Source: an uncultured Verrucomicrobiota bacterium (GTDB lineage: Bacteria; Verrucomicrobiota; Verrucomicrobiia; Opitutales; Seribacteraceae). From it: 64,000 nucleotides of DNA. The notes under the pieces were generated by a model, which saw only the letters and a program-made list of their open reading frames with translations, was not told the DNA's origin and made no database searches. The translations under genes and the position numbers were made by a program. Shown here piece by piece: positions 1 to 64,000 of the stretch (position 1 is the first letter of the stretch; each line of letters opens with the position of its first letter). The stretch covers positions 1-64,000 of the forward strand of contig CACMZN010000006.1 of assembly GCA_902618175.1 (NCBI GenBank), in the 5' to 3' direction.

Positions 1-125
1 GTGAACTTTGCCAAGAAAGAAAAGCTGGACTGCTGATGGTAAGTCATGACAAGGATATTATTTCAGGTTTCGAAAAGCAGATCGATTGGTCGCAATTAAA
101 CTCGAAAAATTGTACTAAGGCATAA
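1..125 (+). CDS. ABC transporter ATP-binding protein, C-terminal end only (5' truncated)
   Basis: An open frame runs in from the left edge and stops at a TAA at 123-125. The visible residues include GLLMVSHD followed by KDIISGF, which matches the end of an ABC ATPase with the H-loop His of the switch region; the Walker motifs lie outside the window. The next gene is an FtsX-type permease only 8 bases downstream, so this is very likely the ATPase partner of a LolD/MacB-type exporter. Substrate cannot be read from the fragment. Confidence 0.72.
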   Translation, partial: ELCQERKAGLLMVSHDKDIISGFEKQIDWSQLNSKNCTKA

Positions 126-133
126 GGTCGACA

Positions 134-1354
134 ATGAAGATATCCAAATTCAAAGTCGCTGCATTTCTCGCATTTAAAGGATTCAGGCAATATGCATTTT
201 CCTCACTGGTCGCCTCCTTTACGATTGCGATGGCAGGAGGACTCTTTCTGAGTACTTGGAAAATCAAAGAAGAAACAAAAAAAGCCTTTTCGAATGCAAC
301 GGGTGGATTTGATGCAGTTTTGGGCGCCAGGGGATCAAAGCTTCAACTTATTTTGAATGGTCTTTTTCATTTGGAAGAGTCACCGGGTAACTTACCCTGG
401 AAGCAATATGAGGACATAAAGAAGACTTCAGGAGTAAGGGAGGCTTTTCCGATTGCAGTGGGAGATAATTATTTGGGTTATCGTCTGGTTGGAACTTTGC
501 CCGAACTTTTCACAAAACATGAATGGAGACCTGGAGCAAAATACCAAATCAATCCCGGAGGAAGAATCTTTTCAGAGATGGCGAAAGAGGCGCTGGTTGG
601 TTCGTACGCAGCTCAAAAACTTAAACTTGAGATTGGAAATCGTTTTCATCCTTATCACGGTCTTACTTTCAAAGAGGACAGCAAGCATGAGGATGTCTAT
701 GTAGTGGTCGGCATCTTGAAACCTACCGGAACTCCTGCTGATCGTGTTATATGGATTCCCATCAAGGGAATCCAATTGATGGAAGGGCATGATCGCTCCA
801 TGGCTCAATCAGTAAGCGCAGTATTATTATCCTTGAAAGGAGCGGCAGGCTTTCAATTAGACATGAAATACAACAAGCGAGGCAATCAAGCAACCTTAGC
901 TTGGCCGGTCGCTTCGATTTTGGGAAACTTCTTCAATAAATTGAATTGGTTTCAAGATATTCTATCCTTGATCGCCTATCTTATTGCATTCATTGGGGCA
1001 CTCATCATTTTTGCCACTCTACGGACCGCAATGAACGAAAGAAAAAGAGAATTTGCAATCCTCAGGTGTTTGGGAGCCAGCCGCCAACTTCTCACTTCGA
1101 CGATTCTTCTCCAATCCATGATTATTTCACTGTTTGGAATTTTGGGAACTTGTATGGCCTATTTTCTAATCAATTCCTTTGCCACCTCCGTCATTCGTGA
1201 GCAATCGGGAGTTTTGATGAAAGGTGTCGACTTCGACCAAGTCTCTGTTTTCTTATTCGGAGGAATCTTATTGGTTGGGTTGATTAGTGGTCTGATTCCA
1301 GCCTTTCAGGCATATCGAGTAGATTTGTCTGAAAATCTTAAACCACTTTCATAA
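134..1354 (+). CDS. FtsX/MacB-type ABC transporter permease
   Basis: The 406-residue protein has one membrane segment near residues 20-40, a large periplasmic domain of about 220 residues, and three membrane segments in the last 135 residues. This is the MacB_PCD plus FtsX layout of LolC/E and MacB-type permeases. The conserved cytoplasmic stretch MNERKREFAILRCLGAS precedes the second-last helix pair. It follows the ATPase fragment by 8 bases and precedes a DUF3299-like lipoprotein, an order seen in zinc-regulated loci of the ZrgABCDE kind. Such systems act mechanically on lipoproteins or outer-membrane substrates rather than importing small solutes. Family call is firm; the zinc link is an inference from gene order. 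Confidence 0.85.
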   Translation: MKISKFKVAAFLAFKGFRQYAFSSLVASFTIAMAGGLFLSTWKIKEETKKAFSNATGGFDAVLGARGSKLQLILNGLFHLEESPGNLPWKQYEDIKKTSGVREAFPIAVGDNYLGYRLVGTLPELFTKHEWRPGAKYQINPGGRIFSEMAKEALVGSYAAQKLKLEIGNRFHPYHGLTFKEDSKHEDVYVVVGILKPTGTPADRVIWIPIKGIQLMEGHDRSMAQSVSAVLLSLKGAAGFQLDMKYNKRGNQATLAWPVASILGNFFNKLNWFQDILSLIAYLIAFIGALIIFATLRTAMNERKREFAILRCLGASRQLLTSTILLQSMIISLFGILGTCMAYFLINSFATSVIREQSGVLMKGVDFDQVSVFLFGGILLVGLISGLIPAFQAYRVDLSENLKPLS

Positions 1355-1430
1355 AGAATATTATGAAAAAATACCTTCCAAATGTCCAATCTGAGTTGCG
1401 AATCAAAATAATTTTAGAAGTTTTATCTAC

Positions 1431-2321
1431 ATGAGCACTTCTGCGAATTCTTTCTTGTTTGGCCTATTGTACTCCTTCTGGATACTTTGTTTTTTTGCGT
1501 GCAGCGAGGAAATCCCATTGACTTCTTCAAGCAGTCAGGAAGAAGTCGAAGAAATGCAAATTGTCGGGGATCCGATTTTGGAAACGACTGAAAACCCTCC
1601 TGTTGGCATCTTGTCAGACCATTCCAACAAGTCATCTCCATCCGAAGAAGACGAACATGATCAAACTGCAGAAAATCATTCATTGAGAGCAAGTCACCAT
1701 TCGAATGTTGATGTTTCTTCAGAACTTGAAGTTCATGAAAACAAGCAAAATTCTCTTTTGATTGACGAATCGATAGTTTCAAAAGAAGCGGATGCTAACG
1801 AAACGATTATTCAAGAGGGCTTTGTATCAAATGGTAAGATCATGATCTCGGACGGAAATGCCACACCCGTCGAAATGCAGAGCTTACCACCTCATGATGA
1901 AGGGAGTGAATTTAAGATGTTGGCTTTCCGCACGCTGCAAGAGTTTGAATACAACGTGGATTGGGAAAAGGATGGAATGCAATTTGAGTATTCGGCTTTT
2001 GCAGAAAGAGTTCCAAAAACAATCCGAAGCCAATCCGAAAGCAAAGTAGCGATAGAAGGCTTCATGATTCCTACGGTGGTAAACGAAGACAATTTGGTTA
2101 ATGAATTTCTGCTTTTGCCAGACCAAATGAGCTGTTGCTTCGGACAGACTCCCGAAGCAAATGGTTGGGTGGTAGTTAGTGCCCCGGACGGAGTTGAAGT
2201 CCTGATGGATCGAATCATACGAGTAACGGGAACTTTTACCGTTGAAGAAAGATGGGATGAGGAATTTTTCGTTGGTCTATATCACATGTCGTGTGAAGAA
2301 ATTACTGGTCCTGCCTTATAA
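1431..2321 (+). CDS. DUF3299-like lipoprotein
   Basis: The 296-residue protein begins with a hydrophobic leader ending in a lipobox-like FFAC, so it is probably a lipoprotein with Cys24 as the lipidated residue. Residues 25-180 are low-complexity and rich in Glu, Ser and His, with several HSN/HDE patches. The last 100 residues form a compact domain with VAIEGFMIP, EFLLLPDQMSCCFGQTP and VRVTG-like segments that I associate with DUF3299. In several proteobacteria DUF3299 proteins sit beside the same ATPase/permease pair in Zur-controlled loci. The paired Cys and His-rich linker fit a metal-related role, but this is inference. It lies 76 bases after the permease and is probably co-transcribed. 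Confidence 0.65.
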   Translation: MSTSANSFLFGLLYSFWILCFFACSEEIPLTSSSSQEEVEEMQIVGDPILETTENPPVGILSDHSNKSSPSEEDEHDQTAENHSLRASHHSNVDVSSELEVHENKQNSLLIDESIVSKEADANETIIQEGFVSNGKIMISDGNATPVEMQSLPPHDEGSEFKMLAFRTLQEFEYNVDWEKDGMQFEYSAFAERVPKTIRSQSESKVAIEGFMIPTVVNEDNLVNEFLLLPDQMSCCFGQTPEANGWVVVSAPDGVEVLMDRIIRVTGTFTVEERWDEEFFVGLYHMSCEEITGPAL

Positions 2322-2355
2322 CCGAACAAGCACCTACGATCGTTTCCGATGATCC

Positions 2356-2943
2356 CTATTCGGAACCTGATTTTTCTTTAAGTTTTCCTATCCTGACTTT
2401 AACCATAAAATCAGGATTTTTTACCGAACCGTTGTTTCCGGAAGATCCTTTTTTGATTTTATCCACGAATTCCATACCCTTTAAAACTTTCCCCCAAACG
2501 GTGTATTGATTGTCCAGAAAAGGAGCATCTTCGAAACAAATAAAAAACTGACTGTTCGCACTATTTGGGTTCGATGATCTTGCCATGGAGCAAGTGCCTC
2601 TAACATGTTTGCGAGAATTGAATTCCTCCATCAGATCCTCCAAGTCAGACCCACCTGTTCCAACTCGACCGGCATTGAAATCCTTTTCATTTCCAAATTC
2701 AACATCGCCAGTTTGAGCCATAAAACCGTCGATGACACGGTGAAAAGCCACACCATCATACTTTCCTTCTTGGGCAAGTTTTTTGATCCTTTCGACGTGA
2801 TTAGGCGCATCTTCGGAAAATAATTCAATCACAACTTGACCATCTTTAAGATCAATCAGGAGAGTGTTTTCTGGATTTATTGGTTTTGCTTCGGTCATGA
2901 CGAAAGGAAGCATGAGCAGGATGCGTGCAAAGTACTTCTTCAT
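2356..2943 (-). CDS. Exported cyclophilin-type peptidyl-prolyl cis-trans isomerase
   Basis: A short signal peptide (MKKYFARILLMLPFVMTEA) is followed by a complete cyclophilin domain. The signature FHRVIDGFMAQTGD carries the catalytic Arg, and SQFFICFEDAPFLD and YTVWGKVLKGMEFVDKI are the other conserved blocks. It should catalyse proline isomerisation during folding of exported proteins in the periplasm. The 195-residue length is normal for a bacterial secreted cyclophilin. It converges on the DUF3299 gene with 34 bases between stops and stands apart from the DUF1501 gene upstream, so it looks monocistronic. Confidence 0.92.
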   Translation of the reverse strand: MKKYFARILLMLPFVMTEAKPINPENTLLIDLKDGQVVIELFSEDAPNHVERIKKLAQEGKYDGVAFHRVIDGFMAQTGDVEFGNEKDFNAGRVGTGGSDLEDLMEEFNSRKHVRGTCSMARSSNPNSANSQFFICFEDAPFLDNQYTVWGKVLKGMEFVDKIKKGSSGNNGSVKNPDFMVKVRIGKLKEKSGSE

Positions 2944-3036
2944 TGGTAATTTAAAAAGAGTGTTCTCTTAACATGGAGGCGCTTTGTTAGTCCAGATTAA
3001 ATAAAACTGTTCTACCTCTGGTCCACAATCCGTTTG

Positions 3037-4341
3037 CTAGATCAATTGAGTAATTGGTTGACCTTTATTTGAAAGAGTAAACGGGCGTCGAGTGGGGGAG
3101 TAAATGATTTGATCTAAAGGCAAACCGAGGGCGTAGGCAATGGTGGCGTTGAAATCAGGAATCTCGACTTTGTTTTCAATGACTTCCACTCCATTTTCAT
3201 CAGTCGATCCCCAGGTTTGTCCGCCTTGGATGCCACCGCCCGCAAGCATACAGGAAAAGGCTTTTGGGTAATGATCGCGACCTTCATTTACATTTATTTT
3301 TGGAGTTCTTCCAAACTCGGTGGCTAGAACCACCAAGGTTTCTTCCAGCATGCCACGCCTGAAGAGGTCATCCAACAAGGCAGACAATGCCTGATCCAAT
3401 ACGGCACATCTTTCAGGTACACGGGAGAAATTATTCTGATGGGTGTCCCAGCCGCCAAGTTGTACTTCAACGAAACGTACGTTTCGTTCAACCAGACGGC
3501 GGGCCAGAAGCACACCTTGCCCGAAATTGTCATCACCATAGGAATTCCTCATGGCTTCAGGTTCTTCCGAAAGATCGAAAGCCTCAAGGTCCTGGCTCTT
3601 CATAAGGCGTACCGCGTCATCATACATATCGGAATAAGCGCGGACTTTTTTAAGGTCGTACTTTTCAACAAAGACACGGTCGAGTTTATTGGAAAGCGCC
3701 AGGCTTTTCTCAAAACTCTGATCATTGAATCCACGGAGCATTTCACAGTTACGCAAACCCTCGTTGGGGTTTCCTATGGCAAGAGGTTGATGGGCGGATG
3801 GAAGAAATCCAGACAAAGGATGTCGACTTCCTCCATTCACAACCACAGCTCCTGGAAGGGTTGGATTGAATCTGCCGTCCAGCTTGGTCATCCATGCTCC
3901 CATACTTGGATGGACGATGGTTGCTCTTTGAGCATAGCTGGTGTGCATGAAATAGTTACCTTGCTGGTGAGCTCCTTTCGTGGAAGTCATTCCGCGGATT
4001 ACGGCAATCTTCTCCGCATGATTGGCAAGCAAAGGGAGATTTTCCGCAAGTTCAACTCCATCCGCTTTTGTCCTGATGGCTTGGGTCGGTCCGCCCGTCT
4101 CGGTACCAGGTTTGGGGTCGAAAGTGTCGAGGTGAGACATGCCTCCCGACATGTATAGATAAATGATGTTTTTGGCGTTTGGGGCGTAATTCAGAGGTCG
4201 GTTCAGACCAAGACCCGCTCCCATGACTCTTTCAGGTGTGGCCCATGGTAGGATGCTTACGCCCAAAAAGCCTTTGGCGGCCAAGCTCATGAACCTGCGC
4301 CTTTTCAATTCTCCGTTTCCAAGAGGTGTATTGTGCATCAT
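3037..4341 (-). CDS. DUF1501 protein with twin-arginine leader (pair 1)
   Basis: The 434-residue protein starts with a KRRRFMSLAAKGFLG segment that fits a Tat-type leader and continues as a DUF1501 domain, an alkaline-phosphatase/sulfatase-fold family common in Verrucomicrobiota and Planctomycetota. Diagnostic stretches are YLYMSGGMSHLDTFDPKP, WDTHQNN, ATEFGRTPKIN and GRDHYPKAFS. The enzymatic activity of the family is not established. It is 22 bases downstream of a DUF1549/DUF1553 gene on the same strand, the usual pairing, which suggests that the two act together outside the cytoplasmic membrane. Two adjacent ATG codons (4339-4341 and 4336-4338) could serve as start. Confidence 0.9.
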   Translation of the reverse strand: MMHNTPLGNGELKRRRFMSLAAKGFLGVSILPWATPERVMGAGLGLNRPLNYAPNAKNIIYLYMSGGMSHLDTFDPKPGTETGGPTQAIRTKADGVELAENLPLLANHAEKIAVIRGMTSTKGAHQQGNYFMHTSYAQRATIVHPSMGAWMTKLDGRFNPTLPGAVVVNGGSRHPLSGFLPSAHQPLAIGNPNEGLRNCEMLRGFNDQSFEKSLALSNKLDRVFVEKYDLKKVRAYSDMYDDAVRLMKSQDLEAFDLSEEPEAMRNSYGDDNFGQGVLLARRLVERNVRFVEVQLGGWDTHQNNFSRVPERCAVLDQALSALLDDLFRRGMLEETLVVLATEFGRTPKINVNEGRDHYPKAFSCMLAGGGIQGGQTWGSTDENGVEVIENKVEIPDFNATIAYALGLPLDQIIYSPTRRPFTLSNKGQPITQLI

Positions 4342-4363
4342 GACCGGTGGTAGATGAATGACT

Positions 4364-6535
4364 TCATTGGATGAATGAAAATTGGCGAGTATTCATAAGT
4401 GCCCAAGCCACTCCAAGGAAACGCTTGTTATCGGACAAGGCAAGCTCCTGGAATTTTTTTTCCATATTTTTGCGGTATTTATCTTTTTTTTCAATCGGCC
4501 AATCATTGGGGGGTTTAAGGGAAGGTGCTGGAATATTTGTTTTTTTTCTTACTTCCGCGATGCAATCCTCCATTTCCCGATCGGACGGTTCGCGGTTGAG
4601 CAAGGAAAGAAACAGGACTCTGATTTTATTTTCATCGGAATTCGCCCGGGAAAGGTTTTGGGAGAGAGGTGATTGGGGGCTGAAAACCGACCCATATATG
4701 ACTCCGTTGAGGAGAGTAAGTGCTTGAGGGACGGAAGCTTGACTGTTGGAATTTTCAATGATTTCTCGGTCGGACTGACCGAATTCCCGCAGGAAGTGGC
4801 CCGATGGGGCGGGGGTTGTAATCTCCGAGGCTCTCATCAGACCGGTGTTGTAACCCTTCCATCGAGAGTCCTTTATTGCGATTCCGGAAGTGACCCGGTT
4901 GTAAAGCGAGCGTACGTCAAAATCATCACCCATGATTATTTTTGCGAACAAGCTCCTTTGCTGATTGCGGGCTTTTGTGTATTCTCTTCGCAAGCGAGCA
5001 ACCGCTTCCCGGTCATCGGCTTCCTGCGCTTCGCGTATTTGTTTCTGTATGCGTTCCATTTCACTAAGCGCCTGCCTGCTTGCCTTTGCCCCTTTGCCTG
5101 CAAGGGAAACCAAGGCCCTTGGATCGAGATTCTCGACTTTCTCTTGGTATTCGGCGAATCGATCGAGCTTGTTCTCAATGATCTGAGGATCCCTGATTCT
5201 CTCGTCGGAGTATGGGATGGAAAGAGAGACGAACGAGTCCCACAATTGCTCGGCGGACATGCGTTTCAGAACCGGCCCTTCAAAAAAATGAGGCTGATCG
5301 TTGGCGAGTTCATAGCGAACCGCCTCTCGATCGAAGGCTTGCACATTTAGAAGAACGCGCTGAAATTCCTTCAGGTCATAATTAACCCGCACCATAAGTT
5401 CCTCCAAGTAATCCAGAAGCTCGGGGATGGAGGCTTGGGTGTCATCTCGCCAGTCATCGACCGGTTCAACCAAGCCCCGTCCGAAGATTTTTTTCCACAT
5501 ACGGTTGGCAATGACTTTGGTGAAACGTGGATTTTCCGGAGAAGTCAGCCATTGACCGTAAGCTTCAATTTTGTTGTCGGAATTCTCAACCCCAAGAGAT
5601 TCGCCGAAGATAGGTGCAGGAGAAACCGGACTCTCAGGATGGGCATCAGCATACTGGTAGTCATGAGGTAAAGTAAGTTGTCTTGCCGTATGACGGGAGC
5701 CATATCGGAGGGGCTGGATCATTTCTTGTATGGCTTTCCGCAGGGCTGCGCTTTGTTTGGATTGAGTCTTTAGTTTTCTTTTCTGAGGAGAAAGATTTTT
5801 ATTCACCTGTTTAAAATGAGACTTCAGGTCATTCTGCAGTTGCCCACCCATTCTTGTGGTAATTCCATAAGTGAAAGCGGCCATTTCGTAGTATTCCCGC
5901 TGAGTCCATTTGTCGAACGGATGGTTGTGACATTGGGCACATACCATTTGGGTGCCAAGAAAAAGTTGCGTGGTGTTGGACATGTTGTCGAGTTCCATGC
6001 CTGCGTCTCTAAGGTAGTAACCGGATGCTCCGTCTTCCCAAGGATAACCTTGAGCGGTGACCAAAGAGTATGCAACCTCGTCGAAAGGAGCGTTTTTGGC
6101 GATTTGTTCTTTCACCCAATGGTTGTAGATCTCTCCAGCACCGATTTGATTGCCGCCTCGCATTCGGGACTGCAACCTGAGCAGATCCGCCCACCAGTTG
6201 AACATTTGGCTTTCATAGGCGGGAGAGTTCAAAAGATAATCGACAAGCACGGTCTTTTGATTCTCAGACTTGTGATTTAGAAACGCACTGGTTTCGTCGA
6301 AGGATGGAATTCGTCCGGCCACCGTCAGATAAATCCTACGGAGGAGTTGACCATCCTTTAAATTTGAGGGAATCTCCAACTTATGCTTGAGGTGAGCCTT
6401 TTCCAAAATGTGGTCAATGGCTGAAGCTTCTTGGAGAATTTGCTTCGACGAGAGCGAAAACGAGTAACCAAGTAATTCGCCGCTTATGGATAAAAGAAAC
6501 GAAAAGAAAGAAATATAGGAGGATATCTTAACCAT
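4364..6535 (-). CDS. PSD1 (DUF1549 + DUF1553) protein (pair 1)
   Basis: A 723-residue exported protein with a hydrophobic leader, DUF1549 at about residues 35-215 and DUF1553 in the C-terminal half. A single CAQCH heme-binding-type motif lies at residues 199-203, followed by NHPFDKW, typical of DUF1549. DUF1553 is marked by RFTKVIANRMWKKIFGRG and by HFLREFGQSDREIIENS. There is no N-terminal PSCyt1 cytochrome domain, in contrast to the copy at 49590-52508. A charged coiled-coil stretch near residues 470-530 separates the DUF1553 halves. Function is unknown; the family always partners DUF1501 proteins, as here. Polysaccharide breakdown has been suggested for the family, and that remains inference. 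Confidence 0.9.
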   Translation of the reverse strand: MVKISSYISFFSFLLSISGELLGYSFSLSSKQILQEASAIDHILEKAHLKHKLEIPSNLKDGQLLRRIYLTVAGRIPSFDETSAFLNHKSENQKTVLVDYLLNSPAYESQMFNWWADLLRLQSRMRGGNQIGAGEIYNHWVKEQIAKNAPFDEVAYSLVTAQGYPWEDGASGYYLRDAGMELDNMSNTTQLFLGTQMVCAQCHNHPFDKWTQREYYEMAAFTYGITTRMGGQLQNDLKSHFKQVNKNLSPQKRKLKTQSKQSAALRKAIQEMIQPLRYGSRHTARQLTLPHDYQYADAHPESPVSPAPIFGESLGVENSDNKIEAYGQWLTSPENPRFTKVIANRMWKKIFGRGLVEPVDDWRDDTQASIPELLDYLEELMVRVNYDLKEFQRVLLNVQAFDREAVRYELANDQPHFFEGPVLKRMSAEQLWDSFVSLSIPYSDERIRDPQIIENKLDRFAEYQEKVENLDPRALVSLAGKGAKASRQALSEMERIQKQIREAQEADDREAVARLRREYTKARNQQRSLFAKIIMGDDFDVRSLYNRVTSGIAIKDSRWKGYNTGLMRASEITTPAPSGHFLREFGQSDREIIENSNSQASVPQALTLLNGVIYGSVFSPQSPLSQNLSRANSDENKIRVLFLSLLNREPSDREMEDCIAEVRKKTNIPAPSLKPPNDWPIEKKDKYRKNMEKKFQELALSDNKRFLGVAWALMNTRQFSFIQ

Positions 6536-6634
6536 AACCTTTTATTTAATTTAGCATATTGGAAAAAAGTTGCACTTAAAATTTCGAATGCAATAAAACT
6601 TAAATTTTCGAGGCTTGCATGATCCAAGTTATCC

Positions 6635-8929
6635 TCAAAAGCTGTGAGAAATGGAAAGAATGAAGTTTCTCCCGGCACCATTTAGTCCGGAACCATGAAC
6701 CCGGTAGTCTTCGTCACTCAAGTTCTCGGCGGCTAGGAATAAGGTCGTCTTTTTGCCCAAGGCGCGACCCGCACGCAATCCGAAGAGCGTGTAACCCGGA
6801 GTTCCGTTCTCAGGAATCCGCGAACTGTCGGTCTCGTCCTTGAGAGAAAGATCATCGGCTTTTGCAACCGCCAAAATGGAAAATTCACCCCACCAAGGCT
6901 TTTCCGCAGGGGCGTAGCGGGTAATTAGGCGCACTTGCATCGGCATCAATCGAGTGGTCGCTCGACGGACGGGCTCAAAACCATTGATAACTTTTGCAGT
7001 CGTTTCATCGTTGTCGTGATCAACAAGTTTCATAACAGTGCCCGTTGAGTTCTCTTGGAGTTGTTCGACTTCACCATCCATCCAAGAAAAGGAAAAGTTG
7101 GTGTTCCAGTCCGCATCCCAGTTGTATTCGAAGGCAATCTCTACGCCTTGAATGAAGCCATCCCCATTAGCCTTTAAAGCAAGGGTCTTTCCATCCGTTG
7201 CCTCGTAGGGAGACCGAACGATCATTTCCCTTATCCAAGTATGATAGACGGAGGCTTGCCACTGCCATTGCCGTAGCGATCCCCGAAAACCGAATTCCGC
7301 TTGGGTGAAATTTTCCGGGGACAAAACAACGTTTGGGGTTTCGTTGATGCTGGTTTCATCCGTTGAAGTGAGGTCGTAAGCGCTGGGTGGACGGAACCCT
7401 TGGGAAAGTCCTGCAAAAAAGGATGCTCCCTCTGCCAGTTGCTTTCCAATTCGGAATGAACCGACCCACTCATCATAAGATTTCGTCTGATTGGGTTGAA
7501 GCGTCGATGCATCGAAATTATCCAAATAGAAACGTCCAAGCTCTGCCCGTACGCGTGAAAAGCGGACCCCGGGCTCGAGGATCCATCCGCCTATAGTCTC
7601 GAAGCTGTCGTTTAGGTACAAGCCATAACGGTCATATTGAGCATCAGCGGCAAGAGGTCCCTGAAGAAGATCGATACCCCTAAGGCCGTTATCATCGAAT
7701 TTGTAGCCACCGGAAGAGAGAAATTCTCTGTGCCATTCAAAGCCATAGGCAAGCCGTCCTTCCCATGGATCATTTTTTTCAAATCTCCCCGTAATGCCAA
7801 AATCATCGAGGTTAAAAAATTGAAAATCCCCACCATCATTTAGTTTTTTCATCCGGTTTCTTTCCTGACCATGCTGATGCAAGCTGATAGTTACGATTCC
7901 CCGTTCGGCCAAACTGTTGGCCTTCTCCCAGGAAACCATTCCGTAAAATAAGTTTCTTTTCTGATCCAGACGCCTCCATCGTTCCGACCCCGGCGACAGA
8001 CCCTCCCAGGTCAAACCGTGTACCGTCTTATGGGTTCGCGGTACGTCATTCATGAAAGTTCGCTGTAGTCCCAGGATGATTCTGGCATTTTCGCTCATTT
8101 TTCGGGAAAGTCTAAAATTCGTGGCATCGGAATCGTAACCGACGCTCGCCTGCTTGCCTACCCGCTTGCCCCCATCCAAATTGCCGAAGGAACGAACCAT
8201 ATGAGAAAGCTGGGCGAACCAGTCCGCGCTTGAAACGGTTGCTCCAAGCCCAGCAGACCACGATTGTTCCGCTGATGAAAACCGGCTTAGAATTTCTTTC
8301 TCACGGATCATACCCGAATCCGTAAAACGCGGTTTGGCAGACAAAAGGTTAACTACCCCTCCAATTGCATCCGCTCCATGAACGATCCCATTGGGTCCGC
8401 GAACGACTTCAATTCGCTCGCTTCCAAACATTTCCACAGTGCTCCAATATTGATTGGGACCGGAGCGCATCGCGGAATGGTTCAGTCGAATGCCGTCGAC
8501 CAAAAGTAGATTGTGGTAACCGGTCAGTCCCCGAATGTAGGGAGAGGATTGACCAAGAGCTGTCTTTTGAACCATTAAGGATGGTTGTCCGGAGAGGGCT
8601 TCGGGCATGGATCGAGCAGCGGATCCGATTTCCCTGATCTCCATTTGCTCGGTTGACCAAGGCGTCGAACGGTTCGGTTCGGCAAAACCACCTCGCGATG
8701 TCACTAAAAGAGAAGAAAGCGATTCGATTGACTTGGGCTTGTCGGCAGAGACGACCGTGCCCGCGGTTCCAAAACAGAGAACTGAATAGGCGAGAGAAAA
8801 AGCGAACGTATTTCGGGCGATTCGATTCAAGTGGAAAAGATAAGCAACAAATATAACCAGAGTAAAGCTTCTACCAGGCGTATTGCCACCCCAGAGTCCA
8901 AGTCGAATCGAGCTCGATTTGAACTCCAT
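6635..8929 (-). CDS. TonB-dependent outer-membrane receptor
   Basis: The 764-residue protein has a plug domain (SLMVQKTALGQSSPYIRGL, LLLVDGIRLN, IEVVRGPNGIVHGADAIGG) and a long beta-barrel ending in Phe (FILSISHSF), the normal C-terminal signal. It should take up a metal complex or other ligand with energy from TonB-ExbBD. It is the last gene of an operon with a HupE-like protein, a CxxC protein and a Met-rich outer-membrane protein, which points to metal uptake. Start choice is uncertain. The ATG at 8929 overlaps the preceding gene by 59 bases and gives two hydrophobic segments. A TTG at 8828-8830 would give a cleaner signal peptide ending in TVVSA and a 40-base gap. Confidence 0.92.
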   Translation of the reverse strand: MEFKSSSIRLGLWGGNTPGRSFTLVIFVAYLFHLNRIARNTFAFSLAYSVLCFGTAGTVVSADKPKSIESLSSLLVTSRGGFAEPNRSTPWSTEQMEIREIGSAARSMPEALSGQPSLMVQKTALGQSSPYIRGLTGYHNLLLVDGIRLNHSAMRSGPNQYWSTVEMFGSERIEVVRGPNGIVHGADAIGGVVNLLSAKPRFTDSGMIREKEILSRFSSAEQSWSAGLGATVSSADWFAQLSHMVRSFGNLDGGKRVGKQASVGYDSDATNFRLSRKMSENARIILGLQRTFMNDVPRTHKTVHGLTWEGLSPGSERWRRLDQKRNLFYGMVSWEKANSLAERGIVTISLHQHGQERNRMKKLNDGGDFQFFNLDDFGITGRFEKNDPWEGRLAYGFEWHREFLSSGGYKFDDNGLRGIDLLQGPLAADAQYDRYGLYLNDSFETIGGWILEPGVRFSRVRAELGRFYLDNFDASTLQPNQTKSYDEWVGSFRIGKQLAEGASFFAGLSQGFRPPSAYDLTSTDETSINETPNVVLSPENFTQAEFGFRGSLRQWQWQASVYHTWIREMIVRSPYEATDGKTLALKANGDGFIQGVEIAFEYNWDADWNTNFSFSWMDGEVEQLQENSTGTVMKLVDHDNDETTAKVINGFEPVRRATTRLMPMQVRLITRYAPAEKPWWGEFSILAVAKADDLSLKDETDSSRIPENGTPGYTLFGLRAGRALGKKTTLFLAAENLSDEDYRVHGSGLNGAGRNFILSISHSF

Positions 8930-9866
8930 TTACCTTTTGAGCGATAGGTGTTTCCCATTCGACTGCAAGGCGATGTCCCTTCAATCCGCCGTTTTGAAAA
9001 TAATAATTCAAACCAAGACCAAAGGTGGTGATATCCTGACCTTGAGAATTTGGATTAAGGGCAGGGGACATCATTTTCATCATTCGGGTATCTTCTCCAT
9101 CGACTTCACTCCGACTGGAGTAGTTGAGTTTGGCGGAAGCACTGAGAGAGTCTGTGACTATGCGTGCTCCCCAAAGAGATGCACAAAACTTGTTACCGAG
9201 CGAATAGTCCTGATCGTTTTCTCCAATTCTCAGAACGCTTCCAAGTTGTGCACCATAGGAATAGTTGTCGGTTTGCGCTAAGTAAGTGACAGCTGGATGG
9301 AAATCATAAGTTCCGGATCCTAGTTGCATACGATAGCCTAGTATATTTCCATTCGTATGTTTTTCATCAATTGATCCAGTTGGAAGGCTTAATCCCAAGT
9401 TCAGATGCATTCTTCGGCCACTATCCCATTGTGCAAGATCGTAGAGTCCTGCCACTTTGAAATCGCCAATCCCAGAACTTCCCATATTCATGCTCATATT
9501 CATCGGCATGATCATTTCCATATCATTGTCTAAATAATTAAGCATTCCCATCAATGTCCATTCGTTTGAAATGGCATACATCGTGCCAAACATATGCATG
9601 TCCATCGTCATTTTTGTCGGAACCATCGTAGTCATTCCCGTTAATTGTGAGGATCCGGTTACAGAGTTGGATCCTTTCAGCAAACCTTCCATATCCATGG
9701 TCATGTAGCGATAGGAGATCATCCATTCGCCTATGGCGTGCATATGGTCGCCCATGACGGAAATAGGCCCGTGGCCGTCGGGGCGTGAGGCGGTCCACGG
9801 ACTTTCGTGAGCACGCAAGGAAAAAAAAAGGGTAAAAGTTAAGGCTATTGCAGGAAAGAGTTTCAT
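8871..9866 (-). CDS. Met-rich outer-membrane beta-barrel protein
   Basis: The 331-residue protein has a signal peptide ending in LRAHE and a pattern of alternating strands ending in an aromatic residue (WTLGWQYAW), which fits an outer-membrane barrel. It is loosely like the 'phenol degradation MetA-like' transporter family, though I cannot confirm the family. The N-terminal 150 residues are unusually rich in Met in clusters such as MTMDMEG, TKMTMDMHMFGTMY and MEMIMPMNMSMNMG, with His in between. Met/His clusters of this kind are typical of copper-handling proteins. It precedes the TonB receptor in the operon. I infer a metal-binding or channel role in the outer membrane. Confidence 0.7.
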   Translation of the reverse strand: MKLFPAIALTFTLFFSLRAHESPWTASRPDGHGPISVMGDHMHAIGEWMISYRYMTMDMEGLLKGSNSVTGSSQLTGMTTMVPTKMTMDMHMFGTMYAISNEWTLMGMLNYLDNDMEMIMPMNMSMNMGSSGIGDFKVAGLYDLAQWDSGRRMHLNLGLSLPTGSIDEKHTNGNILGYRMQLGSGTYDFHPAVTYLAQTDNYSYGAQLGSVLRIGENDQDYSLGNKFCASLWGARIVTDSLSASAKLNYSSRSEVDGEDTRMMKMMSPALNPNSQGQDITTFGLGLNYYFQNGGLKGHRLAVEWETPIAQKVNGVQIELDSTWTLGWQYAW

Positions 9867-9949
9867 ATAAAATTAGGGCTGTCGAAGAATAGTTCTTCGA
9901 ATGTAAAAAAAGAAAGCCAAGCGGCTTCAGTAAAAAAAATGAATGCTCT

Positions 9950-10345
9950 TTATACTTTGGGAGGAGGGGTGTCTAAGTCAGTCAACAAGACCGAAAATTC
10001 ATTTTTTTGAAAATAGAGCCTGCCCAAAAAAATCGGCCTCTGAATAGTAATCGGGGATACTGTTTCATTGAGGAGTTTCGTATCAAAAGCAAAGGAAAGA
10101 TTGTCACGAAGAGTCTCCCGAGTACCAGAATCAAGTTCTGAAACTAATTCGCAACCCAAACAACGATTATTCGAGTCCAAAGTCCACTTTGAAGACAGAC
10201 TCACGGATTGAGTCTGTCCGTAATACTCATTGAACATATTCGCCCACACACCTAACTGCAGAACCCCAAGGAGTATTCCGGAGTTTGCAACCATCGCAAG
10301 GAGTGCAACCTTGAGCAAAAGGCTGTGATATGGAAAAGACGGCAC
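9950..10345 (-). CDS. Small membrane-anchored or exported protein with a CLGC motif
   Basis: The 131-residue protein starts at a GTG, 10 bases after the stop of the HupE-like gene, and has an N-terminal hydrophobic segment (ALLAMVANSGILLGVLQLGVW). This is followed by ANMFNEYYGQTQ and NRCLGCELVSEL, a CxxC pair that could bind a metal ion or form a disulfide. From memory, small exported proteins with an AW-NM-Y segment followed by C-x-x-C recur beside TonB receptors and metal transporters in Verrucomicrobiota, but no named family is claimed. It sits between the HupE-like gene and the Met-rich outer-membrane gene, so a part in metal handling is likely. Confidence 0.6.
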   Translation of the reverse strand: MPSFPYHSLLLKVALLAMVANSGILLGVLQLGVWANMFNEYYGQTQSVSLSSKWTLDSNNRCLGCELVSELDSGTRETLRDNLSFAFDTKLLNETVSPITIQRPIFLGRLYFQKNEFSVLLTDLDTPPPKV

Positions 10346-10355
10346 TTTGCTTACC

Positions 10356-11549
10356 TTAAGAGAATACGCGTTCGATGGTCCAATAAATTCCGATCAATGC
10401 GATAAGCGAGGAGCCTGGAACGACCACCCATTTGCGGTAAATCTTTGCATCTGAAACCCAGAAAGTCGCGCCAAAGACAAGGGCAATCACGGCAAGCTGT
10501 CCAAACTCTACCCCAATATTGAATCCTAGTAGTCCAATGACCAAGGAAGTGGGATCCAAGTTAAAGGCAGATAGAGCTCCGGCGAAGCCAAGTCCGTGAA
10601 CCAAGCCGAATAAAAAGACAACCAACAAACGAATCTGCCTGTACTCTGGAAAAAAAATGTTTTCGATGGCTACAACCGCGATGCTCGCAGCAATGATTGG
10701 TTCAACCCAATGGGAAGATGCCGAAACAAGGTCAAGCGTGGCGAGTCCCAGAGTGAGAGTATGAGCAACTGTAAAAATCGAGATTTGCAGCAGCAGTGGA
10801 CGAAACTTGCGTGACAGCATATAAATGCCAAGTACGAAAAGAATATGATCCAAACCAAGGGGTACCACATGCACAAAACCTTGTCTAAGGAAAGAAAGGA
10901 AAGTACTTGCACCTCCCTCTTCATTTGAACGTTCTTCTTCTTCTGCGATGGTTTTGCTGGAAGCCAAGTCGATGGAAGAGTGGTTTGATTCTTGGTTGTC
11001 CTGATCGGCTTGAAAGGAGGAAAGATCAAGAATGAAGCTTTCCTCACCGGGCCAAAGTACATTGATTCGTTTTTGTGTTTTCCCATCAATCGAATTTATG
11101 AAAACAAGATCGTAGCTTGCTTCTTCCCTAGCTTTGATCTGATAATTTTCAATTGAGAATTCATCGTCAACGGGATGGAATCCACGAATGAAAACCAAGG
11201 TTGAATCTTCCGACTGTTCGTCAACCTGCCGTTTTTCAAAGTCATATTTAAATTCAGGCAAAAACCATTCGCCATCGTTGAATTTGACTAAAAGTGAATT
11301 CTTGACGAACAAACGAGCCTTAATCAAAAGGTTTTCTTTTTCTTCATCGGAATAGGCATCGAATTCAGATTCGCTTAGGAATGGTATTTCTTCCGGGTCA
11401 TCCGTAAAACATCGGGTGTCGATTGAAAGAGTTAGGGAACTTTTTCCGTCTTTGTTAAAGTCTCCCATCACTGGCAGATCAGGAATTGGGTGGGCCTTCA
11501 CGCTAAATAGACACAGAATCTGAAAAATAAAAATAAGGAAAGGTTTCAT
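10356..11549 (-). CDS. HupE/UreJ-family membrane protein
   Basis: The 397-residue protein has a signal peptide (ending VKAHP), an N-terminal exported domain of about 190 residues rich in Asp and Glu, a charged linker, and a C-terminal block of five or more membrane helices. The block has the HupE/UreJ_2 hallmarks: GLDHILFVLGIYML, FTVAHTLTLGLA, FGLVHGLGFAGAL and GFNIGVEFGQL. Members of this family are associated with nickel or other metal movement near hydrogenase and urease genes, neither of which is present here. As first gene of the operon that ends in a TonB receptor, it is best read as the inner-membrane part of a metal uptake pathway. Metal identity is unknown. Confidence 0.85.
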   Translation of the reverse strand: MKPFLIFIFQILCLFSVKAHPIPDLPVMGDFNKDGKSSLTLSIDTRCFTDDPEEIPFLSESEFDAYSDEEKENLLIKARLFVKNSLLVKFNDGEWFLPEFKYDFEKRQVDEQSEDSTLVFIRGFHPVDDEFSIENYQIKAREEASYDLVFINSIDGKTQKRINVLWPGEESFILDLSSFQADQDNQESNHSSIDLASSKTIAEEEERSNEEGGASTFLSFLRQGFVHVVPLGLDHILFVLGIYMLSRKFRPLLLQISIFTVAHTLTLGLATLDLVSASSHWVEPIIAASIAVVAIENIFFPEYRQIRLLVVFLFGLVHGLGFAGALSAFNLDPTSLVIGLLGFNIGVEFGQLAVIALVFGATFWVSDAKIYRKWVVVPGSSLIALIGIYWTIERVFS

Positions 11550-11684
11550 TAGGAAGGAAATGGATACAAAAAAGGGAAAAAATCTGAAGTAAAAAGTATG
11601 ACTATCTCAAATTTCTTCCTTGTGTATTAGAGAATGCGATATTGATTGATGTTCTTACTATAACCCAAAAAATTCATATTCATC

Positions 11685-11990
11685 ATGAAAATCATCACAT
11701 CCCTCATTATATCTCTTGCTCTGGCAGGATCAGTGTTTGCAGGTTGTCCTTCGAAGGCAATTAAAGGAAAGTTCGTCAGTTTCGATGAAGAATCAAAGAC
11801 CCTCACCGTTAAGAAAGGCAAAAAGGATCAAAAGGTAAAGATCGGAAGCAAAACCGAGATGGTTGGTTTCGAGTGCCCATCCGAATTGTCGTCAAGTGAT
11901 CCAGTGGAAATTCACGGTTGCAATTGTTCCAACAAGACAGCAAGCAAAGTTGCACTTGCCGCAAAAAAAGGAAAGAAGAAAGAAAGTTGA
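11685..11990 (+). CDS. Small exported Lys-rich protein
   Basis: A 101-residue protein with a textbook signal peptide (MKIITSLIISLALAGSVFA) and a mature part of about 82 residues. The mature part has a beta-rich GKFVSFDEESKTLTVKKGKKDQKVKIGSKTE-type region (written here only in outline), four Cys (one at the mature N-terminus, one in FECPSE, two in HGCNCSN) and a strongly basic end (AAKKGKKKES). The middle resembles a small OB/SH3-like barrel, but I recognise no named family. It is transcribed divergently from the HupE operon and ends in a strong terminator, so it is an independent unit. The CNC pair fits metal binding or a disulfide. Confidence 0.7.
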   Translation: MKIITSLIISLALAGSVFAGCPSKAIKGKFVSFDEESKTLTVKKGKKDQKVKIGSKTEMVGFECPSELSSSDPVEIHGCNCSNKTASKVALAAKKGKKKES

Positions 11991-12013
11991 GCAATTGCTT
12001 ATCTTACTTTGCA

Positions 12014-12041
12014 AGCCCTCGATCATCGAGGGCTTTTTTTT
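12014..12041 (+). terminator. Intrinsic terminator
   Basis: A 10-base perfect inverted repeat, AGCCCTCGAT around a central C (12014-12034), is followed by eight T residues. It lies 24 bases after the stop of the small exported protein gene and ends the plus-strand transcript before the convergent metal-importer operon. There is no T-run on the other strand, so it is one-directional. Confidence 0.92.
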
Positions 12042-12058
12042 GTCGTGACCACACTTTT

Positions 12059-13006
12059 TTACCGGCCGACGTTTCGAAGGGAAGTAATTTTCCAAAGGAT
12101 TCCTGAATTTGGAGCCAAAAAACAACATGGTATGAAAAGCAATCCTGCAAATACAACCATCGAAGCGGCCAACGAACAATCAAACCAGTGAGCAAGGTGG
12201 AATCCTCCTATTGAATAAGCGAGTCCAAGGGGAAGGGAAAAGAAGACGATGGATGACAAACGATCGAAAAAAAATGATGCGGTGACAGCTGGAAAAACAA
12301 ACATCGCAACTACCAGAATTACTCCCACCGCCTCCAAGGAAGCTACGGTTGCCAGAGAAAGGCTCAACATCAATCCCAAGTGAACTTGTCGAACTGGTGT
12401 TCCCATGGAACGAGCCAGAATCGGATCGAAGCTGGAAATCAAAATTTGCCTATAGAAGACAACGGCAGCAATGGCAACGGAAAGGAAGACCCCACCCATG
12501 GTCCAAAGCGCTTGATTGCCAAGTCTTAGTGATCCAAGCTTCAAGTCAGGGGCAAGAGGTGTGAATCCAATCTCCCCATATAATATGCATTCGGGATCAA
12601 TATGTGCGTTCTCGGCTTCCATCCCGAGCATGAGGACACCGGTGGCAAAAAAGGAAGTGAAAACCAAGCCGAGCGCGGCATCTTCTTTGATCGGAGTCTG
12701 AAAGCGAAGCCATTCGATGCAAAAACTGCAAGTGATGCCCGCTACACATGATCCTATCCACATAGGGCCAAGGGCCATGGAACCGGAGCAAATGAAAGCC
12801 AAGGCCAAGCCGGGAAGGATGCCATGGCTGATCGCGTCTCCCATCAGAGCCATTCGACGAACCACTATGAAGGATCCGACGATTCCACATGTCCAGCAGA
12901 CAAGAATGCCCATTAGAATGATCTGACCGTTCCAGATGCACAGTTCCAAGGTACTCCATGGTTCGAAGAAAATCTTCTTGAAATCATATTCTGGAATAAG
13001 CGTCAT
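12059..13006 (-). CDS. Mn/Zn/Fe ABC importer, second permease (ABC-3 family)
   Basis: The 315-residue protein has eight or nine hydrophobic helices and the ABC-3 (ZnuB/MntB/TroC) hallmarks: FIVVRRMALMGDAISHGILPGLALAF near the N-terminus (with the conserved SH), KEDAALGLVFTSFFATGVLML, and LEAVGVILVVAMFVFPAVTA near the C-terminus. It pairs with the fused permease just upstream to form the channel for a divalent metal. It is the last of four minus-strand genes and starts 13 bases after the stop of the previous one. A normal-length permease with no regulator domain, unlike its partner. Confidence 0.92.
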   Translation of the reverse strand: MTLIPEYDFKKIFFEPWSTLELCIWNGQIILMGILVCWTCGIVGSFIVVRRMALMGDAISHGILPGLALAFICSGSMALGPMWIGSCVAGITCSFCIEWLRFQTPIKEDAALGLVFTSFFATGVLMLGMEAENAHIDPECILYGEIGFTPLAPDLKLGSLRLGNQALWTMGGVFLSVAIAAVVFYRQILISSFDPILARSMGTPVRQVHLGLMLSLSLATVASLEAVGVILVVAMFVFPAVTASFFFDRLSSIVFFSLPLGLAYSIGGFHLAHWFDCSLAASMVVFAGLLFIPCCFLAPNSGILWKITSLRNVGR

Positions 13007-13019
13007 GAAAAAGATGTGG

Positions 13020-14534
13020 TTATTCGTTTTTGTTCAAAGGAAATTCGGGTAGCCATCCTTTTCGAACGTCAACGAGACTCGGAATGAGCTTGCCGTGAGG
13101 ATCCTTTTTTGGATTGGAAAGGAGGCGTTCGATCTTTCGTACGGTTTCCTCTCCCAAAACATGTTCGATTTTTTCCGCATCCTCGTGTACATGGTCAGCA
13201 GCATAACGAGCTTCATTAGTCAGATATAGTTCCCATAGCCTATGATTTCGAACAATTCTGCATGCATTCTCCCACCCTTTGGGAGTCAGCGATATGAATT
13301 GTTCATGAGGCAGTTTGGCGAACTTATTTTTTTCATAGGATCGAGAGACATATCCCGAGTCTATCAATGATTCGATTTCCTTCGCACGTGAATCCTTACC
13401 TACGCCTCTTCTTCTTGTTACCTCTTCCATTCGAACCGCAGGTTCAGAGAATTCCTGCTTTTCCATAACTTGGTAAATTGCCTTTAACATATTCTCCATT
13501 TCAATTTGGCGAGACTGTCGACGCGACTGCAACCAATTTACAATTATGCCTTGGGAAGGTCTGAGAAAGAGAATCAAGAGAAAAAAAGTGGTGGCTACCA
13601 CCACAATTAATGGACCGGTGGGTATTCTTTGACCAAGAAAAGAAAGAAAAGCGCCTACAAATCCTGCAATTGCTCCAAGCAAAGCTGAGACAAGAATGTA
13701 AGTGCTCATGCGTTTTGCAAGTAGAGAGGCAGATGCCGCGGGAATGATCAATAGAGCCGAAGCCAGAATCACTCCAATCACTTGCAATGAACTTATTACG
13801 CAAAAAGCAAGCAGTCCCCACATCGCATATTGAATAGCTTCGCTGGGCAAACCCATGGACTTGGAAAATTCCAGATCAAAGCCTGAGACGAGCAGTTCTC
13901 TATGGTTTGAAGTCATGAAAAGAACTATCAATGCAAGTGAAATGCAAATCCCCCAGAGATCGGATTCAGAAAGAGAAGAAACTTGACCAAATAAGTATGT
14001 GTCAAGCCCAGCTTGGTTTCCAAATTCCATTTTCTGAATGCGCGTGAGGATGCAAATTCCAATTGCGTAGAATCCTGACAATACTAGACCTAAAGCACTG
14101 TCTTGCCTTACTTTTGAAAATTTTTTGAGCAAGGTTACGCAAGCGACCCCCAAAAAACCAGCCATGGAGGCACCAATCAACAAGGCAAGGTTATCTTTTG
14201 CCTCAACCCAAAGAAATCCAATGGCAATACCGGGCAGAACCGCGTGTGAAAGAGTGTCTCCAAACAAAGAGAGTCTACGCGTTACCACGAAGCTTCCCAT
14301 CATTCCGCAGCTTATGCCGATCAGGATCGAACCAACGGCAACGATACGAACGGAATAGTCTCTCATCTGAAGAAACCGCAGAGCTCGATCGCCAAGGCTG
14401 ATATCTACGGGAGATTGGATTTGAGCCCCAAGCAAAGTTTGATTGATGAAAGCACAAACTAACAGAAAAAAGATTGAGAACCAAGGAAAACACCTCCCTG
14501 TAAGGGGAGATGAATTTGATCTCACAGGTTTCAT
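13020..14534 (-). CDS. Mn/Zn/Fe ABC importer permease fused to a DtxR/MntR-like domain
   Basis: The 504-residue protein is an ABC-3 permease in residues 1 to about 335 (FVVTRRLSLFGDTLSHAVLPGIA, RQDSALGLVLSGFYAIG, LQVIGVILASALLIIPAA). After a basic joint (NWLQSRRQSRQIE) comes a DtxR/MntR-like winged-helix plus dimerisation domain of about 160 residues. The second part has LTPKGWENACRIVRNHRLWELYL, a metal-site-like stretch VHEDAEKIEHVL and the conserved NPKKDPHGKLIP. Similar permease-DtxR fusions are known in several phyla. The ATG overlaps the TGA of the ATPase gene (ATGA). The domain would face the cytoplasm and could sense imported metal, but DNA binding by a membrane-bound form is unproven. 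Confidence 0.9.
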   Translation of the reverse strand: MKPVRSNSSPLTGRCFPWFSIFFLLVCAFINQTLLGAQIQSPVDISLGDRALRFLQMRDYSVRIVAVGSILIGISCGMMGSFVVTRRLSLFGDTLSHAVLPGIAIGFLWVEAKDNLALLIGASMAGFLGVACVTLLKKFSKVRQDSALGLVLSGFYAIGICILTRIQKMEFGNQAGLDTYLFGQVSSLSESDLWGICISLALIVLFMTSNHRELLVSGFDLEFSKSMGLPSEAIQYAMWGLLAFCVISSLQVIGVILASALLIIPAASASLLAKRMSTYILVSALLGAIAGFVGAFLSFLGQRIPTGPLIVVVATTFFLLILFLRPSQGIIVNWLQSRRQSRQIEMENMLKAIYQVMEKQEFSEPAVRMEEVTRRRGVGKDSRAKEIESLIDSGYVSRSYEKNKFAKLPHEQFISLTPKGWENACRIVRNHRLWELYLTNEARYAADHVHEDAEKIEHVLGEETVRKIERLLSNPKKDPHGKLIPSLVDVRKGWLPEFPLNKNE

Positions 14535-15328
14535 TCGCTTGTCGAATAAGCTTCTTTTTCAATCTCCCGATTTCCTGCAGTCTGAGAAGCCATTTCGGAA
14601 AGAATCGTCAATCTTCCCCCATAGGTTTTCTGGAGCAAGTCATGTGAAAATACGTCTTGGATCGTTCCATAGGCAACTTTTCGCATGTTGAGCAGGAGCA
14701 GATAGTCAAAATATTCTTTTGCGGAGGAGAGATCATGATGGACAATAAGTAAGGTTTTTCCCATTTTCTTCATTTCCTTGAGCATCAGGACAATCGTTTT
14801 TTCAGTAACTGCGTCAACGCCGGAGAAAGGCTCGTCCATTATATACAATTGGCTCTCTTGAGCGAGTGCCCGGGCCAAAAAGACTCTTTGTTGTTGCCCT
14901 CCGGAGAGATTGCCTATCTGACGGTCGGCAAGGTGGAGCATACCTACTTTTTCCAAGCACTCGCTGGCAATTTTACGATCAGCCTTGCGGATTCTTTGGA
15001 ACCAATTGAGTTTTCCGTACCGTCCCATCAGTACCACGTCCATTACCGTGACAGGAAAATCCCAATCCACTGACTCTCTTTGGGGAACATATCCAATGCA
15101 TGAAATTCCCTTTTTGGGAGGATGTCCGAATATTCGGACGTATCCACCATTTGGTTTGATCATGTTCATAATGGTTTTGAGAAGAGTGGACTTTCCCGCT
15201 CCATTCGGTCCAATGATCCCCACCAAGGAGCCCTTTTCTACTTCCAAATCAATTCCATAAAGGACAGGTTTCTTTTGGTAGGATACGGTGAGATCATGAA
15301 TCTCAATCGGTTTTTGAGAATTTCTCAT
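14531..15328 (-). CDS. Mn/Zn/Fe ABC importer ATP-binding protein
   Basis: The 265-residue ATPase has Walker A (GPNGAGKSTLLK), Q-loop (GYVPQRESVDWDFPVTVMD), signature (LSGGQQQR), Walker B (LYIMDEP) and switch His (LLIVHHD). The Q-loop sequence and short length are typical of MntA/ZnuC/SitB proteins. It drives uptake through the two ABC-3 permeases that follow. The gene starts 6 bases after the stop of the binding-protein gene and overlaps the next gene by four bases, so translation is coupled. Confidence 0.94.
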   Translation of the reverse strand: MRNSQKPIEIHDLTVSYQKKPVLYGIDLEVEKGSLVGIIGPNGAGKSTLLKTIMNMIKPNGGYVRIFGHPPKKGISCIGYVPQRESVDWDFPVTVMDVVLMGRYGKLNWFQRIRKADRKIASECLEKVGMLHLADRQIGNLSGGQQQRVFLARALAQESQLYIMDEPFSGVDAVTEKTIVLMLKEMKKMGKTLLIVHHDLSSAKEYFDYLLLLNMRKVAYGTIQDVFSHDLLQKTYGGRLTILSEMASQTAGNREIEKEAYSTSE

Positions 15329-15334
15329 TTAGAT

Positions 15335-16312
15335 TTACTGCAGGCCTTCAACCATTGCATTGATGTTGTGAATCATCATTCCGGCCCAAGTGGAAAGAGC
15401 GTATTTTTCACCATTTGGGCCGGAAATTTGCCTTTCCTTCGATCCAAAAGCATCAGAAAACAGTGGGCTTCCCACTTTAATTTGGGTCTCTTTAGCGATC
15501 TCCTTGAGGGCTGCAGGATTTACGCTGCTTTCGACGAAAAGAGCAGAGACTTGGTTTTGTCTGAGATAATCAACCAGATTGGACCGGTCTCCCAATCCAG
15601 CTTCGATGGCTGTGGAAACTCCTTGCAAAGCAATAACCTCTATGCCGAATGACCTTCCCAAATACCTGAAGGCATCGTGACTGGTAATAAGTTTTCTTTT
15701 GGTTTTGGGAATTTTTTCAAGTTGTTGGGAAGCCCATGATTTGATTGAAGAGTAACGTTGTTCGATTGCTTCTGCCCTCTGGGAAAATAATTCTCTTTTT
15801 TCTGGAATTAGATTCCCCATTCTTTCTGCAACTCCATGCATGCAAAGTGTCCAAATTGAAGGCGAAAACCAAACATGTGGATCGGGCAGAGTTTCATTGT
15901 AATCGGCTGCGGCAAGCAAAAGTGAATCTGGAATTACCGAACAAACAGAATAAGTCATGACCTTGGACCGCTCGGCCTTTTCAAGAACATGCGCAAGTTT
16001 TCCTTCCAGTTTGAGACCATGATAAACAATCAGATCAGCGGTACTAAGTGAAGACATATCTCTGGCGGTTGGTTTGTAGAGATGAGGGTCAACACCGGTG
16101 CCCATAAGAGGAATAATCTTACAATCCTCTCCAGAGATTTGTCTGACCAAATCCGTGACCTGGGTAGTTGTGGTAATTACGGTGAAGAGATTATCGGCAT
16201 CCTGAGATCCTGTTTTTGAGATGAAAGATTCAGAATCAGAGCAACCGAATAACATCGCTGTAAAGAAAAGAAGATAAACTTTCTTAAGTTGGGTACTGAC
16301 GGGGGTTGGCAT
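15335..16312 (-). CDS. Mn/Zn-type metal-binding lipoprotein (TroA/ZnuA family)
   Basis: The protein has a leader with a lipobox LFGC and the TroA-family metal ligands: the His in GTGVDPHLYKPTARD, the His in DPHVWFSP, and the acidic C-terminal segment around SDAFGS. SHDAFRYLGRSFG is also conserved. There is no His-rich loop of the kind ZnuA proteins often carry, which leans towards Mn or Fe, though this is weak. I chose the ATG at 16310-16312 (MPTPVSTQLKKVYLL), which lies about 27 bases after the predicted transcription start. A longer reading frame would need a TTG at 16345 that lies within the promoter. It is the first gene of the importer operon. Confidence 0.92.
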   Translation of the reverse strand: MPTPVSTQLKKVYLLFFTAMLFGCSDSESFISKTGSQDADNLFTVITTTTQVTDLVRQISGEDCKIIPLMGTGVDPHLYKPTARDMSSLSTADLIVYHGLKLEGKLAHVLEKAERSKVMTYSVCSVIPDSLLLAAADYNETLPDPHVWFSPSIWTLCMHGVAERMGNLIPEKRELFSQRAEAIEQRYSSIKSWASQQLEKIPKTKRKLITSHDAFRYLGRSFGIEVIALQGVSTAIEAGLGDRSNLVDYLRQNQVSALFVESSVNPAALKEIAKETQIKVGSPLFSDAFGSKERQISGPNGEKYALSTWAGMMIHNINAMVEGLQ

Positions 16313-16332
16313 GTGCGGAGAATAATTCAAAT

Positions 16333-16346
16333 TTTGATTAGTCAAA
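16333..16346. promoter_or_regulatory. Candidate operator palindrome 1 (start site)
   Basis: TTTGA-TTAG-TCAAA is a perfect 5-base-arm palindrome whose centre falls on the predicted transcription start of the importer operon and touches the -10 box. It lies between the importer and the divergent DtxR/MntR-type regulator gene, the expected place for that regulator's operator. Confidence 0.55.
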
Positions 16347-16374
16347 GTATATGTTTTGAATATGCTTGAGTCAA
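16346..16374 (-). promoter_or_regulatory. Sigma-70-type promoter of the metal-importer operon
   Basis: Reading on the minus strand, a -35 box TTGACT (16374-16369) and a -10 box TATACT (16351-16346) are separated by exactly 17 bases. The expected transcription start is near 16339, giving a leader of about 27 bases before the ATG at 16312. Both boxes overlap or adjoin palindromes, described separately. Confidence 0.72.
16366..16374. promoter_or_regulatory. Candidate operator palindrome 2 (-35 box)
   Basis: TTGA-G-TCAA overlaps the -35 box of the importer promoter. Its centre is about 30 bases, close to three helical turns, from the first palindrome, and both share the TTGA/TCAA half-site. This fits a dimeric repressor with two sites. 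Confidence 0.45.
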
Positions 16375-16401
16375 GATTGACATACCCTCAAACTCTTTGC
16401 C

Positions 16402-17061
16402 ATGCCTTCGTCTACGGTAGAAAATTATTTGAAGAATATTTTGATTGTTTCTCTGGAAACGAAATCCAGTGTGGTTTCGATGGGCAAGATTGCACAAGGA
16501 CTATCGGTGACCCCAGGCACCGCGACGACAATGATTAAGAACATGGCGGCTGACGGATGGATCTCTTACTTTCCCCGGAAGGGGGTGCGTCTGACTCGAA
16601 AAGGTAGGAAATTTGCAATGAGCATGTTGAGGAGACATAGACTATTGGAAACCTTTTTAGTTGAAACTTTGGGTCTGGACTGGAGCGAAATTCACGTAGA
16701 AGCCGAAGAATTGGAACATGCCATTTCTGAAAAAGTATTGGAAAAGCTCGATGAATTCCTGGGTCGACCAAGAACAGATCCTCATGGTCATCCAATTCCC
16801 ACAAAGGGTGGCCACATTTACAGAGCGAATTCTAAAACCCTGTTTCTTTGCAAGGCTGGAATGAAGGTTCGGATTGACTCCATCATTGATCAGGAGAGTG
16901 ACTTTCTGCGTTTCGCGCGGTCTAAGAAATTGATTCCAGGAAATGAAGTTACAATTCTAAGCCACGAAAAAGAGGCAGATGCGATCATACTGCAGATTGG
17001 GAGCGACAACCCTTTTTCACTTGGTTCAAGATCATCCGAAAAAATTCTTGTCAGCTTGTAG
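16402..17061 (+). CDS. DtxR/MntR-family metal-responsive transcriptional regulator
   Basis: The 219-residue protein has an N-terminal winged helix (SMGKIAQGLSVTPGTATTMIKNM), a wing ending GVRLTRKGRKFA, a dimerisation/metal domain (RRHRLLETFL, VEAEELEHAISEKV, GRPRTDPHGHPIP) and a C-terminal FeoA/SH3-like domain. In the metal stretch H-x-x-x-E-x-x-E-H, the position of DtxR Cys102 is Glu, as in MntR. However, the N-terminal ligands of B. subtilis MntR (Asp8, Glu11) appear as Asn and Lys, so metal specificity is uncertain. It is transcribed divergently from the importer operon, 89 bases away. It is the obvious candidate regulator of that operon. Confidence 0.92.
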   Translation: MPSSTVENYLKNILIVSLETKSSVVSMGKIAQGLSVTPGTATTMIKNMAADGWISYFPRKGVRLTRKGRKFAMSMLRRHRLLETFLVETLGLDWSEIHVEAEELEHAISEKVLEKLDEFLGRPRTDPHGHPIPTKGGHIYRANSKTLFLCKAGMKVRIDSIIDQESDFLRFARSKKLIPGNEVTILSHEKEADAIILQIGSDNPFSLGSRSSEKILVSL

Positions 17062-17169
17062 CCGAAATCACAAGAGGCTGATTTATCGAAAAATGAAGTT
17101 GCTCCTCCGATCATCTTTTATGAGAAACCATTGAATCCTTTCTTACCCAAACCCAAACTAAGGCACCAT

Positions 17170-18213
17170 ATGTCCCGTCACGTCACTCTTTTTACCGGCC
17201 AATGGGCCGACCTTTCTTTATCCGATCTTGCTTCCAAAGCTGCCGAGATGGGGTACGACGGTCTGGAATTGGCCTGTTGGGGTGATCACTTCGATGTCGA
17301 TAAGGCCTCAACATCCAGGAAGTATTGCAAGGAAAGATGGGAAATACTGCAAGACCACAACCTTACTGCTTATGCCATTTCCAGTCATTTGGTCGGCCAA
17401 GCAGTATGCGATTTGATTGACGAGAGGCATAAAGCCATTCTACCTCCCGACGTATGGGGAGAAGGTGATCCTGAAAAAGTTCGTAAGCGGGCTGCTCGGA
17501 AATTGGCGAAGACTGCCAAAGCATGCCGCAATTTCATCAATGAGAAACCTGGTGGTGTCACCAATGACGATTTTCCTGCCGTTGTGAATGGATTTACCGG
17601 ATCAAGCATCTGGCATTCCATCTATGCGTTCCCACCTACTGACCAGGCATATTGGGATAAAGGATTTGAAGATTTTGCCAAGCGGTTTGGTCCCATATTG
17701 AACGAATTCGATAAGCAAAACGTAAATTTTGCCCTAGAAGTTCACCCTACGGAAATAGCTTTTGACATAGCCAGTGCGCAACGTGCTTTAGAGGCAGTGA
17801 AAGAACATAAGAGATTTGGCTTTAATTATGATCCTTCCCATCTCGGTTATCAAGGTGTGGATTACGTTAAATTCATTCGTATCTTTGCCAATCGCATTTA
17901 TCATGCTCACATGAAAGACGCCTGGTGGGGTCACGGAGATGGAACGGTAGGAGTTTTTGGTGGGCATACCACTTTTGCAGATCCGCGTCGTCAGTGGGAT
18001 TTTCGGTCCGTTGGAAGGGGTGACGTTGATTTTGAGGAAATCATCGTTGCCTTAAACGACGTAGGATATGCCGGACCACTCTCTGTGGAGTGGGAGGACA
18101 GTAGGATGGATCGGTTTCATGGAGCTTCGGAATCCTGTCAATTTGTCAAGGCATTGGATTTTGAGCCTAACCAATTGGCATTTGATTCTGCTTTCGATAA
18201 GGAAAACCAGTAA
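17170..18213 (+). CDS. Sugar phosphate isomerase/epimerase-like TIM-barrel protein
   Basis: The protein has the AP-endonuclease-2-like TIM barrel of sugar isomerases/epimerases. It begins [20 protein letters not shown] with [15 protein letters not shown], and metal-ligand candidates are the Glu in [11 protein letters not shown], the Asp in NYDPSHLGY, the His in [11 protein letters not shown] and the Glu in LSVEWEDS. I placed the start at the ATG at 17170. The longer frame would begin at a TTG at 17131 and adds an unusual Pro-rich extension. It is followed by two Gfo/Idh/MocA oxidoreductases, the usual companions in oxidative sugar or inositol-like catabolism. Substrate unknown. Confidence 0.88.
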
Positions 18214-18256
18214 GACGGAATCTTTGGTTTGAGGAAATAAGTGCAAGGTTAAAATC

Positions 18257-19423
18257 ATGAAAAGAAAACTACGCATGGGGATGGTGGGCGGAGGTCGAGG
18301 CGCTTTCATAGGTGGTGTGCACAGAAGAGCCGCAGCTTTGGATGGAAACGTTGAATTGGTGGCCGGAGCTTTTTCTTCTGATCCAAAGAAATCATCTTTG
18401 TCGGGGAAGGATTTTTATTTGGATTCCTCTCGAGTCTATGGTTCTTACATGGAGATGGTGGAGAAGGAAAAAAATCTTCCGAAAAATGAAAGGATTGACT
18501 TTGTAACCATTGTGGTGAGGAACCATTTGCATTACGAAGTCGCCAAAGTTTTTTTGGAAGCGGGTTTTAACGTTATTTGCGACAAACCAGTAACTTATGA
18601 CCTGTCTCAGGCGAAAGAGCTTAAGAAAATCATTGCCAAATCAAAGAAGGTGTTTGCCTTAACCCATAACTACACCGGCTATCCCATGGTTAAGTTTGCC
18701 CGCAGCATGGTTGCCAAAGGAGAACTTGGTAAAATCATAAAGGTTGTCTGCGAATATCCACAGGGATACGCAATTACTGCGTTGACTGGTGAAGAAAAGG
18801 CGATCGCGAATTGGAGAGCGGATCCCAAAATAGCTGGAATTTCAAACTGTATGGGAGACATTGGCACGCATGCAGAAAATCTGGTTCATTACATCTCTGG
18901 ACTAGAAATTGACTTTCTTTGCGCCGATCTATCCGTCAACATTCCCAAACGGAAACTAGATGACGATGGCAATGTTCTTGTTCGTTTCAAGGGTGGTGCA
19001 CGTGGAATCATTTACGCTTCACAAGTATCAAACGGAGATGAAAATAATTTGAACATTCGAATCTATGGTACCAAGAAATCCATCGAATGGCACCAAGAGG
19101 AGCCAAATGACCTAATCGTCAAGGATGCTCGGGCTCCCCGTCAAGTGTATCGTCGAGGAAATGGATATATCACAGGCTCCGCGGTTGAACATACTCGTAT
19201 ACCGTTCGGACATCCTGAAGGATTCATCGAAGCTTTTGCCAACATCTACAATTGCGCATCGGTTGCCATAAGAGACGAAATTGCGGGCAAGTATCCAAGG
19301 AAATCCGGCTATGATTACCCCGATATACGGGACGGAATAATTGGGATGGCATTTATAGAAACCGTAGTTAAGAGCTCAAAATCCAAGGAAAAGTGGACCA
19401 AGTTTCCTCCGATTCCGAAATAA
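18257..19423 (+). CDS. Gfo/Idh/MocA-family oxidoreductase A
   Basis: The 388-residue protein has an N-terminal NAD(P)-binding Rossmann fold (GMVGGGRGAFIGGVHRRAA), the conserved FNVICDKPVTYDL with the EKP-type motif written as DKP, and a C-terminal substrate domain with GDIGTHAENLVHYISG. Such enzymes oxidise or reduce hydroxyl groups of sugars and inositols. It follows the isomerase gene by 43 bases and precedes a second family member by 14 bases, so the three are probably one operon. The C-terminus (FIETVVKSSKSKEKWTKFP) is typical of the bacterial type found in Planctomycetota and Verrucomicrobiota. Confidence 0.92.
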   Translation: MKRKLRMGMVGGGRGAFIGGVHRRAAALDGNVELVAGAFSSDPKKSSLSGKDFYLDSSRVYGSYMEMVEKEKNLPKNERIDFVTIVVRNHLHYEVAKVFLEAGFNVICDKPVTYDLSQAKELKKIIAKSKKVFALTHNYTGYPMVKFARSMVAKGELGKIIKVVCEYPQGYAITALTGEEKAIANWRADPKIAGISNCMGDIGTHAENLVHYISGLEIDFLCADLSVNIPKRKLDDDGNVLVRFKGGARGIIYASQVSNGDENNLNIRIYGTKKSIEWHQEEPNDLIVKDARAPRQVYRRGNGYITGSAVEHTRIPFGHPEGFIEAFANIYNCASVAIRDEIAGKYPRKSGYDYPDIRDGIIGMAFIETVVKSSKSKEKWTKFPPIPK

Positions 19424-19437
19424 TTCGATAATTAACC

Positions 19438-20523
19438 ATGAATAAGAAGATTGGTATCATAGGCGCTGGAGGTATGCTTCAGTATCATGCAGCGGGATTT
19501 AAAGCCGGAGGGGCTGAATTAGTCGCCGTTTGCGACATGAATGCAACGGCAGCTTCAGAAGCGGCCGAAACTTATGGAATCTCAAAAGTGTATTCGGATT
19601 CTCAGAAGATGCTTGACGAACTGGAAGATCTTGACGGAGTCAGCATCATTACCCCGAATCGAACGCATTGTCCGTTGGCGCTCCAAGCTTTACGTGCAGG
19701 CAAGCATGTCTTTTGCGAAAAGCCGCCAGCTTTGAATGCTCAAGAAGTTTCCGAAATGAAGAAAGCAGCGGATGAAAGGGGAAAAACCCTAATGTTTAAT
19801 TTCAACAACAGAGCCAGACCAGAGTCCTATGCCTTGCGCAGATACATTGAAGCAGGCGAAGTTGGAAGAATTAATTCTGCTCAGGCCAAATGGATCCGTC
19901 GTACTGGGATTCCTGGGTTTGGAGGATGGTTTACCAATAAGGAGCTTTCGGGAGGGGGTCCCTTGATCGATCTTTTGCACATGATTGATCTTGCCATGCA
20001 TTACATGGACTATCCGAATCCTCATTGTGTTCTGGCCCAAACCTTTGAAGATTTCATTGAAAATAAGGATTTCAAGGGTCCTTGGGGAATACCCGACGTC
20101 GTTGATGGCATTACGAACGTGGAGAGCGCTGCTCATGGATTCGTTCGATTTGAAACTGGGCAAATACTAAGCTTTCAAGTTTCTTGGGCTGAGATGAATA
20201 AGCGCGAAGAAGTCTCGGTCACCTTTCAGGGTCAGAAAGCAGGTGGTATGATTCGTCGATTATTTGGAACCGATGGTTTGGACGAGACCGCTGTTGACGA
20301 TTGCGAACTTTATTTTCAAGAACATGGTTCTTCCGTCAACCGCTCCATTCTTACTGAGGAGAATGAAGACATGGGACGAATTCGATCCGCTGAGAATTTT
20401 GTGCGAACGCTTAATGGAGAAGAACCTCCTTTGAATACACCAGATCAAGCGCTTTCCTTAATGAAAGTGATCGATGCAACTTATCAATCAGCTGAGTCCG
20501 GACGACCGGTCGAGATATCTTAA
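19438..20523 (+). CDS. Gfo/Idh/MocA-family oxidoreductase B
   Basis: The 361-residue protein has GIIGAGGMLQYHAAGFKAGG at its start, a Rossmann fold, the EKP motif (HVFCEKPPALNAQE) and a substrate domain with GGGPLIDLLHMIDLAMHYM. It is clearly a paralogue class different from the gene upstream, with little shared sequence beyond the fold motifs. With the isomerase it would provide two successive redox steps on a sugar. No transporter or sugar kinase is next to them, so the substrate cannot be deduced. Confidence 0.92.
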   Translation: MNKKIGIIGAGGMLQYHAAGFKAGGAELVAVCDMNATAASEAAETYGISKVYSDSQKMLDELEDLDGVSIITPNRTHCPLALQALRAGKHVFCEKPPALNAQEVSEMKKAADERGKTLMFNFNNRARPESYALRRYIEAGEVGRINSAQAKWIRRTGIPGFGGWFTNKELSGGGPLIDLLHMIDLAMHYMDYPNPHCVLAQTFEDFIENKDFKGPWGIPDVVDGITNVESAAHGFVRFETGQILSFQVSWAEMNKREEVSVTFQGQKAGGMIRRLFGTDGLDETAVDDCELYFQEHGSSVNRSILTEENEDMGRIRSAENFVRTLNGEEPPLNTPDQALSLMKVIDATYQSAESGRPVEIS

Positions 20524-20586
20524 ACTTTAAATTGTCTTGAAGGTTGATAGTATTTCTGCGAATTAATCTCAGACACTACAGGAAAC

Positions 20587-20865
20587 ATGGGTAAACAATA
20601 TAATAAGCTGATTAAAAGACGTAGGCGAACCGCCTATTTAAACCGAATTAAATCCGGTCAACGCAGTGAGGAGAACAATTCGGTCAAAAAGGCATCCAGG
20701 AATTCGATGGTCAAGACAGGGCATAAGAAATCAGGAATTAATTCCAAGACGCAGGAAAAAACTAGTGTGGTTGCTGAAAAGGCAAGTGCAGAAGATGTAC
20801 TCGGACCCGAATCAGGGGTGGAAACCAAAACCAGAAAATCTTCCAAAGTAGAAAGCAAAGACTAG
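20587..20865 (+). CDS. Small basic protein, unknown
   Basis: A 92-residue protein that opens with MGKQYNKLIKRRRRTAYLNR and continues as a disordered Lys/Ser/Glu-rich tail. The first 25 residues look like a conserved short basic module that I recall from other Verrucomicrobiota, although I cannot name a family. The tail switches from strongly basic to mixed charge. Binding to nucleic acid or the ribosome is plausible from the Arg cluster but not shown. It is followed 19 bases later by another small gene. Confidence 0.6.
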   Translation: MGKQYNKLIKRRRRTAYLNRIKSGQRSEENNSVKKASRNSMVKTGHKKSGINSKTQEKTSVVAEKASAEDVLGPESGVETKTRKSSKVESKD

Positions 20866-20884
20866 GAGTGCTTTGGGAGAATCA

Positions 20885-21367
20885 ATGAGTTTTTCTCAGG
20901 TTTTTCTTCCGATTCTATCTGTTGTCTTTCTTTTGCCCATTAAGGGTGAAAATAAAGTTTCAATCGAATCTCTTGCCGAAAAATATTTTGAGCATCGGGA
21001 TTTCAAGCGCTTGCTTGAATACTTTACAGGAAGGGAATATAAGGGAAATCAACTTATTCTACGCAGTGATCCAAGTGTACGAGCAGGGATGTATTTTATT
21101 TTGAATCTAGACGTTTCCCTGAACGAGTTGCCAAAAGAAACCCGTTTCATTTTAAATGTTCATAGCAATGACTCCTTGGAAATGAAAATTTTCGAGTTCG
21201 TAATCCCTTCCGAGGTCAACAACCAGAAAGAAGTTCTTCTTGGAATCACCGGTGACGATTGGGCATCCAAAGAGACCAAAATAGTGGCATGGCGAATAGA
21301 AATTCGATCAGATGAACATCAATTACTGTCTGAAAGGCAAAGTTTCCTTTGGGCTCACGAGAAATAA
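20885..21367 (+). CDS. Exported protein of unknown function
   Basis: About 160 residues with a signal peptide (MSFSQVFLPILSVVFLLPIKG) and a compact mature domain of about 135 residues. The mature part has a mixed alpha/beta look, with LAEKYFEHRDFKRLLEYFTGRE followed by strands (MYFILNLDVSL, RFILNVHSND, FEFVIP). I recognise no family. I chose the ATG at 20885 over the TTG at 20873. Its last 19 bases overlap the first codons of the DNA glycosylase frame, so the two may be translationally coupled. Confidence 0.6.
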   Translation: MSFSQVFLPILSVVFLLPIKGENKVSIESLAEKYFEHRDFKRLLEYFTGREYKGNQLILRSDPSVRAGMYFILNLDVSLNELPKETRFILNVHSNDSLEMKIFEFVIPSEVNNQKEVLLGITGDDWASKETKIVAWRIEIRSDEHQLLSERQSFLWAHEK

Positions 21368-22251
21368 AAGATGATGTCAATAGTTTCACCAAGTGGAAAA
21401 GGGCATCCGATTGTGCTTTTTCCAGAATAAGCCTTTCGGAAACCCTTCTTGGTGGCCAATCATTCGTTTGGACTGAAACCCAAGCGAATCGATGGACAGG
21501 AGTGGTGGGGAAAACCATTGTGGAATTACGACTAAGGGAAGGTAATTTGGACTGGCGTTCTCTTTTGGGAAGTCAATTTTCTCATGATGATCTGGCTCGT
21601 TATTTATGGTTGGACTCTTCATACGAAGAAGCCTTGGATCAACTACCCTGGCGATCGGATCCAGTGATGGCATGTTGCATTAAATCTCTCAAAGGCTTGC
21701 GCATTCTCAAACAACCACTGGATGAGACACTCTTTTATTTTCTTTTGAGTCCGGTAAAAAGCATACCTCAAATCAGAGAAATTGGGTATTCCATTGCTCG
21801 TAAGTATGGACCCTTTCTGGGTCGGGGAAACTATGGATTTCCCGGATGGGAGAGATTAAGCGAGATACCTGAACAAGAATTTAGAAATCTTAAAGTCGGA
21901 TATCGAGCAAAAAGCATCGTAGGTGTGGCTAGGTTTCTAGCAAAGCAACCTGATTGGCTTACCGAGGTGGAAGGTCTTGAATATGGAGAAGCTAGAAACA
22001 GGTTGGTCGGTTTGCCTGGAGTTGGACAAAAGATAGCGGATTGTGTGCTACTTTTTGGAGCTGGAAAATTTCAAGCCTTCCCCATTGATACTTGGATTGA
22101 GAAAACCTTAGAAAGAAGGTATCAGCTGAAAGGATGGACATTAAATCAGAAAATTATTTTTGCCTGCAGGCATTTTGGCAAGCATGCGGGACTTGCTCAA
22201 CAATTTCTGTTTTCTGCGGAAAGATTAGGTTTTTTAAATGAATTTGAATAA
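21349..22251 (+). CDS. 8-oxoguanine DNA glycosylase (OGG1-type)
   Basis: The 300-residue protein has an N-terminal OGG domain (LSETLLGGQSFVWTET) and a helix-hairpin-helix-GPD core: GLPGVGQKIADCVLLFG with the catalytic Lys, and AFPIDTWIEKTLERRY with the catalytic Asp. It would excise oxidised guanine and nick the strand by beta-elimination. The frame has no ATG near its start. A TTG at 21349, overlapping the upstream gene by 19 bases, is the best candidate, since the conserved domain begins within about 20 residues. OGG1-type enzymes are less common in bacteria than MutM. Confidence 0.9.
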   Translation: MGSREIKDDVNSFTKWKRASDCAFSRISLSETLLGGQSFVWTETQANRWTGVVGKTIVELRLREGNLDWRSLLGSQFSHDDLARYLWLDSSYEEALDQLPWRSDPVMACCIKSLKGLRILKQPLDETLFYFLLSPVKSIPQIREIGYSIARKYGPFLGRGNYGFPGWERLSEIPEQEFRNLKVGYRAKSIVGVARFLAKQPDWLTEVEGLEYGEARNRLVGLPGVGQKIADCVLLFGAGKFQAFPIDTWIEKTLERRYQLKGWTLNQKIIFACRHFGKHAGLAQQFLFSAERLGFLNEFE

Positions 22252-22331
22252 ATCAGACGTAAAATAACTCATTATGGCCTTTTTTAGTTACTTGTGGCGC
22301 GTTACTTGCCGCAGTTGGATTCGATTCGCTG

Positions 22332-23780
22332 ATGAGACCTTTTCCATTTGAAAACTATTTGACCGAGGGGTTTTTCGATGAAATGTTTGGCAAGGGCCAT
22401 CCGCATAAGCCACTTAAACACTATCAAGAGGTTTATAATCGGCTTGGCAGGCTGGAGAGCGGTGAAATTTTAGAGAAAAGAAGCCAGGCAGACTCATCCT
22501 TCTTAGAGCACGGCGTCACATTCACCGTTTATGGAGATGAAGAAGGGACGGAGAAGATATTTCCCTTTGATCTGATACCGAGAATTATCCCTCATTCCGA
22601 ATGGACTGTTATTGATCAGGGCTTAAGACAGCGAATGCTTGCCTTGAATCTTTTTTTGCATGACATTTATCAAGATGCAAAAATTTTGTCGGATGGAATC
22701 ATTCCTACAGAAGTCATTCAATCGTCCTCGAATTTTCGAAAGGAAATGGTCGGATTTGATATACCCAAGGATATTTTTATTCAAGTTTGCGGTTCGGACC
22801 TGATCAGGGACGATTCGGGTACCTACTTTGTCTTGGAAGATAACGCTCGTTGTCCATCAGGAGCATCTTATCTTTTGGAGAATAGGGAAATCATGAAAAA
22901 AACATTCCCTCAGACTTTTCAAGGAATGTCGGTACGTTCAGTCGAAGAATACCCTGAATTACTGCTTAAGACATTAGAAAACCTATCCCCCAGACAATCA
23001 CAAAAACCTGTTTGCGTGGTGCTGACTCCCGGAGTTTACAACAGTGCTTATTTTGAGCACACCTTTTTGGCTAGGCAGATGGGAATCGAGATCGTGGAAG
23101 GTCGCGATTTAATTGCTATTGATGAATTTGTCTACATGAGAACAACTCATGGTCTGGTCCAAGTCGACGTCATTTATCGCAGAGTGGATGATGACTTTCT
23201 TGATCCGTTGTTCTTCAATAAGGATTCTATGCTTGGGGTTCCCGGTCTGATGAACGCCTATTTGCGGGGAAATGTAGCTTTGGCTAATGGAATTGGAACC
23301 GGTGTTGCGGATGACAAAGTCACCTATGCGTATGTTCCGGAAATGATCAAATACTATTTAGATCAGGAGCCCATCTTGTCTAACGTTCCAACTTTCCTTT
23401 GTTGGAGGGAAAAAGATAGAAAATACGTTTTGGAAAACTTGAAATCCTTGGTGATTAAGCCTGCCAATGAATCGGGTGGTTATGGAATGATGGTGGGTAG
23501 TTCTTCCTCTGAAAAGGAGAGGCAGGAGTTCAAAGATCGAATCTCTTCCAACCCCAGAGATTACATCGCTCAACCTATAATTTCACTTTCTAGGCATCCA
23601 ACTTTCTGTGAAGATGGAATTGAAGGTAGGCACGTTGATCTCAGACCTTTCATCCTGTATGGAAAGGACATTGAAATCGTGCCCGGTGGCTTGACCAGAG
23701 TTGCTCTGAAAAAGAATTCTCTCATTGTAAATTCCTCTCAAGGTGGCGGAAGCAAAGACACTTGGGTTCTTAAGAATTGA
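22332..23780 (+). CDS. Circularly permuted ATP-grasp protein (CP_ATPgrasp_2 type)
   Basis: The 482-residue protein matches the conserved circularly permuted ATP-grasp family formerly called DUF404/DUF407. Recognisable stretches are [68 protein letters not shown] and [17 protein letters not shown]-grasp proteins form amide bonds, so a peptide-ligase-like role is expected; the product is unknown. The stop is followed directly by the ATG of the alpha-E gene, and a transglutaminase comes next. This three-gene arrangement is widely conserved and was proposed to make or modify peptide linkages. Confidence 0.92.
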
Positions 23781-24761
23781 ATGACCATGCTTTCGAGAGT
23801 CGCAGACAACCTTTACTGGATGAGCAGATACGTCGAAAGAGCAGAGAGTTTGGCGCGTTTGGTGGAAGTGCGTAGAGACACAAGGTTGGAAACAGGATTT
23901 GGTATTCAAAGCAAGAAATTTTGGAGTTCCAGTTTATCTGCCTTGTACGCTGAGGAATTTTTTCAAGCGGATGGAAGGACGGAAGCCGACGAGTTCATTT
24001 TGTTTGCAGAAAATTGGCCAAATTCAATTCGTAACTGCATATATTTCGCAAGGGAAAATGCTCGAATGGTAAGAGACCAGCTCTCCGATGAAATTTGGGT
24101 GGAACTGAACAACACCTACCTATTTTTCCAATCCGGGGACGCGAAGAAAACCTTCAAGCAAAGTCCCAGTCATTTTTCTCAAAGAATCATTCGATTTTCA
24201 CTGGTTTTTCAAGGTCTGGTCGACGCAACTGTCCATCACGATGAAGGCTGGCGCTTCATTTCGCTTGGAAAATATCTTGAACGGGCGGATCAAACGAGTC
24301 GGATTCTGGATACCCTCAGTCTTATTGGTTCCGAACCCTCTCGGACCGATTTGATCGGAGCTTTGCGCACTTGCAGCGCTCTCTCCGCTTATCGAAAGAG
24401 GTTTCGAGGAGAGTTGTCCCTTCGAAACGTTGCCGAATTTTTGCTCTTTTCCCAAGATTTCCCAAGATCCATGCGTTTCGCAATTAGAAGGATCGATTCC
24501 TATCTTCATGAAATATCCGGAGTTCCCAGTGGTAATTTTTCCAATGAAGCGGAAAGATTGATCGGAAGTACCTTGGCGACCGTGAATTTCACTGACATCG
24601 CCACTTTGATGGACAAGGGACTCCATCAGTCGATAGACGAATTGCAGACCAAACTCATAGAAGTGGGACAACGCATTTTCGAGACTTATGTTCTGCTACC
24701 TTTTGAAATAGAGAGCGTCAGCCAAAAAATGGCTGAACAAACTCAGGCTCAACAGCAGTGA
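23781..24761 (+). CDS. Alpha-E domain protein (DUF403)
   Basis: The 326-residue, almost all-helical protein begins MLSRVADNLYWMSRYVERAESLARLVEV, the signature of the alpha-E family. Its helix-rich remainder includes DRTEADEF-like acidic runs and KYLERADQTSRILD. It is encoded directly after the ATP-grasp gene with no gap, an obligate-looking partnership. The biochemical role of the alpha-E domain is not known; association with ATP-grasp and transglutaminase suggests a scaffold or a modifying subunit. Confidence 0.92.
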   Translation: MTMLSRVADNLYWMSRYVERAESLARLVEVRRDTRLETGFGIQSKKFWSSSLSALYAEEFFQADGRTEADEFILFAENWPNSIRNCIYFARENARMVRDQLSDEIWVELNNTYLFFQSGDAKKTFKQSPSHFSQRIIRFSLVFQGLVDATVHHDEGWRFISLGKYLERADQTSRILDTLSLIGSEPSRTDLIGALRTCSALSAYRKRFRGELSLRNVAEFLLFSQDFPRSMRFAIRRIDSYLHEISGVPSGNFSNEAERLIGSTLATVNFTDIATLMDKGLHQSIDELQTKLIEVGQRIFETYVLLPFEIESVSQKMAEQTQAQQQ

Positions 24762-24800
24762 TTTTTCCATCACTCTCTCTGCGTAACTATCAATCCAGCA

Positions 24801-25652
24801 ATGCGCTTATATATCCATCACAAAACACATTACCGTTATCCGAGCCCGGTAAAGGATAGTTTTAATGAGTTAAGACTGCATCCGCTTTCAAACCAATGGC
24901 AAAAATGCGAAAGTTGCTTTGTTAATGTTTTCCCGACCAGTCGCTTGCACAAATATTTGGATCTTAATGGAAACTTGGTCCATCATTTTGAGATTCCTCA
25001 AGATCATTCCAAACTAATTGTCGAGAGTCGGTCGACGATTTCTACCCATAAGCGGGTGGATTTCGAATCCTTTCCTTATGGAGTTTCGATGAAATCCTTG
25101 CGGGAAATGGAAGGAAAAGCTGATTGCCGTCCTTATCTTCAAAGTTCTTCCTACGTCGAAATTAATCCTGAGGCGTGGCGCATGGCTGTTGATGTGCAAG
25201 GTGAATCCAAGGATGTCTTCCAGACTGCCTACTTGATCATGGAATTTATCTACGAGCGGTTCGAATATTCAAAAGCCACCACCAGTGTTCATTCGCATGC
25301 CAATGAAATTCTTTCTACTCGCAAAGGAGTTTGCCAAGATTTTGCTCATGCAGCTCTTGCATTGTGTCGATGTCTTGGCATTCCCGCCCGTTATGTAAGT
25401 GGATATTTTTACGATCATACACGTAATCAGTCAATGCGAGGATCGGAAGCCTCGCATGCATGGATTGAAGTCTTGGTGAATGGACATGGTTGGTTTGGCT
25501 TGGATCCGACGAACAATCGAGTTGTCGATGAAACCTATGTGATTTTGGGAACCGGTAGGGATTATAAGGACGTCGCCCCGATTACCGGTACCTATTATGG
25601 CAGATTGCCAGAAAGCATGGAAATCACCGTCACGGTCAAGCCTTTGCAATAG
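24801..25652 (+). CDS. Transglutaminase-like cysteine protease/transferase
   Basis: The 283-residue protein has an N-terminal transglutaminase-associated beta domain (IHHKTHYRYPSPVKDSFNELRLHP) and a transglutaminase core. The catalytic Cys is in TRKGVCQDFAHAA, the His in EASHAWIEV and the Asp in GLDPTNNR. It is the third member of the conserved ATP-grasp/alpha-E/transglutaminase set, 39 bases after the alpha-E gene. No signal peptide is visible, so it acts in the cytoplasm. It probably forms or cuts amide bonds in the product of the ATP-grasp enzyme. Confidence 0.93.
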   Translation: MRLYIHHKTHYRYPSPVKDSFNELRLHPLSNQWQKCESCFVNVFPTSRLHKYLDLNGNLVHHFEIPQDHSKLIVESRSTISTHKRVDFESFPYGVSMKSLREMEGKADCRPYLQSSSYVEINPEAWRMAVDVQGESKDVFQTAYLIMEFIYERFEYSKATTSVHSHANEILSTRKGVCQDFAHAALALCRCLGIPARYVSGYFYDHTRNQSMRGSEASHAWIEVLVNGHGWFGLDPTNNRVVDETYVILGTGRDYKDVAPITGTYYGRLPESMEITVTVKPLQ

Positions 25653-25665
25653 GTTTCCCACGAAT

Positions 25666-27345
25666 TCATTTCCAAAGGAGACTGGACTTGGGTATCGAGT
25701 CAAGAAGTTCTTGGGTGTAGGCGGACTTGGGATTTCCATAGATGTCCTTTGCCGTTCCAAATTCCTCAATTTTGCCTTCGCGCATCACTGCAATGGCATC
25801 AGACATATATTTTACGACACTTAGATCGTGGGAGATGAAGAGGTAAGTTAGACTTCTGTTTTTTTGAAGTTCCCGCAATAAGTTCAGAACTTGGGCTTGA
25901 ACCGAAACGTCCATGGCGCTTACGCATTCGTCGCAGACAATGAATTCGGGCTCAGTCGTGAGTGCTCGCGCGACGCAAATTCTTTGCCTTTGCCCGCCGG
26001 AAAACTCATGTGGATAACGATGCAAATGAGAGGATTCCAAACCGACTTCTTCCAACAATCCGACAACGCGTTCAAGACGTTCTTTACCATTTAATCCTAT
26101 TCGATGAACAACTAAAGGTTCAAGCAAAGTTTCTTCGATGGTTAATCTAGGATTCAGCGATGCATGGGGATCTTGGAAGACAATCTGCATCTTCTTACGG
26201 AATGCAAGCAAGGCATCGCCTCGTAATTCATCCACGTTCTGTTTATGCTGAACAACTCTACCAGAAGTAATTTTCACTAAGCGCAGAATTGCTCTACCTA
26301 AAGTAGACTTGCCTGAGCCGGATTCTCCGACCAGTCCAATCGTTTTTCCTCTCTCAATGGATAGATTCACATGGTCGACCGCTCTAATGATTCCCTCTTG
26401 CTTTTCTCTTTGTCCAAAATGAACCGAGAGATCATATGTGGCGATCAGTTCCTCTCTTTCTATTTGTTTTGTTATCTCAGTTTTATGATTGGCTTTCTTT
26501 ACCTTCCTCACCCGATCTCCGATGAAGTCGGCCACAGTGGGAAGAACTTGGACTTGTGTCCTAAGTGTTGGTCGGCAAGCAATCAAAGCTTTGACGTAGG
26601 GATGAGATGGGGAGCGAAAAAGCGATTGAGTGTCGTTTTCTTCGACGATCTTTCCTTGGTACATAACCACCACACGATCTGCAATCTCAGCAACCACGCT
26701 GAGATCATGACTAACGAAAAGTACACTTGTGCCGAAATCTTGACAGAGACTCTTCAGCAAACGAAGAATTTTTGCCTGAACCGTTACGTCTAGAGCGGTG
26801 GTCGGCTCATCCGCCAGCAAAAGGTTTGGTTTGGTAGCAAGAGCCATTGCGATCATGGCTCTTTGTCTCATGCCTCCCGAGAATTCATGAGGGAAAGCTC
26901 CTTTTCTGTCTCTAATCTTATCTACTCCTACTCGAATGAGCATTTCCATCGCCTTTTCCAGCGCTTGCGCAGGGTCAGCGATTTTGTGAATGATCAATGG
27001 TTCTGCGACTTGTTCAAGAATCGTCATATATGGATTTAGGCAACTCATCGGATCTTGAAAAACCATGGAAATTTCTTTGCCGCGAAGACTACGCATCCTT
27101 TCGTTTGAAGCACTCAAGAGATTTTCTTCATCAAGAAAGATTTTACCGTCTTCAATTTGGGCGGGAGGCGAGGGCAGAAGATTTAGAATACTGTGACAGG
27201 TAACCGTTTTTCCGGACCCTGATTCTCCGACCAATCCAACGACTTCTCCTTTGGCGATGGAAAAGTTCACTCCATCGACTGCCCTTACGATCCCTTCACG
27301 AGTGTGAAAGTGAGTCTTAAGGTTTTCGATTCTCAATTCGCTCAT
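25666..27345 (-). CDS. Oligopeptide ABC transporter, two ATPases in one chain (DppD-DppF fusion)
   Basis: The 559-residue protein has two complete ABC domains. Domain one has Walker [21 protein letters not shown]-type signature written FSGGMRQR, Walker B LLLADEP and the switch His in FVSHD. Domain two has GESGSGKS, FSGGQRQR, Walker B as FIVCDEC (final Cys instead of Pro), and FISHD. Each is preceded by the peptide-transporter pattern REGIVRAVDGV or EGIIRAVDHV. A spacer of about 40 charged residues separates the domains. It follows the DppC-like gene after only 3 bases and completes a Dpp/Opp importer. The same window has a second system with separate ATPases. Confidence 0.95.
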   Translation of the reverse strand: MSELRIENLKTHFHTREGIVRAVDGVNFSIAKGEVVGLVGESGSGKTVTCHSILNLLPSPPAQIEDGKIFLDEENLLSASNERMRSLRGKEISMVFQDPMSCLNPYMTILEQVAEPLIIHKIADPAQALEKAMEMLIRVGVDKIRDRKGAFPHEFSGGMRQRAMIAMALATKPNLLLADEPTTALDVTVQAKILRLLKSLCQDFGTSVLFVSHDLSVVAEIADRVVVMYQGKIVEENDTQSLFRSPSHPYVKALIACRPTLRTQVQVLPTVADFIGDRVRKVKKANHKTEITKQIEREELIATYDLSVHFGQREKQEGIIRAVDHVNLSIERGKTIGLVGESGSGKSTLGRAILRLVKITSGRVVQHKQNVDELRGDALLAFRKKMQIVFQDPHASLNPRLTIEETLLEPLVVHRIGLNGKERLERVVGLLEEVGLESSHLHRYPHEFSGGQRQRICVARALTTEPEFIVCDECVSAMDVSVQAQVLNLLRELQKNRSLTYLFISHDLSVVKYMSDAIAVMREGKIEEFGTAKDIYGNPKSAYTQELLDSIPKSSLLWK

Positions 27346-27348
27346 GGC

Positions 27349-28209
27349 TTAATCCTTCGAAGATTTCGGATCCAGGGCATCACGCAATCCATCACCAATA
27401 AAATTCAGGGAAAACAAGCTTATGCAGAAGAAGAGTCCGGGGAAGGAAAGTAGCCATGGAGCAGCATCCATTTTTTCCGCCCCTTCCTTAATCAAGCTTC
27501 CCCATGAACTCATGGGAGCCTGAACCCCAAGTCCGAGAAAGCTGAGAACTGCCTCCAACAGCATCACTGCGGGAACCGTCAAGGTAGCGTAAACGATTAT
27601 CGGACCCAGTAAATTGGGTAGTATATGATGAAAAAGAATTCGAGTGTGCGAATACCCAAGTGCATGTGCCGCCAAGACAAACTCCGCCCGTTTCAGACTA
27701 ATCGTCTGGGCTCGGGTGATTCGAGCCATGGTCAACCATTCTACGGCACCAATCGCTAGAAAGAGAAGAAGAAAATTTCGTCCAAACATGACCATCAGTA
27801 GAATGACGAAGATCGTAAAGGGAAGGGAATACAGAATGTCTACGATCCTCATTAGAAAGGCGTCGATTTTTCCACCATTGTATCCGGAAACCATTCCGTA
27901 AGTGACCCCAATGACTAAAGAAACAAAAGTAGCAAGTATGCCTACTGCCAAGGAAATCCTACCTCCATGACTTGTGCGTGCAAAGAGATCACGACCTAAG
28001 TTATCGGTTCCAAACCAATGCTCGGCGCCAGGAGCAAGAAAAACTTTTTCCAAATCCTGTTCGTCATATCGGTATTTGCTGAATAGCGGACCTAAAAGGG
28101 AGAATAAGAGGATAATTAGAAATAGAAAAAGACTGATCATGGCCATGCGATTGGCGCGTAATCGCATCCATGCATCTTTGCCGAGGGATGATCCTGCTGG
28201 TTCGTTCAC
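27349..28209 (-). CDS. Oligopeptide ABC transporter permease, DppC-like
   Basis: The permease has an N-terminal helix (MISLFLFLIILLFSLLG), the LGTDNLGRDLFART-type segment written FGTDNLGRDLFARTSHGGR, and the EAA loop with the GLGVQAPMSSWGSL ending that are diagnostic of DppC/OppC. I chose a GTG start at 28207-28209. Its GTGA overlaps the TGA stop of the upstream DppB gene at 28206-28208, the same coupling used elsewhere in this operon. A longer frame could begin at a TTG at 28239. It would form the channel with DppB. Confidence 0.93.
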   Translation of the reverse strand: MNEPAGSSLGKDAWMRLRANRMAMISLFLFLIILLFSLLGPLFSKYRYDEQDLEKVFLAPGAEHWFGTDNLGRDLFARTSHGGRISLAVGILATFVSLVIGVTYGMVSGYNGGKIDAFLMRIVDILYSLPFTIFVILLMVMFGRNFLLLFLAIGAVEWLTMARITRAQTISLKRAEFVLAAHALGYSHTRILFHHILPNLLGPIIVYATLTVPAVMLLEAVLSFLGLGVQAPMSSWGSLIKEGAEKMDAAPWLLSFPGLFFCISLFSLNFIGDGLRDALDPKSSKD

Positions 28210-29126
28210 TTCTGTTCCCTTGCTTTCGGATCCAACCAAGCTTGCAGAAAATCAATCAAAAGATTGAGGGATACAATCAAGGTTGCGTAAAAAAGAACCG
28301 TGCCCAAGACCATGGTGTAGTCTCGATTAAACGCTGCGGTGACGAAAAACTTCCCAAGCCCGGGGATAAAGAAAATGCTTTCGATGATGAAGGATCCGCT
28401 CACAAGCCCGGCAAACGCCGGTCCCAAAAAAGTAACTACTGGAAGCAAGCCTGCTCTCAGGGCGTGTTTGTAGACAACTCTCGCAGGTGACGCTCCCTTG
28501 GCCCGAGCCGTTCGAATGTAATCATGCTTGAGAGTTTCGAGCATCCCTGCTCTCGTCAGTCTGGCCACGTAGGCTGCGTAGAAAAGACCAAGAGTACACG
28601 AAGGCAGGACTAAGTCCGACCACGAATACCAACCAAGGGGAGGAAGAAGATTAAGCGTGCTGGAAAAGACTAAAATGAGCAGCGGTCCAAGAACGAAAGT
28701 GGGCAAGCATATGCCAATCATTGCAAGACTCATAGGTAGATAATCCCAAATCGTGTTCTTTCTCAAGGCGGCAATGATACCTGCGGGTAGTCCGATGATG
28801 AGAGCAATCACTAGGGCACAGGTTCCTAAGGTCATGGAAACGGGAAATGAAATTCCTATAAGTTCCGAAACTTGCCAACCCAAGTATTTGAAGGATGGAC
28901 CAAGATCTCCTCGGAGAAGATTCTTCATATAAAGCAAGTATTGATGGAAAAGGGGAAGGTCTAATCCGAAGTGACTCTCGAGCTGGACCTTGATTTCCTC
29001 AGGGATTGCCTTTTCCGAATCAAAAGGGCCCCCTGGAGCGAAACGGGTCATGAAAAAGGTAATGGTTGCAATTGCCAAAAGCGTGGGAATCGCCTGAAGA
29101 ATTCGTGAAAGTATGAATGACCTCAT
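28206..29126 (-). CDS. Oligopeptide ABC transporter permease, DppB-like
   Basis: The permease has the standard opening MRSFILSRILQAIPTLLAIATITFFMTRFAPGGPFD, of which only short segments are quoted here, six membrane helices, and the EAA loop LKHDYIRTARAKGASPARVVYKHALR-type. The start is the ATG at 29124-29126, which overlaps the TGA of the binding-protein gene (ATGA). A longer frame would add 22 residues from the 3' end of that gene. It pairs with the DppC-like protein. Confidence 0.94.
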   Translation of the reverse strand: MRSFILSRILQAIPTLLAIATITFFMTRFAPGGPFDSEKAIPEEIKVQLESHFGLDLPLFHQYLLYMKNLLRGDLGPSFKYLGWQVSELIGISFPVSMTLGTCALVIALIIGLPAGIIAALRKNTIWDYLPMSLAMIGICLPTFVLGPLLILVFSSTLNLLPPLGWYSWSDLVLPSCTLGLFYAAYVARLTRAGMLETLKHDYIRTARAKGASPARVVYKHALRAGLLPVVTFLGPAFAGLVSGSFIIESIFFIPGLGKFFVTAAFNRDYTMVLGTVLFYATLIVSLNLLIDFLQAWLDPKAREQK

Positions 29127-30805
29127 GGCTCCTCTTCCTTTTCCAGGTAGACAAATTTGTAGGGGTGATGATCTAGAAGAGTCGGATACCACCCTTTTAC
29201 GGTGGGATGACGAAGCGTGACGTGAACATAAAAATAAAGCGGTAGAATCGGAACTTCCTCTGATAGAATTTCCTCACATTGCTGAAAAAAATTGAGTCGG
29301 ACTTGCGAATCAGTTGCGGTCTCAGCGAGATCAAGAAGTTGATCATACTTTTGGTTCGACCATCCAGTCTGATTGTGTCCGTCGTTGGTACGCCACATGT
29401 GTAGAAAGGTGTTGGCATCGACGTAATCTCCAATCCAACCACCTCGAGCCATTGAGTAATCACCCTTGGAAATGGTCGATAAAAAAACTTTCCATTCCAT
29501 GTTTAATAATTTGATTTCGATTCCTAGGCTTTTTTTCCACATTGCTTGCAAGGCTTCGGCGACTTTCTTGTGCCCCTCGGAGGTATTATAAGTCAATTCG
29601 ATCGGAGGCATTTCCTCGAGTCCCTTTTCCAAAAGGTATTCTTCGATCAGAAACTTTGCTTTCTGCGGATTGTATTCAAATTGGTCGTTTGCGGTAAAAC
29701 CGCCAGTATTGGGAGGAGTGAAGCAAAAGGAGGGCTTTTGTCCCCCTTTCAGTACTTTTTCGACAAGGATTTGCCGATCCACTGACATACTGAGAGCTTT
29801 TCGAATCCGCATATCATCAAAAGGGGGGGTCAAATGATTAAAGCGATAGAAATAGGTTCCTAAATATGGTTCAAAATGAATCCAATCCGGATGATTTTTT
29901 TGCAAATAATCAATTCGATCCGAAGAAACTGTCTGGGTGAGGTGCAGAAAACCAGACCGGAATGCTCTTTCTTCGGTATCAACCGCTTCAATCGGATAAA
30001 AGCGGATTCCATTCAATCTGGTGTTGTCCGCATCCCAGTAGGTTTTGCTGGCGGTCACTTCGATGACCGAATTCACACGATGATCCTTGAGCTTGAAAGG
30101 TCCGTTTCCAACAAAGTTTGTGGGTTTCGTCCATTGGGATCCAATCCGGTCAAATGCATCATGTTTTTTGATGGTGGGGGGATGAACGGGGAACCATGAA
30201 TAATGATTGAGCAATTCAAGAAAGTAAGGAGTCGGGTTTTCCAAAGTAAGTTCCAAGGTAAGTTTATCGGTAGCTCGGACTCCCACTTCGGCCTTCTCCC
30301 AAGGAATGCTTCTCTGGTGGTAAGCTTTTGCGTTTTTCAAAACGTGAAGCATCGACGCATATTGCGATCCCAGATCAGGATTGAGAATGCGTCGATAAGA
30401 ATAAACGAAGTCATAGGCAGTGACCGGGTCGCCATTTTGCCATCTGGCATTTTCACGCAGATGAAAGAGATAGGTTTTGCGATCCTTGGAAATCGACCAA
30501 CTTTCGGCAACCCCAGGTTCCGGCTCCAAGGTCTTTGGGTTTTCACTCACCAAACCTTCCAAAAGAGCCGACAATACGTTATGAGCGGAAACGCTTGTCG
30601 CTAGTTGCGGGTCGAGATACTGAGGTTCCGCGCCAAGTCCAAAATGCAGGATTTGATTTTCGATTGCCTTTTCCACATTTGTTGGAGCAGAACAAGAAAA
30701 AAACAGACAACTCCAAGACAAAAACATGGTGGAGGTTAGGAAAACTTTTATTGTCTGAATGTGGGAATAATAGATTTTACAAAAAGTGGAGCGTTTTTCT
30801 AACAT
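29123..30805 (-). CDS. Oligopeptide-binding lipoprotein (SBP family 5, OppA/DppA-like)
   Basis: The 560-residue protein has a leader with a lipobox-like LFFSC, then LHFGLGAEPQYLDPQLATSVSAHNVLSALLEGL, the start of the family 5 binding-protein fold (quoted in part). Other family marks are VAESWSISKDRKTYLFHLRENARWQNGDPV and YSYRRILNP. It should bind oligopeptides in the periplasm and pass them to the permease pair. The ATG at 30805 yields a long leader (about 38 residues before the Cys); an internal ATG at 30727 would give a shorter, more typical one. It is the first gene of the minus-strand operon and divergent from the Yej-type operon. Confidence 0.93.
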   Translation of the reverse strand: MLEKRSTFCKIYYSHIQTIKVFLTSTMFLSWSCLFFSCSAPTNVEKAIENQILHFGLGAEPQYLDPQLATSVSAHNVLSALLEGLVSENPKTLEPEPGVAESWSISKDRKTYLFHLRENARWQNGDPVTAYDFVYSYRRILNPDLGSQYASMLHVLKNAKAYHQRSIPWEKAEVGVRATDKLTLELTLENPTPYFLELLNHYSWFPVHPPTIKKHDAFDRIGSQWTKPTNFVGNGPFKLKDHRVNSVIEVTASKTYWDADNTRLNGIRFYPIEAVDTEERAFRSGFLHLTQTVSSDRIDYLQKNHPDWIHFEPYLGTYFYRFNHLTPPFDDMRIRKALSMSVDRQILVEKVLKGGQKPSFCFTPPNTGGFTANDQFEYNPQKAKFLIEEYLLEKGLEEMPPIELTYNTSEGHKKVAEALQAMWKKSLGIEIKLLNMEWKVFLSTISKGDYSMARGGWIGDYVDANTFLHMWRTNDGHNQTGWSNQKYDQLLDLAETATDSQVRLNFFQQCEEILSEEVPILPLYFYVHVTLRHPTVKGWYPTLLDHHPYKFVYLEKEEEP

Positions 30806-30887
30806 GTCAAATAATAGGATTTAAATCCAGATTCTTTTCTTACTCTCTTTTTTCGACTCTAATCAATTCCTAAACAAACTGGTCGTC

Positions 30888-32312
30888 ATGCGCGATTATT
30901 TCATCCGTAGGTTCCTCTTGATTCCTCCGACTCTCTTAGGAATAAGCATTATGGTCTTTGCAATCACACGTCTCGCTCCAGGTGGACCATTGGAGCAAGC
31001 CATGATGCAAATGCAACAAGTTTCGGAGGAAGGAGGAGGAGGCAAAGGCGCGGGTACGGAACAAGCGCTCTCCGAGGAACAGCTCGAACAAATGAAACGG
31101 CTCTATGGCTTCGACAAGCCTCATTGGGAAGCCTATCTGATATGGCTCGGCTTACGTCCAAGAGAAATAGAATTTAGAGAAATTCGTTTCTTGGGTGATG
31201 AAAAAAGCTTGGCCGAACGAGTGAGTTTGCCTGGTTTTCATCTTTCTGACTTAGACTGGAATCGAGACGGTTACTTACAGAAAAACGAAGTGCCCGTTCA
31301 TCTCTCGAGGTATGTGAATTTTGATTTGTTTGACCTCAACCAAGATGGCGAGATTGATGGAGTTGAGGCAGATCGTTCGGAGTCATTCATTCAACGAGCC
31401 CGAGAGAAGATACTGGTTGAAAGAAACGGAAAAGGAGACGTTCGCATCGTCAACCAAGATCGTTTGCTTGGAAATTGGAATATTCGGATGAAGCAAAATC
31501 GCCCGGACCAACCCAATGCAAAACCGGTGGCCGAGCTTTTCATGACGAGTTATCAAGGAATTATGCAAGGTAATTTTGGAGAATCCACTCGCTATGGAGA
31601 ACCCGTTTTTGAAGTCATTTACAAACGTCTGCCGGTTTCGACTTACTTTGGTTTGCTGACCTTTTTTTTCACCTATTTGATTTGCATTCCCCTTGGTGTA
31701 TACAAAGCCGTCAGACACAACTCGCCTTCGGACGATCTTTCCTCGGTTTTAATCTTCATCGGCTATGCGGTTCCCGGATACGCCCTTGGCTCGCTTTTGT
31801 TGCTATTCTTTTCCGTCAAATTGGATTGGTTACCGATGGGGGGACTTACGGGTGTTGCATTTGAGGAACTTTCTCCTTGGGGCCAAGCAAAGGATCTATT
31901 CGCTCATACTGTTCAGCCCTTGTGTTGTTATTTGATCGGGGGCTTTGCGTTTGTAACAATGTTGATGAAAAATCATCTTATGGACAATCTCTCTTCCGAC
32001 TACCTACGCACGGCTATGGCCAAGGGTATCTCTTTCCGTGACGCCGTGCGCAAGCATGCGCTTCGAAATTCGCTTGTTCCCCTGGCTACGAACGTTGGCC
32101 ATCAAGTAACCCTTTTCGTTACCGGTTCATTCCTCATCGAAACGATCTTCGACATAGATGGTTTTGGTTTGCTTGGATTTAATTCGGTTATCGACAGGGA
32201 TTATCCCGTAGTCATGGGCGTCCTCACACTTTCGGCTTTTCTTATGCTGTTGGGCAATGTTCTGTCCGATGCCTTGGTCGCAGTCGTTGATCCCCGCGTT
32301 CGTTTCGAATGA
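30888..32312 (+). CDS. Peptide ABC transporter permease, YejB-like, with EF-hand insertion
   Basis: The 474-residue protein starts like DppB/YejB (MRDYFIRRFLLIPPTLLGIS, TRLAPGGP) and ends with the normal five helices and an EAA loop (SSDYLRTAMAKGIS). Between the first helix and the second it carries a long insertion of roughly 220 residues. Inside it are two perfect 12-residue EF-hand loops: DWNRDGYLQKNE (residues 123-134) and DLNQDGEIDGVE (149-160). Each has D, N, D, G, a hydrophobic residue and a final E at the canonical positions. The insertion should face the periplasm. Normal YejB proteins are about 360 residues. The stop overlaps the next start (ATGA). Confidence 0.92.
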   Translation: MRDYFIRRFLLIPPTLLGISIMVFAITRLAPGGPLEQAMMQMQQVSEEGGGGKGAGTEQALSEEQLEQMKRLYGFDKPHWEAYLIWLGLRPREIEFREIRFLGDEKSLAERVSLPGFHLSDLDWNRDGYLQKNEVPVHLSRYVNFDLFDLNQDGEIDGVEADRSESFIQRAREKILVERNGKGDVRIVNQDRLLGNWNIRMKQNRPDQPNAKPVAELFMTSYQGIMQGNFGESTRYGEPVFEVIYKRLPVSTYFGLLTFFFTYLICIPLGVYKAVRHNSPSDDLSSVLIFIGYAVPGYALGSLLLLFFSVKLDWLPMGGLTGVAFEELSPWGQAKDLFAHTVQPLCCYLIGGFAFVTMLMKNHLMDNLSSDYLRTAMAKGISFRDAVRKHALRNSLVPLATNVGHQVTLFVTGSFLIETIFDIDGFGLLGFNSVIDRDYPVVMGVLTLSAFLMLLGNVLSDALVAVVDPRVRFE

Positions 32313-33388
32313 AAGAATATTTCAAGCTGAATCCGATCACTCGAAGGAAACTTCACCGTTTTCGGTCAATCAAGCGAGGTTATTATTCTTTTCTCTTCTT
32401 ATTCTTTTTGTTTGGACTCAGCCTTCTTGGAGAATTGTTCGTAAACAAGAGAGCTTTGTTGGTTTGGTATGAAGGAGAGTTGTTCCTACCGACTTATGGA
32501 AGTCAAATTAGCGGAACAACTTTTGGTTTGGATTACGCATACGAGACCAACTACCGCGAACTGAAGACAAAATTCAATTTGGAGAACGAGGGAAATTGGG
32601 TTCTTATGCCATTTGTGCCCTACGATCCTTTCGAAATGGACTATGCCGAAGCTGAATCAACCGGCTTTTCCCCACCCAGCTTTTCCGACGGTCATTTTTG
32701 CGGGACAGACAAAACGGAGAGGGATGTACTAGCCCGCTTGCTGTACGGTTTTAGAATTGCGATGATCTTTTCCTTTGGTTATCTCATCCTAACTTACCTG
32801 ATTGCTCTTTCGGCTGGGTGCGTGATGGGATTTTTTGGAGGTAAGACGGATATTGTAGGTCTTAGATTGGTCGAGATTTGGGCAAACATTCCTTTCCTCT
32901 ACATGGTGATTATTTTGGTTTCGATCATGCCTGGTTGGTGGGGAGTCGGATGGCAAGTATCTTCCTTGCTCATAATAATGGTTCTTTTTTCGTGGACCGG
33001 CATGACCTATTACATTCGATCTGCGGTTTTTAAGGAAAAGAGTCGAGATTACGTCGCTTCGGCAAAGGTAGTCGGAGCAAGTCCTTTACGCATAATTTTT
33101 CGGCATCTTTTGCCCAACGTCGTATCCACTCTCGTAACTTTTGCCCCCTTCACAATTGCAGCGGCAATTTCATCGATCACAGCACTTGATTTTCTTGGCT
33201 ACGGATTGCCAGCGCCAACTCCCAGTTGGGGCGAGCTTCTCAAACAGGGTGTCAGCAATTTAAGAATTGCTCCTTGGATAGTTATCTCAACCGTCGGCGC
33301 CCTTGTCCTTACCCTCACCCTGGTGACTTTTATCGGAGAGGCAGTAAGAGAGGCATTTGACCCGAAAAAATTCTCAACTTTTGAATAA
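32309..33388 (+). CDS. Peptide ABC transporter permease, YejE-like
   Basis: The 359-residue protein opens with the YejE-type region TRRKLHRFRSIKRGYYS, then a helix and NKRALLVWYEGELFLPTYGS, which matches the periplasmic start of YejE. It continues with FCGTDKTERDVLARLLYGFR and five helices. The EAA loop reads SRDYVASAKVVGAS and the end has FLGYGLPAPTPSWGELL. Translation is coupled to the YejB-like gene by an ATGA overlap. In E. coli YejABEF takes up microcin C and peptides; substrates here are unknown. Confidence 0.93.
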   Translation: MKEYFKLNPITRRKLHRFRSIKRGYYSFLFLFFLFGLSLLGELFVNKRALLVWYEGELFLPTYGSQISGTTFGLDYAYETNYRELKTKFNLENEGNWVLMPFVPYDPFEMDYAEAESTGFSPPSFSDGHFCGTDKTERDVLARLLYGFRIAMIFSFGYLILTYLIALSAGCVMGFFGGKTDIVGLRLVEIWANIPFLYMVIILVSIMPGWWGVGWQVSSLLIIMVLFSWTGMTYYIRSAVFKEKSRDYVASAKVVGASPLRIIFRHLLPNVVSTLVTFAPFTIAAAISSITALDFLGYGLPAPTPSWGELLKQGVSNLRIAPWIVISTVGALVLTLTLVTFIGEAVREAFDPKKFSTFE

Positions 33389-33390
33389 AA

Positions 33391-35601
33391 ATGAAAAAAA
33401 ACCATCATCGAACCAACTCCTTTCTATCGTTCCTGATTCTTTTCTTCTCCGGATGTGAGGATCACAAGCTCAAACAACCCCGTGAAGAGCGATATGAGAA
33501 TTCATCTTCCAAAGATTCAATTCGTGAAGAATCCTTGATCGATCGAGAATTTGCCAGAGATCTAGCCAGAGAATTCGGAAGGGAGTTTGCCCGAGAACTC
33601 GCCCTCCAATTGACAGAGGGTAATCATTCGATTGCTTATTCAACCCTCAAACTTTCGGGTTCCGCAGGTCAAGACTTGCGAACGGAAGATTTGACGGATG
33701 CAGACGGAAACCCGCATCCCTTGCTTGCTCATTGTTCGGAGGACGTCTTGGAATTCTATTGCAGGAATCCAGATGCCTTTTCCATCGAAAGATTGGGAGA
33801 TATGCCGGAAGGCTTGGTTTGGAAGGATGGATCCAGTGAGTTGGAGTTTGCGTCTTCTGAGGCAAAAAAAGGAGGCACCTGGAACGTATTCATGAGTGAT
33901 TTTCCCCGAACTTTACGGACCATCGGACCGGATGCCAATGGGGCTTTCCGAAGCTACCTTTTAGATTACAACGCCATGTCGCTGGTCATGACCCATCCGA
34001 ATTCTGATGGATATTTCCCGGGGTTGGCGAGGTCATGGGCAGTGAGCAAGGATGGAAAGACAGTGTATTTCAAACTTGATCAGAATGCTCGTTACAGTGA
34101 CGGAAAACCAGTACGAGCCAGCGACTTTTTCTTCACTTTTTACTTCATGAGAAGCAAGCACGTACAGGCACCCTGGTACAATGATTATTACGGTAAGGAT
34201 AAATTCCCAAAGGTTACCCTCTACGATGAAAAAACCATTTCAATTACCTTTTACAAGGCCAAGCCCGATGTGGTCGAAAGAGTTTCAATCCGTCCCATAC
34301 CTGAACATTTTTACGTCGAGTTGGACGGAGAATTCCTAAAGAAATATCAATGGAATCCAGAACCTACAACTGGTCCCTACGTTGCCTTGCCGGAGAATGT
34401 GGACAAAGGAAAGAGCATCGTCCTCTTAAGGCAGAGAGATTGGTGGGCAGATCAAAAGAGATTTTATCGTTATCGTTTCAACCCCGACCGCATTCGTGTA
34501 AGCGTGGTTCGAGACTACAACAAAGCCTTTGAAATCTTTTTAAAGGGGGGGATCGACATGTTTGGTTTGGCAAAAACCGAATTCTGGTATGAGAAAATTC
34601 CCGACGATCATCCTTTGGTAACCAACGGATACCTCAGTAAAGTGACGTTTTTCAATCAGGTGCCGCCTCCTTCCTTTGCCCTGCGGATCAATTCGCAGAA
34701 AGCTCCTTTAGACAACAAGGATCTGAGGATTGGTTTTCATCATGCAATGAATTTCGATTTGATTCTTAAAAAGATCTTTCGAGACGATTACATACGGATG
34801 AATACAGTGGCAGATGGTTATGGAGACCGTTCCCATCCTACATTGCGGGCCCGGGAATTTTCCGTTGAAAAGGCAGTTGAACATTTCAGCAAAGCGGGTT
34901 ATTCCAAAAGGGGTCCGGATGGTATTCTGATCAATGAAAACGGGGAACGGCTTACCCTGGAATTATTAACCGGATACAAGCCTTATGAGGATGTTCTTGT
35001 CGTACTTAAGGAAGAAGCCAAAAAAGCTGGTCTGGAGTTGAAACTCAAGATTCTCGAGCAAACTGCGGCTTGGAAAACGGCCGGCGAAAAAAATCATCAG
35101 GTCGTCTTCTCCGCCTTCAATTCCTCAGTGGAATTGTTTCCTCGATTTTGGGAGCCCTATCATTCGGACAATGCCTTCAAAGAGGTTGGTGACTTAAAGT
35201 ACGAGTCGGACGGGAAATTAAAGCCAGACCTCACTACCAAGCCAAGCACCAATAACCTCACTCAAACTGCGGTAAAGGAGATTGATCATTTGATCGACCT
35301 TTACCGTCCTGAGGAAGAATTGGAAAACATCACCGATATGGCCCACCGTTTGGCTGAGATGATTCATGATCATGCGGTGTATGTGCCGGCATGGAAAAAA
35401 CCATGGCTTCGCCTTGGTCATTGGAATTGGATCAAGTTTCCCGAAGATTGGGGACCCAAGGAGACTCGGGATTACGAGGAATTTCAAGTCTTCTGGATCG
35501 AGGAAAAGGAGAAGAGTGAAATTCTTCAAGCGATGGAGCAAGGTAGATCGGTTTCCAACAAACCAACGGTTCGGATCTACGAAAAATACAAGACTCATTA
35601 A
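33391..35601 (+). CDS. Peptide-binding lipoprotein, YejA-like
   Basis: The 736-residue protein has a lipobox-type leader (FFSGC, Cys22) and a long N-terminal region before the family 5 binding-protein fold, which begins around residue 150 (GGTWNVFMSDFPRTLRTIGPDANG). Other family marks are ARSWAVSKDGKTVYFKLDQNARYSDGKPV and the Trp-rich C-terminus. Residues 52-71 are five back-to-back R-E-F-A-type tetrapeptides. It is longer than YejA (about 600 residues) because of that extension. It begins 2 bases after the YejE-like gene and is followed by two ATPases. Confidence 0.92.
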   Translation: MKKNHHRTNSFLSFLILFFSGCEDHKLKQPREERYENSSSKDSIREESLIDREFARDLAREFGREFARELALQLTEGNHSIAYSTLKLSGSAGQDLRTEDLTDADGNPHPLLAHCSEDVLEFYCRNPDAFSIERLGDMPEGLVWKDGSSELEFASSEAKKGGTWNVFMSDFPRTLRTIGPDANGAFRSYLLDYNAMSLVMTHPNSDGYFPGLARSWAVSKDGKTVYFKLDQNARYSDGKPVRASDFFFTFYFMRSKHVQAPWYNDYYGKDKFPKVTLYDEKTISITFYKAKPDVVERVSIRPIPEHFYVELDGEFLKKYQWNPEPTTGPYVALPENVDKGKSIVLLRQRDWWADQKRFYRYRFNPDRIRVSVVRDYNKAFEIFLKGGIDMFGLAKTEFWYEKIPDDHPLVTNGYLSKVTFFNQVPPPSFALRINSQKAPLDNKDLRIGFHHAMNFDLILKKIFRDDYIRMNTVADGYGDRSHPTLRAREFSVEKAVEHFSKAGYSKRGPDGILINENGERLTLELLTGYKPYEDVLVVLKEEAKKAGLELKLKILEQTAAWKTAGEKNHQVVFSAFNSSVELFPRFWEPYHSDNAFKEVGDLKYESDGKLKPDLTTKPSTNNLTQTAVKEIDHLIDLYRPEEELENITDMAHRLAEMIHDHAVYVPAWKKPWLRLGHWNWIKFPEDWGPKETRDYEEFQVFWIEEKEKSEILQAMEQGRSVSNKPTVRIYEKYKTH
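33544..33603 (+). repeat. Five tandem 12-base repeats coding R-[ED]-[FL]-[AG]
   Basis: Five consecutive 12-base units code REFA, RDLA, REFG, REFA and RELA. The units differ at silent and conservative positions, so the peptide repeat is better kept than the DNA repeat. It lies in the lipoprotein N-terminal region between the lipid anchor and the binding domain, and should form an amphipathic charged helix. Confidence 0.85.
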
Positions 35602-35620
35602 CCTGATTCTTTTCGCTTAA

Positions 35621-36619
35621 ATGACAGCACCTAAGGAAAGATCCAAACTTCTTCAAGTTAGTGATCTTTCCGTTTCTTTTGAGATGGACGAAGGAGAGGC
35701 GCAAGCTTTGGATGGAGTAAACTTTGAGGTTGGTCATGGTCAAACCCTTGGTCTGGTGGGGGAGTCGGGTTGCGGAAAGAGCGTGACTGCGCTCTCCATT
35801 ATGCGCCTGCTGCCCAAACCAATGGGAAAAATTCCAACGGGCAACATACTCTTCGAAGGGGTAGACCTCCTCCAGCTTTCTCCTGATAAAATGAGGGAAG
35901 TGCGCGGCAACGAGATTGGCATGATTTTCCAAGAACCGATGAATGCTTTAAACCCGGTTAAGAGAATTGGTGATCAGATCGGGGAAGTTTATCTGCTCCA
36001 TCATAGGATGCAGAAGAAGGATGCCTGGGATAAATCTGTTGAAATGCTCGAAAAAGTGGGTATTCCTTCTCCCCGAACCCGAGCCATGGAATACCCTCAT
36101 CAATTGTCGGGAGGAATGAGGCAACGTGTGGTCATCGCCATGGCATTGGCTTGCAGTCCCAAGCTTGTAATTGCGGACGAACCAACCACTGCGCTCGACG
36201 TTACGGTCCAAGCCCAGATACTTGCCCTTCTCGATGAGCTGCAAAAAAGTCTTCGTTCTTCGGTACTTCTGATTACTCACGACCTTGGTGTAATAGCAGA
36301 GACTTGCGATGAAGTATGCGTTATGTATGCAGGGCGCATCGTTGAGCGAGCCAGTACTCAGGAGCTCTTCGCCAATCCGCGTCATGCCTACACGCGAGGT
36401 CTTCTGTCCTCCATTCCTCGGCTTGATGGAGTTCCCAAGACCAAACTCGTGGCCATCGAAGGGATGGTGCCAAGCCTTTCCGAGCTTAAACCAGGTTGCC
36501 GTTTTGCTCCGAGAAGTGGATTACACCATCCCAGCGAATTACTTGATGAAAAACTTCCTTATCGTGAAATCTCGCCTGACCACTGGGTCGAAGCTTGTCC
36601 GGTTTGTTCGGATTCATGA
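35621..36619 (+). CDS. Peptide ABC transporter ATPase, DppD/OppD-like
   Basis: The 332-residue ATPase has Walker A GESGCGKS, signature LSGGMRQR, Walker B LVIADEP and switch His LLITHD. It ends with the oligopeptide-transporter C-terminal segment rich in Cys ([17 protein letters not shown]), which in related ATPases binds an iron-sulfur cluster. It is the fourth gene of the Yej-type operon. The stop overlaps the start of the next ATPase gene (ATGA at 36616-36619). Confidence 0.94.
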
Positions 36620-37602
36620 GCGAAGAAGAAAACATTTTAAGCATCGAGAATCTTCGTGTTTATTTTCCGGTCAGGGGAGGAGTCTTTCGTCGATCAAAAG
36701 GATTCTGCAAAGCAGTTGATGGAGTAAGCCTTATTTTGAAGGATGGACAGACACTTGGTTTGGTTGGCGAATCAGGGTGTGGAAAATCAACTCTCGCCAA
36801 GACCGTCGTCGGGCTGATCAAACCAACTTCAGGATCAGTGAAATTCAAAGGCAACGAAGTCCTACGGTCGGGCCGGTCCATGCCCAAGTCTTACCGCAGA
36901 GAGGTGCAAATGGTTTTCCAAGATCCAGCGGAATCCCTTAATTCGAGGCATACGGTAGGAGCGATTGTCCGCGAACCGCTGGAAATTCACGGAATGGGCA
37001 ACAGGGATCAGCAAAATGAGCGCGTAATCCATCTTCTGGAGCAAGTCGGGCTTCCCGCGAGTTGCTCAACCCGCTATCCGTTCGAGTTTTCCGGCGGTCA
37101 ACGACAGCGTATTGGAATCGCGCGCTCTCTAGCTCTGAATCCAGATATGCTCTTGCTCGATGAACCGGTTTCAGCTTTGGACGTATCGGTTCAAAGCCAG
37201 GTGCTTAATTTACTGATGGAGTTGCAAAACAAGTTAGGTTTGAGCTATATGTTCATAGCCCATGATTTGGCGGTGGTTAAGCATGTTTCAGACATGATTG
37301 CAGTGATGTACTTGGGGAAAATCGTGGAAATTGCATCTGCCGAAGAACTCTATTCCAATCCTCTGCACAACTACACCAAAGCTTTGATCTCGTCCATTCC
37401 ATTGCCTGATCCAACTCAATCCACTTCAAAGGTAATTATTCCGGGGGATGTGCCTTCTCCAATAAATCCTCCTCCCGGATGTGCTTTCGGACATAGGGTA
37501 TCATCCCCACGATATCCGGAAAGCATTGGTGAAATTCTTGAAATGAAGGAGATCGAAAAGAATCATTGGGTCCTTGCCTGTCCTTGCTGTGTAAGCGGTT
37601 GA
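36616..37602 (+). CDS. Peptide ABC transporter ATPase, DppF/OppF-like
   Basis: The ATPase has Walker A GESGCGKS, signature FSGGQRQR, Walker B MLLLDEP and switch His FIAHD. Its C-terminal domain contains PPPGCAFGHR and ends in ACPCCVSG, again with paired Cys of the oligopeptide type. I chose the ATG at 36616 in the ATGA overlap. A longer frame would start at a TTG at 36595. It closes the Yej-type operon: YejB, YejE, YejA, then two separate ATPases. Confidence 0.94.
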   Translation: MSEEENILSIENLRVYFPVRGGVFRRSKGFCKAVDGVSLILKDGQTLGLVGESGCGKSTLAKTVVGLIKPTSGSVKFKGNEVLRSGRSMPKSYRREVQMVFQDPAESLNSRHTVGAIVREPLEIHGMGNRDQQNERVIHLLEQVGLPASCSTRYPFEFSGGQRQRIGIARSLALNPDMLLLDEPVSALDVSVQSQVLNLLMELQNKLGLSYMFIAHDLAVVKHVSDMIAVMYLGKIVEIASAEELYSNPLHNYTKALISSIPLPDPTQSTSKVIIPGDVPSPINPPPGCAFGHRVSSPRYPESIGEILEMKEIEKNHWVLACPCCVSG

Positions 37603-37691
37603 AGGCGTGAAGGAAGATGATTCAAAAAAGTCTTGCGAGTCCAAGCTCTCGGGTCTTTTATCACATAACCTTTTCCATCCATATCCCTTCA

Positions 37692-39431
37692 ATGCTCAAA
37701 CTTGATCAGTGCCTTCGTCTCTTGCTCGTAATTGTTTTTTTACAAGCTTTTCGGATCTTCGGGCAAACTCCGGACAACATGCCTTTGAGACAAGTCATTT
37801 CGGAAGCGCAGAAGCTGATAGGAGAAGGGGATTTTGCTGGTGCCTCTCCTTTTCTCGATGAGTTGGAAATACGCTTCCAGGACGAAAAGGATCCAGAAGT
37901 GGAGAAAATTCTTCAGCAATTTGGATTTGTCAGGGGTGTTGGTTATCTGCAGAGCTTCGCCAAAAATGGTGACCAGGATTTTCTTGCTAAGGCAGCCAAG
38001 GCTTTTGGATTCTTCGCTGAACAATTTCCCAATGATCCCAAGGCGGTTTCTGCAATGCAAAAGAGAACCGATTGCCTGAGAGCGCTACATGAGTGGAAAA
38101 TGGCAGCTTCAGTGATCGAGACCCTTCTCGATGAAAACCAACCTTACAAAAAGCAAATCATCAAGCGAAGTGAACTTTTGAGTCTTTATCACGGAAGGGC
38201 TCAATGTTATCACATTATGCAAGACTGGGTTCGTGGAGAGTCCTCGTTCCAATCTCTTCTTAAATTCGCCGACTTTGCCAAAGACGAAGATCGAGGAGCA
38301 TATGCCGTATCATGCCTGACGGAGATGTATGTGCAAAACAAAAGAATTGACGAAGTGTTTCCTTTGTTGCCGCGTTTGTCCGGAGACACTCCTGCCCGTT
38401 ACGATCTGAGATTGAATGTAAATCTTATGCAAGGAGCCGAATTGCTAACTAAAGCCGAAAGACATGTGGATGCTTCCCTTCTTTATTCCCTGACTATGAC
38501 CACGGAGGAAATCATAACCTATTATTCAAGCAGAGAGGAGCGACTGCAAACCGAACTTTCCAGACTCGAACAGTTTCTCGCCATTCAAGGATCTCGACTT
38601 CCTCAACGAAGACTGGAAGTGCTTAAGGAAAAGGTCAACGGTTTGGCCATGCAATTGACAAATTCAAAAGGGCAATTGAATCTGGCGAAGAATACGCCTT
38701 CTTTCACCACCACTCTCAGGTGGAGAAAAGCTGATAATTTTCAAACAACCAGCAGAGATTGGGAGTCCTTTTGGGGATTCTACTGGTTATACAAGGATTT
38801 CCCTGATCACGAAAGCGTTGAAAATTTCCTCTACGCAGCCTTCGCCTCCGCCAATAAGGTTAGTTTTAGAGAGCGATCCATCGAATTAGGCGAGGAATAT
38901 TTGGCTAATAAGAACTGGGTGAAATTTCGTCCGGACGTCACCTTCATCATGACAAACGCTTACAGGGAGGAAGCTGAAAATCTTCAAAGAATTGCCTCAA
39001 CCTATCAGACTGCCTTGACCACGGTAGAGAGGAAAAAAGGGGACGATGCCAAACAACGATCTTCTGAATATTACGACAGATTCTTTGATTTGTGTGATGA
39101 TTTCCTCGAAGTCATGCCTGAACACAAGTATGCCAGGGATTTCGTTGGAATGATGGGATCCGTATACTTTAAAAGAAAAAAATTCGACGATTTGCTCCGT
39201 AAGTTTGCAGGCTATGAAAATGGCGTCATGAATCCATCCGAGGGATATGTTAATCGTGAGGCTTTTAGAAAAAGCCCTGCCATGTCTACAGCCCATTATA
39301 TGAGTGGACTGGCGTTGTTGGCGACGGGAAAATTTGATGAAGCAAAACCTCTGCTGGGAGCAGTCGTTGGGGTGAGTGTGAAGGGTTTGCCTCTAACCGA
39401 TGGTTCCTTGGCTCAAAATGAGGAGGATTGA
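37692..39431 (+). CDS. Exported tetratricopeptide-like repeat protein A
   Basis: From the ATG at 37692 the protein has a signal peptide (MLKLDQCLRLLLVIVFLQAF) and about 555 further residues, nearly all helical. Repeat-like helix pairs with Ala/Phe/Tyr at TPR positions occur throughout, e.g. LAKAAKAFGFFAEQFPNDPKAVSAM and LLYSLTMTTEEII. A central coiled coil (YYSSREERLQTELSRLEQFL) interrupts the repeats. It is the first of three exported repeat proteins upstream of ExbB and two ExbD genes, and probably forms part of a periplasmic structure driven by that motor. A longer frame from 37617 would place the leader internally and is less likely. Confidence 0.75.
   Translation: MLKLDQCLRLLLVIVFLQAFRIFGQTPDNMPLRQVISEAQKLIGEGDFAGASPFLDELEIRFQDEKDPEVEKILQQFGFVRGVGYLQSFAKNGDQDFLAKAAKAFGFFAEQFPNDPKAVSAMQKRTDCLRALHEWKMAASVIETLLDENQPYKKQIIKRSELLSLYHGRAQCYHIMQDWVRGESSFQSLLKFADFAKDEDRGAYAVSCLTEMYVQNKRIDEVFPLLPRLSGDTPARYDLRLNVNLMQGAELLTKAERHVDASLLYSLTMTTEEIITYYSSREERLQTELSRLEQFLAIQGSRLPQRRLEVLKEKVNGLAMQLTNSKGQLNLAKNTPSFTTTLRWRKADNFQTTSRDWESFWGFYWLYKDFPDHESVENFLYAAFASANKVSFRERSIELGEEYLANKNWVKFRPDVTFIMTNAYREEAENLQRIASTYQTALTTVERKKGDDAKQRSSEYYDRFFDLCDDFLEVMPEHKYARDFVGMMGSVYFKRKKFDDLLRKFAGYENGVMNPSEGYVNREAFRKSPAMSTAHYMSGLALLATGKFDEAKPLLGAVVGVSVKGLPLTDGSLAQNEED
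39421..39426 (+). promoter_or_regulatory. Strong Shine-Dalgarno site AGGAGG
   Basis: AGGAGG lies six bases before the ATG at 39433 and inside the end of the previous gene. It is one of very few canonical sites in the window, and it decides the start of the lipoprotein over an upstream in-frame codon at 39400. Confidence 0.8.
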
Positions 39432-39432
39432 G

Positions 39433-41625
39433 ATGAAAGATAACTGGATAAGGTTTCGAAAGAAATTACTGTTTTCTTTGCTCGGTTTTTTGTTTTCGTG
39501 CGGAGGGGATGAAGAGGTCGAGTCAAGCGGACTAACTGACAACTTCGAAGAATCTGTCGAAGCAGAAGTGATCGAGGAGTTTTCTCAGTCAGATACTACA
39601 GAAACTCTTCCCCCACCTATTTTGGACAAAGAAGAAGTTTCTCTTCCAGACCCCAACGGCATCTACTTGCCTACTTCTGATGAGCCTAAAAATGGTTTTC
39701 CTGTTTTTGAGAATCGTGAAGGTTTTTCACTTTGGCATAATGGTTCAAGTTGGAGAATCACCGATCGTAGTGGAGGAGGTAAACTGGTTGCATCGGGACC
39801 AACTGAAATAAATGGCGATTGGACCGGAGGGGGAGTCTTTCGTCAATACCCGGATGAGGAATATGAAAAAGATGCTCTTTTCAGACTCGCGGTAGCCTAT
39901 CAAGGCTCATCGGAAAATTTGGATGCAATTCGATTGTTCGAACAATTCGTTGTTCGGTTTCCCGAAGACAAATTGGTGGCTCAGGCATACCTAAGCCTTG
40001 GTGATTTATCGATAAGTGAAGTGAATCCCGATGAACAACCAAGCTTTGAACAGATAAGTAATGCCCGGAGAAACTATTCCCTAGTCCGAAAAACCTCTGA
40101 TGATTTGACTCTCATTTCAGATGCTGCTTTCAACGAAGGAGGATTGCTCGAAAGGGTAGCTGAAAATCCGGAAGGACTCGTCAATCACTATTACCTCTTT
40201 GATGCAGACAAAGATGAAATGATTTCTGAAAAGGAACTTTCTGAAATTGAGAGCTTATCCACTCTGCAGATTGCAGACTTTGATCTCAACGGGGATACCT
40301 TGCTCGACTACGGAGAATTGTTTGATCTTGCTAGTACTTTGACCTATATGCAAATTGAAAACCTGTTCAAGGATTACAGCCTGCAGTTTGGCGATAGAGA
40401 AGGAGCAAGAATCTCTTTAGCAACGGCAAAAATTGGGTTTGCCTGCGAAAAGCAGGGACGACCTTCCGAGATGCTCAAACTTTATTTCGAGGACATTAGA
40501 AAATACGGCAACGATCCAATGCGAGTAGGTGTGGACGAAATTCTCAAAAAATACATCAAGAAATATGACGAGTATGAGACTCTTTATGGTCAAACTCTTG
40601 ACTTGCTTCGAAAAGTGAAAAACAAGTCGGAAGCTCTTTCATTCACTTACAGGAATCGTAAAGGCATAGAGGAGGTGATAGCAGGAACCGTGGAAGAGAT
40701 AATCAAGGATCGAACAAAGCTTCTACCACTTCTTTCTTCTAAGTATGCTGGAATGGATTCGGAAATCTACAGTGAATTGGCCAAGCTTAAGGGTGCGGTT
40801 TTCATAAATCCCAAATATGAGAAGAAATTCCAGGGATATCTCTCGAAGTATGAAAAACTAAGCAACGACTTTCCGGAAGATCTATCACCGGTGAATGCTT
40901 TTTCTAAACTTTTGCAGGAATCCATCACTACGAGACAAAAATCCTTGGAACTTCGGATGAGAGCCATTCTAGATTCTACGGATTCTGTGGTGGGGGGAAA
41001 CTACAATCCGAATCGAAGTGATTTTCCTGCTGCCAGTCCCGGAGCCTTAGTCTGGATGGCAAAGAAATTGTTGGACCAGTCATCAATCGAAGATGCGGTT
41101 GCCGCAATGGAACAATTGCTTGAAGTATACGGTGAAAGCGGCGGAGAGTTTCTCTTTGACGCTCACTACTTGATTGGCCAAGCAAAGGAGAAGGAAAGGG
41201 ATTATCAGTCGGCTGCGTTTCATTTCGAATCTGCTCTCATGAATTCCTCTTGGCACGAAAAAGCCAACGATGCCAGATTGCGACTGGGCAACGCATCTTT
41301 CGAAGTGGGAGAGTCAACCAAAAATGAAGCATCTTTCGAAAAAGCCAGATCCTCCTTTAAGGAGATCAGAGGAGATTCCGATGCCACTTTGGAGATGAGA
41401 GCACAAGCCTCATTCATGATGGGAGAATGTCAACGGTCCCTAAAGGATGATGCAGGGGCTGCATTCTTGTATTTGGAAACGACTTTGAATTTCCCAAGTT
41501 CACTCAAATGGACTGCCAAATCTTTTGAAAAGGCGATCATTGCTTATGAGAAAACCGGTCAGACCGAACAGGTCAGTCGTCTCCAAACTCAGTGGAATGA
41601 TTGGGAAAGGAAATACAACAAGTGA
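39433..41625 (+). CDS. Repeat lipoprotein B with EF-hand pair
   Basis: From the ATG at 39433 (preceded by AGGAGG) the protein has a lipobox LFSC-G-G and about 705 more residues. After an acidic linker come TPR-like repeats (YPDEEYEKDALFRLAVAYQG) and a calcium-type pair: DADKDEMISEKE at residues 257-268 and DLNGDTLLDYGE at 284-295, each with ligands at positions 1, 3, 5 and 12. Further TPR-like units follow to the end. It is the middle of three exported proteins in the ExbBD cluster. It may respond to Ca2+ in the periplasm. The stop overlaps the start of the next gene by one base. Confidence 0.75.
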   Translation: MKDNWIRFRKKLLFSLLGFLFSCGGDEEVESSGLTDNFEESVEAEVIEEFSQSDTTETLPPPILDKEEVSLPDPNGIYLPTSDEPKNGFPVFENREGFSLWHNGSSWRITDRSGGGKLVASGPTEINGDWTGGGVFRQYPDEEYEKDALFRLAVAYQGSSENLDAIRLFEQFVVRFPEDKLVAQAYLSLGDLSISEVNPDEQPSFEQISNARRNYSLVRKTSDDLTLISDAAFNEGGLLERVAENPEGLVNHYYLFDADKDEMISEKELSEIESLSTLQIADFDLNGDTLLDYGELFDLASTLTYMQIENLFKDYSLQFGDREGARISLATAKIGFACEKQGRPSEMLKLYFEDIRKYGNDPMRVGVDEILKKYIKKYDEYETLYGQTLDLLRKVKNKSEALSFTYRNRKGIEEVIAGTVEEIIKDRTKLLPLLSSKYAGMDSEIYSELAKLKGAVFINPKYEKKFQGYLSKYEKLSNDFPEDLSPVNAFSKLLQESITTRQKSLELRMRAILDSTDSVVGGNYNPNRSDFPAASPGALVWMAKKLLDQSSIEDAVAAMEQLLEVYGESGGEFLFDAHYLIGQAKEKERDYQSAAFHFESALMNSSWHEKANDARLRLGNASFEVGESTKNEASFEKARSSFKEIRGDSDATLEMRAQASFMMGECQRSLKDDAGAAFLYLETTLNFPSSLKWTAKSFEKAIIAYEKTGQTEQVSRLQTQWNDWERKYNK

Positions 41626-42848
41626 TGAGACTGCTTTGCGCCTGTTTTATTGGACTTCTGGTTTGGTTGCTCCCTTTGGATGCCCAAAGAGATTACTTTC
41701 TCGAATATCGTGGACAGTTGCCCGCGAAAGTATTCTACGGAACCAAGCCTCAAAATGTAAGCCTTCTGGGTGTGGATGGAAAAAAAGGAATCATTTATGC
41801 GAAGATGGAAGGAGTTGGAAACATGCAATTCGAACTTCGATCCCTGAAGCAGCAAAATATTTCTCGTTTTGAACTCATGCTTCCGAAAGACGTTCGAACG
41901 GCTCTTCGGTATCTTTCCAACGAGCAGTATAGTCCGAAATATTTGGAAATTATAAGGCCTTTCATTTACAAAGTTCTGCTCTATCTTGAAATACCTTTTG
42001 AATATCTTCCTATTCACGACGACTGTCTGACGTATGCCAAGGCTCTGGTGGAAATGGAACTCTTTGAGGAAGCTTTTTATCTTCTGTCTCGACTGAATCT
42101 GGTAAAGCTCGACGAATTCGGTTATCGAGAGTTTTCTGAAACATCTTTGGATTTGGCTGGTAAGATGATTGCCAAGACTCCCAAGTCGGCAAAGGTTGCC
42201 CGTGCTCTTCTTCAAAAGGTGACCATCAGGGATGATGCCGCAGATCATGGGGCTTATCTGAGATTGGCCGATTCGCTGCGTCTGCAAGGTCTCTACTCAG
42301 AAGCAATTTCAGAATACATGAGATTAGGTCCCATCGTCGACGTCTCCGCAAACAGTCCCTACAAAATGATACTTCAGCTTTGGCCCGTTTATTGTTACAT
42401 TAAGCTTTATGAGACTTATTCAAAGGGGGCGGCGAAGGATGAGAGATACGCGGCTGCAGCTGGAAAAATGTTTAACTTAGCCTTGCAGAACATGAAGAAA
42501 GTCGAGGAATCTCCTCCCGACAGGCAATCCAACGAATTTTCCCTCTATAAACTAATCAGAGCTTTGATACGTGTTCAGTATGCAAGGCAATTCGAAGCTG
42601 GTGGAAATGACCAGAAGGCCAAGGATTTTTATCGTCAGTCCGTTCTTGAAGTCACAGAAGGTATCGTCAACGCCCGCGTCGGATTGACTTGGCTGCCTGA
42701 ATCCCTGATGATGGCTGGTGATGCATATGAAAATCTTGAACTTAATGAGGCAGCGAGGAACGTCTACAAGCAAGTGAATGTATTTTTCAAATCGACGAAA
42801 TGGGCGTCCATGAGCGAGGAAAAATTAATGAGACTGCCCGGAAGTTAA
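41625..42848 (+). CDS. Exported repeat protein C
   Basis: From the ATG at 41625 the protein has a signal peptide (MRLLCACFIGLLVWLLPLDAQ), a short beta-rich domain (residues about 20-70, GTKPQNVSLLGVDGKKGIIYAKM) and a helical repeat region to the end with TPR-like pairs (DCLTYAKALVEMELFEEAFYLL, GAYLRLADSLRLQGLYSEAI). The first codon overlaps the TGA of the preceding lipoprotein gene (TGATG). I recognise no named family. It directly precedes the ExbB gene, so it is likely to be the part of the assembly nearest the motor. Confidence 0.72.
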   Translation: MRLLCACFIGLLVWLLPLDAQRDYFLEYRGQLPAKVFYGTKPQNVSLLGVDGKKGIIYAKMEGVGNMQFELRSLKQQNISRFELMLPKDVRTALRYLSNEQYSPKYLEIIRPFIYKVLLYLEIPFEYLPIHDDCLTYAKALVEMELFEEAFYLLSRLNLVKLDEFGYREFSETSLDLAGKMIAKTPKSAKVARALLQKVTIRDDAADHGAYLRLADSLRLQGLYSEAISEYMRLGPIVDVSANSPYKMILQLWPVYCYIKLYETYSKGAAKDERYAAAAGKMFNLALQNMKKVEESPPDRQSNEFSLYKLIRALIRVQYARQFEAGGNDQKAKDFYRQSVLEVTEGIVNARVGLTWLPESLMMAGDAYENLELNEAARNVYKQVNVFFKSTKWASMSEEKLMRLPGS

Positions 42849-42911
42849 TTTGAAATCCTAAGTTGACCCCTTCCGCAAATGAATCTTTTCTAGCCCTACA
42901 AACAAATCAAT

Positions 42912-43724
42912 ATGAAATCTGGAAATCGACGTCTCATCTTATTCTTAGTTCTTATCTGTGCAGTGTTATTTCCGGATATGCTGGTTTCCGTGGCACAGGC
43001 GCAAACCAAAAGTTTTGGCGAACAGTTGGTGGATTCTTTGGGAATTTTCATTGCTCCCTTTGCGGTGCTCATCATTGGAGGCTTTACGCTGATCATCTAC
43101 AACGGCATATCCATCCGCAGAAAGGCTTTCGTCAAGGATGACATCGTTGAACCGATCATGCAGGAGTTGCAAAATCTCAACATCGAAGGGGCCAAAACCT
43201 TGTGTGATCAATATAAACTACCTGTGACGGGTGTACTCAAAGGAGGATTAGAGAGGATTCAAGACGACGAACTTGACATTGAATCCGTGGAGAAAGGCTT
43301 GGAAGAAACTTCAGGTTTGGTATTGGCCAAGCCTTTCACTTGGATAAACATGCTTAACACAATTGGTTCCATCGCTCCAATGATCGGTTTGCTTGGTACC
43401 GTAACTGGTATGATTGGTGCATTCAACGTTCTTACCGAATCCGGCATGGGTGGAGAATCCAGCAAACAAATGGCCGGAAATATTGGAAGTGCCTTGTGGA
43501 CTACAGCTGCAGGGTTGGTTGTCGCCATACCTACTTTGATTGCCTATTTCATATATAAGACAAAATTTGGAACAATCGTAGCTGAAGTAAATCGAGTGGC
43601 AGGTGAAATGGTTTTTATTTTGGTCAGAGCAGCAAGGGGAGGTTTTGAAGAAGGCGAGGAAGGGGAGGAATATTACGAGGAAGAGGATGGGGAAGCGATT
43701 CCAGAAGCTGTTCCTCCAGCCTGA
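42912..43724 (+). CDS. ExbB/TolQ/MotA-family proton channel protein
   Basis: The 270-residue protein has an N-terminal signal-like helix, a second helix (FIAPFAVLIIGGFTLIIYNGI), and the conserved ExbB/TolQ pair APMIGLLGTVTGMIGAF and TTAAGLVVAIPTLIAYFIY. It would form the stator with the two ExbD proteins downstream and use proton flow to energise an envelope process. The C-terminal 27 residues are an acidic Glu/Tyr/Pro tail, unusual for the family. It lies 63 bases after the exported repeat protein C gene. Confidence 0.93.
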   Translation: MKSGNRRLILFLVLICAVLFPDMLVSVAQAQTKSFGEQLVDSLGIFIAPFAVLIIGGFTLIIYNGISIRRKAFVKDDIVEPIMQELQNLNIEGAKTLCDQYKLPVTGVLKGGLERIQDDELDIESVEKGLEETSGLVLAKPFTWINMLNTIGSIAPMIGLLGTVTGMIGAFNVLTESGMGGESSKQMAGNIGSALWTTAAGLVVAIPTLIAYFIYKTKFGTIVAEVNRVAGEMVFILVRAARGGFEEGEEGEEYYEEEDGEAIPEAVPPA

Positions 43725-43779
43725 CCACCTCCGCTCCATCTCCTATTGAGTGGCTCCAAAAAAGTACTGAGAATCAAAA

Positions 43780-44190
43780 ATGAAAGGGTTCAAACCACCT
43801 GAAACCAACGATTCTCCTGATCTTACGCCCATGATCGACGTGGTGTTTCTTTTAATTGTGTTTTTCATGGTTGTTGCCCAAAGAATGTCCGAACAATACG
43901 TCGAGCTGAGTGCAATGGCCATTGCTAGCAATTCTGCAGTGGAAGAATCTCCTCCATCCAGAACGATCATCAGCGTCGATGAAACCCCAGAAGGACAAAA
44001 GTTTTACTGGGGCATGTCGGAAATCGACATTTCCCAAATCAGTTGGGTGGTGAAGAAGAATCCGGAATGGAAGGTATTCCTGCGTGTACATCCGAAGGTT
44101 ACTCATGCGGTTGTACAAGATGTTATGAAGGAGATTGGCAATGCGGGACAAGCTGACATTATTTTTGGCACCTGGCAAGTGGCAGGTTAA
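43780..44190 (+). CDS. ExbD/TolR-family protein 1
   Basis: The 136-residue protein has an N-terminal cytoplasmic stretch, a single helix with the essential Asp (DLTPMIDVVFLLIVFFMV) and a periplasmic domain ending QADIIFGTWQVAG. Asp in TPMIDV is the proton-carrying residue. It starts 55 bases after the ExbB gene and precedes a second ExbD. Two different ExbDs with one ExbB are common in marine Bacteroidota and Verrucomicrobiota systems. Confidence 0.93.
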   Translation: MKGFKPPETNDSPDLTPMIDVVFLLIVFFMVVAQRMSEQYVELSAMAIASNSAVEESPPSRTIISVDETPEGQKFYWGMSEIDISQISWVVKKNPEWKVFLRVHPKVTHAVVQDVMKEIGNAGQADIIFGTWQVAG

Positions 44191-44208
44191 AAGAGAGTAT
44201 TTGATGGA

Positions 44209-44667
44209 GTGAATGCCCTGAAAAGTATATTAGGCGATGTTGATGAAGTTGATCTTACACCCATGATCGACGTCACCTTCCTCCTTTTGATTTATTTTAT
44301 GGTAACTACCATGTTGAAACAACCTGAAGCCGAGCTTTCCATACAACTACCGGGAAAACCTCAGAACAGCGACGTTACTCCCATGGAAATGCAAAAAGTA
44401 AGGATAGGGTCGGAGGGTGAAGTGTATCTGAATGGTTCCGAAATTGAAGATGGCTATGACTTGGCAATGCCTGATTTAGTGGCGAATCTAAAGACCCAGA
44501 AAGGTTTGCGTGATCAACTCATCAGCAGCGGAGTTAAAAGCAAGGAGGAGGCTGAACTGAAAGTGGAAATTGAATCTGATGGCATTGCCGAGCATCAATC
44601 TGCCATAAGTGTATTAAATGCTTGCTCTAGTGCCGGAGTGATGAAAGTAACTTTTGCATTTCAGTGA
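44209..44667 (+). CDS. ExbD/TolR-family protein 2
   Basis: The 152-residue protein has VDLTPMIDVTFLLLIYFMVTT with the proton-carrying Asp and a periplasmic domain with an extra 15-20 residues compared with the first ExbD. The start is the GTG at 44209, 18 bases after the stop of ExbD 1. No tonB-like gene is adjacent, so the output of the motor is unknown. Confidence 0.92.
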   Translation: MNALKSILGDVDEVDLTPMIDVTFLLLIYFMVTTMLKQPEAELSIQLPGKPQNSDVTPMEMQKVRIGSEGEVYLNGSEIEDGYDLAMPDLVANLKTQKGLRDQLISSGVKSKEEAELKVEIESDGIAEHQSAISVLNACSSAGVMKVTFAFQ

Positions 44668-44694
44668 AAAACGGGTCTTTTCTTTCAGGCTAAT

Positions 44695-45096
44695 GTGACA
44701 GTGACCAATAAAGTCTGCAAATTTCTACATACCCGAATGCGAGTCAATGATCTGGAAGTCTCACTTTCTTTTTATGAAAAAGTTTTTGGTTTGGAAGTAA
44801 GCCGTAGGAATGAATCTCCGCGTGGATCGAAGTTAGCCTTCTTAAAGGTTCCCAACAGTGATGAGGAAATTGAATTAACCTATTTTCCCAACTCCGGTGA
44901 GGTCGTGGTTCAGGAGGATTTGATGCATTTGGCTTTTGAGGTTGAATCGATGAAAAAGTTTGCCAAGCATTTGGAGGAAGTTGGATATGCATTCAGCGAT
45001 GGACCGACTTTAAGTTCTTCTGGTTCAACCTTTGCCTTTGTTGATGCCCCTGATGGGTATGAGATCGAGGTTATTGAGAAGCTTAAGGATTTGTAG
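44695..45096 (+). CDS. Lactoylglutathione lyase-like glyoxalase (VOC family)
   Basis: The 133-residue protein has the glyoxalase I fold and the four metal ligands of GloA: His in FLHTRMRVNDLE, Glu in EIELTYF, His in LMHLAFEV and Glu in GYEIEVIE. GloA detoxifies methylglyoxal with a thiol cofactor. The gene starts at a GTG 27 bases after the ExbD 2 gene and may share its transcript, although the function is unrelated. Whether glutathione or another thiol is used cannot be read from the sequence. Confidence 0.85.
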   Translation: MTVTNKVCKFLHTRMRVNDLEVSLSFYEKVFGLEVSRRNESPRGSKLAFLKVPNSDEEIELTYFPNSGEVVVQEDLMHLAFEVESMKKFAKHLEEVGYAFSDGPTLSSSGSTFAFVDAPDGYEIEVIEKLKDL

Positions 45097-45286
45097 TTCC
45101 ACATGGTTTTTTTAAGGAATACTTCGTATCGAGTTGGAGCGAACATTTGAATAGTTCGTTGGTTTTGTTGCGGGCATTCTCTTCTTGCAAAAGGTAAGAG
45201 TCCTTACTTTGGTTCTTCCAGTAATATATTCATTATCATATCCCATTCCTTGACAAAAAGATTTTCTTAAAGTCCAATGAATTTCC

Positions 45287-45958
45287 ATGACATTCTCCAT
45301 TAAGTTGTTACCGAGAATCCTGCTTTGGGGTCTTTCAATTGTTTTTTTTCGGACTTTTCTCTATGCGGAATCGACAGAAAATTCGGGTGATAAGAACGAA
45401 TCTTCAATCATTCTCTTCGATGGAAAGAGTTTGGATGATTGGAAGTTGACTGATTATGCTGGGAAAGGCGACGTCGAAATCGATCAAAATGGCAGCCTTG
45501 TCATAGAAATGGGTGCGGAGTTGTCTGGAATTCATTGGAAGGGAAGAAATTTACCAAAGGTAAATTATGAAATTACTCTGGAGGCTATGAGAACAATGGG
45601 GAGCGACTTTTTTTGCGGATTGACCTTCCCTTACGTTGAATCTCACGCCACTTTGATTTTAGGAGGGTGGGGAGGAGCGTTGATTGGAATATCGAGCCTT
45701 GACGATTTCGACGCCTCCGAAAATGAAACAGGCGATGTCTATGCCTTCGAAGATTTTAAATGGTATAAAGTTCGCCTCAGAGTTACTGAAAAGGACCTCA
45801 AGGTTTGGCTGGACGAACAAATGGTGATTGATTGTGAGGTGGAGGATCGGAAGGTAGGTATGCGATTTGGTGAGATTGAAATGTCTGTCCCACTTGGCAT
45901 AACAACCTATGCAACGACGGGTAAATTTAGAAAAGTTTTTTTGAAGCCACTTCTATGA
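45287..45958 (+). CDS. Exported DUF1080 (3-keto-disaccharide hydrolase-type) protein
   Basis: The 223-residue protein has a signal peptide and a DUF1080 laminin-G-like domain. The signature starts SIILFDGKSLDDWKLTD and has SDFFCGLTFPYVESHATLILGGWGG and FKWYKVRLRVTEKDLKVWLD. Family members hydrolyse 3-keto sugars or bind polysaccharide; the present one is short, so binding is possible. The nearest neighbours are unrelated. Confidence 0.85.
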   Translation: MTFSIKLLPRILLWGLSIVFFRTFLYAESTENSGDKNESSIILFDGKSLDDWKLTDYAGKGDVEIDQNGSLVIEMGAELSGIHWKGRNLPKVNYEITLEAMRTMGSDFFCGLTFPYVESHATLILGGWGGALIGISSLDDFDASENETGDVYAFEDFKWYKVRLRVTEKDLKVWLDEQMVIDCEVEDRKVGMRFGEIEMSVPLGITTYATTGKFRKVFLKPLL

Positions 45959-46005
45959 ATTTCGAAGATTGATCAAAGTGGTAATTTCCTTTATTCAACG
46001 ATGTT

Positions 46006-46488
46006 ATGAAATTTAACTTACCCCTCATACCTATTTTAATATTTTCTTTTCAATGCCTTACAAGCCTTGGACAGGAAGACAATTCGCCAAAACTCCAACT
46101 GGTTAAAGTTGCTTCGCTTAATACCATAGATGCCAACAAAGAATTTCAGAAAAACGTTCAATTGGTTCAGCAGCAAAGAGCCTTGGCAGTACAATTACTT
46201 GGTAAAATGGAAGAAACCCAAGACAAGGATGTCCATGATAAACTTAAAGAACAGTTTGACGCTTTGCAGGTGAAATTAAACGAAAACAACAAATTGATGT
46301 TCAAGACCTATGGTTTTTCTTTAAACCGAAATTATGTTATGACCGTGGAAAAATCTCACGTACATATGTGGGTTACCGAGGAGGAAGCAGTTTCCATAAA
46401 CAATAAGTCACAGAATGAAAAGGGCGAGGCGAGTAATAGTGATTCTGAAAAGTCCGGTTTGCGTTCTCTTTTCAACGAAAACAAATAA
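46006..46488 (+). CDS. Small exported coiled-coil protein
   Basis: The 160-residue protein has a signal peptide (MKFNLPLIPILIFSFQCLTSLG) and a mature part with a predicted coiled coil (KNVQLVQQQRALAVQLLGKMEETQD and KLKEQFDALQVKL). A globular end (YGFSLNRNYVMTVEKSHVHMWV) precedes a Ser/Asn/Lys-rich tail. I recognise no family. The fragment NRNYVM...SHVHMWVT might be a small fold. It converges with rlmN. Confidence 0.65.
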   Translation: MKFNLPLIPILIFSFQCLTSLGQEDNSPKLQLVKVASLNTIDANKEFQKNVQLVQQQRALAVQLLGKMEETQDKDVHDKLKEQFDALQVKLNENNKLMFKTYGFSLNRNYVMTVEKSHVHMWVTEEEAVSINNKSQNEKGEASNSDSEKSGLRSLFNENK

Positions 46489-46591
46489 AGGAATAAGCGT
46501 TCTCTTCCATTGCGGTTTAAGGTTACGAAGGACCTTATCGCAGATATTCGAATGTCTACTTTGGCTCCCAACAAGACCTGTATAAAACCAG

Positions 46592-47650
46592 TTAGTCGGC
46601 AGAAGTTTTTTTCCTGAGTCTTAATTGTCCGCAAGCGGCATCAATATCAAACCCTTTTTCCATTCTCAAGGTGACCCCAGGAACATCACCTTTCTCGACT
46701 CGCTTATGGAAAGCTTTGATTTTTGCGCGACTTGGTCTTTTCCAATTTAATCCGTCCACTTCGTTATATGGGATCAAGTTTACTTTTGCGTTCAATCTAC
46801 GGGAATGTCGAGCAAGTAACTCGGCTTGCCTAAGATCGTCATTCACTCCTTTTATCAGAATATACTCCAAGGTGATCATTTTCTTCCTTTTTTGAATAAA
46901 CTTTTCACAAGCTTCGAAAAGTTCATCAATTGAATAACGGTCATTGATCGGCATGATTTTGCTGCGTGTTTCATCATCTCCGCCATGGAGGGAAATCGCC
47001 AATCTGATTTGAGCGGGATATTTAGCAAGTTCGATGATCTTGGGAGCCAAACCGCTGGTTGAAAGAGTTAGGTGTCGAGCGCCGATACCCAAACCTTTGG
47101 GCGATAAAATTTGGTCAAGGGCAGGCAATAAGGCAGGCAGGTTGGCCAAAGGCTCGCCCATACCCATGAATACGATGTTATCTATTCTTTTGCCCGCTTC
47201 CTTGCGTGCCAGAAGAATTTGACCCACGATCTCACCTGTTGTAAGGTTTCTCTTTAATCCATCAAGCCCACTGGCGCAAAATTTACACTGCAGGGCACAA
47301 CCAACTTGAGTGGAAACACAAAGCGTCAATCTGGATGCTCGAATACCCTTTGTTCCAATGGTTGCTGGTATGAGAACGCTTTCGATGAGCTGATTATCTC
47401 TTAGAATCCAGAGAAACTTTTGAGTCGTGTCCCGCGAACCCTGGACCTGAACTTTTTCCATTGGCATGAGATCAAATTTCTCCTCCAATTTCTCCTTCAT
47501 GGATTTCGGCAAATTGAACATTTGATTCCAATTCAGTTTTTCCTTTTCAAAAATCCACTTTCTTACCTGTTCCTTTCTAAATTTAGGAACATCATTCCAA
47601 ACCCAATCTTCAAAGGGATGATCGATTAAAAGTGGTTTATTGAATTTCAA
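46592..47650 (-). CDS. rlmN: 23S rRNA (adenine2503-C2)-methyltransferase RlmN
   Basis: The 352-residue radical-SAM protein has the CxxxCxxC motif as CALQCKFCASGLDGLKRNLTTGEIV-type (cluster at Cys in QVGCALQCKFC), FMGMGEPLANL, and the C-terminal block VNLIPYNEVDGLNWKRPS, all characteristic of RlmN. It methylates A2503 of 23S rRNA and can act on some tRNAs. The catalytic Cys near the C-terminus lies in DIDAACGQLR. The start is a TTG at 47648-47650; no ATG is available before the conserved N-terminal helices. Confidence 0.94.
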   Translation of the reverse strand: MKFNKPLLIDHPFEDWVWNDVPKFRKEQVRKWIFEKEKLNWNQMFNLPKSMKEKLEEKFDLMPMEKVQVQGSRDTTQKFLWILRDNQLIESVLIPATIGTKGIRASRLTLCVSTQVGCALQCKFCASGLDGLKRNLTTGEIVGQILLARKEAGKRIDNIVFMGMGEPLANLPALLPALDQILSPKGLGIGARHLTLSTSGLAPKIIELAKYPAQIRLAISLHGGDDETRSKIMPINDRYSIDELFEACEKFIQKRKKMITLEYILIKGVNDDLRQAELLARHSRRLNAKVNLIPYNEVDGLNWKRPSRAKIKAFHKRVEKGDVPGVTLRMEKGFDIDAACGQLRLRKKTSAD

Positions 47651-47709
47651 AATAGGTGTACTTTATTCTTTAGATCTGTTTATTGCAACGAAGCATCGAT
47701 GGGGACCTT

Positions 47710-47748
47710 TTTAACCAATTCACAAAAATGATACTTTAATTGGTTAAA
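47710..47748. repeat. 11-base perfect inverted repeat
   Basis: TTTAACCAATT (47710-47720) and AATTGGTTAAA (47738-47748) are perfect complements separated by 17 bases. A regulator site or a folded transcript is possible. Confidence 0.75.
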
Positions 47749-47884
47749 TGCTTAGAATGAACCAAACAAAATTATTGCATCCCTTGGAGAGTACTTTTTT
47801 CCTTTTATGTTGGGCTACTGAAACAAATTCGGGACTAAATGTAGTTAAAATTGTCTCATTTAAGGCAGGTTTGGTAAATCGGTT

Positions 47885-47920
47885 TGGTTCTGTATGTCAG
47901 AAGTTCGAATTTCAGAACCA
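47885..47920. repeat. 8-base inverted repeat with inner TTCGAA
   Basis: TGGTTCTG (47885-47892) pairs with CAGAACCA (47913-47920). The 20-base inner part contains TTCGAA. No T-run follows, so it is not a normal terminator. Confidence 0.65.
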
Positions 47921-48117
47921 GTTGCTGCCTGGGTAGGAAAGCCCTTTGCTTTTGTCTTGTTTCCGGATTGTCCGTTCTTGAGGAACTTTTACTATTGGGC
48001 AAAGTGAAGGACTCTATGAAAAGACACGTTTTAGCAAAAAGCGTCTGGTTGCATGCTTAATTTCTTGACCTATACAAACGATGATGGACTACCAATCCAT
48101 GAACGTGAAAAGGAATC

Positions 48118-49587
48118 TTAGGCAATGATTTGATGTATGGGATCAGCACCTTCCACACCAACCAGACTTTTATCCAACCCACCATGAAAATATGACAGAT
48201 TATTTGGATCCAATCCAAGTTGGTTCAGTATGGTGGCGTGCAAGCGGCGAACGTGAAATCGGTTGGATACTGCTTGGCTTCCTAGTTCATCGGTTTCGCC
48301 TACACTTATTCCTCCTTTTATTCCGCCGCCGGCCATCCACATCGTAAATCCCCAGGAATTGTGATCTCTTCCCGTACCATTGGCATATTCTGCAGTGGGT
48401 TGACGTCCAAATTCACCCCCCCATACGACCAGCGTTTCATCCAGCAGACCACGCTGTTTCAAATCCTTTAGAAGTCCTGCAATCGGTTTATCAGTATTCC
48501 CTGCATGATAAGAGTGATTTTTGACCAAATCGCCGTGGGCATCCCAGTTGTTGTCGTTGTGATGGCCACCTGAGTATATCTGAATGAAACGAACTCCACG
48601 TTCAACCAAACGCCGGGCAAGCAGGCACTTTCTTCCAAAATCCTCTGTATTCGAACCATCCATTCCATACAGATTCTTTATATATTCAGGTTCTTTGTCT
48701 ACGTCGACTGCTTCCGGTGCGGATGCCTGCATTTTGTAGGCAAGTTCGTAAGACGCGACGCGAGCAGCTAAGTTCGAGTTGTCGTATCTTTCCGAAAGAT
48801 GTCCTTCGTTCATGGTTCTCAAGTGGTCGAGCAAAGTTCGTTGTTGGCTACGTGGCATCCCGTGAGCATTTTCCAGATCAAGGATAGGAGTGCCCTGCGA
48901 TCGTAAAACGGTTCCCTGGTAACTGGCGGGCATGTAACCACTGGACCAATTCTTGGCTCCACTAATTGGTCCACCAGTTTTATCCAGCATTACCACATAT
49001 CCGGGAAGGTTTTCGTTTACGCTACCCAGTCCGTAATTTACCCAGGAACCCAATGAGGGGTGTCCGGAAAGAAGATTTCCAGCATTCATCATCAGCATTG
49101 CTGATCCATGGATCGGCGACTCAGCCTTCATAGAGTGGAGGAAAGCGATGTCGTCTACGCAGGAGCCGATATGAGGAAATAAGTCGGAAACATATTTACC
49201 GCATTGTCCATACGGACGAAATTTCCATTTTGGACCAACGACCCGACTTTCATCTCGTTTACCACCCCGACCGAATGTCTTTACCTTGATGAACTTACCG
49301 TCGAGCGGATAAAGGTTGGGTTTGTAGTCGAAAGTGTCGACTTGACTAGGCCCTCCGTACATAAAAAGAAAAATGACTGACTTTGCCTTCGCAGCAAAAT
49401 TAGAATTCTTGGGTGCCAGTGGATTGACGAACTTCGGCGTCTTGCTTGCGAAAGCTTTGCTGGAGAAAAATCCATCTTGCGCAAGCATTCCGGTTAGTCC
49501 GAGCGAGGCAAAGCCTCCACCTATATCTTTGAGGAATTCTCTACGGTGCGTACGGTTACAAAATGTGTTTTCTGGTTTTTTGTTCAT
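48118..49587 (-). CDS. DUF1501 protein with Tat-type leader (pair 2)
   Basis: The 489-residue protein begins with a Tat-like leader (RTHRREFLKDIGGGFASLG) and has the DUF1501 signatures VIFLFMYGGPSQVDTFDYKP, WGGEFGRQPTAEYANGTGRDHN-type (quoted in part) and WMAGGGIKGG. It is the longer DUF1501 type found in pair with PSCyt1-containing PSD1 proteins. The ATG lies 2 bases after the stop of the PSD1 gene, so the two are translated together. Confidence 0.92.
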   Translation of the reverse strand: MNKKPENTFCNRTHRREFLKDIGGGFASLGLTGMLAQDGFFSSKAFASKTPKFVNPLAPKNSNFAAKAKSVIFLFMYGGPSQVDTFDYKPNLYPLDGKFIKVKTFGRGGKRDESRVVGPKWKFRPYGQCGKYVSDLFPHIGSCVDDIAFLHSMKAESPIHGSAMLMMNAGNLLSGHPSLGSWVNYGLGSVNENLPGYVVMLDKTGGPISGAKNWSSGYMPASYQGTVLRSQGTPILDLENAHGMPRSQQRTLLDHLRTMNEGHLSERYDNSNLAARVASYELAYKMQASAPEAVDVDKEPEYIKNLYGMDGSNTEDFGRKCLLARRLVERGVRFIQIYSGGHHNDNNWDAHGDLVKNHSYHAGNTDKPIAGLLKDLKQRGLLDETLVVWGGEFGRQPTAEYANGTGRDHNSWGFTMWMAGGGIKGGISVGETDELGSQAVSNRFHVRRLHATILNQLGLDPNNLSYFHGGLDKSLVGVEGADPIHQIIA

Positions 49588-49589
49588 AA

Positions 49590-52508
49590 TTAATCGAGGT
49601 AAACAAATTCATTTAGGTTTAAAGCTAGCAGAGCAAAGCGGTCCAGTGCTTCTTCATCCGAAAGATTAAATTCATTCTTCATGTTTTTCATCATTTCCAC
49701 ACCTGTATTAATTTCATCTGTTTGCGGATTGCGGGAAAAAACAAGTTTTAGAGCGTATTCAACCTGCTTGTTCGGTTCTACTCCTGCCTCTGTTCGGAGT
49801 CGTTTCGCAAAGGACTTGGCAGAGTCATTCATAAATTTACCGTTCAGCATATTCAGGGCCTGTGTGGGAACCGTGGTGTTAAACCGGACTGGGCAGGTGG
49901 AGTCGGTATCTGCCATGTCGTGGTTAATGAGCAAAGGCATCTGCATGGAACGCATTACTTTAACGTAGATGCTCCTGCGATTGGCCTGTTCGGGTGTGCA
50001 AGGTCCCCAGCCTTTTCCTTTAATCGATGAACCTGCAAGGATAATGTCGGGGACCGCAGGTGTAACGCTTTGTCCTCCCATTTCAAGGTTGATGGTACCG
50101 CAGGCGTTTAGAACCGAGTCTCTCACTTCTTCCGAAGTCAATCTTCTCATATCATAGCGCCAAAACGAGTGATTTAATGGATCCTGTGCAAGGGCTTGTT
50201 CATTTGGCATGGAGGATCTCTTGTAAGCGTTAGAACTCATGATTAAACGATGCATCGCTTTTATATCCCAGCCTGACTCCATAAATTGAATAGCGAGCCA
50301 ATCAAGAAGTTTGGGATGCGTGGGTAAGTCTCCCTGAAACCCAAAATCACTTGATGACCGAACAATCCCTCTTCCAAAATGATATTGCCAAATTCGGTTT
50401 ACCATGACCCGGGCAGATATCGGGTTATCCTTGGATCCAATCCACTTGGCTAGTGCCGTCCTCCTGCCGGATGATTTGGGAAGCTTTTGTATGACTGGAT
50501 CTGGCGGGCTTAGCACTGAGGGAAAAGCAGGAAAAACTTCTTCCCCTTCAAGAGCAGGATTTCCGCGGCGAAGAATTTTGGTTGCCTGTTCGCCCTTCTC
50601 CGAGACCGATAGTGCTTTGTAATAGTCAGGTTTAGGCTTGGTAGGTAAATGCCTCCCAAGTTCCCGAATTCTGTTTTTGTATTGCTTGTAGAGGACTTCC
50701 CCCATCAATCTGTTGGCATGTTTGTGAATTAGTTCCGCATGATCTACTGCTTCTTCAAAACATTCGAGCCCAAGGTCAATGAACTGTCCGCCCTCAGTGT
50801 TGATGCAGTGCACTGCCATCACATTTTTACCCGTTTGAAGCACATCAGCACTTTCTTGGCTAATATCATGCGTCTCGTACTTGGAGAAAAGACCTGTGTT
50901 TTGAAAAACGAGTTTACCATTTAGGTATACCTGTACGTCCTCATCATGTTTGAGGGTCATCCGGAAGGTTTTAGGAATGGTTTCCAATCGGAAATTGGTT
51001 CGCAACCAGATGTCCGATGTTTCCCATTTAGTACCAACTTTTTCCTTCGGACCGACTTTTCCAAAACCTGCCATCCCAATATTCCAATCCTTGTCATTAT
51101 ATCCTACCTCAATCCATTCTTGTGCTGGCTTTCTCACAGTGTAATTCCATTGGCTCCCCTTACCCCTTGCGTCCTCAATGAGAAGGATCGGTTTGGCCCG
51201 GACTTTTTCTGTTTTGTTAATGGAAGTATCATTATCGTATTTGGCGAGAAATTTTTCTTCAAAATCAGAAATATGCCCTTGCAAATGATTTCTTTGTCTA
51301 TTCCAGACTTTAATTTCATTTTTGTAAGAAATATTCCCAATTGGATCTTTTACCTCCACAATATTTTCTTCACGCTTTCCATGAGGTGTGATGTTCGCAA
51401 AAAACGCCAGCATCGAATAATAGTCCTCAGTTGGAATCGGATCAATTTTATGATCGTGACATCTTGCGCATCCGACGGTCATACCGAGGAAGACTTCGGT
51501 GGTGGTCCGAACAATATCGTCTAAGTAATCATATCTGGCGAGCGCACGGTCCGCAGGTTCATCATCCCAAACCCCAAGTCGGTGAAATCCGGTCGCGGTG
51601 ATTGCTGCGGCGCTTGGGTTTTCAATTTCATCCCCGGCAAGTTGCTCCAGAATGAACTGGTTGAAGGGCTTGTTTTGGTTAAATGAATTAATCACATAAT
51701 CTCTGTAACGCCAAGCTTGTGGTTTGTCTCCGTCCCTTTCGTAGCCATTGGTTTCGGCATAGCGAACAAGATCAAGCCAGTGCCTGCCCCATTTTTCCCC
51801 GTAGTGAGGGGATGAAAGCAAGCGTTCCAGCAATCTTTCAAATTTATCAGGGCTTTTGTCGTTGAGATATCGTTCCACTTGTTCGGTTGTAGGAGGCAGG
51901 CCCAAAAGATCATAACTGGCGCGGCGAAGAATTTGATGGTCCAATGCAATCGGATTGGCTGGTAAGTCAGCTTTCTGTAACTTGGCTTGGATAAATCGAT
52001 CGATTGGATGTCCATCATTAGTTTCTCCGGGAACTTGATGATTGACAGGTGATTTGAATGCCCAGTGTGACTTGGTGTATTCGTTTACTTCAGTGGTACG
52101 AACATGGTCATGGTTGAGGTTTGGAACGATCTCATCTTCAATGGGGAAGGGAAGACCCATCTCAATCCATCTTCTCAATGCATCGATTTTCTTTTGAGGC
52201 AATTGGCCGATCGGAGGCATTTGGTGATCCTCGTCCTTGTAGGATACCATTTGCAGCAACAAACTGGAAGATGGATTTTCCAGATCCACGGCAGGACCCA
52301 CTTCTCCTCCCTCCAAGATACCTTCCCGGGTAGTAAGAATTAATTCTGCCCGAACTTTGTCGGCTCCGTGACAATCCCAGCAATTCTCCACCAACAGTGG
52401 TTTAATTTCATTTTTCCAGAAAATTGTTGAGTCTTCATGACCCCTTTCCGCTCGAATTTTGCACAAGACGAAAAAAACGAAGGAAAAAACGATGAAGTAA
52501 TATTTCAC
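49590..52508 (-). CDS. PSD1 protein with PSCyt1 heme-type domain and jelly-roll insertion (pair 2)
   Basis: The 972-residue protein has a signal peptide, an N-terminal PSCyt1 domain with CWDCH at residues 43-47 (followed by MPPIGQLPQ and LRRWIEMGLP), DUF1549 with CARCHDHKIDPIP near residue 350, and DUF1553 in the last 300 residues. Between DUF1549 and DUF1553 there is a beta-rich insertion (about residues 420-600) with WLRTNFRLETIPKTF and DVQVYLNGKLVF, like a carbohydrate-binding jelly roll. The start is a GTG at 52506-52508. It is the largest of the three PSD1 proteins and the only one with a separate cytochrome-like domain. Confidence 0.92.
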   Translation of the reverse strand: MKYYFIVFSFVFFVLCKIRAERGHEDSTIFWKNEIKPLLVENCWDCHGADKVRAELILTTREGILEGGEVGPAVDLENPSSSLLLQMVSYKDEDHQMPPIGQLPQKKIDALRRWIEMGLPFPIEDEIVPNLNHDHVRTTEVNEYTKSHWAFKSPVNHQVPGETNDGHPIDRFIQAKLQKADLPANPIALDHQILRRASYDLLGLPPTTEQVERYLNDKSPDKFERLLERLLSSPHYGEKWGRHWLDLVRYAETNGYERDGDKPQAWRYRDYVINSFNQNKPFNQFILEQLAGDEIENPSAAAITATGFHRLGVWDDEPADRALARYDYLDDIVRTTTEVFLGMTVGCARCHDHKIDPIPTEDYYSMLAFFANITPHGKREENIVEVKDPIGNISYKNEIKVWNRQRNHLQGHISDFEEKFLAKYDNDTSINKTEKVRAKPILLIEDARGKGSQWNYTVRKPAQEWIEVGYNDKDWNIGMAGFGKVGPKEKVGTKWETSDIWLRTNFRLETIPKTFRMTLKHDEDVQVYLNGKLVFQNTGLFSKYETHDISQESADVLQTGKNVMAVHCINTEGGQFIDLGLECFEEAVDHAELIHKHANRLMGEVLYKQYKNRIRELGRHLPTKPKPDYYKALSVSEKGEQATKILRRGNPALEGEEVFPAFPSVLSPPDPVIQKLPKSSGRRTALAKWIGSKDNPISARVMVNRIWQYHFGRGIVRSSSDFGFQGDLPTHPKLLDWLAIQFMESGWDIKAMHRLIMSSNAYKRSSMPNEQALAQDPLNHSFWRYDMRRLTSEEVRDSVLNACGTINLEMGGQSVTPAVPDIILAGSSIKGKGWGPCTPEQANRRSIYVKVMRSMQMPLLINHDMADTDSTCPVRFNTTVPTQALNMLNGKFMNDSAKSFAKRLRTEAGVEPNKQVEYALKLVFSRNPQTDEINTGVEMMKNMKNEFNLSDEEALDRFALLALNLNEFVYLD

Positions 52509-52833
52509 AAGAATAATCTACGACGAATTCTATGGGAAACAAACGAGGTAATTCGGCTTGCAAAAACAACAACCTGGGACTGAGGAGATTTCACTAGTGC
52601 TTTCACGATTAATTCAATTACCATTGGAAAATGATTGCGTGTTGAACGATGGTTGGAGCAGCTTGCCAAATCGAAACGACTAGTTTTGCATTTTCGACCA
52701 TCTGTATTCATGAAACGAAGGATAAAATATCAACAATTATTTGTTTTAGGACAACTATGTATCATCATTTGTAAATGAAGAAATAACAATAAAATATCGC
52801 TTTGGATTTAGCCGTCGATAAATTTTTTTAAAA
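52509..52833. other. Intergenic region of 325 bases, nothing recognised
   Basis: AT-rich divergent region between the PSD1 gene and the YHYH gene. It should hold both promoters, but I could not assign a clear pair of -35 and -10 boxes. No RNA gene, repeat or coding frame stands out. Confidence 0.4.
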
Positions 52834-53805
52834 ATGAACCTTTTAAAACCTTTCCTTCTCTTGTTCCTTGTTTCGGTTTTAAATCTATCTGCCCAACCAT
52901 CGGGAATTGGACAAAGATCCCTCCGCCAACACACAAGGATAGAGAGTCGCGTTTGGGAACCTATTCAGACCAACGAAAAACTTATTTTTGAAAAAGTAAG
53001 TGAATTTAAAAAATCTAAAAGGGAGCTTAAAGTGAAGGCGAATGGAATTCCCGATCACCAAGTGGGGCGATTCCCTAACGCACAGAACCCTAATTTCATA
53101 AAGGTGCAAAATCATGAATTCTCATTGCCTTTGAATCCCAGACCTCTGAAGGAACCCATTCCTTTGCATAATGAAACGGTACGGGGACCTCCCAACATTC
53201 CTTTTGGTATTGCGGTCAATGGTGTTCTTTTTGATCCGGGAACGGCTGAGTTTTTCATGGGGAACCGTCGGGCGGACTGGAATTATGAAGCGTTGAGTGG
53301 AGCGGTTTTACTGGGATTGGATGAAAACCATGGACATGTTCAACCTAATGGCTCTTATCATTATCATGGCTTGCCAACCGGATTGTTGAGAAACATGAGT
53401 GTTAACGGAAAGGAACATTCTCCTTTGGTCGGATATGCGATGGATGGATACCCGATCTATGTTATTTATGGCTTTGAAGATCCCCAATGCATGGAATCAA
53501 AAATAAAGAAAATAAAAAGCAGCTATCGACTAAAAAAAGGAAAGCGTCCCGACCCACCTGGAGGAAGCTATGATGGATCGTTTAGCAAGGACTTCGAATT
53601 CGTAGATGGTTCGGGCGACCTTGATCAGTGCAACGGCAGAGTGACGAAAACCAAAGAATACCCGGAGGGAATCTATGCTTATTTTCTCACCGAAAATTGG
53701 CCCGTGATTCCCCGTTATTTCCGTGCTGAACCAATCAGGTTACGAGGGGACAGAGCTGCCAGAAGGGGAAACCTGAAAGAGATTCCGTCGAGGAAACCTT
53801 TTTAG
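52834..53805 (+). CDS. Exported YHYH-domain protein
   Basis: The 323-residue protein has a signal peptide (ends NLSAQP) and a YHYH domain: PNIPFGIAVNGVLFDPGTAEFF, then DENHGHVQPNGSYHYHGLP with the name-giving motif, and VGYAMDGYPIYVIYG. YHYH proteins are exported or outer-membrane-associated and of unknown activity; the His motif suggests metal binding. The protein is a normal length for the family. It stands alone. Confidence 0.88.
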   Translation: MNLLKPFLLLFLVSVLNLSAQPSGIGQRSLRQHTRIESRVWEPIQTNEKLIFEKVSEFKKSKRELKVKANGIPDHQVGRFPNAQNPNFIKVQNHEFSLPLNPRPLKEPIPLHNETVRGPPNIPFGIAVNGVLFDPGTAEFFMGNRRADWNYEALSGAVLLGLDENHGHVQPNGSYHYHGLPTGLLRNMSVNGKEHSPLVGYAMDGYPIYVIYGFEDPQCMESKIKKIKSSYRLKKGKRPDPPGGSYDGSFSKDFEFVDGSGDLDQCNGRVTKTKEYPEGIYAYFLTENWPVIPRYFRAEPIRLRGDRAARRGNLKEIPSRKPF

Positions 53806-53873
53806 ATTCGGATAAACAAATCCACCTATCCAAACTTTTAATCAAATAGTAGTTTCCCTCCCTTCATCATCTG

Positions 53874-53892
53874 GTTAATGATAATCACTCAC
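53874..53892. promoter_or_regulatory. Fur-box-like site
   Basis: The 19 bases match the Fur consensus (7-1-7 inverted repeat of GATAAT) at 15 positions by hand alignment, including an uninterrupted AATGATAATCA. It lies 16 bases upstream of the GTG start of the exported hydrolase at 53908, so it could overlap its promoter. Confidence 0.45.
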
Positions 53893-53907
53893 TGAGTTGG
53901 TATTTTC

Positions 53908-54678
53908 GTGAAAATATACTTAAATCTTTCCTTGTTTGTTTTTTGCTGGGCTCCGCTTTTGTCCGAACCGATCGATCCTCAACTCTTGAAACTTAGTCCG
54001 AAACGAGCAGAAAGAACCACTTCTCTTAATCCGGAGTACTTGGTTTTTAAAACCAATGGGAATCCTGAAGACAATGCATCCCTCCTAATTTATCTACATG
54101 GTGGAAGTGGGATAGGAAGCGACCTCCACCGCGTGGGTGAACAAGCTCATGCTTTGATTTTCGGGATCCATCAGTTTGAAAAAGGTCCATGTTTCGTCGT
54201 GGTTCCTCAATGCTTGAGATCCAAGCACAGTTCCGAGCGGGGGACTTGGCAGGAAAAAGATTTGAATTTATTGCTTGATGAAGTGATTGAAAAGTTTCCC
54301 GTCGATTCTGATAAAATCTATCTCACCGGTAATAGTATGGGCGGGTACGGAGCTTGGTTATGGGGAGGTACATGTCCAGAAAGATTTGCCGCAATTGCTC
54401 CAATTGTTGGAGGCATCGGTCCAAGGGGTCCAAAAGACGTGTCTCCTGATCTGGAAAAATGGGCTTTTAACTTGGCTACCGTACCCGTTTATGCCTTTGC
54501 CGGAGGCAGAGACAATGTCGTGCCCGCTGAAAGGTCGATACGCATGGTCGATGCGATTTGCAGGCTGGGGGGCAAGCTTGCAAAAATCAAAGTTTATCAA
54601 GACATGGGGCATAATGTCCGTCAAAAAGTCTATTCAAGCAAAGAATTTTATGATTGGATGTTTTCTAAAGTAAGATGA
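53908..54678 (+). CDS. Exported alpha/beta hydrolase (esterase/PHB-depolymerase-like)
   Basis: The 256-residue protein has a signal peptide (MKIYLNLSLFVFCWAPLLSE) and an alpha/beta hydrolase fold with LLIYLHGGSGIGSD, the nucleophile elbow GNSMGGYGAW, the acid candidate in AGGRDNVVP and the His in DMGHNVRQ. Such exported enzymes cleave esters (feruloyl esters, polyhydroxybutyrate or siderophore esters). The start is a GTG at 53908. A Fur-box-like site upstream raises the chance of an iron-related substrate, but this is inference. Confidence 0.88.
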   Translation: MKIYLNLSLFVFCWAPLLSEPIDPQLLKLSPKRAERTTSLNPEYLVFKTNGNPEDNASLLIYLHGGSGIGSDLHRVGEQAHALIFGIHQFEKGPCFVVVPQCLRSKHSSERGTWQEKDLNLLLDEVIEKFPVDSDKIYLTGNSMGGYGAWLWGGTCPERFAAIAPIVGGIGPRGPKDVSPDLEKWAFNLATVPVYAFAGGRDNVVPAERSIRMVDAICRLGGKLAKIKVYQDMGHNVRQKVYSSKEFYDWMFSKVR

Positions 54679-55065
54679 TGATCTTGAGCGGGCGAAGTGT
54701 AATTCGAAAAAGTTGGTTCGGGGTTTTGCCGTGATTTGATTCCTTTTTTTGAAAAAGAGTTTTGTTTCCCCCCCGTAAATCAGTAATGGAGTGTAACATT
54801 TTATTTTGATAAATCTTAATTTCTCACGGTGGTCATTTTCTAGGCATCCAATACTTTCTTTTGGGCAGTCTTTTGTTTTTGGGTATCGTATTGGAATGTG
54901 GAAATTTTCTCTTGAAAAATGAAGATTCAATTAAATCGAAGAATCTGTGTACTCGGGCAAAAGAAGACAAAGCCATCATGGAATCAAAATGAGCCCAGTG
55001 TGACAACGGATTTAAATGGTGATTTTATCGGATGACCACACTGTCGCCAAAATCTTGAATTTTTT
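54679..55065. other. Intergenic region of 387 bases, nothing recognised
   Basis: AT-rich stretch with homopolymers (T7 and C7 runs near 54750-54780) but no gene, terminator or repeat I can support. A 98-residue minus-strand frame through it lacks any recognisable feature. Confidence 0.4.
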
Positions 55066-55863
55066 GTGTCAAGGCACATTAATATTCAAACTTTTCTTAG
55101 TTTTGTGTTTTTGAGCACCTGCTTTGCCAAACCCTTGATCGTTGCTCATCGAGGGGCTTCCTTCGACGCTCCGGAAAACACCTTGCCTGCCTTTGAATTG
55201 GCTTGGGAACAGGGTGCGGATGCAATCGAAGGTGATTTTCTCTTAACCAAGGACAAGCAAATTGTATGTATTCACGACCACTCGACCAAGAGACTGGCCG
55301 ATCGTAATCTTGAGGTAAAGTCATCCACTCTGGCTGAATTAAAATCTTTGGACGTTGGTTTTTGGAAGGATAAAAAGTATAAGAACACTCGTATTCCCAC
55401 TCTTGCTGAAGTGTTTGCCACAATTCCCGATGGAAAGAAAATCTTCGTGGAGATTAAGTGTGGAACTGAAATCATTCCATTTTTAATTCATGAAATTGAA
55501 AAGTCTGGACTTCATGAGGAGCGAATTGTGATTTTATGTTTCAAACATGAGGTAATCCAAGCTCTGAAGAACCAAGCACCTCAATACATTGCGCACTGGT
55601 TGAGTGAATTTAGAAGGAATGATTCGGGCGAGTGGACACCTTCTTTGGAAACAGTCCTGAACAAGCTCAAAAAGATCAATGCAGATGGCTTGGATTCTCA
55701 TCATGGCATACCCAGGGAATTTTCCCAGGAAATTATGGAAGCGGGCTATGAGTGGCATGTTTGGACGGTGAATGATGAAAAGCTTGCAAGAAAATTGAAG
55801 GACATGGGAGTCTTTTCAATCACCACGGACAGACCTGAATGGATCAGGAAATCATTTCATTAG
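55066..55863 (+). CDS. Exported glycerophosphodiester phosphodiesterase
   Basis: The 265-residue protein has a short signal peptide ending CFA and a GDPD TIM-barrel: AHRGASFDAPENTLPAFELA with the catalytic His and Glu, GADAIEGDFLLTKDK, IHDHSTKRL with the second His, and FVEIKCG. It hydrolyses glycerophosphodiesters to glycerol-3-phosphate and an alcohol. The start is a GTG at 55066. It is periplasmic, like GlpQ, though shorter. Confidence 0.93.
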   Translation: MSRHINIQTFLSFVFLSTCFAKPLIVAHRGASFDAPENTLPAFELAWEQGADAIEGDFLLTKDKQIVCIHDHSTKRLADRNLEVKSSTLAELKSLDVGFWKDKKYKNTRIPTLAEVFATIPDGKKIFVEIKCGTEIIPFLIHEIEKSGLHEERIVILCFKHEVIQALKNQAPQYIAHWLSEFRRNDSGEWTPSLETVLNKLKKINADGLDSHHGIPREFSQEIMEAGYEWHVWTVNDEKLARKLKDMGVFSITTDRPEWIRKSFH

Positions 55864-55968
55864 AACTTTTAAACGCGCAAATTGTGCATTTCATCGTTAT
55901 AAAAAGTTTCTACACCCGGTACGAGGAAGGCTTGTGCTTGAACAGGATGTCAGAATAATTATCTTAAA

Positions 55969-56247
55969 ATGAATCGAATCACATTGATCTTATCCATGCT
56001 GCCCTTTTTCCTTTCCGTGTGCAAATGGTCAGCGGACGGATTTCGAGTTGGGTTTTGGCTTTCTAGTGTTCAGACGAATAAAGAAGTTCCTCTTTTGGAA
56101 GGCATGCCTGAATTGGGAACTCAAACTCAAGTCATTTGGGAAGACCAATTTGTTAGTGGAATCGAAACACCTGTTCTGGGCTTGGTGGTATCAGCGTCAG
56201 CACTGCTTCTCGTATTGATGATGGAACGAAGAAAAAAAAAGTCTTGA
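55969..56247 (+). CDS. Small membrane-anchored protein, unknown
   Basis: The 92-residue protein has an N-terminal hydrophobic segment and a C-terminal helix (PVLGLVVSASALLLVLMM) followed by a basic end (ERRKKKS). The middle of about 45 residues would lie outside the membrane. The layout, signal plus helix plus basic stop, resembles exosortase-anchored or single-pass proteins, but no PEP motif is present. No family is recognised; it may be a real gene or an accidental frame. Confidence 0.4.
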   Translation: MNRITLILSMLPFFLSVCKWSADGFRVGFWLSSVQTNKEVPLLEGMPELGTQTQVIWEDQFVSGIETPVLGLVVSASALLLVLMMERRKKKS

Positions 56248-56325
56248 GATTTCAAAAATCTTGAAGTTCATGACAATGAATGGGCCAGATGGATATTTAT
56301 CGTAGAGGCCTTGCCTTTTCTAAGA

Positions 56326-56356
56326 TTGAAAACTAGTCGAGTTAGCAGTATATAAT
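56326..56356 (+). promoter_or_regulatory. Possible promoter of the CDGSH gene
   Basis: A perfect -10 box TATAAT (56351-56356) is preceded by TTGAAA (56326-56331) with a 19-base spacer, two bases longer than usual. It is 40 bases upstream of the ATG of the CDGSH gene. Confidence 0.45.
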
Positions 56357-56396
56357 CTACTTTCGTATTTCATTAAACCATAATCGAATTTTAAAG

Positions 56397-56648
56397 ATGA
56401 CCGATAGCAATGATAACAAGCCGGTGATTGCCGCCAAAACGCCTGCTGTCATGAAGTTAGGCGCTGGTGACTATTGGTGGTGTTCCTGTGGCCGGTCATC
56501 GAAGCAACCTTTTTGTGACGGTTCTCACAAGGGAACCTCTTTCCAGCCTCATAAAATCGTACTCGAAGAAGAAAAAAAAGTGGCTTTATGCAATTGCAAG
56601 CATTCTGGCAACGGGACCTATTGCGACGGTTCTCACGCAAATTTATAG
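56397..56648 (+). CDS. CDGSH iron-sulfur protein, two motifs
   Basis: The 83-residue protein has two CDGSH-type cluster sites: C-S-C-GRSSKQPF-CDGSH and C-N-C-KHSGNGTY-CDGSH. Each has three Cys and one His, the ligands of a 2Fe-2S cluster as in mitoNEET, so two clusters are expected. Tandem types are common in bacteria. The protein is soluble and probably takes part in redox or cluster transfer. It is followed by the convergent UDP-sugar pyrophosphorylase gene. Confidence 0.92.
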   Translation: MTDSNDNKPVIAAKTPAVMKLGAGDYWWCSCGRSSKQPFCDGSHKGTSFQPHKIVLEEEKKVALCNCKHSGNGTYCDGSHANL

Positions 56649-56762
56649 CCTCCACACTGATTCTTCTTCCGTGCAATTCTTGTCGTCCGAAATTCTTTAA
56701 ATTTTGGGGATGTTTTAATTCACTGGTTGTGTATTGAATGGAAATGAATCAGCAGTTGGCTT

Positions 56763-58121
56763 TCATCCAAGATAAATCAATTCGGAGTTAAATTCGTACC
56801 CAGAAAGATCAGCTTGGGAGAGGTCTTCCTCGAATGGATAAGTGAGTGGACAAATTTCAACCTTGCTTGACTCGCTAATTGAATGTCCGAGGTTGGTCAG
56901 CCATCTTTTGGCTCGCTTGACCATGTCCGCCTGCGAACTTTCTAAGGAGTCAACCCCCGTCTTATTCTTAACCGGAGAAAATTCTTCCCGCCTGTCGGCT
57001 TCCAGAATTAATGGATTTTTGGCCATTGGCAGAGCATCAAAAACAAAGGTTTCAAATTTAACCGCATTCGGTTCTTCGGGCTCGACCAGCTCACCCTTGT
57101 CATTGATGAAAGAGACCTTTTTTTCAGCCCGATGATAAGGCAGTTTATTTTCGCCACTGGCAAATTGTTCTATGAAGTCACGACGAAATACGTGAATGGC
57201 CGGACTTCCTGCTCGGTATTTGATTCGTCCATCCTCTTCTTTTTCAAGGGCTTTTTCCTCAGGCAAATCGGAATACTCAATGATTGAAATCCGGTCGCCG
57301 ATCGAAACGAAGTTGCCCAATTTTTCAAACGGCCCGGTTTTGGTCAGGGACCGGCTCGACATATCTGAATTTTGGAGGTCATGTAGTCCGATAAATAAAG
57401 GGTTGAGAATGGTCACCAATGGATTGTCGACCTGAAAATAGGAGACATGTTCAATACCTCTTTCTGCCATGTCGGCAATGGATCCGGAATCGATTAAAGC
57501 TTTGAGGGAACCGCCATGTCCATTGGGGGATAAGGCGAGACTATGCTGCGAAGCAAGGAGCAAGTTACCCTCAAAATCAGTGGCGGGCATGACGCCTTGA
57601 GCAAAAAAGCGGAGATTTTCTTCACCAAGTTCGTAAAAATTGTTTTCCTTAAAGTGGGTGACCGTGGCATGCAAATTTAACGGACTGCACATGATATACC
57701 ATGGAATGGTTACCTCATATTTTTCAGAGAGTCCAAGAATTTGCTCCGCAAAAAGTTGAAAGAGTGTTTTCTTTTTGATTGGAGTGACCGGTAAGGTACC
57801 TTTAGGTCCATTAAATCCAAGACGGGTCCCTTGTCCCCCAGCGACGGTAAAAGCGGCGGTTTTTCCATTTCGGATGAGTTCTTCTCCCTGTGCATAGGCT
57901 TGAGCATAAAGCACTTCCTGTTCGGAATCTATGGGTTGAATTGGAAAATAAGAGGCAGGGCTGTAATCTTTGGGCAAGGCCGATTGATCGCCATGGAAAA
58001 TGCATTCCTTCAGGGCAGTCTTCAACTCTTTCCAATCAAGTGCATCAACTTGCAAAGCAAGCTCGTCGCTGCATGAGGCAAGCCGCTTCATGAGCAGTCT
58101 GTTTTTTTCAATCACATCCAT
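56763..58121 (-). CDS. UDP-N-acetylglucosamine pyrophosphorylase-like UDPGP-family enzyme
   Basis: From the ATG at 58121 the protein is 452 residues. The nucleotide-binding loop FTVAGGQGTRLGFNGPKG and the region VSYFQVDNPLVTILNP-type, as well as GSPAIHVFRRDFIEQF, fit the UDPGP type 1 family and look closest to UAP1/QRI1 enzymes that make UDP-GlcNAc. Such eukaryote-like enzymes are found in several Planctomycetota and Verrucomicrobiota. A longer frame would start at a TTG at 58160. Alternative: UDP-glucose pyrophosphorylase. Confidence 0.88.
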   Translation of the reverse strand: MDVIEKNRLLMKRLASCSDELALQVDALDWKELKTALKECIFHGDQSALPKDYSPASYFPIQPIDSEQEVLYAQAYAQGEELIRNGKTAAFTVAGGQGTRLGFNGPKGTLPVTPIKKKTLFQLFAEQILGLSEKYEVTIPWYIMCSPLNLHATVTHFKENNFYELGEENLRFFAQGVMPATDFEGNLLLASQHSLALSPNGHGGSLKALIDSGSIADMAERGIEHVSYFQVDNPLVTILNPLFIGLHDLQNSDMSSRSLTKTGPFEKLGNFVSIGDRISIIEYSDLPEEKALEKEEDGRIKYRAGSPAIHVFRRDFIEQFASGENKLPYHRAEKKVSFINDKGELVEPEEPNAVKFETFVFDALPMAKNPLILEADRREEFSPVKNKTGVDSLESSQADMVKRAKRWLTNLGHSISESSKVEICPLTYPFEEDLSQADLSGYEFNSELIYLG

Positions 58122-58208
58122 CTCGAGATAAAGAAATAAAAAGATTTGAGTGAGTGGCAATTTTCAACTGCGTCCCACCCTGATCACTAAAGATGATTGG
58201 AGTTGGAC

Positions 58209-59480
58209 CTAAGAAAGAAGTCCGAGTTGCGGCTGACCTTTATGAGCAACGGTAAAGGGACGAACGGTTGGACTGTAAAGAACGTAGTCCACGGGAATAC
58301 CCAAGGCATAGGCAATGGTAGCGTTAAAATCAGGAATGGTCATGGAACCCTCAACCACTTCTTCGGCACCTTCTGAAGTTTTGCCGTGTATATATCCCCC
58401 CTTGAATCCTCCTCCAGCCAGAACACTAGTGAATGCTTGAGGGTAGTGATCTCGACCGATATTTTGGTTGATATGGGGAGTGCGTCCGAATTCCGTCGTC
58501 AAGACGACGATGGTGTCTTTTAGCTTGCCGATCTGATCCAAGTCGTCGAGCAAGGCAGCAACTGCTTGATCCATGGTATGACAAAGTTCGGGTAGGGAAG
58601 TGAAGTTATTTTGGTGTGTATCCCAGCCCCCGAAGCTGACTTCTACCGTTCGCACATTGCGCTCAATGAGGCGACGGGCAAGGAGGCAACCCTGGCCAAA
58701 GGGTTCGGAGCCATACCGTTCTTTAGTCATGGTGTCTTCCTTATGAATGTTAAAGGCGGCGAGGTCCGGACTGTCCATCAAGCGAACCGCATCTGCGTAC
58801 ATATGACCATAAGCACGAACCGGCTTGGAGTTATATCGCATTAGAAATTCTGAATCAATGTCGTTTGCCAAGTTAAGTCTTCTCTCAAAACGGTTCTTTT
58901 CGACCAAAGCTCGGGCGTATTTAAGCCCTGATTGGGGTTCATTGATTGCCAAGGGTTCGAATTCTGGTTCAAAGAATCCACCACTTCCATGGAATCTGCT
59001 TTCTCGACCAACAAACACCGATGCGGGGAGAGTTGGGTTGATTTTACCTTTCAGTTTGTGATACCAGGCGCCAATTCCGGGATGTCGGATCGTCGCCCGT
59101 TGCTGGTAACTGGTATGCATGAAATAGTTTCCTTTTTCATGATCTCCAGCTGTCGAAGTAAGTGAGTTCACGATACAGAGTTTGTCTGCATGCCTGGAGA
59201 GATTGGGAAGATGACTGGAGAATCGTATTCCGTCCACATTGGTATTGATCGGCTGGGTTGAGCCTTGGTTCTGGTGTCCAACTTTCAGGTCGAAGGTGTC
59301 GATGTGACTCATACCACCTTCCATGTAAAGATATATCAGTTGCTTGGCAGGATCGGCCAGAGGAGGAATGGGGCTTTTTCCTCCAGTTGCGGCGCCCAAG
59401 CTGTTGCTTGCAGTAACGCCGAGAAAACTTCCCGCGGCAAGTTCAAGAAATCGACGGCGATTGAAATCAGATTTTGTCAT
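58209..59480 (-). CDS. DUF1501 protein with Tat-type leader (pair 3)
   Basis: The 423-residue protein has a leader NRRRFLELAAGSFLG and the DUF1501 signatures YLYMEGGMSHIDTFDLKV, WDTHQNN, LTTEFGRTPHIN and GRDHYPQAFTSVLAGGG. It is closely similar in layout to the DUF1501 protein at 3037-4341. Its ATG overlaps the TGA of the PSD1 gene before it (ATGA at 59477-59480). Confidence 0.92.
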   Translation of the reverse strand: MTKSDFNRRRFLELAAGSFLGVTASNSLGAATGGKSPIPPLADPAKQLIYLYMEGGMSHIDTFDLKVGHQNQGSTQPINTNVDGIRFSSHLPNLSRHADKLCIVNSLTSTAGDHEKGNYFMHTSYQQRATIRHPGIGAWYHKLKGKINPTLPASVFVGRESRFHGSGGFFEPEFEPLAINEPQSGLKYARALVEKNRFERRLNLANDIDSEFLMRYNSKPVRAYGHMYADAVRLMDSPDLAAFNIHKEDTMTKERYGSEPFGQGCLLARRLIERNVRTVEVSFGGWDTHQNNFTSLPELCHTMDQAVAALLDDLDQIGKLKDTIVVLTTEFGRTPHINQNIGRDHYPQAFTSVLAGGGFKGGYIHGKTSEGAEEVVEGSMTIPDFNATIAYALGIPVDYVLYSPTVRPFTVAHKGQPQLGLLS

Positions 59481-62146
59481 AGTATGAAAATAAATTGGCG
59501 TGAGTTAAGCAGGGCCCAAACCAAATCTTCGATAACTTCGTCTCCATGCTTTTTATGCTCAGCAAGAATTCGTTGCATTTCTTGATCGGTTGGTCTTCTC
59601 GTCAACATAGTACGATAGATGACCTCGATCTTATCCTCTGGTGTTTGCAACGCTGCCAGTAGTCCACCTAGAACTGCATTCGGATTCTGAATGGCTATGT
59701 CCATTGGACTATTAAGCAAATAAAGGGCCTGCGGGACCGAGGCATGAGAGGAGGAATTTTCAATGACTTCTCTGTCGGATTGTCCGAAATCCCGTAAAAA
59801 GTGTCCTCGCTTGGCGGGTGATTCCAATTCCACCGCCCGAGCCATTTGTCGGACCACATCCCGAAAATGGCGCAGGGATGACCGCTCCCTGTCTTCCCAA
59901 CGTCTGCGTTCGTTTGGATCCAAATTTCCCGGCGCTTTGCGTATTTTTGCCTGAGATATTCGATTGTTTGTTTCCATAGTTGAAGAATTCGTGGAACTGC
60001 TCTTCATGGCCTCTCCCATCATCATCGAAGGAACGGCTTGTTTGTCCTCAAGATCAACCAAGACCAACTCGCGGGTTCGTTCGTCGATATCCCTAATTTT
60101 ACTTTTTAGTTCGTCGGTAAGCTTTTTGGCGATTTCATGATTGGATTGTTTGTAGGCGTTGGAAATTCGCCGCTCATACTCGATTTGTTCGTTTCGCATT
60201 TCCCTTCGCAGGGCTCCTGCTTCCCTGATTCTGGGCAATACTTCTTCGATCGGTCTTCCTTCGAGGCTTTGATAAATTGCCTTGGTTCGAGCCATGCGGG
60301 CAAGCGTCCGTTTCTTGTTGGGAGAGTAGGTGTCCACTTCGGGAAGAATGAGAGTGGTAATGGAATCCCAAATTTGCTCGGCGCTCATTCGTTTAAGAAG
60401 AGGACCAGCGAAATGATACTTCATCCCCATGGAGTGATCCTCTCCATGCATTTGTCTGCGAAAAAGTTGTGTATGAAAGAGAATGCTTTGGAAATTCCGT
60501 ATGTTGTAATCGACTTCCTTCATGAGATCTTCGAGAAAACCAAGCAATTCAGGTTGGCTGATTTCCGTATGATCGGTAAGGTTGTCGACAGGTTCAAAAA
60601 TTCCATGACCAAAAGTTCGTTTCCATAAACGATTCACAATAACCTTGGTAAAACGCGGATTTTCAGCAGAAGTCAACCAATCCGCATAAGCGTTTTTTCT
60701 GTCCGTTTGGTCTTCAAGTTGAGGAATTTCTGATCCAAACATCGTACCGGGAACAACTACCTCGTTGGGCGTGCCGTTGTCATATTGATAATCTTCAGGA
60801 AGCTTGAGAGGTTTGTCGTAATGATGCCGTACCTGAACATTTGAAATGTGACCGTAGAGCAAATTCACTGATTGAGATACCGGATCGTCGAAGTCGGAGG
60901 CTTCTTTACGTGCAATCAAACCTCGAATCGCCGCCTTTCTAAATTCCTCTTTTGTTAGTTCGTTTTGTTCGAGATATTTAGGCGCGTAGGGTTGATTGAG
61001 CCATTCGTCAATTTTTAATTTGTCATGAATATATGGAAAGTCTTCGAATCCAGTGGCTTTCAAATAAGCGGCATTCTTTCTTTTTCCGAAATCCTGATAG
61101 ACTTGTTGTCTGTTGGAATCATGGGTCACTCCCATGCGAACGTCAAAATCGTAGGTATAAGCAGCCATTTTGAAGTAGTCCATTTGAGTCCATTTGTCGA
61201 ATGGATGATCGTGGCATTGAGCGCACTCCAGACGGGTTCCCAAAAAGATGCGAACGGAATTGGACATATTGTCTAGGGCCATGCCCGCGTCACGTATGTA
61301 GTAGGCGGCGGCGGGGTTTTCAAAAATCAGCCCATGCCCACTGACCAATTGATGGACAAGCTTGTCGTAGGGGGTGTTTTTTCTTATCTCTTCCTTGATC
61401 CATTCACGATAATAAAGTGTGTAGTCAATGTTAGTCGGAATGCGGAGAAGATCTGCCCAGAATTGATAATGATGAGCGGTGTATCCGGCATCATTGGCGA
61501 GTAATTTTCGAATCAGCCGAGAATCTTTATCTTTGGACTCGGAATTTAGAAATTCATTAGCTTCCAGAATCGTGGGTATTCGACCAATGATGGAAAGATA
61601 AATTCGGCGAAGGAATTGTTCGTCGCTGATTTTTGCATTGGGTTGGATTTGTTCGTCGGCAAGATGATTGAGAATGAAGGCGTCGATTTTCCCAGCAGCT
61701 GGAAGGGGATCAAATTGAGCAAATTCAGGCGGGAGCTCTTTTACGTCGGCATTTTTCTGATCATTGATGTCTTCAATCAAATCACTTTCTTTTTCGCCGA
61801 GAAAAAACAGCGCTCCGATGGCAACCACGATTATAGCCACCAGTGAAATCCCGGTCTTGAAAAAGATTTTACTGAGATTCTTATTGTTTTTCGTATGCTC
61901 GAATATTTCCTTTGTTTCTTGCTTATCAGACCCGTTTTGATTCTTCTCAACCTTGGATTCCGCAGGTTTTTTTAAGACCTTGGCAGTCTTTGAAAGACCA
62001 GGCACTTCCGACAGCCTGACCCAGTTCTTTGCATCGTGACAAGCCCAATCATTACGATCGAAGTTTCTTGCTTCCAAATATTGTTTAAGTTGATCAACCG
62101 TATACGGACCGTAGTTTTTTCCGCCTTTTGTAACATATACTTGCAT
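59477..62146 (-). CDS. PSD1 protein with N-terminal GYF_2 domain and membrane anchor (pair 3)
   Basis: The 889-residue protein starts with a GYF_2 (DUF4339-type) domain, residues 1 to about 52 (YVTKGGKNYGPYTVDQLKQYL, NWVRLSEVPG). A charged linker and a single membrane helix (residues 97-116, GISLVAIIVVAIGALFFLG) follow. Then come DUF1549 with CAQCH at 308-312 and DUF1553 with RFTKVIVNRLWKRTFGHG and HFLRDFGQSDREVIENS. The GYF_2 domain should be in the cytoplasm and the PSD1 part outside. Coiled-coil stretches are also present in the last third. It is clearly a different type of PSD1 from the other two copies. Confidence 0.93.
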   Translation of the reverse strand: MQVYVTKGGKNYGPYTVDQLKQYLEARNFDRNDWACHDAKNWVRLSEVPGLSKTAKVLKKPAESKVEKNQNGSDKQETKEIFEHTKNNKNLSKIFFKTGISLVAIIVVAIGALFFLGEKESDLIEDINDQKNADVKELPPEFAQFDPLPAAGKIDAFILNHLADEQIQPNAKISDEQFLRRIYLSIIGRIPTILEANEFLNSESKDKDSRLIRKLLANDAGYTAHHYQFWADLLRIPTNIDYTLYYREWIKEEIRKNTPYDKLVHQLVSGHGLIFENPAAAYYIRDAGMALDNMSNSVRIFLGTRLECAQCHDHPFDKWTQMDYFKMAAYTYDFDVRMGVTHDSNRQQVYQDFGKRKNAAYLKATGFEDFPYIHDKLKIDEWLNQPYAPKYLEQNELTKEEFRKAAIRGLIARKEASDFDDPVSQSVNLLYGHISNVQVRHHYDKPLKLPEDYQYDNGTPNEVVVPGTMFGSEIPQLEDQTDRKNAYADWLTSAENPRFTKVIVNRLWKRTFGHGIFEPVDNLTDHTEISQPELLGFLEDLMKEVDYNIRNFQSILFHTQLFRRQMHGEDHSMGMKYHFAGPLLKRMSAEQIWDSITTLILPEVDTYSPNKKRTLARMARTKAIYQSLEGRPIEEVLPRIREAGALRREMRNEQIEYERRISNAYKQSNHEIAKKLTDELKSKIRDIDERTRELVLVDLEDKQAVPSMMMGEAMKSSSTNSSTMETNNRISQAKIRKAPGNLDPNERRRWEDRERSSLRHFRDVVRQMARAVELESPAKRGHFLRDFGQSDREVIENSSSHASVPQALYLLNSPMDIAIQNPNAVLGGLLAALQTPEDKIEVIYRTMLTRRPTDQEMQRILAEHKKHGDEVIEDLVWALLNSRQFIFIL

Positions 62147-62405
62147 CGAAGTTGATTAGGGATGGGTTAATGAAATTTTATAATATGACTTTAAAGATGC
62201 AGCAGACCTAACATGAGAGTTCTCCCATTCAATATTTCGGTCCATCCGCATGGCAATTTAAAATCCATCCAAAACGGTAAAATTTTGGTGATGAGATTCG
62301 ATGGTAATTATCATTTTAATAATCCTCAAAATTACCCAGTAACGTAAAGATGTGTTCTGTTACAGATTTTAAGCTAATTCCATAACTCTTTAGTTACGCT
62401 GAGAA

Positions 62406-64000
62406 TCACAACTGGAGCATTTCCTTGAGTTCCTGAAGCTTAGGGTCCGATTCCAATAGGTAATTCTGTTGGTCGGAATAAGCCTCGGCTCGGGCATGGT
62501 TAAGTTCCCTGTAAAGGGGATCTTTCTTAATTGCCTCTCGGGCTTCTTTCTTGCTCAGGTTGATCGATTGGTCGGTGAGAAAAAGCTCGGGATGGGCGCC
62601 TTCCAGTTTTTGACGGGCGGACAGGAAGAGTGCATTGAGTTTTTTGTATTCGGGGTCGGTCCGTAGGCGGAGCCGTGCATTTTCGAGCTCCGACTCGCGG
62701 TTTGAGGCAGGCAACCGATCGATTGACGGTTCCCGTTCCAATACAAATTGATCGAGTGCCCGATGGGCCCTGTGAGTGGCATGTAGCAACTCCTTATAGG
62801 CGGAATCTTCCCGATTCAATATGCGACGCCGTTCTTGAATTTCCTTCTTAATATCCTTATTCGGACGAAAAGCCAGTGGGAAGCGCTCCATTTTCTCCAG
62901 GTCGATCAGCGTGACTTTCTCGACCAATTCTCGATACTCGGAGTCCTCCATGTACAGACGGGCATGGAGGTTGTTCTTTCGTATCAGGTATTCCTTCTCG
63001 ATCGACTTTCGGACGGGAAATTTTCCGCGAAGTTCATTGATGAAGGATAAATTGTTGTGAAAGTCCGCATGCTTGCCTGCCCCGAAGACCTGAAGGTTGT
63101 CGAAGGCCGCACCGGCCGTATCTACTTGCAAAGCAAAATAAGTGCGGTCCTGATTGATCACAGGGTGCCTGGCGAAAGCGAGACGCTGGTGGTCGATGCG
63201 GGCAAGGGCGAGATCTTCGCGGAATTCAAGGGTCATCAAGTACCACTTGCCTGGCTGGAAGTCGAAGGCGCATTCCCCGTGCCTCATTGAAAACCATGGT
63301 CCCCGGGGGTCCCTGGCTGTTTGAAGAAAGAAGTGATCCCGGCGAATGTGCAAGACGGTGTTGTAATGCCCATGGGAACCGGTCACCAGTCGAATTTCCT
63401 TGGCTTCGTCGAACCGGAATTCAAAACGGACCAGGGCATCCCGGAAGTGAGGATCTTTGTAAAAAAGACGCTTGTTTTCCCCCGTCAGTTCATTGCGCTT
63501 TAGCACCCCGTCCACGACCTGCCATTCCTTCTGAAAAAACCAGTTCGGACTGATTTGTCCCGTAGAGAAATGTTCTCCGAAGATCAGGTTTCCTGGATGG
63601 ACCAGAAGGGGACGGGCGGCAATCCGTGCGCCGATCCGCTGGCGCCACGAGACTAGTTCACGGTGAAGTTCCCGTACCCGTTTCGGCTCGGTGGAGGCCA
63701 GGTTTCGTTCTTCGGAAACATCCGTCCCGAGGTTGAAGAGTTCGAATTTTTCTGGCCGCATGGGGTCGAAGTATTCAATCAGCTTCCAGTTTCCACTGCG
63801 GATTGCGCCAGAGGAAACTCCTCCCAAAAAGTGTGGCCGGTCCAGTGGATAGTGCCAGTGCAGGGTTTTTCGTTTTAGCGCTCGTTTTGGATTTTGCAGG
63901 GTCTTGAAAACGGATATCCCATCAAGGTGCTGGCTAGGGTCGGGTTCGATTTTCGCAGCCTCCAGCAAAGTGGGATAGAAGTCGTGGTTGACTACGGGTT
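62406..64000 (-). CDS. Sulfatase C-terminus fused to a lectin-like domain and a repeat region (5' truncated)
   Basis: The frame enters from the right edge. Its first visible part is the C-terminal quarter of an alkaline-phosphatase-type sulfatase (PVVNHDFYPTLLEAAKIEPD, LHWHYP, GAIRSGNWKLIEYFD, ELFNLGTDVSEERNLA); the catalytic Cys/Ser site is outside the window. From about residue 128 of the visible frame comes a DUF1080/LamG-like domain (HFSTGQISPNWFF, DALVRFEFRFDEAKEIRLVTGSHGHYN-type), and then a helical repeat region with five D-[SP]-x-Y-x-x-L-like units. The gene is markedly richer in G+C than its neighbours. The substrate is probably a sulfated polysaccharide. Confidence 0.85.
   Translation of the reverse strand, partial: PVVNHDFYPTLLEAAKIEPDPSQHLDGISVFKTLQNPKRALKRKTLHWHYPLDRPHFLGGVSSGAIRSGNWKLIEYFDPMRPEKFELFNLGTDVSEERNLASTEPKRVRELHRELVSWRQRIGARIAARPLLVHPGNLIFGEHFSTGQISPNWFFQKEWQVVDGVLKRNELTGENKRLFYKDPHFRDALVRFEFRFDEAKEIRLVTGSHGHYNTVLHIRRDHFFLQTARDPRGPWFSMRHGECAFDFQPGKWYLMTLEFREDLALARIDHQRLAFARHPVINQDRTYFALQVDTAGAAFDNLQVFGAGKHADFHNNLSFINELRGKFPVRKSIEKEYLIRKNNLHARLYMEDSEYRELVEKVTLIDLEKMERFPLAFRPNKDIKKEIQERRRILNREDSAYKELLHATHRAHRALDQFVLEREPSIDRLPASNRESELENARLRLRTDPEYKKLNALFLSARQKLEGAHPELFLTDQSINLSKKEAREAIKKDPLYRELNHARAEAYSDQQNYLLESDPKLQELKEMLQL

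Follow-up and report, generated by a model that had tools for sequence, protein, structure and literature searches.

A central issue in the study of ABC importers is how permeases hold and select their binding proteins; the subject here is a permease gene that encodes two EF-hand loops on the periplasmic side. This gene (474 aa, 30888..32312, + strand) lies in the 64,000-nucleotide stretch of Verrucomicrobiota DNA analysed here, referred to below as the window. Its BPD_transp_1 core is clear (PF00528, E 7e-33, 114.3 bits against a cut-off of 26.4) and its best NCBIfam match is the YejB model (NF011712, E 8.7e-69), in agreement with an earlier note on this DNA that named it YejB-like; since the 232 bits of this match are under the 445-bit cut-off of the model, we keep the term "YejB-like" instead of YejB proper. 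The start of a yejE-like gene for a second permease (359 aa, 32309..33388, +; PF00528 E 1.7e-26, NF011596 E 5.1e-76) overlaps the yejB stop, and is followed by a yejA-like gene for a substrate-binding lipoprotein of 736 aa (33391..35601, +; PF00496 E 5.7e-47, lipobox FFSGC with Cys22). The permease thus shares its operon with a YejE-like partner, a YejA-like binding protein and an ATPase encoded as two genes, the first (35621..36619, +) recognised by PF00005 (E 2.8e-29), PF08352 and synteny, the second (36595..37602, +, with a true start possibly a few codons further in than 36595) by an open reading frame that reads as an ABC ATPase and by its synteny in those EF loci whose contig reaches that far. 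This gene order, yejB-yejE-yejA-ATPase-ATPase, is conserved between families. Back to back with the operon stands a divergent set of the Opp type (oppA, oppB and oppC, 27349-30805, - strand), which is also kept in the relatives.

Judged from its genes, the system is a YejABEF-type peptide ABC importer of marine Verrucomicrobiota, that is, a known importer type in a previously undescribed variation, whose cargo would likely be peptides or muropeptides by analogy with the family. The same permease pair and binding-protein family are found in the YejABEF importer of E. coli (peptide/microcin C) and in the muropeptide importer YejBEF-YepA of Agrobacterium (PMC9790009), from which the present system differs by a 135-aa insertion with an EF-hand pair in YejB, a long N-terminal arm in YejA and two separate ATPase genes.

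The entire insertion, delimited from relatives and from an AF2 model, covers residues 88-222 (31149..31553, +) and consists of a beta-rich scaffold and of the EF-hand pair, residues 115-165 (31230..31382, +), the latter delimited by VIA-align superposition on EF-hand pairs and by the location of the EF-specific blocks of YejB. It is periplasmic and lies between the first and second membrane helices, as the earlier note had proposed, but does not fill this loop whole, being placed after a conserved scoop/helix segment (LYGFDKPHWEAYLIWLG) and before a QGNFGxSxR motif. Comparison with relatives distinguishes two nested insertions, a beta scaffold and, inside it, the EF pair, housed in the hairpin that joins strands 2 and 3 of the beta-rich segment: relatives of about 339 aa from Gammaproteobacteria and Opitutaceae have neither element, and relatives of 421-425 aa (L056-L060) have the beta-rich segment only.

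Translation, the EF-loop pattern and conservation agree on the two loops, DWNRDGYLQKNE (loop 1, residues 123-134, 31254..31289, +) and DLNQDGEIDGVE (loop 2, residues 149-160, 31332..31367, +), spaced 26 residues apart with a 14-residue linker, exactly where they had been reported, inside 31248-31370. They are the sole paired matches in a six-frame pattern scan of the 64 kb, which returned two other matches, both single and one interrupted by stop codons, and none in the YejA of the window. The description of these loops as perfect canonical EF-hands stands for the ligand positions and needs correction elsewhere. Position 2 of loop 1 is an invariant Trp among 30 homologues, a residue that the PROSITE EF-hand pattern excludes there, and position 2 of loop 2 is variable but never Pro; the residue following loop 2 is Ala and not a hydrophobic one, and the window protein alone scores 17.5-21.1 bits with the Pfam EF-hand models, under their 25.4 cut-off.

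These sub-threshold scores speak for acidic loops arisen by chance and binding no metal, a reading that we nevertheless consider very improbable. The inserts of the 30 homologues have diverged to 43-76% identity, and positions 1, 3, 5 and 12 of both loops have nevertheless remained invariant or D/N only, their mean entropy being 0.18 bits, compared with 1.50 in the remainder of the EF region, a level of conservation equalled by random eight-column sets with p ~1e-4, which contradicts a chance origin. All 30 share Asp1, Asp5, Gly6 and Glu12 in loop 1 and Asp1, Asp9 and Glu12 in loop 2. Pfam EF-hand_1 matches every one of these homologues at E up to 0.1 (best E 3e-7), the family profile retrieves EF-hand proteins from the PDB with lanmodulin as the best match (E 1.8e-6), and a homologous EF profile occurs in other families. 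The dN/dS of the EF region is 0.08 for the pair L033/L034, indicating purifying selection in the few usable pairs, most others being saturated. As far as their sequences can tell, the EF loops are more than chance.

An EF fold is also predicted. The AF2 model of the 135-residue insert (pLDDT 87.6, pTM 0.75) places short helices of about 4-6 residues on both flanks of each loop and connects the two loops by a beta-bridge, as EF pairs typically do, so that the helix-loop-helix and beta-bridge arrangement of EF-hands is present in the prediction. Its structural matches by VIA-align are mostly EF-hand pairs: residues 28-78 of the model (YejB 115-165) superpose on MCFD2, calmodulin and troponin C with Z 4.5-5.1 and rmsd of about 2.5-3.5 over 45-51 residues, Z values near 5 being modest. 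Foldseek gave no match of the insert model at E <= 0.001, and the beta scaffold corresponded to no nameable known fold in a structure search dominated by the EF part. The model of the whole permease reaches only pLDDT 64.5 and pTM 0.53; the insert keeps its fold in it. The two outcomes that the earlier note had named as refuting its proposal, predicted loops without flanking helices and homologues with unconserved loop acids, were both checked, and neither was obtained.

The pair may then be regarded as a putative site for two Ca2+. Lanmodulin being the best PDB profile match, a site that senses or carries lanthanides, or a site for another metal, has to be weighed. The short linker is shared with lanmodulin: about 25 residues separate the loops in Ca2+-responsive EF proteins and 12-13 in lanmodulin (PMC10232371), the 14 of YejB being close to the latter, and both are periplasmic. 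The Asp at loop 2 position 9 in all homologues goes in the same direction. Lanmodulin is however a free soluble protein with a lanthanide role, whose four EF hands have Pro at position 2 (PMC10232371), and YejB has two loops without this Pro. No PQQ alcohol dehydrogenase scored above cut-off in the 42 genomes of the window's family, which also counts against a lanthanide function. Moreover, a linker as short as this is also common among secreted EF proteins of the phylum that have no transport role; those inspected (L114-L125) are free secreted proteins or other fusions outside transporters, unlike YejB, and carry two loops spaced 24-27 residues and a comparable DELP...F..LD.N.DG.ID..E stretch. 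We thus give the lanthanide reading very little credence, and such secreted proteins are the likely source of the EF module of YejB.

The location of the insertion points to the binding protein. In E. coli DppABCDF, DppB has behind TM1 a periplasmic scoop motif with which it docks into the binding protein (PMC12136057); the equivalent segment is kept here and the insertion follows it, so that the insertion should stand beside docked YejA, on the side of the permease where the earlier note had located it. DppB has no reported calcium site (PMC12136057) and the Dpp binding protein is soluble, whereas YejA is a lipoprotein. EF-type Ca2+ sites are known in ABC importers from the subclass G binding proteins AlgQ2, FusA and Smon0123 (PMC5717064, PMC5287374), and the EF-hand-like site of AlgQ2 touches the permease of the alginate importer, at the interface of the two proteins (PMC5717064). 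These are single sites in sugar-binding proteins, in contrast to the complete pair found here in the permease of a peptide importer; our literature search found no description of an EF-hand in an ABC permease, the known sites lying in the binding proteins of some sugar importers.

The new element reported here is on the facing partner. In all EF-type operons examined (30/30), the sequence of YejA contains a conserved amphipathic arm, which in the window covers residues 51-74 (DREFARDLAREFGREFARELALQL, 33541..33612, +), as delimited by the comparison of EF with non-EF loci and by an island of conservation. Its amphipathic helix (DREFARELAREFAREFARE), directly behind the lipid anchor, is strongly conserved between variable flanks. 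From the lipidated Cys to the binding domain, EF-type YejA count 94-116 residues, versus 34-75 in the operons without insertion or with the scaffold only and 84-90 in a type with a YejB of about 450 aa. In an HMM search of 87 non-identical loci, the EF pair and the arm were both present in 30, both absent in 57 and never discordant; the two HMMs were trained on the window's clade only and recovered both elements in a second clade, made up of other families. These loci are related by descent, which makes a simple contingency p-value unsuitable. On the permease tree the association comes down to two independent contrasts, from the only two EF lineages, which go in the same direction or are neutral and are too few for a significant test; they were scored with a strict arm regex that misses the arm in L042, L063 and L064.

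Within the scaffold-bearing clade, the blocks specific to EF operons are the EF segment in YejB and the arm helix in YejA, and the comparison of EF with non-EF operons gave no such block in YejE. Another candidate block at the C-terminus of YejA was rejected as an artefact of truncated loci. The closest operon devoid of EF pair (L056/L151) has a YejA without arm. The 450-aa type combines a different YejB insertion with a different helical arm in YejA, which fits the idea of matched parts. In one non-EF operon of this type (L139, G028), an EF-like loop, DGDENGSLDKNE, occurs within the YejA arm itself.

Taken with the predicted fold, the EF pair and the matching arm suggest a calcium-dependent clasp between permease and binding protein. 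YejB would bear a periplasmic ornament in two layers, with an EF pair holding two Ca2+ nested in a small beta-rich domain; this pair, probably always loaded in Ca2+-rich seawater, would act as a rigid docking clasp and grip the amphipathic helix of the YejA arm behind its lipid anchor, thereby holding the tethered YejA next to its permease. Directly seen are the two loops, how well they are conserved, the EF fold of the prediction and the strict co-occurrence with the arm; Ca2+ binding, the contact and the tethering are parts of the proposal. We put the chance that a Ca2+-loaded EF pair serves as docking clasp for the arm at about even, and the stronger form, in which YejA docking depends on Ca2+ and the two halves are gained and lost together, somewhat below that. 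The proposed working mode is that of calmodulin-type pairs, in which a loaded EF pair grips an amphipathic helix, with a contact that is hypothetical here; YejB has one pair only, with short helices and, unlike calmodulin, a 14-residue linker, so a calmodulin-like grip is not assured. If true, the clasp would mean that an importer of uncultured marine bacteria uses a calmodulin-like recognition step, and the idea lends itself to a test with one domain and one peptide.

Seawater Ca2+ is high, about 10 mM, and ordinary EF-hands should always be loaded there, which makes permanent loading likelier than gating. The earlier note had envisaged either a gating role of Ca2+ or a stabilised docking of the YejA-like lipoprotein; docking gains a partner element with an arm found only together with the EF pair, and gating finds no support. 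A calcium gate or sensor, turning transport on and off as Ca2+ binds and leaves with its external concentration, would suit the classic use of EF pairs as Ca2+ switches, and the EF-hand-like site of FusA-type binding proteins has been called regulatory (PMC5287374). The lineage nevertheless appears to be marine, where Ca2+ is high and stable, its own genome has few EF-hands and the gene context holds no pointer to Ca2+ signalling; we regard such a gate as rather unlikely.

The main rival to the clasp is a structural staple, in which Ca2+ permanently bound by the EF pair does no more than stiffen the insertion, the YejA arm being an independent spacer carried along in the operon. High ambient Ca2+ suits it, secreted Verrucomicrobiota proteins commonly carry short-linker EF pairs as ornaments, and the phylogenetic support for a joint change is thin. 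Operons move as units, and joint inheritance of the EF pair and the arm would thus require no contact between them; the arm could also lie on the membrane. Such a strong island of conservation between variable flanks is on the other hand more than a spacer needs, and the arm is absent from operons without EF pair, including the closest one. We hold the staple for a serious possibility, less probable than the clasp. Even then, the locus would clearly exemplify how a secreted EF-hand module came to be lodged in a transporter subunit, with the partner changing alongside.

The EF-type insertion is confined to a few families of Verrucomicrobiota. At full length it was found in the window's family (26 of the 42 genomes), in a second family of the order (one genome of three) and in a third family, of the same class (8 of 20 genomes). 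Elsewhere it is almost absent from the genomes sampled, 388 for the phylum and 384 for the class, and among the 80 relatives kept from the genome collection no case lies outside Verrucomicrobiota. EF-type permeases form two clades in the permease tree and a single clade is rejected (p-AU 0.017), so that one gain followed by losses, two gains or a transfer are all possible. Members of the second clade (L063, L064, L075, L144, L183-L185) are extended to 552-557 aa by a further stretch of about 80 aa inserted in a later periplasmic loop.

In some genomes of the window's family, the chromosomal place of the operon is occupied by another yejBEA set, whose YejB of about 450 aa is devoid of EF loops, which indicates that the operon was exchanged as a unit. 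In L161 and L162, yejB-yejE-yejA is replaced by a 38-47% identical set at the place of 30888-37602 of the window, and the neighbours are conserved up to exbB/exbD, an apparent exchange of the transporter at a conserved place. A short contig attributed to another genus (L005/L034, G034:C79) is 85% identical to the window's locus and may be a contamination of that MAG. Further along the window, a 741-aa TPR-type lipoprotein (39400-41625, +) carries a degenerate EF-like pair, DADKDEMISEKE at 40201 and DLNGDTLLDYGE at 40282, 27 residues apart, which is recognisable in relatives with variable loop residues.
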